Of a stretch of 64,000 bases of DNA, positions 1 through 64,000 are shown one piece after another. The position numbers were made by a program, and so were the translations under genes. The stretch is from Hydra vulgaris (taxonomy: Eukaryota; Cnidaria; Hydrozoa; Anthoathecata; Hydridae), in NCBI RefSeq assembly GCF_038396675.1, contig NC_088921.1, positions 16,018,501-16,082,500 on the forward strand, in the 5' to 3' direction. A model generated the notes under the pieces. It did not search any database, was not told where the DNA came from, and saw only the letters and a program-made list of their open reading frames with translations. Position 1 is the stretch's first letter; each line of letters starts with the position of its first letter.

Positions 1-150
1 GCTGAAGAATATGACCTTTTTTTAAAGAACATCACATACTGCCAAATGAAGTCCGTGAGCATAACACAGCTGGTGTTCAATACCACTTAGCCGTCCAAGT
101 TTTTTCATTACGGAAGCTCCGTCAGTGACTTTAGCTATGATGTGCTTTTT
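1..150 (-). pseudogene. hAT transposase fragment (central block)
   Basis: Read on the minus strand, one frame gives the central block of hAT-family transposases: a TDGASVM-type motif followed by HQLCYAHGLHLAV, then a TAA stop after DVL. In intact hAT proteins the Asp of this block lies in the RNase H-like catalytic core. The piece is cut by the window edge and by the stop, and nothing recognisable follows it. A second hAT remnant with the same block lies at the other end of the window (62.2-63.4 kb) in the same orientation. The family call is secure; whether both came from one family of elements is not. Confidence 0.75.
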
Positions 151-735
151 AATTGATAAATTGAAATCTGGAAGTTTATTTTCAACCAATAAATTTCAAT
201 CATTAAATAATATATAACAAACGTTAATCTAGTTTTATCATTCATATTCATTAGAATTATATATTTCATGATCAATGTAATAAAATTACAATTAATGTTA
301 ATTAAACAATAAGCAAAAAAAATTCCAACAACTATTTTAAAAAATTTTGAAAAAATGTAAACATTGTTATTATTACTATAATTATTAACATTATTAAATA
401 AAAATAAAATATAATAATAATATAATAACTATATTTATAACTAATCATTACATAAATATATTATATTAATTATAATTGTTTATTGTATATTATTATATAT
501 TCAAGACAAGTTAATTGTATGATAATAAAAAAATTATTAAACTTTTAAACTATTAATTCGTATTTTTTTAAATACGAATTATTTTAATAGTTTATAATAA
601 CTAAATAAAATTAGTTCGTATTTTTTAAAACATATTTAGTCAAAAAAAAAATACTTTAAGTATTTCATTTATTATTTATTAATTATTACTTATATTTTAT
701 TGAAGATATTAAACATTTTTTTGTGTTACAAAGTT
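151..735. other. AT-rich intergenic DNA with a small foldback
   Basis: No coding signal seen. An imperfect inverted repeat at about 547-592 pairs AATTCGTATT with ATACGAATT around a short T-rich loop. The rest is low-complexity A/T sequence. Confidence 0.5.
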
Positions 736-737
736 TT

Positions 738-1335
738 TTAATTCATCGAGGTTAAGGAAATATTTTCCACGGTATCCCATCTCCAACTTATTGATATTCA
801 AACAACGATTCTATTCATAAATCTCTTCAATGAAATCGATGTCTATTTGAAGTGAAAGATTTAATTCTTCACAAAGATCCACGGAATCCATTTTCACGGA
901 AATCCATTTTCACGGAAATCCATTTTCGGAATCCACGGAATCCATTTTCATAATCCACGGAAAAAAATTTTCGCGAACCCTTAAATCTTATCTTTTGGTT
1001 TCCATCCTTCGAATTTAATTGGACACCAAAAGTCGACACTACGAACATTTGTTAAACATTGAATTATAAGATTTATTTCTTCATCACTTAAATTATTTTT
1101 ACTAACATTTAACGTCGATAACTTTCTTCCAGATTTAATGTAAAGATTTACGAAATAATTTTCACGTTTTGTAAGAAGTTTTCCAATCGCTAATCGAAAC
1201 CTCCCACTCTAGTTCATTGACGATTAATTTTATTTCATCGGTAAGTGATGATTGACTATTATAAAAACATTCAATGAATAAATTCTTGTAATAAACTTTT
1301 ACCACTTTGACGAAATAATTTAAGTAGAGGATCTA
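738..1335 (-). pseudogene. degraded leucine-rich-repeat-like coding remnant
   Basis: On the minus strand a 75-codon open stretch (about 1209-981) contains LSTLNVSKNNLSDEEINLI followed by a Cys/Trp-containing segment, the spacing of a ribonuclease-inhibitor-type leucine-rich repeat. Upstream, coding-like sequence (SLTDEIKLIVNELEW) sits in a different frame, implying a frameshift near 1190. Downstream (about 885-740) another coding-like stretch carries one in-frame TAG. A short tandem repeat at 878-962 separates the two parts. NLR-type receptors carry such LRRs and are numerous in cnidarians, but no NACHT or death-fold domain is visible, so parentage is a guess. Single-copy or mobile origin cannot be told from here. 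Confidence 0.4.
878..962. repeat. minisatellite, CACGGAATCCATTTT units
   Basis: Four to five irregular copies of a ~17 bp unit (consensus CACGGAAATCCATTTT), some truncated, lie inside the LRR-like remnant. Their irregular lengths would shift the reading frame, consistent with decay. Confidence 0.8.
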
Positions 1336-1929
1336 AAAAAAAACAAATTTTATATATAAATAAACAAATAAATAATAATTTAAATGATAATCGAAATTAT
1401 AAAACATAATATATACAATAAAATAATCTTGATATTTGTACATATATATATATTAGGTTATAATTGGATAAAAAATTATATACAATATATTATTACTATT
1501 ATTATTAATTGCATTATAATTTTTATATATTTTTTTAAATATTAAATTAGTATCGTAATTCTTATCAAAAATTATAAAAAATATTTTTATTTTATTAATT
1601 TGAAGACTTAACATTTTTAAAACAAAAGAATTTCTTTTTATCACAAAGGTAACATACTAAAAGTAATATAAAACAAATTAATTATTTATATAAATTAAAA
1701 AATAAATTCAAATTCGACCTTGATTGGAAACTAAAAAAAAAGCGCTTTTGTGAACAGTATATATATTTTATAATAAAATTTAAATTTTAAAACAGTTATT
1801 TATAATAAATTTTAAAACAAAAAGTATGATTTATTAATAATACAGTCGCAATAATAAACAATAATTTCATCATAGCAACAAAGCTATGGTTACCTATGAA
1901 ATACGATAAAGGAAATAGCGAAAGATATT
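1336..1929. other. AT-rich DNA, nothing recognised
   Basis: Low-complexity A/T sequence; the short ORF here has no recognisable similarity and a composition expected by chance. Confidence 0.5.
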
Positions 1930-3097
1930 AAGATTATTGTACAATGGATTCCATCTGAACTAAATCTAACCGATCGATATTCACGAATCCTTCAAAAATG
2001 GTGCAGAACAGTGTGTGCAACCGGATTAATCCAACAGAGAGACATATGGAAAGTTCACTTATTTGGTCATTTTGGTGTCGATTGAACATTGCAACTTTGT
2101 TTACGAAACAACCAGAATGTATCACGTAAGGAGGTTTCAGCAGTAATTGCAAGTTGTAACCAGTGTAACACCATCGATCCTTATTCCGTAAAATGGAGGC
2201 ATGGTCAGCTGAGTGAAAGCAGAACTGGAATCTGATTGCCCTCGATGTAAAGCATGTAGGTGCAGAACTGTACTTATCAATGATTGATTGTGGCCCATCA
2301 CGGTATACAGTGTGGCGTAAACTGGTAACCAAAACAGTGGCTGAAATTACTGGAAAGCTGGAAGAAATATTTTCCTTACTTGGACCACCAGTTTGCCTTC
2401 TAATGGAAATTTCTTTCACACACGCTAACAAGGTTTGCTGACAAATGGGATGTTGATTAAAGATTATCGAGCAGCTCATCAAGCTCAAGGCAATGGTATC
2501 ATTGAACGCATACACAGAACAATTAAAAGAACAGTCGCCCGCTCACGTTGCTCAACGGCTCTTGCAGTATTACTGTTTAATGAGACGATATCATCAAACT
2601 GTAGTAAAAGTCCATCGCAGCAATTTAAGCAAAAAACAACATCGTTTATACCAGGTGTCGATACAGATAAGAAAGCTGAAAAATATGAAGTAGACAACAT
2701 ATTCAAGGAAGGTGACTATGTTTGGGTAAAACCAGCTCAAGAAACAAAATGTGACCAGTCTTGGATACCAGGTATTGTACAGAAACAAAATACCTGGTCG
2801 TTCGACGTCGAAACTGCAAATAGGGTATTCCCACGACATACCTCACACTTGCGTCACCATATTCCAGACTTTCATTATAAAAATGACTCATTTAACGATG
2901 GTCTTGATATACTAAAAGATGAAGTTGGTAACGGTAAAGGAAGATATAACGAGGATGCCGTTCAAGTTTGAATTGATTCTCAAGAATGCAACGAACAAAT
3001 GATAACGCGCTCCAGACAAATAATAAGAGCCCCACAACGATTAAACTTACGAGTTAATTCACCAAGAGGGCATGTTCTTTTAAAGTGGGTGAATTAA
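1930..3097 (+). pseudogene. Ty3/gypsy pol remnant: RNase H end and integrase
   Basis: The fragment starts with the end of the RNase H region (VQWIPSELNLTDRYSR). The integrase then follows in order: an HHCC zinc site (HLFGHFG ... CNQC), the core around LYLSMIDCGPSRYTVW, the GNGIIERIHRTIKR segment with the catalytic Glu, and a C-terminal part with EGDYVWVKPA and FPRHTSHLRHH. The frame changes several times before 2435; from 2435 it is open to a TGA at 2971, then continues in the same frame to a TAA at 3097 with a basic tail. The second catalytic Asp falls in a frame-broken stretch and is not recovered. Reverse transcriptase and gag are absent here. The gag/RT remnant at 57.1-62.2 kb is of a similar family. 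Confidence 0.85.
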
Positions 3098-3296
3098 AAT
3101 TATTACGTATACGTGCTAAAAGTCACAAAGCTAAGAGGATTCTGAGACTTAGTAAAGTAAAAGAAAAAAAGCTTGTTTTTTGGCTTAAATTTTTAATTCA
3201 ACTTTTTAAATATAGATTATGTCAACTGGAATCTTACATGTTAAAAACATTTGCGCAATTAGCATAATTTGTTTGATTTTGCTAATTTTCAGTTCT

Positions 3297-3343
3297 AAAT
3301 TTTTTTAATTCATAAAATAGTTTTTTATGAATTAAAAAAATTT
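3297..3343. repeat. perfect 21 bp hairpin (first of a pair)
   Basis: Arms 3297-3317 and 3323-3343 are perfectly complementary, with a 5-nt loop (TAGTT). It abuts a second perfect hairpin. Confidence 0.95.
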
Positions 3344-3388
3344 CTTTAAATATCCTTAAATTGTAACTATTTAAGGATATTTAAAGAA
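3342..3388. repeat. perfect 20 bp hairpin (second of a pair)
   Basis: Arms 3342-3361 and 3369-3388 are perfectly complementary, with a 7-nt loop (TGTAACT). It overlaps the end of the preceding hairpin by two bases. Confidence 0.95.
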
Positions 3389-3640
3389 GGAATAGAGAAA
3401 AAAGTTTCCAAACAAAACAAAGAAAGAAATGAAACCATAAAGTCAGAACCATAAAATCAATATAATTAGAGCTGTAATCATAACCATGATATTCTCTGGG
3501 GAGTATCTGACACTTGTACTATATGAATGATTGCAAATAAAAACCTGCTTTTGTTTCAAGCGCTCTCAAGAACAAGAAGATTCTTTTGTTCTTCTAATTC
3601 TGGTTTCTCCTTACAATACAAAGTAATCGATCTTCCAGTC

Positions 3641-4235
3641 CTAAAGACAAAATCATAAAATTCAGGAATGTAATCTAAATAATAACAAAAATATTTAAAC
3701 ATTTAAAATATTGTTTATACACATGAAATTACCCACACGGTGCATAGGAACATGCTCTGAGACCTTGCAACACACCCACAGAATAATTTTTTTGTTTATT
3801 ATCATAAGACTCTTCCTTATTTCAAAAACGTAAAAAACAACTTTATTCGCAGGGGCCTAGGGAGAAAATGTATTTTAGGCCTAGTAAGTTTGTTGTTCAA
3901 GTGCCTAGTAATTTTGTTGTTCAAGAAAGGCAACTATAAACTATGTAGCATACTCAAATTTTTGGTATGTTAATACTGGTATCAAATGAGGATGACTAGC
4001 AAAAAGTTTAGGTAAATGAGCTAACCCAACCCCGTCCTGACCCTTAATTGCCCTCTTCCTAGAACTATGTCTCATAACATAATAAATTTTTTTTTAAGTT
4101 TTTTAAATTAGACAAAAATTTATTGACAGATTTGAAGTTTTATCCAAAAATCACTTTCTGTTTAAGATTTATGACCATTTGAAGTTTAAAATTCCAAAAT
4201 TTAAACTAAGTGATAAAATTAAATTAGAAATAAAG
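3641..4235. other. non-coding, unassigned
   Basis: No ORF of interest. Two near copies of a motif containing GCCTAGTAA(G/T)TTTGTTGTTCAAG lie at about 3878-3930. Confidence 0.4.
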
Positions 4236-4240
4236 AAACA

Positions 4241-4420
4241 ATGAGTAAAGCAATGAAAAATTCAATCTAAGACTATTTTGATATTGATGAAAATAATCGC
4301 TCAAAAGCAATTAGTAAATTTTGCAAAATGAAAATATCAAGAGGAGGAACATCTGGCAAAAAAATGACAACATACAATTTAAGAGGACATATGAAAGCAA
4401 AACATATAAAAGTTTTCTAA
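4241..4420 (+). pseudogene. BED-type zinc finger fragment (hAT N-terminus)
   Basis: The frame gives DYFDIDENNRSKA, a KFC segment, ISRGGTSGKK, TTYNLRGHMKAKH and a stop, the order of a BED zinc finger as found at the N-terminus of hAT transposases. The Trp position before DYF is a TAA stop, and the first zinc-ligand Cys appears to be Ser, so the finger cannot be functional. No transposase core follows. It is a solitary scrap, probably the end of a deleted element. Confidence 0.65.
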
Positions 4421-5178
4421 AAAATAGATTAAATAACTTTTAAAATAGGAATTTTTTTTTGTTGAAGTTTGGAATTTGTCAATAAATTTTATTTTAGTTT
4501 AATAGAACACAAAAAAAGATTTGAAAAATTTGTTTTAGGAACTATACCCGAGGAGTGGGGGTGGTTTGGAATTAGAGATCTTCTCTAACACCACAAAACT
4601 GCATTAAAAAAAACATGTCAGCGAGCATTTATTTCGAGTTTCGAAAGGGAAATTGCAAAGAATTAGCAATGTTACTAATTGTTAATAATTAAAGTAATAA
4701 CTCCTTACACTCGTTGAATTTTGGACTGAAAACATGCTTTTGGTCATTTAATTGAAATTTATTTAACGGGGCCAAATATATAATGCCAATATTATAAGTG
4801 CACATCAGAAGTTTTTATTTCAAGCATTTATTTAAAATCCCTCTATTTGAAGTTTTTCATTTGAAATCCCTAACCATGCAAAAGAACGTGTTGATTTTGT
4901 TAAAATTTTTGTTGCTTCAGAAAATGTTATTTAATTTTATTTCACAGTAAAACAGCTTCAGCAAGCAAAAACAACATTGAATCATTGCTAACAAACAAAA
5001 TGGCTTCACTTTGAGTGAAAACTAATAATGCGAATGTACAATACAATTCGAGACACTATATACGCATTTTGATTAAATCAACTTTGCTTTGTTTTTAGTA
5101 ACTGTTTATATCTTAGGATTAATTAAATTAAAAGTCAAAAACAAATCAAAATAAATAAAAATAACATTTATAACATAC
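4421..5178. other. dynein intron or flank, nothing recognised
   Basis: AT-rich sequence without coding signal. If the dynein locus continues to lower coordinates, this is its next intron; no further exon was found. Confidence 0.4.
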
Positions 5179-5315
5179 TTTTCTGATTGTCTACATACAC
5201 TTTCATGAAAATATTTGCACATTTGAAAATGCTGCAGATTTTGAATAGTTGGCTCTATATTGATATCTTTTAAAAATGCTCTTGTCACCATTTCTAATGC
5301 ATCGTCAGGCCATGC
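5179..5315 (-). pseudogene. dynein heavy chain exon, end of AAA4
   Basis: The exon encodes AWPDDALEMVTRAFLKDI and CKYFHESVCRQSEK, the conserved segment after the AAA4 sensor region that precedes the stalk in dyneins. The acceptor (TTTAATAG before 5315) and the donor GTATGT (from 5178) are both intact, and no stop interrupts it. It is the last (3'-most) dynein exon seen. Confidence 0.85.
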
Positions 5316-5444
5316 CTATTAAACACATTTATAAAATTATGGTGATTTATATTTCTGTTTTTGATTTTTATGACACCTTTGTAAAGTTAATAATAATACA
5401 AATATTATAATAATCAAACATAAATATTGAAAAAAAATTTAAAT

Positions 5445-6412
5445 TTATTGATGGAGATGGCATTAGATGGACACAGCGAAGCAAGGGCTATTGCTCGCGA
5501 CGATTTAAAAGCTTTTGATAAAGTTTGGCATGCTGGTGTTTTCCATAAGCTTGTTTCATTTGGTGTATGTGGAAAGGTTTTTGAAATTATTTAATCATTT
5601 TTTTCTAACACCATTATTAAACTCATACTTAAAGCTTTGCAGTGGCTTCTGAATTTTAATTTCAACAAAACTGCAACAAAAGTTATTTAATGCAAATAAT
5701 CATCAAAATATTTTCAACATTTCTATGTTATTTAGTGGCAAATCTCTCACTAAGTTCTCTTCTTTTTCTTCTTCGGTTATCATTCACTACTGACCTCTGA
5801 TGAAATACCATTATATTCAATCCATTGCAAAGTTAGCATCAGCTAAGATTGCTTCACTTTATTGTGCATTTTCTTACTAATGATTCAATTATCAACTTTA
5901 ACAAATATCTTTGCTCCTGTATGGAATACTGTTGTCATATTTGGGTTTGTTCTTCTAATGATGCTCTTTCACGACCAGACCGAAAACACTTTTTAAAAGT
6001 AGTTGGATCTGCTTTATCTACTTGCGCCACATTTCTATCATCAAAAATGATGGAAAAGTGGCTCTAGTTGTATCAATTTCTCTTTTCTAAAAAATTACTG
6101 CTGATCACTGATCTCAAAAGTATACTTACTATTTCCATTAGAACACTGATCTCAAAAGTTTACTTACTATTTCCATTAGAACACTGATCTCAAAAAGACT
6201 GCTGCTCAACTGAGCTTTCATTTCTAGTACCATCAACTGGTCATTCAGCACCCTTTTACTCTATCTGACAATTCATGCTCTAAAAACTTTTATTCGACCA
6301 GTTTTTTCTCCTTGCACATCCATGGTTTGGAACTCTCTTACATCTTCATGTTTTATTGACTCATACAACCAAGAAATTTTTAACTATTCTGTCAAATATT
6401 TCCTTGCTCTTT
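5445..6412 (+). pseudogene. LINE reverse transcriptase remnant
   Basis: Pieces of a non-LTR reverse transcriptase on the plus strand: DLKAFDKVWHAGVFHKL (RT box around the first catalytic Asp), then after a gap CMEYCCHIWVCSS (post-RT connection region), and a C-terminal VWNSLTSSCFIDSYNQ ending near 6412. Frames differ and the segment holding the second catalytic pair is missing. The CMEYCCHIW motif is typical of the LINE branch abundant in cnidarians and arthropods (Jockey/CR1-like); clade not resolved. It lies in a dynein intron, in the opposite orientation. Confidence 0.75.
6106..6195. repeat. 38 bp tandem repeat inside the LINE
   Basis: Unit starts at 6106, 6144 and 6182, beginning CACTGATCTCAAAAG; two full near-identical copies plus a 14-bp third start. 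It is a local expansion within LINE coding sequence and disrupts the frame. Confidence 0.9.
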
Positions 6413-6744
6413 AACAATAATCTTGATATTTTTTATATTTAAATTCAATCAAATTACAAATGCAGATTCTCTAATAAAACCCTAATTTTTAAGAAAAAGT
6501 TTAAATAAAAAATATAAAAACAGCTTTTTAAAACGACAGCGTTTCTATTTATTTTCGCTAAAAGTTTGTTGTTTAATGTTTGTTTTAATTACTTTTCTTA
6601 ACGATTTCTTTAATTTATGCTAAATTATTGCAGCTAAACTATTACCGCTGACTTTGTGTTTGTTTTAAAATAAAATAAATAAACAAACCGACAAGAAAGC
6701 AAGTTAAATAAAATGTTGTAAAAAGGATTGCAAATGTTATTGGA
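6413..6744. other. AT-rich intronic DNA
   Basis: No feature recognised between the LINE 3' end and the SINE tail. Confidence 0.5.
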
Positions 6745-7005
6745 TCCTGTTTTTTATTTATTTATTTATTTCTTTTTGTTATTTCACTTCCTCAAGGCCA
6801 AGAAAACCACTACAGACGAGGAGGCTACTTTATTGTGGTTATAACCCTCTCTCAACTCTATAACTCCAAAACATGAACTTTGACAAACAAGACCGCTGCT
6901 CGGAGAAACAAGTTGAACGCATTACTACTAGGGACGTGGTAGGGATTGAACTCGAAAACTCTGGTTTATGAACCAAGCGCTCTACCACTACACCAATAGC
7001 ACATC
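6745..7005 (-). mobile_element. tRNA-derived SINE, tRNA-Met-like head
   Basis: On the minus strand the element begins with a tRNA-like head: an A-box-like TAGTGGTAGAGCGC, a loop centred on CAT (Met anticodon, followed by AA), and a B-box-like GAGTTCAATCCCT. A ~190 bp non-tRNA body follows, ending GGCCTTGAGGAAGTG, and then an A-rich (AAAT)n tail at about 6750-6770. Head, body and tail in that order define a SINE. The cloverleaf is too imperfect for a working tRNA gene. No clear target duplication was identified. Confidence 0.8.
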
Positions 7006-7734
7006 TTTACTTACTTGCTTTACACCTACTTCCTTAAACTGCTAAGCTTAAGCCTCATCATAATAGCATCTCTTTACCCTTCTTACAAATAATACCATGA
7101 TTGATGCTCAAGCAAGCTATCATCATGTGCTCCATCAACCAATCTTGCAATTGAAATAAAAAAATTGAAAAAAAAATAATTTCTTACTTCAAACATATTA
7201 TTTTTGTTATATTCACGCTTTATATCGCTATTACACAAGTTTTTCACTTCTTATTTTTATGAATAAATGTTTTTTTTTGCAGATTAACCAGAGATTTTTT
7301 AGATTTTGATGTCTCTAGTGTATTTTAGACAGTTATTGTTTAGAATTGAATTAATTTTGTTCGCTAAAATAAAACTTAATAGATGGTGAGTTTTATAACC
7401 CCTAGTGGTGGTAAATTTTGTCTGAAACTCTGTTGTCGCCATTGAAATCTAGAATTCAAGTCATTTTATTCACATAATTTTAAAAAATATCCAGAACCAT
7501 TATTAGATATTGCTAGATTTTTAATAGACTAAACAAGTTAAAACTTATTATATTAGTTTTCATTTTAACCAGATTATTTTTGTTTCAGATAATCTTGTTA
7601 AACTTGAAATTGCAAGAAATTTTTACTTTTTTTCAAACTCACAAACAAACTTATACTTGTTCAGTAATTAAGTCAAGTTGTTGAATATTAACTTTCAAAA
7701 AATTGATTGAATTTTTTATATAAATAAAATCTTT
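7006..7734. other. dynein intron, nothing recognised
   Basis: AT-rich, no coding signal or clear repeat. Confidence 0.4.
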
Positions 7735-7935
7735 ACCAGCCCTTTTTTTTTACCTCATTCTAAAATTCCCTTTCATATCCAATTGTACAAAAATACCTAG
7801 ATCTCTCTCTATTACACTGTTTGAGAGGTCATAATTTATTCCATTTACACTTAATGTGTATGGTTTAACAATACCTCGAAAAACATTTTGAATGCCAAAT
7901 CTCATCACCTTACATTTTTTAGTTCAAATTAAGTT
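7735..7935 (-). pseudogene. LINE fragment (post-RT region)
   Basis: The minus strand reads KCKVMRFG and, further on, IERDLGIFVQLDMKGNF, matching the segment downstream of the catalytic YADD in LINE reverse transcriptases (usually KCKVMHFG ... RDLGV). About 60 codons remain, ending at an in-frame stop; no RT core is left. Confidence 0.55.
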
Positions 7936-9469
7936 CCAATTGTTGCATTTGATTCTCATCTGATTTGAAATTGTGAACTTTCATTAAGAAATTTATTAAA
8001 ACTATAAAACAATGTAATAATTGCTTTTTTAACGTTATTTTATTATGATTTATTTTGTAACATTTTTGTTACATCTAATAACAATCTATTCTATTCAGAC
8101 CTAAATACAACAAAAAAATATTGAATTATTAGGCTACTGTTATTTGTGTTATATATAGAATGACTTCTAAAAATAAGTTTTTATCATGTTATTTTCATGA
8201 CTTAATTTCCCATACAAAAAGTTTAAGTCCAAAAAAGTTTTCTGATTGTTATATTTACGATACTTGTTCAATTGAGACACTTGTTTAATTAAAACTCAGA
8301 AGTAAAAAAAGCTTTCAAATTTGGATGTGTCAAGTGCTTTGTCTTCATCAATTTTGTTCCATAATTCAAAGTCTCATTTATTGACAACACTTTGAGACTA
8401 AAAGTGTTAGCCCTCTGTTTATTTCTTATATAGTTATCATAGTATTTAAACATATTAGTTTCTGATTTAAAAACATGGTCTGGTAACAACTCTATTTGAA
8501 TTGATATTACTTTACATGGCTAACTGAGACTCTAAGAATTTTATTGTTTTGAATCTCATATTTAAAACAACATTTTACCATTAAATATTTAATTTATTTC
8601 TTTGATGCAGAAGTTTTTTGACAAGATTATGTTGCGTTTAGATTAAACCAAGATAAATACATTTTTGTAGTATAATAGATAATATTAATTATAATAAGAT
8701 AAATATATATTTTAGTAAGAGGTAAACTAATATTATATACCAACAAACTAATTCTCAACATATGCACCAATTTAAATTCAATATATGATAGGATGGCTAA
8801 CACCCTATAACAGTAAATTGCCTCAGTATTATAAAATATTTATATTTATTAGAATTACACATTAAAAATTCTTCAGTATTCTGCTTTTCTTGCACATAAC
8901 AAACATTGTGCTCAATCACAAATTTAATCACAGATTTAAACCCAAAGTTCAGTAACAAATTAAATAGAAGATTAAAAAAAAATTTTTTATGTGAATAAAA
9001 CCAACAAGTTTGAATATTATTATCAAAAACTAATACAGCGACTCATTTTACTTATCACTCTAACTGAACGTGAATTCCACTAGAGATCCTAATTGTATAA
9101 ATGGAATTACCTAAAATCAATCGATGCAACAATTGCAAAGTGCAAACAATTAAAAAGTGCAACAATTAAAACAAAAGTGCAAACAATTAACAATGTGCAA
9201 CAATTAAAAAGTGAAGGAAACATTCTTAAGCAAATTCTAAAAGCATCTCAAATTGGGCTCATTGGTAAAACTATCTGAAGGTTTGCTTTCACTCTATTAA
9301 TGAAGTAATTATACATTGCTAATGGAGTAGAATCAATTTTTTTACCCTAGAACGATTAGAAAAAAAATGAAAACAACACATAATAAGTAAACTGATAATA
9401 ACATGGTAAACAAAAAAACTATTTAACTACTTCATTTCTCCCTTGCATTTGATTAATTTTATCATTTTA
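7936..9469. other. dynein intron; small ORF and an irregular repeat
   Basis: A 66-codon minus-strand ORF (8289-8489, with KYYDNYIRNKQRAN) resembles LINE C-termini only weakly. At 9120-9215 an irregular minisatellite repeats TGCAACAATTAAAA/GCAAACAATTA. The dynein exons expected between AAA4 fragments (segment before AWPDDALE) were not found. Confidence 0.35.
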
Positions 9470-9818
9470 TTAGCTTTCTTGTCAGCAGCAAACATATTTG
9501 GCACATCACCTGTATTTAGAATCATGTTGATATCCACAGCAAACAGCTCATCTTTTATTTAATTATCAATAAACAAAAAAACAGTTGATTTACCATCAAC
9601 TCCAGATAAAATTAACAGCTAAAATTAAAACACAATTAAAATATTTCAACATTTTGTTTTGAAAATATAATTAAAAGATTTTCTAATGAAACCTTTTTAA
9701 GATCATTGTGCCAATCGATTTTATAGTAACTTTTTGAAATCTCAATTTGAAACAGTACAAAATCTGCAATGAAAGTTGCTAACTTTGCAATACTTTGACG
9801 GCCACTTCCTCCAACACC
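9470..9818 (-). pseudogene. dynein AAA4 P-loop exon and following exon
   Basis: Exon 9818-9693 is exactly 42 codons, from GVGGSGRQSIAKLATFIADF to DWHNDLKK: the axonemal AAA4 Walker A and following helix. Exon 9618 to about 9470 reads LLILSGVDGKSTVFLF, a stop (TAA at 9559-9561 where Gln is expected), then KDELFAVDINMILNTGDVPN, the AAA4 Walker B/sensor region. A short intron (9619-9692) with GT/AG ends separates them. The first exon starts in phase 0 while the preceding one (18.0 kb) ends one base over, another sign of decay. Confidence 0.9.
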
Positions 9819-9887
9819 CTAAGTCCAAATTTTTATATAAAGTAAAAGTTTTTCAAAAGACACAATAAAACACAAATTAATTAATGA

Positions 9888-9927
9888 TTTGAGAGATACA
9901 AAATTAATTAATTTTGTATCTCTCAAA
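9888..9927. repeat. perfect 40 bp palindrome
   Basis: Two 20 bp arms (TTTGAGAGATACAAAATTAA and its complement) meet without a spacer, 70 bp upstream of a dynein exon in its intron. No flanking element was recognised. Confidence 0.95.
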
Positions 9928-11006
9928 GCAAGGAAATGCATTTATTTTACGTTTTATAAAATATACTTAATGACAATATAAAAGGGCATTGACACTTAAA
10001 GCTGTAAAAAAAATCTGATTGATAGAAAAAAAAAATTATTTTCATTTTCTTAAAGATAAGATGTATATCAACTTTTATGAACCAATTTTTTCATGGCCTT
10101 ACATTTACTTGAGAAGTTATTGAGTTTCGATATAAACACAAAATTTTGTGATCTCAAAAATCTCAACATTTTACAATTAAATTAGAAACTAACAGTTTAA
10201 TACCTTTATTATTTTTATTAATTCTTTACAAATAATTATAATGTATAAAAAAACCTTTTGAATAATAAATACCGAATTTAAGTGATTTTATAAATGCTTT
10301 TCATTCACATTATTTATAAATTGAACAAAAAAAAGATTTAAAAAAAGTATGGATAAGACATATTACACTCTGCTAACTTAAAATTAGTTTAAATATAAAC
10401 ATTTCTGTTTCCTAAGGAAAACAATTTTATTCAAGTCATCTTTGGCTAAACAGTTGTAATTTCTTGTTTTTGTAGTTGGTACTTCAACTTTGAAAATGAT
10501 GTGTCAACTTTTCCAAAGTCATGAATAAATTCAAAATCTTTATCAACACTGCATATCTTTGCGCCTATCTAGACAAAATAACAACATGCATTTATTCCAA
10601 TTTACTTATTTTATGAAACACTTTTTATTAAAGGCATTACAAGAAAATTAAAAATAAAACAAAAATATTTTTGAAGACGATTCCACACAAATAAAAAATC
10701 TATTCGATCAATAAAAAATGCTTTTTAAAGATAATAAAAGGTATATTAAATATATTTTTTTTTACTTTTTGTAGTACAAACTGATGGTAACTACGTGTTC
10801 CAGGTATGACATTTGCAGTATCCAATAGTTCCTTAAAAGTGTTTCTCTCCAAAGTTAAATCTTCTGATGATAAATAAATGAAATGTATACCTTAATGTTT
10901 TCATTGCAATATTTGTAGATTGCTTTTGAAGATAAAAAATGATTACCTATATCTCTATTCAAGCTTGCTAGTGTTGCCAAACATATGACTGTACCACCTA
11001 TCCCAT

Positions 11007-11066
11007 CACAAGATTGCTTTCTGTGACTAGTTGTAAAAGCAACTAGTCACGGTAAGCAATCTCGTG
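11007..11066. repeat. imperfect 27 bp hairpin in coding remnant
   Basis: Arms 11007-11033 and 11040-11066 match with about four mismatches around TAAAAG. The right arm is an inverted copy of coding sequence, so it arose by a local inverted duplication that broke the frame. Confidence 0.85.
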
Positions 11067-11826
11067 AGACAAAAGAGAGACAAAAACTTTAAGATGAAAA
11101 CAAAGATTCAAAATATCTTTGCAATTCCTATATTGACCTGCACACCCATTTAAAGAGTATTCATTATTTTTTATTTGAGGGAGATTTGTTTTAATATCTT
11201 TGCTGACAGCATCAATAATTTTATACACCATGTTTACATCATGCATGATATCATCTGAAACAATACAACATTTGTGCTTGAGAAAACCTTTCTTTTTTGA
11301 AATAAAAAATCACAGGATGAAATGTACATTTTAAATTTGTCCAATGAAAGCTTTGTACTTTGTCCTGAACTACAAATTTATAGTTTTCTGAAAAATCACC
11401 AGAAATAATGCTGTTACATTCATCTCTTTCTTTCTTGATCTCAGGTATGATGATTGACACTTAGGTGAATACAAGTGTGGTGCAAATTTTGTCAGTTTAT
11501 TACATACTAGTTCAATGTATTCAAACACTGACTCTTTATTATGTGTTAAGTTTGACCTATCTGTTGTTGTCCACTGATCAAATTCTACTTCATCGTCATT
11601 TTCAAACTCTTTAATTTAATTAAGTTTTTTTAATCAATGCATTCATATTGCTGGACATCTTTCTCATTTCTGCATCCAATAAAGACTGCATAGTCTTTAT
11701 TAGTCATGTCACATACAATATAAGGTAACAGTTCTTTGTATGTCACACCAAGAGAATGTAAAAGCAGTTTTAAATTCTGATGAGTGGACACATACTCGAT
11801 GTATTCTTGGTATACTACTGCACACA

Positions 11827-11985
11827 GTTAGCCTTAAATAAATTTAGGTTTTCTGAATTGTGTCCAAATTAATTTCAACGTTTTCTGAAAGAGTATAGTT
11901 TACTGATCACTATGTATATAGTCCACCAAATCAGAAAACTCCTATTAAGTAATTATGGCATTTTAAAGAATTTTTTGCGCCTTTT
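11827..11985 (+). repeat. left terminal inverted repeat
   Basis: Starts GTTAGCCTTAAATAAATTTA and is complementary to 15372-15527. Includes CAGAAAACTCCTATTAAGT, which reads through both arms. Confidence 0.8.
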
Positions 11986-12443
11986 ATTTTGTGCCTTTTT
12001 TTGGTCCGCCATGTTTTCATTCAAAATTTTATTGTAAAAGTTACAGACAATTTATTGGAAATGAATAATTCAAATGGTATTGTGTTATATTACATAGTTT
12101 AAGAGTGGATAATCACATAATCGGAATGTTTTAAATCATCAATTATTTACAAATATAAAATTAAAAACTATTTCTTCTTGAATTGAATCACTAAAAAATA
12201 TCAACATTTAGATCAGCATGTCCAAGAGAAACAAGATGTTTTCCATTATAAGAACTTAATGCTCTTACTAAATTATGTCCATAATTAGAATTATTTGCGG
12301 ACACCTTGTACCGGTTCTACGAGGCAGTTTTAAAGAGGTAGCGAACACTTTCTCCTGATTGCTCAGAATAAACTCCAAGGCCCATTTTTTTTGTTTTACA
12401 GAACTCAGATACATGATTGAACAGGATATGAAATTTTGGTGTT

Positions 12444-12609
12444 AAAGTGTTCCATTTTGGTGTTGAAGTGTTAAAGTGTTTGGTGTTAAAATGTTCCAAC
12501 ATCAAATTTTTATAGCAGGCTTTTCAAAGTGTTCCAATTTTGGTGTTAAAGTGTTAAAGTGTTTTGGTGTTAAAATGTTCCAACATCAAATTTTTATAGC
12601 AGGCTTTTT
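12444..12609. repeat. 82 bp tandem duplication
   Basis: Two copies (from 12444 and 12526) end in CAACATCAAATTTTTATAGC; each contains smaller repeats of GGTGTTAAAGTGTT. It lies within the C-terminal part of the inner gene and adds sequence unlike the family. Confidence 0.9.
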
Positions 12610-14300
12610 TAATTTTTGATATTAGTTTGAAAGTTTTCATCAAGTCCGGATCCAAAGCAAGACTCAACAACTAAATTTAACAACTTTAAGCATTCTCCAA
12701 AAGACTTTAGTTTAATTGGGAGCTTATCATTAAAGACTTCCCACTTTTTAAGAATTTTTCGAGAAGAATTTCCATTAAATTTTCCACTATGCTGACCAGT
12801 CTTAATAATTTGCAACTGTTCGTAAATCTTCTTCATATTCATTTTTGACTAAATCCGCTCCATGTTATCCATTACATGGATAACATGGAGCGTTTCCTCC
12901 TTATATGAAGCTCCATTGAACATTGACAGTTTCCTCCATTATATGAAGCTCCGGTAAAACAAGTCTATCTAGAAGAAATTCAGAGGGGTTTCCATGTACT
13001 AATACAGGGTTTATACAAATCTTAAAATGTTGTGCACACTTAGGTTTTGAACCAGATTCTTTGAATTTTGTATAGTAGTTTTGACAGCTCTCGAAAGTTC
13101 TGTATGGAGCATTTGTCCAGGTTTCTCTTCTATTCCACTCACATACATAACAGGGATGAATTGAAGTGCTACTTGGAGATATACCTGTCAGAAATTGACA
13201 GAAAGTTTTAAGTCGCATACCCCAATGTGCTCAACTTTTTCAAGACCTAATTTTTCAAATAATATTTTAATCTTTAAATATCTTTTTGGGATTTCTGGAG
13301 CTACCAGAAGAAGAAATGAAGCATTTACTGACGAATCTTTAAATATTTTTTTTAGACCATTTCTATATAAAGACCAGCAAGCTGTTACCGGTTTTTGTTA
13401 AGGTAATCTACTTCAACTTTGCTGTAATTTTCAAAAATTTTATTGAGATTAACTATATTTAAACAAAATTTAATAGAACCACTTCCCCCGTCAACAGCAA
13501 TTTTTAGCAACTGATTCTTAGAATCAACACATTTAAGATCCAGGAGTAGTTTAACAAAAGGAGCAACATCATTGCAGTACGCTACTGTAATACTTTTATA
13601 CTTCAAAGTTTTATCTTTGTTTTTAAATTCAAATAAAATATTTTCTTCAGTAAAAAATGGGAGAAGATAACTGTCCAAATCAGAGACACAGTCTTTCAGT
13701 CTAGGTTCTACAGCGTTTCTTCTTTTTTCAACAACTCTGTAATTATTAATTTTTTAATATAATAAGTTTTACTCTAAATATTGCATCATTTTATTGTGCA
13801 AAATTAAATTTGTATTAGTATTGTGAATGTACCATATCAAATTAGCTAGTTTTATCATTTGATGGTTACTTAAGGAAAGAGAATTCTGGATATAAAGAAG
13901 ATTTTTGTGAGTAAAATTGATTGTTTTTGGAGTATTCTCAGATCCAAGAGATAGTTTTAGTTTACTACCTCCTGTCTTCAATGAAACGGTGTTACCAGTT
14001 TCACTACATAGCTTTTCTTTAATAACGTGAGAAGCCATTTGTTCATTGACATCTTAATAAGTTACAAAACTATGGAGACTGAATGAAAAAGGTTTCGACA
14101 ACTTTACATTGTTAAAAAGGTTATAGGTTCAAAAGCTTACAAAGATTTTTTAAATTAAAGTTATTATTTTTGATTTATTATTCTTAACATTACTTTCACT
14201 TATCTCTCTATTAGTAACGCAAATTAATATGGTTTTTCTAATACCTTGATATCCGGATGCAGGTGATATGTTATTTCTGAAAAAAAAAATTACATTTACG

Positions 14301-14550
14301 AACTTGCTTTCTATAGAACATAGTATACAACCTTTCACAGTCAAATAATCAAAGTTATAAAAACATTTTCTAAATGACCGTTGTTGTATTGCATTACAAC
14401 AACGGTCCTCTTTTAACTTGCTTTCTATAGAACATAGTATACAACCTTTCACAGTCAAATAATCAAAGTTATAAAAACATTTTCTAAATGACCGTTGTTG
14501 TATTGCATCACAACAACTGTTGTGATGCAATACAACAACGGTCCTCTTTT
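14301..14550. repeat. tandem repeat with growing palindrome
   Basis: Copy 1 (14301-14414, 114 bp) and copy 2 (14415-14550, 136 bp) share CTTTCTATAGAACATAGTAT and onward. Each ends in a palindrome starting GACCGTTGTTGT: 12 bp arms with an 8-nt loop in copy 1 (14376-14407), 26 bp perfect arms with a 2-nt centre in copy 2 (14490-14543). Confidence 0.9.
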
Positions 14551-15102
14551 AACTTTAGTCAGACAAGAACTTCACCGCGGACAAATAGCTGCCGTTTTAA
14601 AACTCTTTATACCAGATTTTTTCTTGAGTACCCTTCCCTGAGTTCTTGCGATTTTGCATATTTTACAGCTGCAAGTTTTTAGTTTCCTGAAATTATATAA
14701 CAAATTATAATTTTATATTTCTTTACAACAGATATACAAATAAAATAAGTTTTTACCCATTTTGTGCTTTAGCCAGGATAGTCATCTTTGACCAGTTAAT
14801 GTCAAAATTAATTTTCTGCCTGAGATCAACAACATTTGTTCTTCCAACTATACCCCTACACCTTAAAAAGTTAAAGATATGCTAGTGCCAAGCAAAATCA
14901 GATTTAATTCATTTATCAAATCTTATTTCTTTGAGTTCAACAAGGTATCCAATTTTTCAGTTATGTGAATGGTTTTACGTTTACGACAAAATATACTTTT
15001 TATATATATTTATTTAGTTAAAAATCATTAAGTATACCAACCTTGGACACAATCCAGTAGGATATTGATCATTAGCAATGTTATAATCCGAAAAATAGCT
15101 CA

Positions 15103-15165
15103 AAACAGCCAAAGCCAAATAATTTCTAAATATAAAATTTAGAAATTATTTGGCTTTGGCTGTTT
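15103..15165. repeat. perfect 29 bp hairpin
   Basis: Arms 15103-15131 and 15137-15165 are perfectly complementary around ATAAA. The left arm encodes part of the inner gene (minus strand) and the right arm is its inverted copy. Confidence 0.95.
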
Positions 15166-15371
15166 ATTTTCATATGACATTTGCGACCACAAAAAAGACA
15201 TACTTTTTCTCTGTTCTTTTGATGATCTAAATTAGTCTGAGGATGTGATTTACCAATTGCTAACATTTTTTTAAACAAATTTTGTGCTATGATTGTCTTA
15301 TGCAATTAAATTTGTGGCAGGAAAAATGGCGTATTAAAGATGGTTGTAAAGACAAAAGAAGCGCAAAAAAA

Positions 15372-15527
15372 AGGCGCGAAAAAATCTTAAAAATGCCACA
15401 ATTACTTAATAGGAGTTTTCTGATTTGGTGGACTGTATACATAGTTATCAGTAAAATATGCTCTTTCAGAAAAGGTTGAAATTAATTTGGACACAATTCA
15501 GAAAACCTAAATTTAGTTAAGGCTAAC
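15372..15527 (-). repeat. right terminal inverted repeat
   Basis: Inverted partner of 11827-11985. A 65-codon plus-strand ORF over this arm is only a by-product of the repeat. Confidence 0.8.
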
Positions 15528-15750
15528 CATGTGCACCAGTAGTAACACACCATTTTGGGGGCAATGTGCGAAACTTTGAAAACCCTATTTTTATTTCTGG
15601 GTTCATGTTTTGAAGGCAAGAAACCTTTAAATTACATAAGAGCAAACATTTTTGCATGTGAACATTTTTCTTTATGCTTACATAGTCCTTTTTACTAGGC
15701 ATTATATGGCTATGCTCATCATCTTCATAAAAAGACTTGACCAGTTGAAC

Positions 15751-18024
15751 TGTTACATCGTAAAGAGCTTTTCCTTATTTAGGATTTGACATGGCTAAAA
15801 TTTCTAAATTTTTACTTATTTAGGATTAGACATGGCTGAAAGAAAAAAATATTTTCTAATGCTAACTTACGTGCAATTCAAGCTACATAGTTTGTTACAT
15901 GCAATGCTTCAGAAACTTTATTTTTATTTTGAATGGATGTCTCGCTAACAATATAAAAATCTTCATAACTTTTATTTTCACTCATACTTTTTGATAAATG
16001 TTTTATAACTTTACTAAAACAGGTTGGACACAACTTTTATAATAACAGGTATAAGATTTAAACCTACAGTTTCTGCTTCTAACACAGTATGAATTGTAAT
16101 CACACATAGAGATGCTGAAAAGAAAATGTAACTATATTACTTAAATACTATAAAATTAATCATACTCTTATTATAAATGAATTAACAAATCCTATTACAA
16201 AAACCTTATAAACAACATTTTTAGAATGGTACTAACCATTAAAATGCAAATATATGAACATTTGCCTCTACACACTTTTTTGTGAGTCATTACAACAACT
16301 TTTCTGATTACACAGTTATCACACTATTAACACATGGTGTGTGCATATACTAGTTTTTTTGCTCTTAACTTGTACATATACAATTAACATATACATTAAC
16401 ATATACACAGTTATCACACTATTAACATATGGTGTGTGCATATACTAGTTTTTTTGCTCTTAACTTGTTCATCTTTAAAATTTGTTCATTTTACAAGTAA
16501 TTTACGATCATTCCTGCCAATATCTTTAATCAAATTTCTTATTTGGGTATATGATTGTTTATAACAAGCTCCATAATCACTTACGAAAGGGCAGTTGATT
16601 TTGTTATACATATAAAACTATAATAAGAAATTATAATTTAAACACTTAAATACAAGAAATCTTAAATACAATTTTCCTAATGAGCAAAGTACAATTGGAC
16701 ACAGTACACAGTCGGAGCAAAGTACAATTGGATGTTTAAATAAAAATAAATTTATATTTATAAAGAACATAATGCTTGAACAAATGGCTGTTAGTTTTAA
16801 TAGACACATTTTAAATGCCTAATTATCTACTAACTTTTTCAATTCTCTACTTATTATCTACCAAAAATTAGAGTGAAAGTAGTATATAGTAATATTTAGT
16901 ATATAAGAGTATATAATAGTATATTTAGAGCGAAAGTAGTATATAATTATATTTAGTATATAACTAAATATAATTATTGTTAGTTATATAACTTAACAAG
17001 GCAATTATTATTGAAAATGATTATGTATAATTGAGATAATCGCCATTTTATTAAAAAAAAAAAACAATCAATAAAAAAAAAGATTATATAATAATGTTTT
17101 ATGACATTGAATTTAATGACGTAACTATTATGTTATGAAAATAACAAGTAACAAATTTAAAAACTAAAAAAACAAACATAAAAATTAAAAACAATATTTT
17201 CCGACAACTTTGCAAAAATTTAAATCACATTACACACATACTGTTTTGTTTTTTTAAATTAACTGACTCAAAATTAGATTAAAAACAAATATAATTGTAT
17301 TTAGTTCAATATTAAAATGAACTTGCTAACTTTTTTTTTTTTTTAATTTCTGCAGAAAAATTGAAAAAACAAAACATCAACAACTCTTCAGCAAAACATA
17401 TGGCCAAAACAAAATTGGTTCGTAAAGTAGATATAAGCTTAATCTTTAAGAAAATTAAAACCAAAAATAAGTGCGTTTTTTAGACCTTAAAATAAACTAT
17501 ATTTTGTTATATTAAGAGATACAAATCTATAATTTTCATATTAAACAAGTTTTAAACTTCTTTGTACAAAATTTTAGCTCTGCAAAATTACTATAAGCAC
17601 CTAAAGGTAATAGTAAATGGACACATTTGCAGCACTTCCACCCCCCCCCCCCCCTCATTTTTCAGTCTAAATTTAACAAACTTTAAGTTGCTGTAACTCT
17701 TCAAGAGATAAAAACTTTTTGAAAAAAATTCAGTCTTTCCTCACACATCTTTACACATTTGTGCCAAAATTCAGCGAATTTGGTGATGTAGGGTGCCACC
17801 CGTTGATTTTTGAAAAAAATTTTACGCTATTATGATCAAAGATTTTCAAACTACTTTTAATTATTAAACAAATAAATAAATTAAAATATATATTTTTTAA
17901 GCATTTTCATTATTTCCATAACAACTGCTTTATAATCACTCATTTCAATCAGTCATACATTTAGGCAAAACTATCCAACCAATAAAAACCTGGTTAAAAA
18001 TATAGTATTAAGTAAAATTAGTAC
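15751..18024. other. dynein intron with small repeats
   Basis: No further gene found. A direct repeat beginning CACAGTTATCACACTATTAA starts at 16311 and 16406 (about 65 bp shared, period 95). GAGCAAAGTACAATTGGA occurs twice near 16682-16732. A 14-C run lies at 17641-17654. AT-rich sequence elsewhere. Confidence 0.5.
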
Positions 18025-18152
18025 CAACTAATAAAGCATGGCCATTGGCTTGCTTTAGAATACAAGCTACTTTTGAAACATGTTCAATGGCAAACTTGAA
18101 CATAACAAGTGACATTTGAGTTTTGCTAATCAGATTATAGTCCTCTAAAAAA
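18025..18152 (-). pseudogene. dynein exon before AAA4 P-loop
   Basis: The exon encodes FLEDYNLISKTQMSLVMFKF and AIEHVSKVACILKQANGHAL, the helix pair that leads into the AAA4 P-loop in axonemal dyneins. The acceptor follows a T-rich tract (AG at 18153-18154); the donor is GTACTA from 18024. The reading frame is open. It ends in phase 1, which does not match the phase-0 start of the next exon at 9818, so joining them as written shifts the frame. Confidence 0.9.
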
Positions 18153-18669
18153 CTAAAAAAAAAAGATAAAATCAAATATTAAAGCAGACAAAACTAGGTG
18201 TTAAATAAGATATAAACAAAAACTATATATATAACAAGGCCTCAGCAGGAGTAAATAAGCATGAGAAGGGAGAAAAGCTCTCATAAAATGAACATGGTGA
18301 GCCATGCGAGCTACTGTCCTAAACAGCTTTTTACAAGAGCTTTTGGTTTTATCATGATCTATCTGTTTATTTTTTAAAAAAATTGCTTATCATATACAAA
18401 ATTTGGTATAATTCTTTTTAAAAGTATATATTTGTAAAGTTAATGTTACAAGTATGCATAACAAGTATCATTCATTATGCCGTGTTTAAATTCTTTAGAC
18501 AAGTGTTGACTTTGGGTTTTCACACAAGTTATTCATTTATTTATTAACAACATTACTTATCTAATAAAAATTTGGCAAAGAGCTATAAAAGTTTTTACTG
18601 TTTATAAAAATGTTTTATGTTTTTGTATTGTAATAGAATGCAGGCATTTTAAGAATTGTTTTGTATCAT
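18153..18669. other. intronic DNA, nothing recognised
   Basis: AT-rich; no coding or repeat signal supported. Confidence 0.4.
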
Positions 18670-19610
18670 TTTATTGAACAGGATGAATCTTAGTACGAGG
18701 TTGTCCTTACTGCGGCAGGAGTCATAAGGGTCTTTGAAAACTTTGATCACACATTTACAGCACTGGTTGCTTCGGACGTTGTCCATTGGAGATTTTTATG
18801 TTTTTCAGTGTTTTTGCAAGCAACTGAGACTGTTTAAATAGTCATTCAGCACTGTAGATAGTTAATCAAAATCTTCAGCACGGGACAATTGACTGTGAAA
18901 TCAGGGGTAGACCCACGAGTAGGATTTTTACTCAGCCTGTTACGGGTTTCAGGCATCAGAACAAATGCAAGAAGGACTAGAATGGTTTGAGAATTCCATT
19001 GTGCTTTGCTGATGCTTGGGATTACTTATTTGTTAATCTTATTTATGTGGTGACGAATGACACGAGTGAGATGGTGAAGAAACTTTATATCATCTTTCCA
19101 GCTGCCTGTTTCCTTATTCTCATTTTTACCGTTGCTGAAGGCTGATTTCAATTTATCATAATTGCACATTAAATCCTTCACAAAAAAGTACTCACTGCTT
19201 GGTGATTTAGTCAATTCATTGAGCTCATCGTACTTGACAATGTGAAGGATGTAATCCAGCATATGGTGTTAGAAATTCATAAACTTGGGTTTGCGTTAAC
19301 CTTTCTCCTCAAACATTTGTTGCTGCCAAACAACAACGCTTGTCTTGTTGCCATTATTTACAGTTGTTGTATTGTTAAAAAGACTTTATAATACATTAGA
19401 GGAATTCAGCCTACAGGTTGATTTCCTCTAACGCATAGTGAGTTTCTTCTGCAATTGTTTGAGCTTTCCCAACATTCAATTTAAGCACAGGGGCTGGGAT
19501 TTCAATGCCCTCACCAGAAAACTGGTGGCATACCTTAGCTGCTCCGTGGGAAGACAGCTTCAAGATTGTAGCAAGGTTTTTTAGGGGGGTTCATTTTTGT
19601 GAAACGAAGA
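18670..19610 (-). pseudogene. unidentified coding remnant of a repeat element
   Basis: The minus strand carries consecutive coding-like pieces: LSSHGAAKVCHQFSGEGIEI with PAPVLKLNVGKAQTIAEETH (19.6-19.43 kb), a 78-codon ORF with MLDYILHIVKYDELNEL and WKDDIKFLHHLTRVIRHHIN (19.26-19.03), WNSQTILVLLAFVLMPETR (about 18.97), and WTTSEATSAVNV plus TLMTPAAVRTTSY (18.8-18.69). GC content is higher than the surroundings. I do not recognise the family; the broken frames and composition suggest a mobile element rather than a host gene. Confidence 0.35.
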
Positions 19611-20025
19611 AACTTATAAAAAGTAAAAATTTTTTTGCTAGTTTTTTATAAACAAACTTGTGTGAAACAAAGACCACTTGGTACAAAAAGGGGGGTCGAT
19701 TGCACCCAACGACTCCTCCATGGTACAAGCCTGTCTCTATAATAATATGTAGTATATAAATTATTTTACAAGTCGGTTTAATGACTTATTTATAAAATTG
19801 GTCGAGAAGCATTTCCCGCCCTCCAATAAATAACCTAAAATTTTTAATCGAAACACAACAAAAGTTAGCTGCAGTTGCACAAAAAATATGGAAAGAATTA
19901 TAGAAGGTCACAACAATGCTTTGCTAAACAAACAAAAAAATCCTAAATGAAAAAACTACAGAAAATTGTAATTGTAAACAAAAAAACAATTGTCAAATGA
20001 GTGAAAGTTGTTTATCAAAAAATGT

Positions 20026-20434
20026 GGTATATAAATGTGTTGCTTCCTCTTAGAATGCACCTGATAAACAATATATTGGCATAACAATGTATTGGGTGAA
20101 TACAAAAATATACAATATGAATAGAAAAATGTGAATGGAAAAACAATTTGCTAATCATAACCAATCTTTTAAAAATAAAAGACACCATGCTGTCAAAATA
20201 TATATGGGAATTTAAAGATAAAAATATTGATGATTTCGTACTGAAGTGGTCCATCCTTAAAACAGAGCCTGCATATAACAACATATCTAAAAAATATATA
20301 CTTTGCCTACAAAAAATTTTTTCAATAATTACACATGCAAACCAGGAATTTTTATTAAACAAAAAATCGGAATTCATTTCTAAATGCAGGCACAAAAATA
20401 AGTGTCTCCAAAAGAACTATAAAAATAAATGAGC
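20026..20434 (+). pseudogene. Penelope-like element, GIY-YIG endonuclease end
   Basis: The plus-strand frame has an NAPDKQYIGIT segment (part of the GIY-YIG core), then after a frame change LSKYIWEFKDKN, an ILCLQKIF segment, and LLNKKSEFISKCRHKNK near the stop. This is the C-terminal GIY-YIG endonuclease of Penelope-like retroelements, which nicks target DNA. The Cys of the linker (usually C-x2-C) is only partly kept. Reverse transcriptase is missing, so the copy is 5'-truncated. The (AT)n tract just downstream may be part of its tail. Confidence 0.75.
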
Positions 20435-20639
20435 TCAAATAATAGTTAAATTAAGTCCCCTTTTTTTTTTTAAAAAAAAAAAATTCTAAATAAGCTTAAG
20501 AAATCATTTCCAAAGAAGTCTTTTTATAAAAAATGTCAGCAAATTCCACAAATGGGTGAAAATTTACAGTAGTTAAGACATTTGCAACTTCCTGTAATTT
20601 AAGGTATAAGCTGAAGTTTTATTAATTTGATCTTTCATT

Positions 20640-20704
20640 TTTGATGAGTCTTAATTGATGAAACACTGTGTAAAATGAGACAAATTATTTGTTAAGTGAT
20701 TTTC

Positions 20705-20707
<3 letters not shown>
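20640..20707 (-). repeat. AT-tract flanking repeat, copy 1
   Basis: Its reverse complement (AGAAAATCACTTAACAAAT ... TTTACACAGTGTTTCATCAA) matches 27127-27190, which also abuts an (AT)n tract. Confidence 0.8.
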
Positions 20708-21130
<423 letters not shown>

Positions 21131-21132
21131 CT

Positions 21133-21260
21133 ATATACTTGATGCGGTTGTGGCATATTAATAGAGTGCTTGCTTTGTAAGTGGGAAGTTCCAATTTTAT
21201 CACCTTTGAGAGCTGAGAGTGTTTAAGAAACAATTAAAAAAAGCTTTCTCTACTAAAGTA
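21133..21260 (+). mobile_element. tRNA-derived SINE remnant, tRNA-Thr-like
   Basis: Directly after the (AT)n tract: an A-box-like TATTAATAGAGTGC, an anticodon-loop-like CTTGCTTTGTAAGTGGG (TGT), and a B-box-like GAAGTTCCAATTTTATCACC. Both boxes are degenerate, so no functional tRNA. The tail merges into A-rich DNA. Confidence 0.5.
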
Positions 21261-22429
21261 TAATATTAAGATATTTTATTTATTTATTTCACAAAATTGT
21301 TTTTTTCACAAAATATAGACATTTTAATAAAAACAAGTTAAAGTATTTGAATACAATTACTTTGAATATAATAAACAGTGCTTTCAAAAAAAAAAAAAGT
21401 AAAATACTCAGTTCATTTTTTTTCTACTTTCTTCTCCACCTTACCGCTATTCATAATTAATTTATTAATTTAATTGTTAGTTTGAGAATTTTCTATAAAA
21501 GGTTGAATAAACTTAGAGCCAATCCAAGGATATAATATTGTGAACTTAACAACACATTCAACAAAAACTGCAAAAAATATGTTTTTTCAAATACAAATAG
21601 AAAGGAAAAAGTTAGTGTTTATGCAGTCATTAGAAAACCTATGTTGACTGCCAGAGATCAGCTCACAAGATTAAGGTGGTGTAAGAAGAGAGTTGGGTGG
21701 TCTTTGGAGAAGTGGAAACAACTTAGTGATGAATTTAGTGATAAAAGTAACTTTGAAGTATTATATAAAAAATACAATTAGAAAAAGGAAAGTTCTTTTT
21801 AAAAGATTTATTTCTTAAGAGTATAGTAATTTCGTTGTTGTATATTTTGCAAGGTTGCTGCAGAAGTGTTGGTATTATGCTTATTGGGCATTTCCAAAAA
21901 ATCATGCACGAAACATTGCATGTTGCATTAATTATTTTGAAAATAATGCAATTTGTAATTATCGACTTATTTTTATTTAAATGACATTTATGTATATATT
22001 ACCGACACAAAGTATGGTAGGTATGGGTTGCTATATTATAGAATAAATAATTTTTTTAATGGAGTTAACCGCGGAACAGAAAAAAGCAAAAAAATAAAGA
22101 ATAATAAATGAACCCTATTTTCTCTGAAAATGTATCATTGGCAGGTGTTGTGCTTTTTATATGTAATTATATAAGCATTCTTAAAGATTAATACAAGGTT
22201 ACAGCATTCTACGATGTATCTTTGCTACACAATAGTAGTTCAAATCACACATGGACAAAAAATAAAATAACAAATGGAACAAGCAAACATTTGTCATCTT
22301 TGGATTGTATTTTTGGAAATAAATTGATTGTGACTATCATAAATAACATATATATCAATACTAATTATTTTAGACATTTAATTAAAAAATAATATTTTAA
22401 TGTATTAATTAAAGATAAATATTGTATTA
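21261..22429. other. intronic/intergenic DNA, nothing recognised
   Basis: AT-rich, no supported coding sequence. Confidence 0.4.
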
Positions 22430-22615
22430 TATAGCTAATATATATTAAAGATAAGAAAGATAGAATATCAAATTTTTAACAATAAGTTTAGTTGCAATGC
22501 TTTGGCTCAATAATAATGTGTCCATATTATCAAAGTATTGTTGCGGTACTAACAGCTTTAACTCACACCAGTCATGCCAGGAATAGTCGTCAACAGATGG
22601 GTATATAAAAATGAG
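22430..22615 (-). pseudogene. short unidentified coding-like segment
   Basis: About 60 codons are open on the minus strand, including NELIFIYPSVDDYSWHDWCE and LLVPQQYFDNMD. The Trp/Cys-rich composition is unlike chance AT-rich translation. No family recognised; it abuts the next remnant in the opposite orientation. Confidence 0.3.
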
Positions 22616-22624
22616 TTCGTTTTG

Positions 22625-23215
22625 TTCTTATGGAAATTTCATATGTGCCATATAATCTAAAATTTCTAATACTTCAGCTAGGTATGTCTTTGCTCTTACA
22701 GCAGAACGCAGTTCTACAAAGACATATATATTGGGAAATAGTATTAAATTTGTACCTTTCAGATGGAGATGATACCACATTTACAAATAATGAAGATGAT
22801 GATTTCTTAACAATTTTTGTTAATTGTAAAATGTTAATTTCTGATTGGCTACAAATTGCCACAAAAGCAATATTAAAAAGTGGTGGCGACAAATACCCTT
22901 GGCTTTAAATTTATCTTTGAGAAGCATCTTATCGATCTCACTTTTGTTTGGATAAATTGGATAAACATTTCTTTGTTAGATTACACAGTATCTTAAGATC
23001 TAAAGGTTTTGCTTCAAATGGTTGGAAAATAAACTGCAATATTAAAGCACCCTTGTCCGTTTTGTTACTTCATCTCCTAACTTTCAAAAAGCTGATCATT
23101 ATTCCTACGAATCTTTGTGCAGATTATATGACCAATGGATATCTGATGGTGCAAAATTAAAAAATGCAAAAATGTTCACAAATGCTGTTCAACTCTCTTT
23201 ATTAACAAGGGACAA
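22625..23215 (+). pseudogene. remnant related to the inner-element gene family
   Basis: On the plus strand an N-terminal ORF (22630-22908) is followed by FASNGWKINCNI, then in another frame KHPCPFC, YSYESLCRLYDQWISDGAK and KNAKMFTNAVQ. The HPC-x2-C segment followed by a ~45-residue helix region and an N-x-V motif parallels HPCYVCEW ... CAQHFKICINP in the inner element at 13.1 kb. It is read as a distant, broken copy of the same unnamed family. Confidence 0.35.
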
Positions 23216-23659
23216 AGATAATAAAATAATTGAGCTTATAAATATTCCCTGTCTACATATACTTGTATTATTATTATAGACAAAACTTTAAAAAAAATTT
23301 GTTTGAAAACAAAGAGTGTGAGGTACAGTTTTTTAACTGATATCTGACTACGATAAACATCTGCAGAGTATCCTACCAAGGGCAGCATTGTTTGAAATGC
23401 AATGCTTGAAATAAGTTGCAATAAAGTACACAAATTGAGCAACATATTATCGAATTCATCAACATGAAAGGTGGAGTCTTTGGTATGATAAATAAATTTT
23501 AAGTTTGACAAAAGATTAAAATAATATTATTTAATTAAAATAATAGTAATTAAATACTTATTATTACAACTATACAATTATACAACAAGTTATAACTTGA
23601 TGATTATTAATTAAATAAACTAAAACTTATTTTGTGCATTTTATATTCTGTAGGCTAAC

Positions 23660-24016
23660 CTTTGTATGTGTGTTGTCATCAAAATCAGCAACAGAAATAA
23701 CATTTCAATTGCCACATAAACGACTTGGTTTAATAACTTATATAATATATATTAATATAATGAAGAAATGAAGTTGCCAGTCTTAAGTTACGACTTGTCT
23801 GAAGTTACAACTTGTAACTTCATTTCTTCCTCCTCCAGGGGGACACATTGCTGTGACAAGCAACTAAAAAAATTGATACAAAAAAGTTTAACACAATGTA
23901 ATATTAATTTAAAATTTTGTATTGTACATAGTTTCATTAACTTACAATATCTTCTAAAATTATAGATGAAGTGTCTTTCAAATTATACCAGTTCTTTTGA
24001 TCTAATAACTGTAAAG
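23660..24016 (-). pseudogene. dynein AAA3 exons (two)
   Basis: Exon 24016-23946 encodes LQLLDQKNWYNLKDTSSIIL and ends at a good donor (GTAAGT); it matches the dynein segment usually written W(L/M)DHxxWYDLKDTS. Exon about 23730-23660 encodes SRLCGN, a stop, then NVISVADFDDNTHTK, corresponding to the AAA3 PRFLRHFN...DFDD segment; TGA replaces a Phe codon. The exon with the conserved GPPGGGRNPVTP is absent between them. Confidence 0.85.
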
Positions 24017-24116
24017 CTGAAGATTATAAAAGTTGTTTGCATAGCTCAATCCGATGAGCTGTACAAATTTCACAATTTAATTTCAATTAAATTTTAAAAA
24101 TTTTGAACTCTTTTAA

Positions 24117-24283
24117 AATTTAGGTCAATATCTCCAACCCTAAAAAAAGTATATAAAAAAATGTTTTATAACATTATACCTGTCTTAAAAGCTCAATTGG
24201 AGGTTGGGCACCATACTTTTCTTTTGCATATTATTTGGCATATTAATATCAATTAACAAAACACACTTTTTACCAGGTGGTGG
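24117..24283 (-). repeat. duplicated exon-intron segment, copy A
   Basis: About 165 bp covering the 3' part of the dynein exon at 24180-24305 and the start of its intron, repeated in the same orientation at 26866-27024. Confidence 0.9.
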
Positions 24284-24643
24284 TCCATATTCACCTTTGT
24301 GTCATCTGTCAAATAACAGAGATTTAAAAACATTTATAAATCTAATTAATATTACAGGTTAAATAACAAAAAATACTAATATAATCTTTTCATATAAAAA
24401 AAATGATTTTACCTGTCAAGCTTTTCCATAATTAGTTCCTGAGTTTGCTGTGCTGTCGTTCGTGCAGAAAAGTTAAAACTTACTGGAACAAACATTTACA
24501 AAAAAATATTCAGTATTAATTTGTTTCAATAAATTTTAATTTTAAATTAAAAAAAAAAAAAGAAAAAAAAAATTTATCAAATACTTTTCTTTAGGAAGTT
24601 TGACAAGGTTAACTGTTGGTAATACACCAGTTCAAGCAAAGTT
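24180..24643 (-). pseudogene. dynein AAA3 exons (three), Walker A lost
   Basis: Exon 24643-24585 reads a stop then TGVLPTVNLVKLPKEK where dyneins have TGTGKTVN; the Walker A Gly-Lys is gone. Exon about 24492-24413 reads VPVSFNFSARTTAQQTQELI and ends LD with donor GTAAAA; an AG acceptor is missing in front of it. Exon 24305-24180 starts with an in-frame TGA where dyneins have Arg, then KGEYGPPPGKKCVLLIDINM (AAA3 Walker B). It carries an 8-nt insertion (AATAATAT) that shifts the frame into AKEKYGAQPPIELLRQ. Confidence 0.88.
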
Positions 24644-25349
24644 CTGTCATTATTAATATCGTGCAAGAAAAAGTGCGGAACGAATTTAGAAGGGTAAATA
24701 TTTACTTTCTCAGTTGCGAAATAGTGGTAAAATATATAAGATGAAAGTTAACTGTGCTGTTATAGGATATACCAATAGTTCCTATAAGCTTGAAAAATTG
24801 AAAGATAAAACACATTTTATCTTTCAATTTTCAAAGGTAAGAGACTATCCGAATGTGGATGTGAGGCACCATTGCAAATAAACTTTTTTATTTTTCGTAG
24901 TAAATATATAATAATATTTGATGAAAATTAAATCTAAGTATGAAAAACTTTATTTTTACCCAAATAAACACGTTTTATCTAAGAGATTTAGACATCAGAC
25001 AATTAGCCAAAACTTTAAATACTTATGTTAATACAGCAGTCCAAGGGCTTCGTGAGAATTTTTACACTGATGACTGTAATAAAAATCCTAATGATCTTCA
25101 GCCTCTAAGCACTGCTATAAACACCTTAATTGATTCTACAGCTGACTACCAGCGTTCTTTTTCTATTATGAATATAATCTTATATTTATAGCAAAACCCT
25201 TTATTAATACAAATTGTGTTTATTTTAATGTTTATTTTATTAGTCGATCCATCAAATATTCATTTTGATCCCAAGAATTATGTCATAAAGTGGTTTGGAA
25301 AAGGACACCACAATGCCAATTTTAGAAACTCCGGCATTAAATTCTATCA

Positions 25350-25501
25350 ATGAAAGTAAAACATTATAGAAGATTGTTTTCTGATGAAATTTATTTACTA
25401 ACCCATATTACGGGTTGTCTACTGCTAATTTATTTATTATTGCTCTGTTCTTTTAGAACATTGAGCACTCTGTTTGCAGAATACACTAACATAATTTATA
25501 C

Positions 25502-25502
<1 letters not shown>
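25350..25502 (+). repeat. AT-tract flanking repeat, copy 2
   Basis: Contains TTGCTCTGTTCTTTTAGAAC and ATTGAGCACTCTGTTTGCAG, close to 27208-27250 (TTGTTCTTTTAAGGACAATG). Both lead into (AT)n. Confidence 0.75.

Positions 25503-25553
<51 letters not shown>
25503..25553. repeat. (AT)n microsatellite
   Basis: About 50 bp of pure AT repeat following the flanking repeat. Confidence 0.95.
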
Positions 25554-25557
<4 letters not shown>

Positions 25558-25671
25558 GCACACACAAATAAATTGATTATGTATTTGAAATTTTAAAGTA
25601 AACAGCAGTTGCAACCTAAATCTGTAAAAATAACTGTGTAGTTGGAGAAATAACAAGAACAAAAATCAAAC

Positions 25672-26606
25672 CTGTGCAGTTTGAGGAATAAAAAGACTAT
25701 TTTTATCAACAGTCTTTATCCAGCATAAACATGAACCATTTTCTTGTTTTACAAACATATAATCATTAACAAGTCCAGTATCAAATAAGATTGCTCTAAA
25801 ACCAAAAAATATTTTCCAAGTATATGAAAATATTTTATTAAATAAAATTTTGCAAACAATATTAAAAAAAAATTGCAAGATGTTACAGGTTTTAGAATAA
25901 TTCATATAAAAAATCAGCCTTTAAAACTTTTTTGGCTTTGGATTTAGTTTATCTTGTCCATATAAAAATAATTGTCCTATAAAACTCAATAAACATTTAA
26001 CACTTTGAGTCTATAAATGCACCAAGAGACCACATAATACAGAAAATAAAGCAGGACAACCAACCAGGAATAAATCTGAAAAAAATTATTTACTATTATT
26101 GAAAATAAAAAACCTGTTCAAAAATATACTTTGTTGGTTAGTTCACAAATCTATTGGCCAATAATTTCAGTTTTGAAATAATTATTTTAACTAAACACTA
26201 CTTAATGCCTATTTCTTAAAATAACTTCTTGATTATTAAAATTTATCTAAAAATTTCAAAACATAGAAAAATACTGAAACTTTTTTTTTTTTTTTCATTT
26301 CAAGTGTAAAGAAAATGGAGCTAAAATATTGCAAACAATTTTGTTAAAAAATAAAAGAGCTGAAAAATATATTATCGCATTCTGCTTATATCAGTCAGAA
26401 TTTTAATATCAAAATATTATAATGATATTCAGCAAGTAATGCTTAATACATAACGCAAACCTGACTTGTTAGAAATTTAATTTAATTGTCTAATTCTTTA
26501 TTTTGAAATACTTCTTCCAATAATAATGAGTAGAGCTTGATAAAATTCTGAACCAAAAACATGTTTGACATACTGCATAGTAACAGACAGTTGTTTTGAA
26601 TGTAAT
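25672..26606 (-). pseudogene. dynein exons, AAA2-AAA3 linker into AAA3
   Basis: Exon 26606-26461 encodes YIQNNCLLLCSM and FLVQNFIKLYSLLLEEVFQ, the linker usually written FIRKNCKE..VPT.D.NLV.SL; an in-frame TAA falls near its end. Exon 26075-26004 encodes FIPGWLSCFIFCIMWSLGA (dynein FIFSLVWSVGA). Exon 25795-25672 encodes ILFDTGLVNDYMFVKQENGS and WIKTVDKNSLFIPQTAQ, the segment before the AAA3 ADTVR motif. AG acceptors and GT donors frame all three. Confidence 0.82.
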
Positions 26607-26865
26607 CTAATAATGAAATAAAAAACTTGTTAGACATACTTCTACTCGTATTAATTAATGAAAGTATATATATTAACCGAAGGTTTGGGCAGAAACATTT
26701 CAGTCAACTTTAACTACAAAGATTTTTTTTTTTTAATATTTAAAGTTAGTAAAATATACTAAAGTCGCATAAACCTAAATACAAAGTAGTACATAAAATA
26801 AAAAGTACAACTATAGCAACAACAACAAAATAATAAATAAACTAAACTTTTTGAGCAGATTAAAA

Positions 26866-27024
26866 TTTAAGTCAATATCTCCAACCCTAAAAAAAGTATA
26901 TAAAAAAATTTTATATAACATTAAACCTGTCTTAAAAGCTCATTTGGAGGTTGGGCACCATACTTTTCTTTTGCATATTATCTGGCATATTAATATCAAT
27001 TAACAAAACACACTTTTTACCACT
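26866..27024 (-). repeat. duplicated exon-intron segment, copy B
   Basis: Second copy of 24117-24283, same orientation, 2.75 kb upstream in the gene's sense. It keeps the donor-side end of the exon and the segment coding for the Walker B region but ends abruptly at a T-rich junction next to (AT)n. As an isolated exon part it cannot be spliced usefully. Confidence 0.9.
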
Positions 27025-27046
27025 TTTTTACCTTTTTAAACACACC

Positions 27047-27047
<1 letters not shown>

Positions 27048-27124
<77 letters not shown>
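27048..27124. repeat. (AT)n microsatellite
   Basis: About 75 bp pure AT repeat. Confidence 0.95.
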
Positions 27125-27127
<3 letters not shown>

Positions 27128-27270
27128 TAGAAAATCACTTAACAAAATTTTTTTTTCATTTTACACTGTATTTCATCAACAAAGATTCATCAGAAAATCT
27201 AATAAATAATTGCTTTGTTCTTTTAAGGACAATGAGCACTCTATTGTGTAGAATACTTTTTAAAGTTGTT

Positions 27271-27273
<3 letters not shown>
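27125..27273 (+). repeat. AT-tract flanking repeat, copy 3 (full)
   Basis: This ~150 bp unit has (AT)n on both sides. Its left part matches the inverted copy at 20640-20707, and its right part matches 25350-25502. Confidence 0.8.

Positions 27274-27359
<86 letters not shown>
27274..27359. repeat. (AT)n microsatellite
   Basis: About 85 bp pure AT repeat. Confidence 0.95.
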
Positions 27360-27364
<5 letters not shown>

Positions 27365-27462
27365 GAACAGTGAAAGCAATCTATGAATATTTTTAAAATT
27401 GAAATCATACCATTTTTAGATAGCAGTTTTTAGCAGATAACAAAATTCAGTTAAGCACTTGT

Positions 27463-27594
27463 TGAATAATTAATCAATTATCAAAATTCTGCAGAATGTT
27501 TATGCAAGGCTGTGACAGGAATTTTAAAAAACAAATCAAGTATTGAAGAGAATTCTGCAGAACAATTATGCAAGTTTGTGACAGGAATGTTAAA
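27463..27594 (+). other. possible exon with a 22-residue repeat
   Basis: The plus-strand frame reads NSAECLCKAVTGILKNKSS, IEE, then NSAEQLCKFVTGMLK; the two units start at 27485 and 27551, a period of 66 bp (22 codons). A strong donor (AAA|GTAAGT) follows at 27595, and ATTCTGCAG could serve as acceptor. Frame-preserving duplication next to a good splice site suggests an exon, but no family is recognised and no partner exon was found. Confidence 0.3.
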
Positions 27595-27599
27595 AGTAA

Positions 27600-28800
27600 G
27601 TCAATGGAAATGAGTGTAATTAGTGTCTAATAATGGGTTAACCTCTTAGTAAGCAATAGGAAGAGTTTGGTCATTAGATTCTCAAGATGAAAGAAAGAGA
27701 AGTCAGAAGAAAGGCAAATAGTTCTGTCACTTACTTTGCAAATAGTCTTTTATTTGAAAAATAATATATGCTTTCAACATGTTTTTACAGTTTTCAAAAC
27801 AAGTATTTGATGATGTATGTTTTCAACTGAAACCATATAACAATAGCAGTTTTTTACAGTTTATAAAACTTTAAAATTTAGTAAAAATACACATCTGAGG
27901 AACCTTTCTATTTAGAAAATTATTATTTTGGACAATTATTTTTCTGAAAACTTTCATTTTATTTGCTTTTTTTTAGAAAATATTTTATTTAGAGTTAAAA
28001 ACTTAAATCTTTATAAAAACAAACACTAAAGCTTCCCATGTCAGATAGCTTTTGTTTTAGCTCATTAATCACAAAATATTTTTCTTTTCAGCATTGTATT
28101 GATGCCACTCACAAGGTATGCAACAGTCATTTCATTTTTAAAGCTCTATACTTTTAAGTATTTACTTTTACTAAAAATATAATATAATAAGATGCCTTTT
28201 AGCAAAAATAAACCAATAATAGAAAATTGATGCTTTAGTACAGATAGATTATATTAAACCAACTTAAATAATTTTTATTTATTTATTTGTATATTTTGCA
28301 AGTATGAAGTCATAAGTGGCTCCCAACAAAGCTGGAAACGTACATTTGTGTTAAAATTAAAACCAAAAATTAAAAAAAACTTTGCATAAAATGCAATTTT
28401 TCGTATTAAAAATTTTTTTTTAATTATTAGAAAAATCATAAAACAACAACAAGCATAATGACTTCATAAATAAAATTAAATTTTTTATGCAAATATCAAA
28501 ATTAACATTTAATAATATTATACATAATTTGAAAAATCAAAAAATAATTTTATGTGAAATTTTCAATTTTTTTTTTCAACTAACAGTAGATGGCAATGCC
28601 AGTAGATGGTAATGCCAAGATAAGCAGTTTTAAATAACAAACTTTGTTTAACGCTCATTTGAATAATTTCTCCACTCATTATGCATAGCTGAAATTTCAA
28701 AATATTTTTAACATTATTTTTAATGTCTAAAGAATTTAGACATTAAAAGTATTACATGAGTAGAATTATTTTAATCGGAAAAAAATATAGTAGTTAATAT
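27600..28800. other. dynein intron, nothing recognised
   Basis: AT-rich sequence. TAGATGGCAATGCCAG and TAGATGGTAATGCCAAG form a short tandem at 28588-28620. Confidence 0.4.
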
Positions 28801-28817
28801 TTGATATTAATAGTAAT

Positions 28818-29080
<263 letters not shown>

Positions 29081-29093
29081 CAAGAATGTTGAA

Positions 29094-29180
29094 GGAACGA
29101 TTTTTGAATTGATAGGAACGATTTACGAAAGACGTAGGAACGATTATTGAAATGCGTAGGAACGATTTTTGAGTTCGCGC
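29094..29180. repeat. 22 bp tandem repeat, GGAACGATT units
   Basis: Four units start at 29094, 29115, 29137 and 29159, each beginning GGAACGATT and continuing with TTGAA/ACGAA-type sequence. Diverged internally, conserved at the unit start. Confidence 0.9.
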
Positions 29181-29424
29181 ATTGTTTAGCCGTATGGGTT
29201 CTTTAACTTGTTTATATTTTTGCGTAATTAAAATATATATTTAGTAATTCAACGTGATAATCGAAGAAAGTTAACAAATACTGATAAGATTTAATTTTTA
29301 AAGCAATTTTCAAAAAAAAAAATTTAAAGTCTTAGTAAATTAACATTTAATAAGAATGTATTCTAATGTAAGTAACGATGTTCTTTGATAGTTAAATTAA
29401 GTTACTATTTTTTTTTATATATAT

Positions 29425-29572
29425 ACCTTACACTATAGTCTAAGGTATTGACTTAGATTATACCTTAGATATTTGACTATAGTCTAAGGTATTGTCTTAG
29501 ACTATAGTCTAAGGTATAGTCAAAGGTAGACTATAGTCTAAGGTATATACCTTAGTACTAAGGTACTAAGGC
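29425..29572. repeat. palindromic cluster, ACTATAGTCTAAGGTA
   Basis: The 16-mer ACTATAGTCTAAGGTA occurs perfectly four times (29432, 29476, 29501, 29530). It contains the palindrome GACTATAGTC, and the neighbourhood also holds the complementary TACCTTAG arm, so many alternative hairpins are possible. Confidence 0.95.
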
Positions 29573-29580
29573 TTATTATG

Positions 29581-30018
29581 TATTTTTAAAATAACTAAAC
29601 TTAATTATGAAAAGGTTTTGTTAATTATTATTTATCTACTATTATTTGCAAACTTAACATTGTATAATTTACGCAAAAGCACTAGGAGAAGGATCTAAAT
29701 TATGATGTGTTTTTCAATCTTAAGAAATAGCTTAGCTAAGTTAAAGCAAAATTTTAAATAGTATCATAGGTTGTGTGCTATCATTATTAAAAAAAAAGGT
29801 TGCGCTATGATAAAAAAAAACAATATAAGTATGTGAGATAAAGTTTTTAAAATTTTTTACTAAAATTTTGACATATGAATTTGTTGAAGAAACTGTGACA
29901 TTTGCTTACCATTTATCTTAACTGCCTTTTACAAATACGCTTCCTGTATTATCTTATTTGATTTTTTTTTCAGGTCTCATTTTTTTGTCCTTAAAAGCTT
30001 TGATAATTTAATGCATTT
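29581..30018. other. AT-rich DNA, nothing recognised
   Basis: No coding or repeat signal supported. Confidence 0.4.
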
Positions 30019-30094
30019 GTTATAGTTGAATTGTTTCAACTATAACACTAGACAGTCATGTCTTTTGTTAAAGTTGAAACAATTAAACTATAAC
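30019..30094. repeat. imperfect 24 bp inverted repeat
   Basis: Arms 30019-30042 and 30071-30094 match with two mismatches. The right arm runs into the target duplication of the adjoining hAT MITE. Confidence 0.9.
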
Positions 30095-30100
30095 AATAGA

Positions 30101-30446
30101 CAGGCCTAGTCCTATATTTACCTATAGGTGGCCTAGGCCTTAAAATATATAAATTTGCTAAGTAAAGAATAAAATTATGATGTTAATTATTTTAGCTTTT
30201 GTTTATGTAATAAGTGTTTTAAAAACCAATTATTATGTGGGCATAAGTGAAAACATTCATAAACTTGAATGTTCTCAAACATCTAAAAAAGCCATGGCCA
30301 AGTTGTAGCAACTAAATAATATATGCGTGGTTAGGATAAAATCTAGTAAAATGATAAAGTGACATAAGAAAATTCTACACCTTTTTGAAATAGGGCCCTA
30401 AAAAGCAATTTGGCCTAGTGTCCCAAAGGATGTAAATCCAGCCCTG
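30101..30446. mobile_element. hAT-type MITE, 346 bp, 8 bp TSD
   Basis: Flanked by a perfect 8 bp duplication ACAATAGA (30093-30100 and 30447-30454). The left end begins CAGGCCTAGTCC; the right end, read inward, begins CAGGGCTGGATTTACATCC. CAGGG-type ends and 8 bp duplications are the hAT signature. No coding capacity, so non-autonomous. Confidence 0.85.
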
Positions 30447-30454
30447 ACAATAGA

Positions 30455-31316
30455 ATAATTTTTACTAAAAGTTAAAGCAATAAGTTACATGTCAATAAAT
30501 CAGTCACTAAATTATTGAAAAGTATATTAATCATCAAAGTTATCAACTCAGATTAATCATTAATTTAAGTTATTAGATTATGTACAAGTTTAGTTAATAT
30601 TTAACTTATTTAAATAATGTGTAAGTAATACACTTGGCAAAATAAGGATAACCTTAATAAATACTTAACTTTCACTATATTTCAAATGATATTTCTTATG
30701 TTTTCAATTGTTAAAAATTTATTGACATTAAAATAAATAATAAAAAATAAAAAAATTGCATTTATTTACTACTAGATAGCAATAATTTAATTGGTGAATA
30801 ATCTTTAATTATTCTTATGATATATGTTATGTTCATATTTATTATATGTGATAACAACATAAACAAACTTGTGTGGTAACTACATAAACAAATGTGCCCC
30901 CATCCCCGATTTACCTTGGGTTGGTTTTGCCATAAATATATACCAATCTAGAGCATCCTAGAAGTGTACTTGAGCATCCAAATTTTTGAATGAAATGGTG
31001 GCAAGAAAAAAGGTATTATAATAATTCTACACATTTTTAAAAAATGAACCAACATACCTTGGCTAAAACCATGAGGTTTAATCAACAACAAAGTTTTTAA
31101 CAACACTAAAGTTGATAAAAACTTTAGCAACTATAAAAAAACAAAACTTAATTTTTGGCAGGTGGCAAGAATAAAGGTTTTTTAACAGTTATAAACAGTT
31201 TTAAAAAATAAACCAACATACCTTGGATATAAGTGGAAGACTACATTCTCTTTGGGTGAAAGCTGGTAATTTTGATGGGGCTTTGTACCCAAAAAACTCA
31301 CTGCTAACATTGTCAG
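30455..31316. other. non-coding with a diverged duplication
   Basis: GGTGGCAAGAA(A/T)AAAGG ... AACCAACATACCTTGG occurs at about 30996-31065 and 31159-31225. Possible 5' intron of the gene that follows. Confidence 0.5.
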
Positions 31317-32134
31317 AAAAACAACTTCCACATTAGTTCGTAATAGCGAGTTTTATAAAGATAGAGGTGTTGTGGCTGACTCAATGATGCACAGTGAACT
31401 AACTGCTGCCACTCATTATCATACCAGAAGTCAAGAGCTTAATGCAATTACTGGTGGCAATATTGTGTGCAAAAATTTTTGTCGTTCCCCGTTAACTAAA
31501 ACAGACGAAGTTGTTAAAAGTTGTTTAACTGAAGAAAAAAATGATCAACTTCTTAGGTCAGAGAACCTCTCAAGTAAAAATGAATATAGTTTTTCTTTGT
31601 TGAATACTCCTAAAATAATCTGGAGTAAGGAAGAAACAAGTTCTTTAAATTTATTATTTCCTGATAATATTTCTCAAAATACATCATATAACCAAGTGAA
31701 ATCTATGCTTGCCAAATCTCCTTCAATTAACAGTTCACCAAGACAAGTTTATGACAAGCTGAAAAGAATGAAAATAAAATATCTGGAAGATATACCAGAA
31801 GAATCAAAGGTTTTTTTTTTTAATTTTTATTGATTCGGTCTTTTTTTCTTTTTTTTTCTTCTTAAAATTGCTTCATAACTTCTCCAAAAAAATTATAATC
31901 TTATATATTGTTTAAATTTAATTTTTTTCATACTAGGTTAAGAAAAGTTTGCAGTTTGAGCGCAAAAATTGGTCATCCGAACAAATAAATGAATTAAAAG
32001 TTTATGGAAAAGAATTAATTTTGGGAGGACCTCTATCACGAAGCCGAATTTTAAGTATCCTAAAAAACTCTCAGTTATTAAAAGATTTCACCATCACACA
32101 GTTGAGAACACGAATTAATCATGAGCGAAATTAA
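31317..32134 (+). CDS. spliced ORF: recombinase-like end plus Myb-like segments
   Basis: An open frame starts after an AG acceptor (31311-31316) and runs to 31809. A GT intron (31810-31936) with an AG end is followed by a second exon to the stop at 32134, in frame. The start of the protein is upstream and unseen (first in-frame ATG 31384). The first ~35 residues, TTSTLVRNSEFYKDRGVVAD then MMHSELTAATHYHTRSQEL, resemble the last helix of tyrosine recombinases (His, then Tyr after ~9 residues), as in Crypton-type elements. Next come IWSKEETSSLNLLF and NWSSEQINELKVYGKEL, two Trp-containing Myb/SANT-like segments. The frame is intact over about 230 codons. Mobile or domesticated origin is inference. 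Confidence 0.5.
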
Positions 32135-33296
32135 ACTTGGCTGTTTCTTGACTACAACTTATAAATAAACAATTATTATTATTTTTTTAATTTTTAAGTA
32201 TATAAATAAATATTCCAGCCTTGTTGTTTCTTATATTAGGTATTTTTTTTCAATATTAAGCTTAACCTTTAAGATTTCACACATGTGTGGCCTGAACAAG
32301 TTTATGGCCATTTCCTTATTTAAATATGCCACTATGAAGAGAAGAGTTGAACACTATGAAGTTTTTACAACCAGATGTCTTTCCTGGCATTAACCTGTTA
32401 TGAAGATCAGGACTAATTATTTTTAATGTGATACCATTAGGTATATTACCATACAAGGTTTGCAAGTTCCTCCAACCTTTTCCCACAAATAAATCGAGGG
32501 GTTTTATATCATAGCTTTCTTTCTCCTAGTTGTCTTCACCACAGTTAAAGAGCTTTACCTGCCATAATCAAGTATCAGTTTAACTTCATAACCAGGACAA
32601 GGATTAGTTCATATATATTAAGTATTATCTTGCTTACATTCAATCACTAACAATTTGATAAAATTTGAAAAGGCAGTTTTTACAAAAATGGACAGGATTT
32701 TAGTATTTTTAAATCATCATTAATAAATAGAGACAATTTAAACTTAGATTAAGGTTTATTACTCTGTTAATTTAAAACTAATGACAAATTCTCGTAAATT
32801 ATTTCAATTGAAAAAGAAAATTTTATTAAAAAAAGAACACATGATTAAAGTGAATAAGAATGATTATTATGAATATGAATAAGGACTTTTTTATGATGTC
32901 TTGACACCACATAGTGTAACCAATATAAACCTCATCCTTCGTAATTGTATTTGTAAAATTAAACCTATAATATAATAGCACTGTTATTTTTACCTTTTTC
33001 ATTATTACTGATTATAATTGTTAATTTAATATTGATTAAGATTTCATAAAAACAAATTAAAAATCAAAGGAGAGCTCACAAATTCGATGTTAGATCTTGG
33101 CCATCTTTTAAACACACATTTAATATTAATTTTCTTTTGAATTAAATTTTTAAATAACTATAAACAATCTCTTACAGTTAATGACAACCAATAGAGTAAC
33201 ATTTTTTCTGTCAATTGAAAACAACGTTCAAAATGCCAACTCAATCTAGTTAGTGTGTAATATAGTTGTATTTATTCATATTATGTAATACTTTTA
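32135..33296. other. AT-rich DNA, nothing recognised
   Basis: No coding signal. Possible 3' UTR of the preceding ORF, without a clear polyadenylation cluster beyond A/T background. Confidence 0.4.
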
Positions 33297-33361
33297 CAAT
33301 ATTACAATATTCACTAGCACTATTACAGTTAGTAATAGTGCTAGTGAATATTGTAATATTG
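33297..33361. repeat. perfect 30 bp hairpin
   Basis: Arms 33297-33326 and 33332-33361 are perfectly complementary around a 5-nt loop (AGTTA). The stem includes CACTAGCACTATTAC. Confidence 0.97.
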
Positions 33362-34828
33362 TTGTATTGCTATTGCAACAATAATTTAACTTGAATAATG
33401 TACCTTCTTTTTTTTGCAGTGGAAACCAGTGAAAGTTTAATTGGTTTGATCCTGTCAGAATTTAATGGCAGTGAAGGGTACCAACAGTTGCTGCTAAAAT
33501 GATGTAGGTTTGAAACTGTATTTGTATTGGTTGTGTTCTTTCTTATAATATTTTGCTTACTTGATAAAATTAGTTAATTTTGACCAAATTAAATTTATAA
33601 TAGTTATAATAGATCAAAGAATCTTCAAAATCAAGAACTCTTTTAAAGTTAAATTACAAGCAATTTGTCTTTCATTTTTGTTTTACAGTTACACTAAAAA
33701 GAGCAATACGTGATATAAATACAAAGACATGGTATTAAAAAATGCTACAGATAGGTAATTGTGGCAATTGTGGTAATTGTGGGCCTAAGGCTCATGATAA
33801 ATATTGCATCCGGCTCAGTATATAAGTATACACACAAGCACATACAAACTATTTACGTATCGCTATTTATATATTTAGGCTAAACTTTAAGCAAGTATTA
33901 CGAGGAACTATTAAACTGTTATGAGCATCATATCATGTTGTACGCACTATACGTGGCGCTCAGTTTACTCGCCGATCCAATTTAACAGGATATTGTCCAT
34001 TTTTCTAAAATTTATACATAGATGCAAAATATTCAAAATGATTATATTGTTATTTATATATTTAGGACACACTTAAACTAAAGACTATGAGGAACTGTGA
34101 AACTGCCATTACCAACATATTTGATAATACTAGGCGCCTGAGTTAGTAAGTAATTTGAATGTCTGGTTGGAATACTTTTTAATTCTGTTATGCTTTTTAC
34201 CCATAGTTACTGTGGAAAAGCTCAATACCAAAGAATTAATACAGGCAGAGTTAGGCAGTGTCGGAGGATATATTTCGAAATAATAATCCATTGTAGTGAC
34301 AATCGAACTACTACAATTTTTTGAATCAAAAAAGTTTTTTAGATCATATTCGGTTTTGAGGTAAAAAAAGTAAACATGATTTGAAGTAAATTTCCATTTG
34401 TTTTATTTTTTTTAATAAAAAAATTTGAAACTAAATCTGTAGTTTTTTTTAAAAAAGAAATACTTAATTTTTCTAGTTTTTATATTACTCAAGTCAGCTA
34501 GGTATCCTACGCGTTCGCGTGTGTAAAAAAGAGACAGACAATTATACGGTCAATAATTGTCATAAAGTAGTCGGTAGCAAAAGATTTGACAACTTTCTTC
34601 TTTTTAAAACTTTTAAAATAAAGTATCTTATAAATATCTTTGATCAGAAAATAAAAATTTTAAAATAAATAACTAGTCTGTGAAGGAAACACGAAATCGT
34701 TTGATATAGTATAACTAGAGGCTCAGAAAAAATCATTCTTAGTCAATGAAGCACATTTTCATATAGCTTTTGATTATTGATCGTCAAAATTGCAGTCTTT
34801 GGAGTCATAGAACCCACAAAAAATATTA
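33362..34828. other. non-coding with two diverged repeat copies
   Basis: TTATTTATATATTTAGG followed by an AAACT...(A/G)AGGAACT(A/G)T(T/G)AAACTG block occurs at about 33860-33925 and 34050-34110. A short stretch at 33757-33810 encodes GNCGNCGNCGPKAHDKYC. No gene supported. Confidence 0.4.
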
Positions 34829-34832
34829 TTAA

Positions 34833-37626
34833 GGTGGTTCCTACGTAATCAAAAAAAGTTTCTTTTTATTCATGAACCATTAATTTTTTCAAAAGTAGGT
34901 ACAGAATGTGTAAAAAAATATATATTTTCGAACTCCTAAAATATATTGATGATCACATATAGGCCTATAAGAGTCAAAATAACCCCAAAAAATAGAGTTT
35001 ACTAGAAACACAATTACTCATGAAAAAAAAAGCTTATTTTACTTTCAAATTTGGTATACTTGTGCGTGCTACCTGTATCTAGTGCGTGAGTTTTTTTTAT
35101 TAAAAGATCTTGTTTCTACTAAAAGTTATGCTTCAAGACAACTGTATTTTCGAAAAATCTTCTACTTGGCCTCCAATCATAGTTCCCTAACCACGACTTA
35201 CAAAAAATAAATTTATTTGAAAAAAACTCAGGCACTAGCAGTACACTGGATGAATCAGCCCTGAAAATTTCAAGTAGTTATCACTATTAATTTAAAAGTT
35301 ATTATGTTTTTCGTGAGACAATTTTCTTGAAAAACGATATGGTAGAAAATCAAAAAACAAGAAAAAAAATTTTTTTTAAAACTAAAATCCTCCTTTTAAA
35401 TAAGTTTCTCCTCCCTCTTTATGTAAGTCTTTATCCAATAAACCCTTCTTGATGGCTTTTAGTTTTTTTCTTTTTGCTTTAGTCTTATCTGATGTTTTAA
35501 TAAGTAAATTTTGGATGATGCGTCGGTTCATTTTTTCAGATATATTATTAAAACCGACATCAGTCTGTATTCCAAGTTTTTCATACACTTTAACAAGTCC
35601 AAATTGACCTTCGTTAAATTGAAGAATAGCACTTTATACACCTAACTGTAGAATTGATCTTTCTACAAAGACTTGCTTGGGACATTTCATCCAGATAAAA
35701 TTTTTCAGGGACTCGTTAGGATTTTGAGTTTCCCCGTGGATGCACTTGCGAAGAAGGTCATCATTTGAAAGGAAAAATCTTGGAAAATCTTTGACAAGAT
35801 AGAAAACATCCACTCTGGTAAATTAATCCTCTCTTTGTGTTTTTTTAGTTTTTTATTCTTGTAACTACACCACGATTCTTCTCCTGGTGGACAAAACATG
35901 TGGCGCTTATCTAAGTTAGAAAAGTTGGTACAATGATGAAGGATAGCACCTATCCACTTTTTTATTGTGTAAATTTTTTCATCGTCAGTGCAATTTAAAT
36001 TTAGACTTCTTCGAATGGCAATACCATAATAGTTTGTTATTGAATAGATGGAATTGTTTGTCAATTTTCCTTTTCCACCAAATGGTGTAGAGATATTTTT
36101 ATATTCTTGTACTAGTGTCCTAAGTCGAGAACCTATTCGTTTGTTTACATGTCCAATACATTCAAGTTTAACACGTGTAATACCAAACTGTGCTTCGAAG
36201 GTTTTGGAGTTAACAACTTCTTTGTAAGAAGCTGTGTCTCCATCTCCAAGATACTCATTATAAACTAGTTTATTTCGACTTACAGATTGCTGAAATATAT
36301 CAATAGCACCTGAGGATTCCTTTGCTACTGATGACTTTCGATGGTTAATTTTACAATTATGTGCAACTTTCCAATTTGTGTATTCTGTTGTCCCTTTTTT
36401 TCCACCCCATATTATACATTGTCTACAATGTTTTGATAAAACAATAACATCCAAGCACTTTCCTTTGCTTACTGCTATCACTACACCGTTCAACAAGGAG
36501 TGTCCTCTTTTTTGCCAAGTTCCATCAATCGATACGCGACAAGAATGTATACCTGGGACAATTTCTTCCATTTTTGCTTCATTTCCAGCATTTTGCATAC
36601 TTTCTAGTGCAGAATTTTCTTATGCAGAAAATAACCTAAAATTAATATTTCTAAAGGCAGTATTACATATTGAGTGCATATTCATGCATCGTGCAAATGT
36701 TTTAATCGACTCGTGCCCTTTTACCAATTTTTCGAAAAGCCATAACCAATCAAACATTAATTTCACTTGGCTTACAACCATACATTTTTTCAGAAGCACT
36801 AAAAGGTGAAGCATACTTGTGACTTTTATTTTTACATTTTCCACAAAAGTAAACAATTTTATAAGAAAATCCCCGTCTATCATCCAAACTATTAGATATT
36901 GTGACATTGGCTTCCCCCACATTCTTGACACTTGTTTCCTACTGCTATCATTTCCATAAGTATTTTAAAATTTATAAATAAAAAATAATCATCACTACTT
37001 AAAGAATGTTCAGCTGGTTTAATGGTAAAATTTTTTTTAGTGATATTTTCAATATTTACATTTTATTAATTTCTATTGATACCACATTTATTATTTACAA
37101 TATTTAAAGGTTTTTTACAACCACGACCACCAACAACCTTGCTTGATGACTTTCTTTTGTTATTTCGAAGGTTTCCCATATTAAATCTTTATTATTTTAC
37201 TACAATCTAAGTAAAATGATAAATAATTTCAACAAGCACATTAGAAAACAGTAAAAAGTAAAAAAATTATTATAAAAAAGCCTGCCTGCTGTTTGCACTT
37301 TGTATCAGCATAACTTATAATCATTAAATATTTAACAACTTGGACGTACAAGGCAACATTAGAATAGCAAAATAGATGTATTAGTTTGAGTTTTAAGGTA
37401 CATTTAAGATAATAACTAAAAAAAATAAAACGGTTGCTATGGCCGCTGCTAGGCACTAAAATTATACCTACCTGTATAAAATAGTAAATATTGTAAAAAG
37501 CAAAAACAAAATTAAAAAAAAAAAAAATACCACGAGAAAGAACGTTAAATTTTACATTTGAATATCTAATTTGCCAAAAAATCATTTTTTGAAAATATTT
37601 TGACTTTTGATTACGTAGGAACCACT
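34833..37626 (-). mobile_element. complete TTAA-flanked DNA transposon (Kolobok-like)
   Basis: The ends are inverted repeats: left GTGGTTCCTACGTAATCAAA from 34834 and its complement to 37625, identical over about 21 bp after a mismatched first base (G versus A). TTAA flanks both sides (34829-34832 and 37627-37630). The element is 2794 bp and carries one minus-strand transposase gene. TTAA duplications with ends starting in purines fit Kolobok; the transposase matches the domain catalogued as Mutator-like (PF20700). Superfamily name is therefore inference, the boundaries are seen directly. Confidence 0.9.
35382..37179 (-). pseudogene. Mutator/Kolobok-like transposase, broken
   Basis: The likely start is ATG at 37179 (MGNLRNNKRKS). 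In order: a CQECGGSQC zinc knuckle, FCGKCKNKS, SEKMYGC, then the core SIDGTWQKRGHSLLNGVVIA, VLSKHCRQC, a YLGDGDTASYKEV segment, LECIGHVNKRIGSRLR, and a basic C-terminal part KTSDKTKAKRKKLKAIKKGL. The Asp of SIDGTW and of GDGD are the conserved acidic positions. A 297-codon stretch (36598-35705) is open, but there are frameshifts near 36700 and 36930, stops near 36770 and 36620, and a break near 35700. So it is non-autonomous now, despite intact ends. Confidence 0.88.
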
Positions 37627-37630
37627 TTAA

Positions 37631-38285
37631 GTTGAAAATGCGTTATCTGCTTGTATTTCCAAGTATTATCTTTAAAAGTTTAAAAAGATATAAACTATTT
37701 TACACATTTAAGAGAGAAAAACTAAATGGTTTATCTCCTATGGAATTATATCCTTTCAAGAATTTAAAAAAGCATTTGAGCAGCTTAAGCAAAAGCTCAT
37801 TTGGTATAACGGTTTTACTAGTCACGTAGCGCTAATGTGTACAATCAAATATGAGTTTTGTGGTTAGACTATCAATTGTGTGCTGTATGTGGTTTCAGCG
37901 TAACTTTAATAAGTTTTGGCTATATTAGATCGTTAATATATATACTATAAAAGAAATTAAACTAAAATTAACAAAATCATAATTTATGTCATAACTTTTG
38001 GTCATAATTGAATCGATGTATACAAAACGTTTTAAGTCATAAAAACTATTTTTAAGTAAGACAAATTTAACTATTTATAACACATATATATATTACAAGT
38101 TTTGATATATATTTTAACAAATATTTAAAGATGTCAAAAAGCACACAGATTTATTTTGAATTTATAAAAGTAATAATTTTGGATTTAATAAGTGCTTTTC
38201 TCGTTCCCCGAAAAAATAGTTTTTACGACTTAAAACGTTTTTGCATACATCGATTCAATAATAGAGTGTTATGAACAGTTAAAAG
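37631..38285. other. dynein intron, nothing recognised
   Basis: AT-rich; the short ORF at 37632-37829 begins in the transposon flank and has no recognisable similarity. Confidence 0.4.
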
Positions 38286-40304
38286 TTGTTCTATTTAAAG
38301 TTTTTAAAGCATCTATTGATCAATGAGTTTTTCCTGATCGAATAAAATTTGCCAAAAAATTATTCCAATTTTTAAAGATGGTGACAGAGCTAATATTAGT
38401 AATTTCCGCCTATCTTCGTCTTTTCTACCTTTTCAAAAGTTGTAGAAAAAAAATATGTACAATAGAATGTTGAATTATTTCAATAATAATAATCTATTTT
38501 TATTGATCTATCTAAAGCTTTGATACTGTATTTCAAGATATTTTTCTCCGTAAACTTAAACATTACAGAATAAATAGCAGTGTTTTACAATGGTTTAGAA
38601 GCTATTTTTCCAGGGGCCGGCGCCGAAGTATTTGGCACCTAAGGTGAATCTGATACACTGGGCCCCCCCTTCCCCAAAATACTTTCTTAAAAGAATGCTT
38701 AAGTTATATTATTACATTTTGTATTTATAATTTCGAAAGAATAAACACATGCATAATCTTAATAAACATATATTCGTGTAACTTTATAATATGTTAATAA
38801 ATAATTCCAAAACTTCACTTTTCGTGCTTTTTTTTTTTTGCAAATGTAGAAACGAGTTCCGTCAGTTCAATGTTTCTAGCAATATCATGTTCACTTGACA
38901 GAGTAGCTAATCCAGCAAGTCTTTCTTGGTGCATAGACAATCTCAAAAATGTTTTTATCAGTTTGAGTTTTGAGAAGCTTCGCTCACAGAAACTAAAAGT
39001 GTCAAGTGGATTCTTAAAGCTATAACAGTGTTAGGAACACAATCTGTTAGATTATTTTTTAATATAAAATTTAGTAAATTTAGTGGCAATGTACACCTTG
39101 CAAACATGCTAAAATTTTCTATAAATGAGTAATGAAAGTTTGCATTATATTAATTACTACAAAATTTCATTCTGCATAAAAAGTATAAGAAGTAAATGAA
39201 ATCGCAATAAAGCAAAAGTATCAAAGTTGAATCTTTTGTTTTATTTGACGCGATTTAAAAGAGTAATTTTTCAAATCTCCTAAAATTAATTCAAAAGAGA
39301 TTTGAAAAAGATTTTGGCAATGCTTTCAATATATTTATTTTTTATGCAGCAAGTTTTAGTGCCGCCCAAGGCGGGCGCCTACTTCGCCTAGGAGTTTTAA
39401 TTCACATAAATGACTTTTATGAAGCCTCAAATCTTTCTAGTATCATGTTTGCAGATGATACCAAATTGTATCTCTCTAATAATAATATTTACCAACTCTT
39501 TTCGACTATGAATGATGAATGGCAAAAAGTATCAAATTGGTTCAAATGTAACAAATTAACCCTAAACATTAACAAAACAAAATGGATTCTCTTTCATTCC
39601 TTCTCCAAAAAATTTTCTTTACCCACAAATATGCCGCAAATTTTTATTGATCAGGATGAAATAAAAGGAGATTTTTAGGTGTTTTTCGTGACGAGAACAT
39701 CACATGGAAACAACATTTTAATTACATTTGCTCTAAAGTGTCTTAAAGTATTGGAACCTTATACAAGGCTAGAATATATTTAAATAAAAAAAGTTTAACA
39801 CAACTTTGTTACTAATTTGTTCACAGTTATATAAATTATGCAATTATTGCCTGGGCTTTTGTGGATCAATTATCTATCAATTTTGTGGATCGATTCTCAC
39901 ATGCTAAAATAATTTTTTTATGGAATAAAAAAAATTATTTTAGCATGTGAATTAAATTTTTTACGAGAATACTCTATGTATACGAATTAAATGTATTTAA
40001 TGTTTTATGTTTCATTTATATGTGGAAAAACGATTTATACCCTTTAGTTTTCAAAGATTTTTTTTTTTTTGAAACCAATAAACAAATACGAAATGATCAT
40101 TTTGTTAATGAACCGCTTTTTAAAACAAGATTTAATCAATTTTCATATCTACATTTCTGGAATAAGATTGTTTTAACAAATTTTGATTCGTCGATTAATT
40201 TTCCAGTCTTCAAAAATGAATTAAAAAATTTCGTTCTCTCAATTGAAAATATTTTGAATACTTTTGATAATGTAGCTACTACAATATATAATGAAATTTT
40301 ATGA
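38286..40304 (+). pseudogene. LINE reverse transcriptase, interrupted by a hAT scrap
   Basis: On the plus strand: IIPIFKDGDRANISNFR, a MYNRMLNYF segment, FIDLSKA then in the next frame FDTVFQDIFLRKLKHYRI and LQWFRSYFS (to 38611). After the insertion, IHINDFYEASN and MFADDTKLYLS with the catalytic ADD, then the C-terminal part FNQFSYLHFWNKIV to the stop at 40304. The order is that of a non-LTR reverse transcriptase (CR1/Jockey-like). Part of the fingers region and of the palm next to the insertion are deleted, and frames shift several times. Confidence 0.8.
38612..39392 (-). mobile_element. hAT fragment inside the LINE (dimerisation domain)
   Basis: GC-rich borders (AGGGGCCGGCGCCGAAG at the left, GCGGGCGCCTACTTCGCC at the right) enclose minus-strand coding sequence SFCERSFSKLKLIKTFLRLS and HQERLAGLATLSSEHDIA, the hAT C-terminal dimerisation domain. 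Only this end of the gene is left. The insertion replaced roughly 100 bp of LINE sequence; no duplication is seen, so the copy was trimmed after insertion. Confidence 0.75.
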
Positions 40305-41179
40305 TACAATGTGTATATTTATATTATAAGTTTTTTTTGTCTTTCTGGTTTTGTCATGGGTATTTTTATTCCCGGGTCTCCAACATTGCAACTTTTTGAG
40401 AAGCCTCCTCGTTTTGAATTGGCATGTACAAACCTAAGTTTAGAGTTTGCATAATACGTGAAAATGTCATATCTGAAACATCAAAAAATCCTAGTGGTGC
40501 CCATGACGTCATGGTTAAACAAATTTTTTCGATCTTTAGGTACTCCATCATTGTCTGAATTTTGCGAAAATTTGTTTAAAAAAATTGAGATAAAATTCTC
40601 ACTCTGATGTAGGGAAACGCTTTCAGCAAACTATTTTGCAAGCTGTACCTCGGCTCTTTTAAATTTCCTTCGTAATTTTTTTTGCATAGCTATGGTTAAA
40701 TATAGTTTTATATCTTTATCTTAACTGAAAAGGGCTGGTGTGGAGTGCTTTCTTTAGGTTGTTACAAAAAGATGTGGCTCCTTTAAATTTTTTTCCAGAA
40801 TGTAAAGTTTCTTCTCAAATTTGAAACCAGTGCCTTCAAATAAATCTTTGATAGTGGCAGTACTTGTTTTAGCGTAAATGATTAACATGCTATTTAATTC
40901 TATTTTTACATTATTACAAAATTGATACAAACTTATAATAACTATTATCTAAGTTTATTTTTTCAAACTATAATACCCAAAATAAGGGAATCAAAGAGAG
41001 ATTTAGCATTTTTGGGTATATAACTCTTAAAAAAAATCTTTTTGCAGATTCTCTAAAATACTATAGTCTAGTCTACGTAAAAAGTTATTTTAAGTAAATA
41101 GAGTAACAATATCTTCGTAATTACCTTTGTAATTACAATTTCTACTGTTTATTTTGTTTTTTTAAATATTATAATCTTT
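40305..41179. other. region between two LINEs, nothing recognised
   Basis: No coding signal supported. Confidence 0.4.
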
Positions 41180-42745
41180 TTATTTATTTATTTACTTCAA
41201 TCATTTTACAAATCAAGAATATGCAGCTTTGCTTGCCGTTTTAAGAATGATATTCCATTTTTCCAAGTGTTTTAATTTTTGATTTTTCAAGTTTTTCAAT
41301 GTTTTTGGGCCTTATGACAAAGTTGAAAAATCAGAAAACCGCGTTTAAGTTTTTTTTAAAATAATAGTTATAGGAAACTATTTGATCGCAAATTATAACT
41401 TTGAGAAAGTGATGACGAAAATATGTCTTAAAAAGTTTTGGCAACATATTATTTTTATATTTGAACATAAAAATAAGAATCTGATATAAATTAAGATTTT
41501 CCAAGTTTAAGACTTTTGTATTTATCATCACATTATAGAAATATTTACTCTACTTAGATAATGAATTGCTCTCAAAGCATTGTTTTGCAAGCCTTGTAGT
41601 TTGATTAATTTTATTTTGTGTGTATTTGCCCAAAGATATACGCAAATGTGAGATGACTATGAATTAGGCTAAAGTAAAGTTTTTTTCTTGATCAGAAATT
41701 TAGAAATAAACTAACTTCTGTTTTATGAAATAAAATGTAGTTAGTTTTTCAAAGTTTAAGGAAAGTTTATGAACATATGTTTACTTGATCTGAACCATAA
41801 ATTAAAGTTTTCAAGTTCAATATTCATTTCGATCAATGATTTTAAATTACTATGATCATAAAACAAAGTTTTATCATCAGCATAAATTATTGAAGATACT
41901 ATGATAATGCTTTATGCCTATCATTGATGGAAACTAAAATCGAAAACGGTCCTAAGATTGAGCCTTATGGAACCCCAAACTCAATATCAAGAAAACTTGA
42001 CTCTTTGTTTATTATAAACTGTTTTCTGTTTCTTAGTTTTTTACCCATTATGCATTTCTCCATTAATACCATAATGTTTTGGTTTTGATTACAAGATAAC
42101 ATGGTCAACTGTATCAAATACCTTTGAAAGGTTCATAAATACTCTCATTAAATGCTCTCCTTTATCAAAAAAATTTATTTGTAAGTTTAATGATAACATG
42201 CTCCGTTAAACAACTTTTTTGAAAACCAAATTGATTTTTTTGTAAAAGTTTGCTTAGCTTTAACTAATAATAAGTTCGATTGTTGATTATTTTTTCTTAA
42301 ACTTTAGAGAACTATGGTAAGAGGGAAATTGGATGGTAATTAGACATGTTATTATAACCTCCATTTTTATAAACATAATTAACTTTAGTAACTTTTAACA
42401 TATCAGGAAATGTACCGTGTTCAAAAGAAGACGATATTAAATGAAGCAAGAGTTTTCTAATACATTCAATTAGGTGTATTGGTACATTTCTAGAATTTTT
42501 GTCATATCCGCATGACTTATTTTGCTTTTGTTCCGTAAGTGCTTTGTTAAATTCTTTATATACATATAGGTGTTTTTCTCCAATAAGTTCATTAAACTTT
42601 TTATTTGGCATCACTATTTTTGAAGCTAGACTAGGACCAAGATTTACAAATTGTTTGTTAAGTTCATGGTAAATTTCTAATTCATTTGTAATGTGTTCAT
42701 TATCACAAAATATTTTTTGAGGTATGCTAAAAGATTTCAAACTAA
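41180..42745 (-). pseudogene. LINE reverse transcriptase remnant
   Basis: Minus-strand order: an N-terminal ORF (42740-42312) with KSCGYDKNSRNVPIHLIECI, GTFPDMLKVTKVNYVYKNGG and NYHPISLLP; then in shifting frames LSKVFDTVDHVIL, the catalytic SIIYADDKTLFYDH, and a C-terminal part with NLYQILIFMFKYKNNMLP. The YADD box is intact, but stops and frameshifts separate the blocks. Orientation is opposite to the neighbouring LINE at 38.3-40.3 kb. No endonuclease domain was recognised upstream, so the copy is probably 5'-truncated. Confidence 0.82.
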
Positions 42746-43274
42746 AGATTTATTATTACTCCATTCTTTCAATGCAAAAAAATAAAAAATAAAAAACTGA
42801 GAGAGAAATATTGCATCGTTAAAATAATGTTGCGATATTGCCATTTGAAAAAAGACATAAGAATGTTAAATCTAATTGTTTTTAAATTTATACAATGGCA
42901 GTTACGTAAACAATGTAAATTTAATCTAACGTTTTTTAACATAGTTTGAGTAGAACCGATTTCGACTGGCTGATGTTGGTCCAACGCAATTAAGCGCAAT
43001 GGCGGTCCAATGTCAGCATCCAGGATAGCTCTGACATCAGTATTAAGACACGGTATTATGATCTCAACCATTCTAAGGTAACTAACTTAACGCTAAATAA
43101 ATCACAATAAATAACTGTATATAAAAATATAGTGGCTAAAATGTTTAATTATGTTCAATAAACATCAGTTTAAAATGTTTACATGTCTGCAATTCTAATG
43201 AACTAAAAATAAAATTCAGATTTAGCATCATTTTGACGTAAAGTTATTTGACGTAAAGTTATTAGATGTCTTCT
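42746..43274. other. flank of LINE, unassigned
   Basis: A 100-codon minus ORF (42769-43071) with IPCLNTDVRAILDADIGPPL is not recognised. Upstream leader of the LINE is possible. Confidence 0.3.
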
Positions 43275-43385
43275 TCCATTCCGATGGCGCAGAATATGGC
43301 CTTAGCGCGCTTTGAACTATAAAATTTATAGTATAAATCTCTTGCTTCTAAAGCAAGCGTTTTAACCACTGACCCGCTGCTGCTA
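43275..43385 (-). mobile_element. tRNA-derived SINE remnant, tRNA-Leu-like
   Basis: On the minus strand GGGTCAGTGGTTAAAACGCT is followed by a perfect anticodon stem-loop CTTGC-TTTAGAA-GCAAG (anticodon TAG), a long variable-arm-like hairpin, and a degenerate B box (AGTTCAAAGCGC). The long arm fits tRNA-Leu. The acceptor stem does not close, so it is not a tRNA gene. Confidence 0.5.
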
Positions 43386-46300
43386 ATAAAATAATGCAAT
43401 ATTACCCCTAATAATAATGCAATATTACCCCAAAGTTTTTTGAATAAAAATAATGGTAATATAGAGTAATTGAAAATTTATACTTTCAATCTTGAGTTCT
43501 TTCCCATTTTTCATAATGACTAATTTTTAAACCATAGCTGAAACTTTATTTTGATAGTTTGATTACTCATGAGCATTTTTGTAAGCAATACCAATCCATT
43601 TCTTGAGAAAAATAAAGTCATAATGAGATACCGTTTTCAAAAGAGAAACTATACCCTGCGGGCATTCATGTTTTGATAATATGATAATGAGGTAAATGTA
43701 TTTAAAGTAAACCCAAACTTTAAAATGTGTAATTTCAGCTTATGTTTTTTTAGATAAATGAAGAGTTTTCATCATTTTTTTATTTATTTTTAGTTTGAAA
43801 GTTTTGTCTAAAATTTCTCAATGTAAAAGGAAACTTTGGATGCAGTATCTCATTGTCTTTAAACTTAGTTTAAAAAGTCAAAAATGTGTTAAATGATAAA
43901 TCCGTTGGGATCTGTGCTCTTTGATAAATCCGTTGGGACTTCTGGCAAAACCTTGATAACGAAAAAAATAATAATAAATAAATAAAAATACGTAGGTTTT
44001 AGAAAAGGTCAACACTTAAATTACCTAGGAGTATATATATTTGACGAGACTCTTTGAAACACTGCAGCCGTGACGTAATGATTAGAACGTTCGCAAATAA
44101 AATTTTGAAGTTCAAAAACTTTTTTATATTTTTGCAAAATAGACAGACTTCATACCAATTTCAATGCAAGATAAAAAAAAATTCCCGAATTAGAAAGTCT
44201 AAATCTATGAATAAAGGTATTACTTTTACTGACATGCACATCTTTACCTTTGTGCATAGTAAATAAATCATAATACATAGCAAAATAATGAACCTGTAAA
44301 CTTTAAAAACATATAAAGAAAACAAATGATTTTTATTTTTAGTTATTTTAAAACTACACTTTTTTAAGATGAAATTTAGAACATAAAAGTTGTAATTGAG
44401 AAACGTAAGATGTAATTTAGAACATGAAAGTTGTAAATAAGAAATTGTAAGATTTAATTGAGAGCATAGTAGTTGCAGTTAAGAAACGTTTATGATATAG
44501 ATTCTCAGAAGTTCTTTGCATTTTTAATTTTGTTGCCTTAATTTATTTTGTAATTTAAGTTTGGATCCTAATTTGTGAAGGTGCTAGTTGGCTCGGTTTT
44601 TATTCTATGAGCTCTGTAGCCCTAACATCACATTTTTTTGAAAATATTAAAGTATAGTCTCAAGGAGTATGAATTTGAGTAACTGATAAAATTTGCGTTC
44701 ATTTACAAAAAAAATTCTTGGGGCCTTCCCGGGCCATCAAACAAAAAAAAATTGCGCCTACTTACCCCACCACGGGGTAAATTGGCGCAAACTATACAAA
44801 TGATTAATAATGTACTATTAAGTGCAAAATTAATAGAAATTTTTTTACTAATAATTTTGGCAACAAATTTAAGACAAAAGTTTAATATTAGTTTTAACTG
44901 GTACCAAATATTAGTACGTATAACAGCCAAAACAGTAGCCCACTTTTTATCTGTGAGGAAAAAATTTTTTAATTTTTTTTGTAAGAGTAAGTTTTTTCAA
45001 TATTGTTAGAAATTAAAAAAAAAAAAATTAATTTTATAAAAATAATTTTTTTTTTCCATAGTAAATGCTGTAAGCCAATTTACTCCGTGAAAATTTTGTC
45101 AACTTACCCCGAAAGCCTTTTTTTTAATAATAGTCTATAGATCCTGAAAAACGGTAAAAAAAAAGTTTTATTTAGTTTTATTTATTATTGTATGTCATAT
45201 TCAGCTCTTTTTTGTTTGTTTTCATTACTGTTTCTTGTAGAAAATACCGTGTGCACTTTTTTAAATTAAAACAATCTGCTTTCGAGGTAAGCATGTAAGA
45301 AATTTAGTAAATGAAGATTATTTTGTTTTGTGTCGTTAGACTTGTTTTTTTCTGAAGATGCTAAGTCGGAACTTTTTTGAGGAATCACCAAATCTTATTA
45401 CCTGTTTATTGCAGATCTTTCTGGTATAGTTACATTTAGAAAAAAAAGTAATCATGGCAGAATTTGAGTTAATTAAAAATAACATCAAGTCAATCCCAGT
45501 TTCTAAAATGAAAGTTACTGGACAAAAAACTGTTGTGTATTATGTTATAGATTCCACTTTATTTATGGTAAGGGGAAGACAATATTTTCCTTGATACAAC
45601 TTTCACTCAATGCTGCAGTGCAAGTGATTATTACACAAAAACTTATGAATAATCACCAGAAATTTTAAAACAAGAACTGTGTATTAAAGAAATGAAAATC
45701 TGCAGAAAACATCTTAAAACAACTCATGCCTGGATCAAGCTTTTTAAGCGCTATATACTGCATACAAGACTTTAATTTAGAAATGGTAAGCAAGCGGTAT
45801 TGATAATGAGATTATGGTTGCAACCGGAAAAAAGGAAATGGATGTTTTAATCCAAAATGAGATAAATGTTTTTAAAATTTCCTACGCTGTGGAGGTGCTG
45901 GTAACTCATATGAGAAAACATCGCGTCGAGTATAGCAAGTTGATAAATCTGCGAAGATAATGGGTGCAAGACCTTATTAGAAAACTACATATTGTTTTGA
46001 CAGCGATATATAAATTTGATACTAACTCAAAAATTTTTAAAAATTGTATACACAGTTATATTTATGGTGTCCTATGTAACAGACTTTACATTAAATCATG
46101 ATTAATGAACATCTGGTAGTATAACTATTTGATTGCTTTTTGGCATTCTGTTAAAAAAAGCCCCAACAAAATACTTTAAAAATACAGGAACGGCTTTGCT
46201 TGAAAATTCGACCAAAGAAAATTAAATAAGAATATTGTTTATTGTCTTTTGTGATATTCAGATTCTTTTATTGCTCAATACCTTAAAACCAACATTTAAA

Positions 46301-46386
46301 AAAAGCTAGTATGCTTGAATATGTAATAAATTTCTTAAAAGATCCAAATATTATGTGCTTTTAGTTATAAATATTTTTGCAACTTA
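43386..46386. other. repeat-bearing DNA without a gene
   Basis: Contains a tRNA-like A box (GTAATGATTAGAACGTTCGC, 44075-44094) with a weak B box, probably another SINE scrap; the palindromic TTACCCCACCACGGGGTAA at 44763-44781; and a 47-codon ORF from 45454 (MAEFELIKNNIKS). None supports a gene. Confidence 0.4.
44379..44488. repeat. 41-42 bp tandem repeat, three copies
   Basis: Units start at 44379, 44420 and 44462: GA(A/G)CAT(A/G)(A/G)(A/T)AGTTG..., diverged by about 20%. Confidence 0.85.
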
Positions 46387-46394
46387 GTGTAGAT

Positions 46395-46796
46395 TAGCAA
46401 TTCCCAACCTTTCCAATGCCGCCATCCCTTGATAACATTTACCAAATCGTGGCGACCTCAGCAATAAAATTAATAAGATTCCTCGTAAAATTTAAGAGCT
46501 ACTTAATTAACATTTTTGTTAAAGGTAATATACCAATATCAGTAATTCCTAATTTGTGGGTCGCGAACCCTACATATAAGGAAAACTTTTCTATGATACA
46601 ACAGGGGTCCCATTTAAAAAAATAAAATACTTAGAAGTTGATTAAGGAGTGATTTAGGACCTAAATCACTGCATTTTTGCTGCTAATGCCATTATGCTTT
46701 TTAGCATCTAAATATCTGCTTTTTTAAAATAGCAACCTTTCGTAAATTGTAAGGCAACCTTTGTTGGGGTCACAACCAACAGATTGGTAACCACTG
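46395..46796. mobile_element. hAT-type MITE, 402 bp, 8 bp TSD
   Basis: A perfect 8 bp duplication GTGTAGAT flanks it (46387-46394 and 46797-46804). The right end, read inward, begins CAGTGGTTACCAATCTG; the left end TAGCAATTCCCAACC is a decayed match. Such CAGTGGTT...CCAACC ends are widespread in hAT elements. No coding capacity. Confidence 0.85.
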
Positions 46797-46804
46797 GTGT
46801 AGAT

Positions 46805-49683
46805 CTAAGCAATAGCTGCGTCTAGCAGTAAGTCTTCATTTACCAGTAGGTTTAATACGTTATTATTTCTATTAAAACATAAAAAAAATAATTATTTGGA
46901 CATAAAATTTTATTTTAAATGTAGTTATTGATGGTAATTTTTTTTTTTTTTTTTTGATTTATTTAAAGGTATTGAAACTGGCCATTCTGACCCACTGTAA
47001 TATATACGAATTAAACCATTTTTTTCAACCAGATTCCTGGCGAAACTGTTTTGAGATCAAGTCCGAGAATTTTTATTTAGTTAATACTACTAAGTGGATT
47101 ATCATCCAAAATTTATGAACTCCTCTAACCCATACACAAAATAAAAGTTTTAAGTTTGGGAGATTTTTATTAGAAATTTTATAATTTACCTCTTCTAGGT
47201 AAGTTGTTTTTAACTGTCTAATCTTCTTTTAATAATAGTAATTTAAAAAAAATATTCATAATCAATTTAAAAACAACTTATATATATAATTGGAAGTTGA
47301 CTTAAACATAATTTAAGTTTGAAAATGGTATTTTATGTTAGTAATAAAATTTTTAATGTTAATAAAAAAAAAATGTTTATAATACTTTATAAACAATATT
47401 TTATAAATAGTTTAAAATAATTTGTAAACTGTAGTTTAAAAAAAACTCTGTTTTTATAATTTAATTCTTCAAAAATAATTTAGATATTTATACTTTTTTT
47501 TTTAACATTAATACAACTTTTATGCAAAAAAAAATTTAATAAAAAACAACATAAATATTTTTATATTTTAATATTTAATACGTTTCAAAAATAACAAAAA
47601 AATTATTATCATTCTTAAGTTGTTGAATTAGAAAATTGTCCGCAACACAAGAGATACCTGTTAAACTAGAAGGAGCATAGTTTAAAAATTGTTGAATTCA
47701 TCATCTTGAATAATTTAACATTAGTTATAAGATGTTAAAAGAACTTCAGGTTTATCCCTTATGTATATTCAATATCCTTTTCCTCTCAGCAGATTGATGA
47801 GATAACCATCGAGATGATTGCGGTATATAAACAAGTAGCACCATAATACAGAACCTTTGTTAAATGTTAATATATAAAAACTATTGACATAACTTTCTAT
47901 GTAAGTTATTTTTTCTATATGAACATTGTTCTATAATTTAAGGTGAAGTAAGGTTTTTCATAATAACAAGATATTTTATATTTTATGTAAACAAATGCTC
48001 TGCAAACTATGGAATGATTTTAAACATTTGATTCATCCTCTGCATTTAACTTTTGAAAATTATCACAACTATGTTACAAGCAAAATCTTGTTTTGAAGAA
48101 CTGTCATTATTTGTATAATTTATAGAGCCATTTTGATAATAATACATTAATATTAAAATTGTATCAACGAGGCAAAGTTTAATGATACTCCATTTTATTT
48201 AATACAATATCTAAATAGTGCAACTTGAAGGACTAAAAGAAATATGAAATAATTATTGCATCATAGTATTTAATAATCTTTAATATTTTCTTGCAAATTT
48301 TAGGCATAATCTAAAAATCAGACTGACTTATGAGTTTGATTTAGAAAAGGATTTTTTTCAATAAACATTATAGTGCTGATTTTTTTTTTCTAATCAACAG
48401 TTGACTCTAACTTTTTTATTAAATGTTCGATCACTAATAAACAATCAACATCAATTATAAAAATTGAACAAAATAAATTCCATCATTAATAAACAATGTA
48501 ACAAGCTAAACTTGCATAAATTGAACTAGCAGATTTTGGCCTGCCAAAACAGTTTGAAAAAAAAATTTTTGTAGCTATTTCAAAAGAGTTTTAATTTAAA
48601 ATTTTCAAGCAAATAAAACTTTTAATTAAATAAATGTGATTTTTTATTAAACAAATGTAAAAACAAAATATACTTTTTCATTTTAATCTTTAAAATCTTC
48701 AATATTTTTTTGTGAGAGACTGTTGATTTATTGTAAAATTATTCAGACATTAAGCAACATTTCGGTGTAATGAAAATGAGTAATAGAAAATCTATAAACA
48801 CTTCTATGATGATTTTTTAATCAATCAGCATAAACTTATAAATAATTTAAAACAGAATATTAACTAGTTTTCCATATAGTAAAGACTTTAAAGAACATCC
48901 ACTGGTGCAAAGATCTTTTAATAAACAATCAGACATTATGTTTATCTATTAACTTCTTTTAAAGTACAAATGATTTAAAAAATATTTTAAACGAGTTTGA
49001 TACTTCTAACATATTTCACAAAAATATTCCCATAAAAATTGTGTTATAACTTCTGAATAATATTTACATTGATCAATACATCCATAGGTAAAAACTCAAT
49101 ACATCTAAGGTAAAAAATCTATTCATCAATAACTGCATTCGTTTCTAATTGACTACTAATTTTAAGCTAGCATTGAGGTTTTAAAGAGATTGAAAAAAAA
49201 TTATAGTAATCGATCCAAAAATAGTACAGTTTCTTTAATACACAATGAACAATGGCTTTTTAAATATGTCATCCAAACTTTAAACCATTTAAATAAATAT
49301 AAATATTCTAAGATTTACGCTTAAAATTAGTAACTTTGAGTTTGAAATATTATCCACAAAAAGAATAATACAGTTAAAAAATAAAAAAAACTCAATTAAA
49401 ATAGCATTCTAGATCTCTAACATATTTCTGCCATTATTTTACATATTAGACTAACAGTTGCGTAAGAGTTTGGCAAAACAATAATATTTTGCACGCGTTA
49501 AAATTTCGTTCCTATTACGGATTTTCAGCCATCAATAACAATAATAATAATGAAAAGCTGCAGTAACATAAGAACTAAACTGAAAAAATGTGTTTAATTT
49601 TTTCTCTCTCGCTTGAAAGCAACTCTTTAGCTCCTTGTTAGTAGTTGATGAGGGGTAGCAGCATTTTGATGAACAATTTTAAT
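46805..49683. other. long AT-rich intron stretch, nothing recognised
   Basis: Nearly 3 kb of A/T-rich sequence without a supported gene, repeat or RNA. Confidence 0.45.
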
Positions 49684-50590
49684 GCTAGTGCAAGTCAAAG
49701 TGTTTGTTAATACCATTTCTAAACTCATTAAGATGACAAGAGTCAATCACAGTTTGTGGGAGTATATTCCATCAGCTGACTATCTGTTAGGGAAGAAATT
49801 AAGTCTAGTAGACTTAATTTCATTGCATATTGCTTTTGAGGTTAGAAGCGTTGAAAAACTCTTCAAGAAGATGCTGAAAGTGTCCTTAAGTTATTTTAAC
49901 AGATGGATGGCAAATTTGTAGGTTAGGCCAGAAAATATTTTCAAATTTGGTAATAAACTTGAAGTTGTAGATTAAATTACCTTGATTGCATCTTTTATTT
50001 AGTGATGTGAGATGAAAATGTAATTATCTGGCTTTGCTGAATAAGGCTCTGAGAAGTAGAATTTCTTTGGTAGAATGGTTTTGAAAATTTTCAAGTTTTT
50101 TAATGCTGTGTGTAGAATTAGAATTTCAGATCATAACCAACACAAGCGCCAGGTTGTAGACCAATATGTGATTTGAATTATTGTTTTGTAGCATAATTAG
50201 GCTGTCAGAGGTTGAGTTGATGGAAACAAGTATACTATCACCAGCATAAAACTTCATTGAATTGCTAAGTCTGTAATGTCATTAATGTATAAGTTGAAAA
50301 GAAAAGGTCATAGAACAGATCCTTGGGGACACCACTAGTGGGAGGTAACCAATTTGAAGTAGCAAAACCTACGACAAATCGTGTTCTGTTAGAAAGTTTG
50401 TGGAGTATAAGATCATGAAGAGGTGTGTAAAACGCTTTTTCATAATCTAGATATAATACATCTATACTAATCTCTTGCCATTAAATATGATCTTTCTTCT
50501 AAGTTGTTAAAAATTACTTGTAATGGACATGTATGAGCTGAGGTGCTTTTGCCACCTCTGAAACGCCTAATGGCAACATGTTTACACTCA
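49684..50590 (-). pseudogene. LINE reverse transcriptase remnant, YADD altered
   Basis: The minus strand reads RRFRGGKSTSAHT, then in other frames DLILHKLSNRTRFVVGFA, VPQGSVL and PFLFNLYINDITDLA, FYAGDSILVS and at the C-terminus WNILPQTVIDSCHLNEFRN. These are RT boxes in order. The catalytic box is FYAGD instead of F/YADD, so an active-site Asp is Gly. GVPQGSVLGP and LYINDI are typical of RTs with the long thumb in LINEs. It lies in a dynein intron in the same orientation as the gene. Confidence 0.78.
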
Positions 50591-51085
50591 ATATTTAGTT
50601 CGTTTAAAAGCAATGATATTAGCGCTTTGTCGTGTTTAATATGGTCAGTGGCTACTGGAGAAGGAGATGTCTTGGTACAAAAAATAATAATACTTTTTTG
50701 TTTCTTTCTCCTTCCTGGTCTACATGTGCATTTGCATCAAGTAATTCCAATTAAACGTTTGATCTAGTTACTTTGCCTCATTCAGAAACCAGCTGGAGTT
50801 TGTTGCATTGCTGTTACTAGTGTTAGGTTTTAAAGTTAGTGATGAAATAATGCTTTCTTTTTTGGCTCACCGCCAAGTGCTGCTTTTTTTAAATATTTTT
50901 GAATGATTCTTGAATATTTTTCTCTTTATTAAGATTTTTTTTCCGTGATCAACTCTGTGTTTATGAAGCTCCTATTTTAAGAATCTATTTTAAGTTGTGT
51001 AAATTAAATATAAATATCATTTTTTTTTTTTTACATTTTATAAAATTGTATGGAGTTTGATAAATTTTCAAAACAGACTAAAAAC
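50591..51085. other. dynein intron, nothing recognised
   Basis: AT-rich, no supported feature. Confidence 0.4.
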
Positions 51086-51315
51086 TGCATAGATTTTTAT
51101 TATCATCCAGTACTGTGTTCATGTTTTCAATCCATATTGCTTTAACTGGGCCATCAAAAATAATCCACTTACAGTCATCAGTAGTGGAAACAGCTTGCTC
51201 ACAAAAGGAAACAGCAAGAATACCACCAGACCATGAGAAAATAGATCAAAATTACCATACAATTGACCCATTGTAATTGATTTAGGATTTATAATTTTAA
51301 ACTTAACCAATAAAT
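51086..51315 (-). pseudogene. dynein AAA2 exon with a frameshift
   Basis: The exon reads VKFKIINPKSITMGQLYGNF and DLFSH, then continues one frame over as [40 protein letters not shown] and [12 protein letters not shown]2 Walker B and sensor segments of dyneins. About four bases are missing at SH|W compared with the family's SHEWTDG. The acceptor AG lies at 51316-51317, the likely donor GTTTTT from 51085. Confidence 0.92.
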
Positions 51316-52325
51316 CTAACAAAAAAAAAATCTAAAATTTTAATTGACAAAGAAAATAAAAAGGTTTTAAGCATATCTAGTGTAAATATTTATTGTATAT
51401 TTATAAATGGTTTGTATTTCATTTTATGAAGATTGACTCATGAAAAATTTAAGCATCTGTTAAATTAGCAAACATCGCACCAATGTCAGCCCAATTTCTA
51501 TATAAATTTACATATAAATGATTATCTCTTGCTAAACTGTGAGGCAATATCTCTTGATTCTCAAGAGATACTCTATGTATAGACTTACTGTGCATTTGTA
51601 GCCAAAAAAATTTGTAAAAAAGCTCAAATGGTTTAATTTTTCAATGCTTTGAATAAGACTTTCTTTTTTTTTTACACTTGTAATAATTTTGTTATGATAC
51701 ATATATATAAGCATGAAATACAAATAAGGTAGATGTGTTGTTGGTGTTGTGATAGATGTGTTGCTTTATTATTTTTAACATTTAACAACTATTATAAAAG
51801 TTATTTAACAACTTTTTCTTATTTAAAAAATAATTTATAAATTTGTTCAAAATTTAGACCAGTATGATAACCATTTTAACTATATATTTATACCAAGAGT
51901 ACTCTAGCAGTATAAATCCAATTCAAATTACTTAACCTTAACAAAAATGTATATAGAAAGAAACACAGATATCATTATGTAAAGTGTGTGTATAAGTTCG
52001 AGTGGAGGTGTTTAATAATATCTCTAGTCAACCTTCCAGTGACATAAAATATGAAAATAAATCTAGTCAAGTCTAGTTTTGGTAGGGTATATTTTCTTGT
52101 ATTTATTTATTTGCGCAATTTTATCTTATCAAAACAGCATTAATAAAAAAACAATAAAACCTTAAAAAAATCTGGAGACGCTAATTTTTTTAAATCTGAC
52201 ATTGCTTGGGCTAAAATCTAAATAAAAAATAACAAAAATTATAGATTTTTTGAAAAAATGCTAATGATGACTACAATTAAAAATGGCTGAAGCTTTTCTT
52301 ATAAAAAAAAAACTTACTAATAAAC
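51316..52325. other. dynein intron, nothing recognised
   Basis: AT-rich sequence; the exon expected between the AAA2 P-loop and INPKSIT was not found. Confidence 0.4.
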
Positions 52326-52570
52326 CTTGAAAGCATTAGTTTTTCCACTAGGTGGTTCTCCAACAATCATTAAAACATGCAGTAGAATGATTTCATATGT
52401 CTAAACATACCTAATGTCAAAAACACAATTCAAAATGAAAAAAACTAAAATCAAACCTAAATAATTTTTTTAATTTACCAATCAGTTGGCTGCAAAATTT
52501 CTTGTTTACAATTATTTATTATTGCCTAAACCAACAAATAAGAGATAATTCCCTCAAACAATGGTACATT
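52326..52570 (-). pseudogene. dynein exons: AAA1-AAA2 linker and AAA2 P-loop
   Basis: Exon 52570-52479 reads NVPLFEGIISYL, a stop, then AIINNCKQEILQPTDW (family: DVPLF.GI.SDLFPG ... AI...C....LQP); about ten residues are missing at the stop. Exon 52410-52326 reads a TAG where Gln is expected, then TYEIILLHVLMIVGEPPSGK and TNAFK, the AAA2 Walker A, intact in sequence. Splice signals are present on both. These are the 5'-most dynein exons seen. Confidence 0.88.
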
Positions 52571-52889
52571 CTGTAAAAAAAAGGTTTTTTAAAATTTCAA
52601 AAATTTCTTGTGTTTTTAAAATATATATATATTTTTTGACTGTTCAACTCACAACCTGATCCTTTTTTAAAATTTTAAATCTGAACCATAATTATTTTTA
52701 CACTTATATTTATTCATATTTTATTTTAACTACAAAATAGTTTTTATAAATATTTATATATATAAAAACTATTTGAATATCTATAATTTCTGAAGTATTA
52801 TTCTGATAATTTTTATATTTTTTGATTAAAATAGAACAATACTTATTAGTGTTGCTGCGACTACTGGAACCTATTTGTGGTTCCTTGTC
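52571..52889. other. AT-rich DNA between dynein exon and long ORF
   Basis: Nothing recognised. Confidence 0.5.
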
Positions 52890-52982
52890 TTAATTTATCT
52901 TAGTTGTAGAGTTCCTGTCATCTCGATCACTACCATCATACTCATTTTTGTTGTCTTTGTATTTCTTTCCATTATCTTGAGG

Positions 52983-54953
52983 CTAACTGTTGCTCGGATC
53001 ATTATCTCCCTGTTCACTGTTTGCTTCCATTGTGAATTTAGGTAAGTACCAGTCTTGAATAAGTTTTTCAATCTTTGCTTTATTAAATGTTTTTCCTAAT
53101 ATTTTAGAGATTTCATCTGGAATAGAGTTTTTATAGTTTTTTTGTGCTTTTTTAAAAGCGTTTTTAATATTCTTAAAGCTATAATTTTGTTCATAAGTAA
53201 GTTTTTTAAAAATGTCGAGACAATTTGTGTCACTTAAATTAATATTTTTTATAGTTTCTTTAACTTTATTTTTCTTATACTCTGGATGCTTATTTTTGTT
53301 GACACCTTGAACTAAAAGTTTTTCTAAAGCTTCTTTAGGATTATATACAGAGTTATTAATTGGTATACCAAGATAATCACATAGCAAATTATATTCTAAT
53401 TCTTGAAAAGCATTTATTGTTTCAGCATTTGCTTGTGATATTCCGTAATCCTTTCTTCTTGCTTTACCATACGATTGTTCATATTGCTCATGGTAGTATC
53501 TACCTACATCTATAGCACCTTGTATAGCCATAGGTAATTTTGTAGCCATGTCTGATATTTTGTATTTGCCCTCTTTTACCAGTTCTAAGAACATAGCGTT
53601 GCTAATAAGGGCACTAGGATTCCTGTTAGATTTGCATGAGAATAGCAAGTATGATATTTCCAATAAAGTTTTTAGCCTATCTGAATCAATATCCTCATTA
53701 TTTAATTTTCCTTTAATAATATTCTGTAATTTACCTACTATTTCCGCTGCTCCTAGTTCAGTTTTTTCAAGAACCTTTTGAATTGATGTATATGTATCTA
53801 AGTTTATTACTTTTTCTGTGCGTTTGGTTGAAAATAAAAGTTCTTGAGTTATATCGATTGTCTTATCCCCACTGCTTGTCTTAAATAATATTGGTGTGCT
53901 TATAGCTGAAATATTAAAGCCTAATGGAGCAAATTTAGAATAAATTCTTAATATTTTTTGATAAGCTAAGCTAGATGATAAAAAATTAAGTGCATCTTCG
54001 CCATTGCTGTTTTGATAAGGTTCGAAGTAATTAAGGTTATTTATATAATGAAAGACAAGAGGTACAGCGTTACTTACTTTATTAGCAAAAAATTTTAGCT
54101 CTGTTTCAGCATGCCAATTTATACACTGAATAATCAAACTGAAACCATTAGAAGTCTTTCCAGTTATCATATCAACAATACTACTTTGCATTATAGGAGT
54201 TGCATTTTTATATATCTCTAGGATTGTGTAAAGCGTATTCGAGATATCCGGTATATTTTTTATCCAGTTAAAAAATACTTGTGATTTCTTTGGGTTTGAA
54301 TTAAAGATTGTTTCTAGCTTAGTTTTATTTTGTTCTTCGAAGTTATCTTTATTAATTAGCTCAGATATTAGTTTAAAATGACCAAGGTTTTTTGCATTGA
54401 ACTTTGGATGCTTCACATCCGCTTTATATTTAGGAACATCATTCTCAAGCTCATCGTATATACCCTTTACTTGTTGATGTATTTCATATGCTTTCCTAGT
54501 ATCTTTCACTTTAGTTTTATAATAATTAACAATACCTACTAATAATTCTTTATCTAGACTAACTAAAGTGGTTAATGTTGAAGCTAAGTCTATGTCAATT
54601 GAGCCTAACTGGTTTATATGGTATTCTATTTGGTGTATGTTAGGTATAGCTTTTATCTGGGTAAGAAATTCTTGAGATTTCTTTGGGTTTAAGGCAAAGG
54701 TTGTTTTTAACTTCTTTTTGTCTTGTTTTTCCAAGTTATCTTTATTAATTAGCTCAGATAATAGTTTAAAATGATCAAGGTTTTTCATCTTGATTTTTGA
54801 ATACTTTGCATTCGCGTTATATTTAGGAACATTATTCTCAAGCTCATTAAGTATATTTCTCACTTGTTGATATATATCCTTTAAAGAAGTAACAGCTTGT
54901 ATTATTTCCTTCTGATCATTATTTTCTACACCATTAAACATGATTTTTGTCAA
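52983..54953 (-). CDS. unrecognised 656-codon intronless ORF
   Basis: By far the longest uninterrupted ORF in the window. The first ATG is at 54941 (residue 5; 54953 is TTG); the frame is open upstream to about 55087 without an ATG. The protein is Lys/Asn/Ile-rich and hydrophilic, with no signal peptide or membrane segment evident. It contains an internal duplication of about 80 residues (roughly 26-107 and 157-238), each with NVPKY/DVPKY, a HFKL(L/I)SELINKDN core and NPKKSQ. The C-terminal half has MATKLPMAIQGAIDVGRYYH and ETINAFQELEYNLLCDYLGI. After the TAG the frame stays open for 30 charged codons to a TAA at 52890, so the original C-terminus may be lost. No family recognised. The style recalls AT-rich intracellular bacteria (Rickettsiales-like), but a transposon or host gene cannot be excluded. 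Confidence 0.6.
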   Translation of the reverse strand: MTKIMFNGVENNDQKEIIQAVTSLKDIYQQVRNILNELENNVPKYNANAKYSKIKMKNLDHFKLLSELINKDNLEKQDKKKLKTTFALNPKKSQEFLTQIKAIPNIHQIEYHINQLGSIDIDLASTLTTLVSLDKELLVGIVNYYKTKVKDTRKAYEIHQQVKGIYDELENDVPKYKADVKHPKFNAKNLGHFKLISELINKDNFEEQNKTKLETIFNSNPKKSQVFFNWIKNIPDISNTLYTILEIYKNATPIMQSSIVDMITGKTSNGFSLIIQCINWHAETELKFFANKVSNAVPLVFHYINNLNYFEPYQNSNGEDALNFLSSSLAYQKILRIYSKFAPLGFNISAISTPILFKTSSGDKTIDITQELLFSTKRTEKVINLDTYTSIQKVLEKTELGAAEIVGKLQNIIKGKLNNEDIDSDRLKTLLEISYLLFSCKSNRNPSALISNAMFLELVKEGKYKISDMATKLPMAIQGAIDVGRYYHEQYEQSYGKARRKDYGISQANAETINAFQELEYNLLCDYLGIPINNSVYNPKEALEKLLVQGVNKNKHPEYKKNKVKETIKNINLSDTNCLDIFKKLTYEQNYSFKNIKNAFKKAQKNYKNSIPDEISKILGKTFNKAKIEKLIQDWYLPKFTMEANSEQGDNDPSNS

Positions 54954-55060
54954 ATCTTTTGACTTATATAGGTGATGGTTTAAATAATTGTTTACTACAT
55001 AAGGATTAACATTAATCTCCTTTTTTATAATATCATTTATCTTCTCTGCAATGATTAATT

Positions 55061-55106
55061 TTTGCCGAGGCTGTTTTGCGCGGTTTCATTCTCATTGCCG
55101 AGGCCA
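55061..55106. repeat. repeated TTGCCGAGGC in a GC-richer patch
   Basis: TTGCCGAGGC occurs at about 55061 and 55097, enclosing TGTTTTGCGCGGTTTCATTC, just upstream of the long ORF. Composition differs sharply from the flanks. Confidence 0.7.
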
Positions 55107-55226
55107 GATAACACCTCAATAAATAAAATATTTTTAATCTACTATATATATGACAAAAAATAATATACAATATTAAAATAATTTGTATAGTATTTTTATA
55201 CTGAATATAACTGACAAAAAGTAAGG

Positions 55227-55385
55227 ACTATGAGTATACTCGTGCTTTGGCAATCTCGAAGATATTTTTATTACAAAGCCAGTCATGCACAAATGTTGTT
55301 TGAAATAAGTTGGTATAACTACGAGTTTACTCGTAGTTGGAAAACTCATGACGCCGGCTTACTACGAATATTCTCGTAGTTGGCA
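55227..55385. repeat. palindromic repeats CTACGAGTATACTCGTAG, left set
   Basis: Three imperfect palindromes at 55227-55252, 55317-55340 and 55361-55385, each followed by TTGG(C/A)A. The last two, with the spacer containing ATGACG, form a unit repeated at 55647-55716. Confidence 0.9.
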
Positions 55386-55399
55386 AATATCAAAGTCCC

Positions 55400-55642
55400 G
55401 CGGCCGTATTCTCATCTTTCCGTTAAGCTTAACGGAGCGCTGGTCAAAAATTTCTTTTAAATTGCATTAATAAAAAATTTATTTAAAATTATAATTTTTT
55501 AAACATAAATTTTTTATTTTGGTATAATTTTTATTTTAACGAATTTATATAAATTTTTGTCATTTCTTTATTTAGAAATATTGTAATGAAATTTCAGAGA
55601 AAAGCTCCGTTAAGCTTAACGGAGAGATGAGATTACGGCCGC
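55400..55642. mobile_element. 243 bp MITE with 39 bp inverted ends
   Basis: Arms 55400-55438 and 55604-55642 differ at only two positions. Each begins GCGGCCGTA and ends in the self-palindrome TCCGTTAAGCTTAACGGA. The interior is A/T-rich and non-coding. No clear target duplication was found, so the superfamily is open. Confidence 0.9.
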
Positions 55643-55646
55643 CTCG

Positions 55647-55716
55647 TATAGTAGAGTATACTCGTAGTTAGCAAATAAATGACGTCAACTTACTACGAGT
55701 ATACTTGTAGTTGGCA
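55647..55716. repeat. palindromic repeats, right set
   Basis: Two palindromes (55647-55673, 55692-55716) with the spacer AAATGACGTCAACTTA repeat the unit at 55317-55385 in direct orientation, so the pair brackets the MITE. Confidence 0.88.
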
Positions 55717-57146
55717 GCGAACAGGTTAGATTCCAATGTTGGAACGTTTGTTTTAAAGTTGGCTTCCAATACATCCAGAGGGAAGTGCAACTGTAATTTT
55801 TTTTACCCACGATTATACATTGGAGCATTTTTATACCAAATTTCTTGCATATTGTCAATACCTTACCCACATATGATTGTTGATTGTTCATTAACGGCAT
55901 CTGAGTCCGTATAATAGAATAACTTATGGGGTTGTTTAGAAGACTGATAAATAGATTTAATTTATTTCGAAAAAGAATAGCTGACATATCGTCTACTTTG
56001 AAATAAAAATGCAGGTTTTTCTACTTTGCTTTGAAACATGAAGAAGGGTTGCTTCCACACAGTTCTAATCTGTAAAACAACGTTGGAACAGCTAAGGAAT
56101 TAAATAAGGCTTGGTTGATAATGAATCAATTAAATTAGTTAACAAAAATAATGAGGTTGATATATCCGTTGGTTGATAATTCCATGGATTCAGTTGGTTG
56201 ATAATTCCATGATTGATAATTCCGATAAAGGTTGATAATTCCATAAATTATTATTAATAAGGCATAGTTGCTGATTCCATTTTGAATAATTCTAATACAT
56301 CTTTTACTTCTGACTTTGTACAACCAGAGCTGTTTCTAGGTACCATAGGGGCCCTGGGCAGAAAAGACAACTGTGGCCCTGTAAATGCGCGAATAGGACC
56401 CCGGTTAATGCGGGGTCCTGTTCGTTTTTATGCGTTAATATTCGGTCCTATTCGGGGTTATGCGTTTTAAAGGTGTATTAATTCTTCACCATTTTAACTT
56501 GCTTCAGTTGGCGTGAAAATTATATTTTGCTTATTATTTTATTTAAGAATGAATTTCACTTTTATTTAGTGCTACAATTAAATTTATTCTCCACCTCATT
56601 CTTATTTGTGCTGGTTTGAAACTTAAGGTAAACTGTTATGCTTAAACTTAATAAAAATTTGAGCGTGAACCTTCATTAAACTACTGTGGCCATTTACAAC
56701 AATCAATTATCTATGCTCTTAAAATATTTCAAGTTTGTAGGATATTCCCCTGACATCTAATTTTTCTCCCCTAGATTAGAAATTTTTATGTGTTTGACGG
56801 CAATTATTAAATTACCTATTAAAACCTTTTATTGCTGTAGAAATATGACATTAATCATTTCTTGTTATAATTGTTGTTATATTGTTGTTGTTTATATTTA
56901 CTGTTACTTCATCTTTAGAAACTAACATTGTTTAAGATAATATATATGATCTGTAACAACAACTAACTTTTGTTTTATGTTAGTTTCTTCATGTATTCAA
57001 TGGAATTTCAAAGAAACACTGGTACTACAAAACACTAGTATTATTGTAAAAGTTCGGTATTGTAATTCATTTACATTATTTTGTTTGAAGTTGTTAATGT
57101 ATGAACAAAAAGATAAGATTTTGCTACCCTTTTTCTCTTCCACAAT
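55717..57146. other. mixed non-coding DNA
   Basis: Minus-strand frames at 55.7-55.93 kb (EIWYKNAPMYNRG; FKTNVPTLESNLFAANY) look coding-like but are broken and unrecognised. GGTTGATAATTCCAT repeats four times at 56168-56250. A GC-rich patch at 56326-56460 starts CAGAGCTGTTTCTAGG, carries GGGGCCCTGGGCAG (hAT-end-like), and holds a 9 bp hairpin AGGACCCCG/CGGGGTCCT. Confidence 0.45.
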
Positions 57147-57635
57147 ATGTCCAAAATAAGTTTACATTGCCATGCTCCAGGATGCAAAGTCATCATTGAA
57201 AGTCCCAGTGAAGCAATTGCTATTGCACTATTTAACAGCCACCAACTTCACCATCGTTCAAACTCAATTGACATTCATTCAGCCTTCTCAAAGCACAAGG
57301 CACCAAAAATGGATCGTCCTCACATTGGCCAGGATATATCTGAAGAAGAGTGGGGAAATTTTATTAGTCGCTGGACAAGAGATGTACAGATATTAGACAA
57401 GAGGAGAAGACGGCCTTAAAAATTAGCTCCTGAAAGAAAACCCTAAGATAATCAATGAAAACGATGAGACAATTCTTAGAGCAATGAAGAAACCGGCTGA
57501 GTGTCCTCCAAATGAGACAGGGACACAATGAAAATATTCGCTCATTCTACGCAAAAATGAAAAGCAAGGCTCCTATTTGCAACTACTATGTACAATGTCA
57601 CTGCAATCCAAAAAAAACCGTTCATTTTACCAATG
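57147..57635 (+). pseudogene. Ty3/gypsy gag, first part
   Basis: The frame opens with MSKISLHCHAPGCKVI, the Cys/His start typical of one cnidarian gypsy gag group, then ISEEEWGNFISRW. After frame changes it continues with MRQGHNENIRSFYAKMKS and a Cys-containing segment, and runs into the Transib end at 57636. The rest of gag resumes at 61412, with the 5 bp duplication CAATG on both sides; removing the Transib and one duplication copy leaves the gag frame uninterrupted at that point. Frameshifts near 57420 and 57510 show it was already, or is now, inactive. Confidence 0.75.
57631..57635. repeat. left target-site duplication CAATG of the Transib
   Basis: CAATG directly before CACAGTGG; repeated at 61412-61416 directly after CCACTGTG. 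Confidence 0.85.
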
Positions 57636-57673
57636 CACAGTGGTCCAGAAATGCCACTTTTGAGACAAAAATC
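57636..57673 (+). promoter_or_regulatory. left RSS-like transposase site
   Basis: Heptamer CACAGTG at 57636-57642, 22 bp spacer, nonamer-like ACAAAAATC at 57665-57673. Layout matches a 23-type RSS within one base. Confidence 0.7.
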
Positions 57674-57715
57674 ATATCTTCACCAATTTTGAAGATAATC
57701 AGCTAAATTTTTGAG

Positions 57716-58718
57716 TGAATGTTCATTATACTCTGGTCAACAATACCTGTTATTGTAATATTGCTTTATATACCTCTGAAGGACACGCCAATAACACAAA
57801 ACCAAGGACAAACCGCAAAACAAATAATAAACATGTGACACGTATTTCATATTAATTTTCAACTTTCTATTGACTATAAACAGTCACCAGAATGTTTGAT
57901 TTTCGATTTTTTTTCGATTGAATAAGTATCATACATGTGCAGAACACCAAGAACACATAGCATAATAAAACTTGCATTTAACTTATTTTAACAGAATTAT
58001 GAATACATTTTAACTAAATATTTTCTAGAGGACTAACTTCACATTTATGACATCTTAGTGGACTACAAAAACATGCAGAGTAGCACACTAAGGGCAAAAA
58101 GTAAGCACAGCAACAATATATAAAGAATTAAAATAATTTCCAAAATTTATGGTACATTTACAAAAATTAGTGTATAGAATAAATAAACTTTAAAATACAT
58201 ACACATCAAGGACACATGACATAACATGCAACATGCCTTTTGCATTTGTACTTATATCAAGATGTTAAAATTTATTTCCATAACACTAACAAAATGTAGT
58301 ATTATAATAATTTGACTTCCTGGTCAATTAATGAACAAAATCATCAAGTACACATATTTTGTAAATACCTAGACATGAATAATCTGTGCATATGGTAGTA
58401 CAGAAAGAACATACAACAACTTAAAAAGAACGCGTATTATTGGTTTTACACCAAGATTATAAATAAAAATAACTTTTTTTTAAATATTTCTTTATTAAAA
58501 TTTTTTTTAATAAACTGAGCAATTTAAAAATATATAATTATGAAGGGTTTGAGTTTTTAAAAAACATCAATGAAACATGTGTACATAATACTAGAAAAAA
58601 GGTGCTATTTTAAAAATGCAGCTTTATAGATTTCTTAAAATAAAGTAAATAAATTTAGGATACATACTATCAATAATTCAATTAGTTTGATATAAAGAAT
58701 TTAATATTATTTAGAAAG
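57716..58718. other. 3' non-coding part of the Transib
   Basis: About 1 kb between the transposase stop and the left end. No second ORF and no RAG2-like sequence. Confidence 0.6.
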
Positions 58719-60698
58719 TTACAAAAGAAGGTCTAAACATTCTGCTGGAAGTTCAAGTTCCTTTTTTGATTCAGAACTTCGCCTCATAAAAGTGATAAAG
58801 GGGTCTGATGAGTAGAGCAATCTTTTCATTACATCTTCATTTGTAAGTTTTCTCGAAAATTTTCTTGTAAAATGTTCTCGAAAATTTTTGACATCTTTAT
58901 TTCTACTTTCCTGTGCTTCTTCAGATAAGAGGCCAATTGGAACTGGCTTGTCTCTTACAACCTGGTGTGAATGTACAATCATCTTGTGAACTCCAACAGG
59001 CATAGGATACCATTTAAAATGTTCTACATATGTCTTAAATGTTTCTTTGCAATATAATTCTAGTTTATCTGGATTAATCGGATGTTTACAGGACAACACA
59101 CAAAGGACAACAAAAAATCTTTTAACAAGACCCTTATCAAATCCAAGTATTTCAGCAAAAGTTTCATGGCTTCTAAATGCCCTTCTTGCTGTGTTTCCAT
59201 CATTGGATGTACCAGAGCCACCACATCTTGGTACATCAACAACAAATCCAAGTGTATCTTTAATTTTTTCCTGAATCTCCTTTTTTCTACTTGCAACTAT
59301 ATTTTTTTTATGAGTGTTTGCATGAAAAAATCCACAATCATTGTACCCTGGTCTTCTTCTCTGTCCAATATGTAACAGACATTCAAAACAACGAATCCAG
59401 AGATGGAGAGTGAGGATTCCCAGGTCCAAAGATATCTGATTAGGTTTTTTATTTTAAGCAATTACAAAGTCATTCATTTTTTTAGGATTTAATCCACATA
59501 TATTGCAAACTTGATAAGAATCAGTTAATGGAGAAAGAAAAGTGGAAACTTTTCCATCAATCATTGTACATTCTAACTTGTGCTTGACTTGAAATAAGTC
59601 TATGGTTGTTGTTTTGAGTTCAGTTGACATAAAAAAATCATATTCTGCTTTAACAATTTGCTGATTTTCTTTAAAGTATTGCATTCGAACAGGGCGACAA
59701 TATTAAGTTGAGGATGTTTTTTTAGTCCAAAGAAAAACATTAGTTTTCTGTACTTACTTACTGTAGTTGCACAGGTACTGTACATGAAAGAAATAAAGAT
59801 TCTTCAAGTGAGACTGACAATCTGTCCTCTTCATCTTCAGTTCTCTGTTTATAAACAGACAGTCCAGTTGAACCATTGAATCCGACTTTGCTTATAAGAA
59901 TAAGAGAATTGCAAGGCTCAGGTAGTTTTGATTTATCAATAACTTTCCAAATCCTGTTTGTAGTGTGATCCATTATTCTTTGAAGATTTACAGAAGCACT
60001 GTAGTTTGTGGTAACAATTCCAGAATCTGGAATACAATCACTTTTAGATTTCACAATAAAGTTGTAGGCAGGGTATAACATGCAACCTTTATCTAAGGCC
60101 CCTTGATGTGATAGTCTGCCCTACTCATTCTACAGTCCAACATTAGAGCTAAAGCTTCTTCAGCTGAGTAGACTTTAGAGCATGATACATTGCAGGATCC
60201 ATGAATTTTACTTTCCATCATATGTTTTAAAACTTTGGTGTCTTTATTTCGTTCTTCTTTACTTAGATTAAAAATAAGGGCATGAAACAGGCTTTCAGTA
60301 GTAACTCCTAATTTTCCAGTAATCTCTGAAGATGTTCTTTTCTTTGACCTTGTTGAGAGATCTTTAAATGATTTTGATGGTGCACCTTGTTGTAAATGGT
60401 TTATTCTAACTTGCTGTTGAAGTTCATTTACAATAAATTCCATATTTAACCATTTCTCGTAACGATTTATAAATCTCCCTTTTTGTCTACCTGTCTCATT
60501 CCATTTCTTTTTAAAAATTTTCATAAATTTTTCGGTTAGACTCATTTGATTGTAGTTTGGATAACATTGAGACATCAATATACAAATTTCAGTTTTCGCT
60601 TTCTTACTAATTAAACTTTCATATTTATTATCAGATTTTCCTTTAATTAAGTAATCGAAAATGTTGTTGTTCTTCATATTTAAATTTGATTTCACCAT
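58719..60698 (-). pseudogene. Transib transposase, RAG1-related, broken
   Basis: Coding order on the minus strand: an N-terminal 201-codon ORF (60698-60093, NIFDYLIKGKSDNKY ... FKDLSTRSKKRTSSEI ... CRMSRADYH). Next a second frame (60081-59758) with LISKVGFNGSTGLSVYKQ. Then CRPVRMQYFKENQQ, LECTMIDGKVSTFLSPLTD and CNICGLNPKKMN, followed by LGILTLHLWIRCFECLLHI, GGSGTSNDGNTARRAF, PMPVGVHKMIVHSHQV, GLLSEEAQESRNKDVKNFRE and TNEDVMKRLLYSSDP. These are the RAG1-core signatures. Of the DDE residues, the Asp of MIDGK and the Glu of LSEEAQE are present, but the first Asp (GFDGS in the family) is Asn (codon at 59875-59877). Stops at 59703-59705 and 59454-59456 and frameshifts near 60100 and 59750 also inactivate it. 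Confidence 0.92.
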
Positions 60699-61374
60699 TA
60701 AAGCGGTGAAAGGTATTTAGTGCACTAAGCAATTACTGTAAATATTTGTGAATATTTTTTATTTTGATTGTTTTGTTTAATCGTCTTTTCCGCTTTTATT
60801 CTAGAATATTCCGCTATTCATATTCGCGGTTGAAACTTGTTAAAAAACATCGAGATGGTGAGGGGGAGCCGTATTTTAATTTTAGTATTTCATGTTTGAA
60901 CTGACCCTATAGACACAAAAGCAAACAAAAGCAGCCAAAACTTATTCGGAAATTTTCTATATACATCATTTTTTTAAAGGCAAAAAATTTCAAGCTGGGC
61001 AAACCTGGGCAAAAATTTTCCTGATTGTTCAAAGTTTTATTTTCAAACAATTTAATAGAAAAAAATGTTAAACATGCGGTAAATTGTGTCTTTTTTATGA
61101 AATTTTATATTTTAAATTATTTTATGTTGATCCTCCATATTTTATAAGAATATTTAAAAAAATTGGTATATCTGTGACATTGGTAGGAGTTAGAATGTAT
61201 AAAAGTTTGCAGACTAGTTTTTGCCCGAAAAAATGTAATTTTGTGTCAATTTTTGAACTTCAAACCCTCCTTAGACAATTTTTTTTAAAATAACGGACCT
61301 TAGAAATTTAAATCTGGTTTTCACATACTATATATAATTCAATTTTTAAATTGTTTTTATTAAAAAACAAACTA
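60699..61374. other. 5' non-coding part of the Transib
   Basis: Leader between the right end and the transposase start. No coding signal or obvious core promoter could be defended. Confidence 0.5.
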
Positions 61375-61411
61375 TGTTTTTGTATTTATGACATGGTACT
61401 GGACCACTGTG
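61375..61411 (-). promoter_or_regulatory. right RSS-like transposase site
   Basis: On the minus strand: heptamer CACAGTG (61411-61405), 21 bp spacer, nonamer-like ACAAAAACA (61383-61375). Confidence 0.7.
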
Positions 61412-62220
61412 CAATGGTATAATACGAGATATTGTTGTTGCTGGACTATCAGATTTTGACATCCGTAAAGATGTACTTGAATGGGTATCATTTGACACAG
61501 CCTCAATCGCAGATATCATTGCTTTTATCGAGGGTAAGGAAATAACACGAAATTCACTAGGCTGTAGTTCAACAACAGCAATGTATGTGATTGCCCCAAA
61601 AGAAGTCTTCCACCAGGTGCATCCTCTAAACTTCCTTTTAACTGGTCTCCTGGAAACAACGAAAGGATGAAAACTTGGCTTCTTGAAAGATACTCTGCCT
61701 CATCATTCAACACATGCCCACACCAGATTTTACCTGACATGGAGGGGCCTCCAATTAGTATTTTAATTCAGGAAAATGTTAATCCAGTTGCAGCATTCAC
61801 TCCAGCCACCATGGCAATCCATTGGCAAGACCAGGATGAGAAAGATTTACTTCGTGATGAATCTCTTGGTGTTATTGAAAAGGTACCCCCAGGAGAACCT
61901 TCAAAATGGTGTCACAGAATGGTCATCACACGAAAACATGACGGCAGGCCTCGTTGCACTGTTGACTTATCCCCATTAAATAAATATTGCCACAAAGAAA
62001 CCCATGCAATAAAATCACCAATTAGCTCGTTCAGTACCAAGAAATTCATGGAAAACTGTAACCCATGCATGGAATGGTTATCATAGCGTTCCGATACGCA
62101 TCGAAGATAGACATCTTACCACCTTCATTTCACCTTTTGAACACTATAGATACATTCGAGCTCCTCAAGGTTTTGTCTCCAGCGGAGATGGCTACAACAG
62201 GCGTTTTGATGAAATTGTGG
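61412..62220 (+). pseudogene. Ty3/gypsy gag end and reverse transcriptase start
   Basis: After the duplicated CAATG the gag frame resumes (DIVVAGLSDFDIRKDVLEW, FIEGKEITRNSL) to about 61560. The pol part follows (61667 on): WLLERYSASSFNTCPHQILP, WCHRMVITRKHDGRPRCTVD with the RT R/VD box and LNKYCHKETHAIKSP. After a frameshift near 62047 come THAWNGYHSVPIRIEDRHLT and RAPQGFVSSGDGYNRRFDEI. It stops at about 62220, just before the catalytic YVDD-type box, where hAT sequence begins. Same retroelement as 57147-57635. Confidence 0.85.
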
Positions 62221-62221
62221 C

Positions 62222-63405
62222 AGTCTTGAAATCTTTCAAACATATCGAACAAACTGTTGCGCCTAGTTTTACAATCGAGAATCAACTTAAGCTTTTTCCT
62301 GTATTTTTGTAGGATATACTTCTGTAATTATGTATCACTCTTGACAGGAGAAATTTTTAATATTTTCGCAACCTTTCTCACTTTTTTCATGAGGTCTTTG
62401 TAATTGCTAACCGATTCAGCAGATGGTTGGTTCAAAATTATTGTCAAACCATATTCTTTATTTATAACTTCATCATCATCAGTGTTACCATATTCATCAT
62501 CTTCTTCACAGTTTTCATATGTAGTAAACGATTCTTCGACTTATCCGTTGTTTTTCTTGTATAGGATATCAATAACTGCAAGTTGTATTCCATGAGTATA
62601 ACATAGTTGATGATAGGAAGACATCATTTTGCCGACTTTCACCATTACACCTGCTCCATCAGTGGTCATCGCAATAATGTCTTTTTAGTGGTCAATATCG
62701 AAGCTATTCAGCCTTCTTGCAACTAACTTGACGCAGTATTTTGCATTACACAATCCATGGGTTCGAATCAATCTAAGATTAATGTGTTTCGCTTCCATAT
62801 GTACATTTAAGTTTAAATGTACATTTGGAATCTCTGACTATTTTGTGATGTCCATTCGTCAAACGTTATAGAAAACTTTTGATTTTGCTTTTTTAGTGAT
62901 ATGAATTTTTGCATTATGTCGGCTTTTACAGAATCTGAGAATTTAACTACCATCGATTTTATAGTATTAGGTAAAGTAGGGAGCCGTAAACCACACTTTG
63001 AAAACAAATACCGCAAATCTGAAGATGTGTTAAAACTATTAAATGTAAAGCCATCTTTATTAACCATGCGCAATACCATTTTTTCCATAGAAATTTCTTT
63101 TACGGAAAACGTGTCAATTGTTCTGACCTTTTTCGATAGAGTTACTTCTTCGTCTTCGCAGTCGATGTATATTTTAGGCTCTGGTTCAACTGATTCATTC
63201 TGTAATGAAGTTGAAGCTCTGTCTAGTTGTGAAACGTTTGATTTTAAATCGGTACCATGTTTAGTTTTTACATGGATTAATAACCCTTTAGTTGATCTTT
63301 GACTAATTTTTAAAACAGCCGAACATTACATGCACTTCGCAAATTCTTCTTTGCCCCTTTTTTTGAAATAATTCCATATAGTTTTAATTTGCGACATGCT
63401 TAGTT
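62222..63405 (-). pseudogene. hAT transposase with BED finger, broken
   Basis: Minus-strand order: MSQIKTIWNYFKKRGKEEF then a BED finger with KC-M-stop-C, STKGLLIHVKTKHG; an acidic linker; KEISMEKMVLRMVNKDGFTF, KKQNQKFSITFDEWTS (core with the first Asp); a frame change; IAMTTDGAGVMVKVGKM and HQLCYTHGIQLAVIDILYKK; an acidic insert; KVRKVAKILKISPVKSDT; and ILDCKTRRNSLFDMFERF up to the junction with gypsy sequence near 62220. The C-terminal dimerisation domain is missing. In-frame TGA/TAA codons and frameshifts make it inactive. The conserved block corresponds to the fragment at 1-150. Confidence 0.88.
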
Positions 63406-64000
63406 GGTACTTCTGTTTTAAAATCTTGATGTAAATAATTTTTTTAAATCTTTTTAAAAAGTAGTTTTTAAAAGTATATTTTTTATTATTAAGCACGCAC
63501 GATTTCAATTTCACGTTTTCACATAGTCATTAACAAAAATTTCAACATACTCATTAGCGAAAATTTCAACGTAATCATCACCTTAACAAAAAAAATTAAA
63601 CAAGTTCGAATAATGTTAAATAATTTTTTATTTTTGAATGATTTTTTTATATTTATAGCTAAGAAAAATATTTTAATAGCTGAAGATTTATAAATATATT
63701 AGAAGCAAAAATAAAAACTTAGAAAGCGTCTAATAAATTGCTATTACATAATTAATAAATAACACATCGTTTCACAGAAAGTTTATAAAAAATTTTAAGT
63801 TATCCTGACTCAGTATCGTCGTATCTGCATATAGTATAGATGTTTCTCAGTAAACACTTCATTGTGCATTGTATGACTAGTAATTTTTTAAATAAATTTG
63901 TTTCGCAAATACATTTAAAACTTTAAATTTGATATCTTTTTTGTCTTTTTTATTTAAAAGATTTGACTTTGTATAAAAGCAGTAGTTTCAAAATATTTTC
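63406..64000. other. AT-rich flank of the hAT remnant
   Basis: May include the 5' end of the hAT element, since the open frame continues to 63514 with Lys/Phe-rich sequence, but no terminal repeat or duplication could be identified. Confidence 0.4.

Follow-up and report, generated by a model that had tools for sequence, protein, structure and literature searches.

Transib elements are known to be related to the enzyme responsible for cutting antibody genes, and a paper of 2005 is said to be the original report on Transib and the recombination signal sequence (RSS). That signal has as its consensus the heptamer CACAGTG and the nonamer ACAAAAACC, held apart by a spacer of 12 or 23 bp (PMC8289069; here and below, papers cited by PMC number are represented by excerpts). 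The terminal inverted repeats (TIRs) of Transibs are described as comprising a heptamer, a nonamer-like motif and symmetric spacers of 20–22 bp, with 12/23-like asymmetry in a few (PMC8355894), and those of Subgroup II Transibs as either symmetric or asymmetric (PMC9435367). In the excerpted portion of another account, most Transib families, for example HzTransib, have symmetric TIRs that resemble the RSS nonamer little or not at all (PMC8289069). Five-base-pair duplications and heptamer-like tips are likewise documented (PMC7204232, PMC4411706), and a sea star element carries identical TIRs of 13 bp (PMC4411706). One of the closest described systems is HzTransib of Helicoverpa zea, represented in the PDB by 6pqn and five further entries; its catalytic residues are D126, D225 and E436, and a hairpin forms on the flank during its reaction (PMC6941560).

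Against this background, positions 57636–61411 (3,776 bp) of the window—the whole 64-kb stretch of DNA that was analysed—very probably represent a decayed, HzTransib-like cut-and-paste DNA transposon lying within another reading frame, a judgment that takes in the mechanism proposed below and a probable subterminal nonamer motif (Table 1). The two ends show perfect inverted identity over the 13 bp of CACAGTGGTCCAG, a CAC-type repeat that opens with an RSS-heptamer-like CACAGTG, and CAATG flanks the element on both sides. When the flanks are joined with one CAATG counted, an open frame, CNYYVQCHCNPKKTVHFTN-GIIRDIVVAGLSDFDIRKDV, runs across the empty site, so both the boundaries of the element and its 5-bp duplication are firm. 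An earlier note on this DNA had placed the element at these coordinates, with CACAGTG at both tips and a 5-bp duplication, and on all of these points it was right. At up to three mismatches, the TIR finds six matches in the window, namely the two exact ones at the element ends and four with three mismatches, and 25 of 100 shuffles give as many; the window holds no second copy of the element. The interrupted frame resembles by eye the gag of a gypsy-type element, a label for which Pfam offers no support: 61568–62086 and 61392–61670 have no match, and 57117–57419 has a sub-cutoff DUF4646 match alone (16.1 versus 23.4 bits).

Table 1. Coordinates, in window positions, of the element, its insertion site and its transposase gene
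Feature	Position	Strand	Basis or remark
Interrupted reading frame, left part	57488..57635	+	Reading frame; flank join
Left TSD, CAATG	57631..57635	.	Empty-site join in frame
Left 13-bp TIR, CACAGTGGTCCAG	57636..57648	+	Starts with heptamer CACAGTG (57636–57642)
Left nonamer-like motif, ACAAAAATC	57665..57673	+	8/9 to ACAAAAACC; spacer 22 bp
Transposase piece D, C-terminal half, GGSGTSNDGNTARR	58719..59453	-	HzTransib 6pqn, E 3.2e-50
In-frame stop between pieces C and D	59454..59456	-	Frame reading
Transposase piece C	about 59457..59702	-	HzTransib, E 4.6e-7; TMIDGK
In-frame stop just before piece C	59703..59705	-	Frame reading
Transposase piece B	59758..60120	-	HzTransib, E 2.9e-11; frame differs from A, C, D
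Transposase piece A, N-terminal	about 60096..60698	-	ATG start; GAPSKSF from 60386 downwards
Right nonamer-like motif, ACAAAAACA	61375..61383	-	8/9 to ACAAAAACC; spacer 21 bp
Right 13-bp TIR, CACAGTGGTCCAG	61399..61411	-	Heptamer CACAGTG at 61405–61411
Right TSD, CAATG	61412..61416	.	Empty-site join in frame
Interrupted reading frame, right part	61417..61670	+	Continuous with left part, one CAATG counted

The transposase gene is read as four successive minus-strand pieces, A to D. Three of the four (B, C and D) match HzTransib (PDB 6pqn), collinearly along the gene and with the conserved blocks in the same order; piece D is 43% identical to HzTransib over the matched stretch in a two-sequence alignment. 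For piece A, neither the PDB (at E 1) nor Pfam (above cutoff) yields a match, and some 205 residues precede the first matched residue here, compared with 40 in the 6pqn chain. These matches bear out the Transib identity that the earlier note had assigned to the transposase, and the RAG1-core signatures it had picked out, GGSGTSNDGNTAR and LSEEAQE, are indeed found in the open reading frame of piece D. Piece D also matches the Pfam RAG1 profile, at E 1.9e-4 and 20.1 bits, under its 25-bit cutoff.

The transposase of this copy is dead, and a working enzyme is no longer encoded. Pieces A, C and D lie in one frame and B in another, which entails two frame changes, and two stops interrupt the reading in frame. 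The catalytic residues of HzTransib correspond to positions 109, 208 and 419 of the PDB chain, where the numbering runs 17 lower throughout; in this copy the DDE triad reads N/D/E: the first Asp has become Asn (AAT, 59875–59877, minus strand, piece B); the second Asp is kept at 59556–59558 within TMIDGK of piece C, and the Glu is kept as the last residue of LSEEAQE in piece D (58908–58910). Two frame changes, two stops and a lost Asp thus add up to at least five lesions and, given the other damage to the gene, we take the Asn as the decay of a single copy rather than as a ground to leave Transib. This broken state of the gene, including its first catalytic residue, had escaped the earlier note. 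One might instead suppose the transposase to be intact and put the breaks down to introns or sequencing errors, a supposition helped by the shortness of the frame changes and by the assembled sequence being the sole basis for the reading, but it would have to explain away the frame changes, the stops and the lost Asp as separate lesions. Introns in particular fare poorly, as the gap between B and C measures about 55 nt and a GTAAGT-to-CAG interval read there by eye would span just 14 nt. We regard an intact gene as very unlikely, and have rejected it together with the intron reading.

A different kind of element altogether would be a RAGL transposon, bearing RAG1L and RAG2L, whose RAG2-like gene has been lost or has become unrecognizable. 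CAC-type tips and 5-bp duplications are common to ProtoRAG, other RAGL elements and the present one (PMC7204232, in excerpt), and the 1,083 bp to the left of the transposase gene could just accommodate a short, decayed one. Set against this, piece D scores 174 bits to HzTransib and no more than 13 bits to vertebrate RAG1, and no CCGHC motif is seen by eye after its last conserved block. The longest open frames outside the transposase gene measure 48 aa on the left and 73 aa on the right, and no RAG2-like frame was found. The inner TR5 element of ProtoRAG is described as not A-rich (PMC8289069, in excerpt), unlike the 9-mers here. With an HzTransib-type transposase and no RAG2-like open frame, a RAG2-bearing element is extremely improbable and was set aside.

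The A-rich 9-mers near the two ends call for closer weighing. Both are where the earlier note had reported them, separated by 22 bp from the left heptamer and by 21 bp from the right one and each agreeing with the RSS nonamer at eight of nine positions, and its remark that both ends lie nearer to a 23-type RSS than to a 12/23 pair agrees with these spacers. Sampling 200,000 random places on the two strands of the window gives an 8/9 nonamer match at spacers 21–23 with a frequency of 7.9e-4 per end. As a control closer to the DNA in question, positions 14–80 of each end were shuffled with dinucleotides preserved, 20,000 times per end: 19 of the shuffles of the left end and 98 of those of the right reach 8/9 at spacers 21–23, rising to 35 and 139, respectively, when spacers of 20–24 are allowed. 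Multiplying these rates for the left and right ends puts the expectation for the pair at about 5e-6, if the ends are assumed to be independent; the rates used are those for spacers 21–23. Such a match is thus above chance at both ends of this one copy.

It could nonetheless be that the Transib identity is right and the 9-mers are chance, a reading that we consider unlikely while granting that it has something to recommend it. The A+T content of positions 14–80 is 72% at the left end and 85% at the right, the right-end shuffles reach 8/9 in the 98 cases mentioned, and the right end contains a second nonamer match, of 7/9, at position 52. Furthermore, the two ends are only weakly alike inward of the TIR, their longest common run at near-equal depth being 7 bases, which 1,007 of 20,000 shuffles equal. 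What tells against chance is that both ends carry an 8/9 match at nearly equal distances, in a position predefined by the 23RSS, and that the combined rate, independence assumed, is so small. The earlier note had called the nonamers the weaker part of the case, as A-rich 9-mers are common in such AT-rich DNA; 8/9 matches are rare in shuffles of the ends' own DNA, and on these statistics, drawn from a single copy, the nonamers are accordingly less weak than it had feared. We favor the reading in which the A-rich 9-mers are probably a subterminal motif that the transposase would bind, in a 23RSS-like layout at both ends.

Compared with a vertebrate 23RSS, the heptamer here is identical to the consensus and the nonamer departs from it at one position in nine, and the spacers are 22 and 21 bp where the vertebrate signal has 23. 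Since both ends are alike, the element contains no 12/23 pair, and the asymmetry of V(D)J signals is absent, both ends being 23-like. It is a bolder proposition that both ends are working 23RSS-like sites, open to binding and cleavage by vertebrate RAG1/RAG2 together with a 12RSS, which would place an A-rich nonamer at a distance of about 23 bp in a lineage without RAG2; we hold this to be doubtful.

How the element may have come to its site can be sketched by analogy. A RAG1-like DDE transposase of the same family would bind the CACAGTG-type tips and would cleave immediately 5' of the heptamer by way of a hairpin on the flanking DNA, if the chemistry follows that of HzTransib. Insertion with a 5-bp stagger would then leave CAATG on both sides.

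A further question is what part of the transposase might recognize the nonamers. Transibs are described as having a region equivalent to the nonamer-binding domain (NBD), with GRP positions (PMC9435367, in excerpt), and GAPSKSF in piece A may possibly be a degenerate nonamer-binding region of the GRP type, although its alignment is not significant. When piece A is aligned locally to the mouse NBD, the best-scoring alignment begins at GAPSK, opposite GRPRQ, but its score is equaled by 355 of 1,000 shuffled versions of the piece; for the stretch beginning at GAPSK, 89 of 1,000 shuffles score as highly against the mouse NBD. BLASTP of piece A against the mouse NBD returns nothing, phmmer of a 63-residue stretch of piece A finds no match in the PDB, and the predicted fold of piece A, with a mean pLDDT of 35, is unusable. 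The resemblance of GAPSK to the NBD is best treated as a lead, not a finding.

Relatives were also sought more widely. Piece D has no tblastn match in plasmids and phages, and of the 18, 169 and 20 pattern matches that three protein scans of viral contigs produced, none was confirmed as a relative. In genome contigs, the 71 matches of a protein scan likewise included no relative, and a pattern combining the TIR with ACAAAAA gave 0 matches. These contig scans may omit records from the window's own genome or close to it. One viral contig (L001) that matched the TIR plus AAAAA, and of which 9,815 of 15,134 bases were examined, was rejected as a relative: its GC content is 59%, its reading frames look phage-like by eye, it has one chance-like TIR match with 3 mismatches and no second TIR, and no transposase match in it is better than E 1.0.

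Other features stand out elsewhere in the window. A fragment of a Mutator-like transposase occupies 35705–36619 on the minus strand (Pfam PF20700, E 2.2e-36), and a 38-base inverted repeat found by self-BLAST at 62793–62830 adjoins a 170-residue frame (window 62793–63325) that resembles by eye part of a hAT-type transposase but for which Pfam gives nothing above cutoff and NCBIfam nothing at all. At 20651–21233, the frames of both strands read YIYIYI, which suggests a long TA-rich microsatellite. The longest of the 13 frames of at least 150 aa in the window is an uninterrupted one of 700 residues at 52983–55085 on the minus strand (the next has 304 aa). It shows an internal duplication by eye, its best matches in Pfam and NCBIfam (E 0.091 and 0.056) do not come near the cutoffs, plasmids contain no match to it, and it is possibly a transferred gene, given the impression by eye that it looks bacterial. 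Neither ARAGORN nor Rfam gave a hit anywhere in the window.

Among described elements, the present one resembles, by description only, the Transib families with symmetric spacers of 20–22 bp (PMC8355894), which it parallels in heptamer, nonamer-like motif and spacers. As RSS-like Transib ends with such spacers are already on record in that paper, the element comes as no surprise and is ordinary for its kind. It departs from HzTransib, the TIRs of which have little or no nonamer similarity in the excerpt of PMC8289069, in carrying 8/9 matches at both ends. The papers cited treat Transib ends as related to V(D)J signals or as their source, and the excerpts of PMC8355894 and PMC8289069 disagree on how frequent Transib nonamers are. 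It is here that nonamers of 8/9 at both ends, 21–22 bp from the heptamers, provide a useful data point, while leaving the model unchanged.
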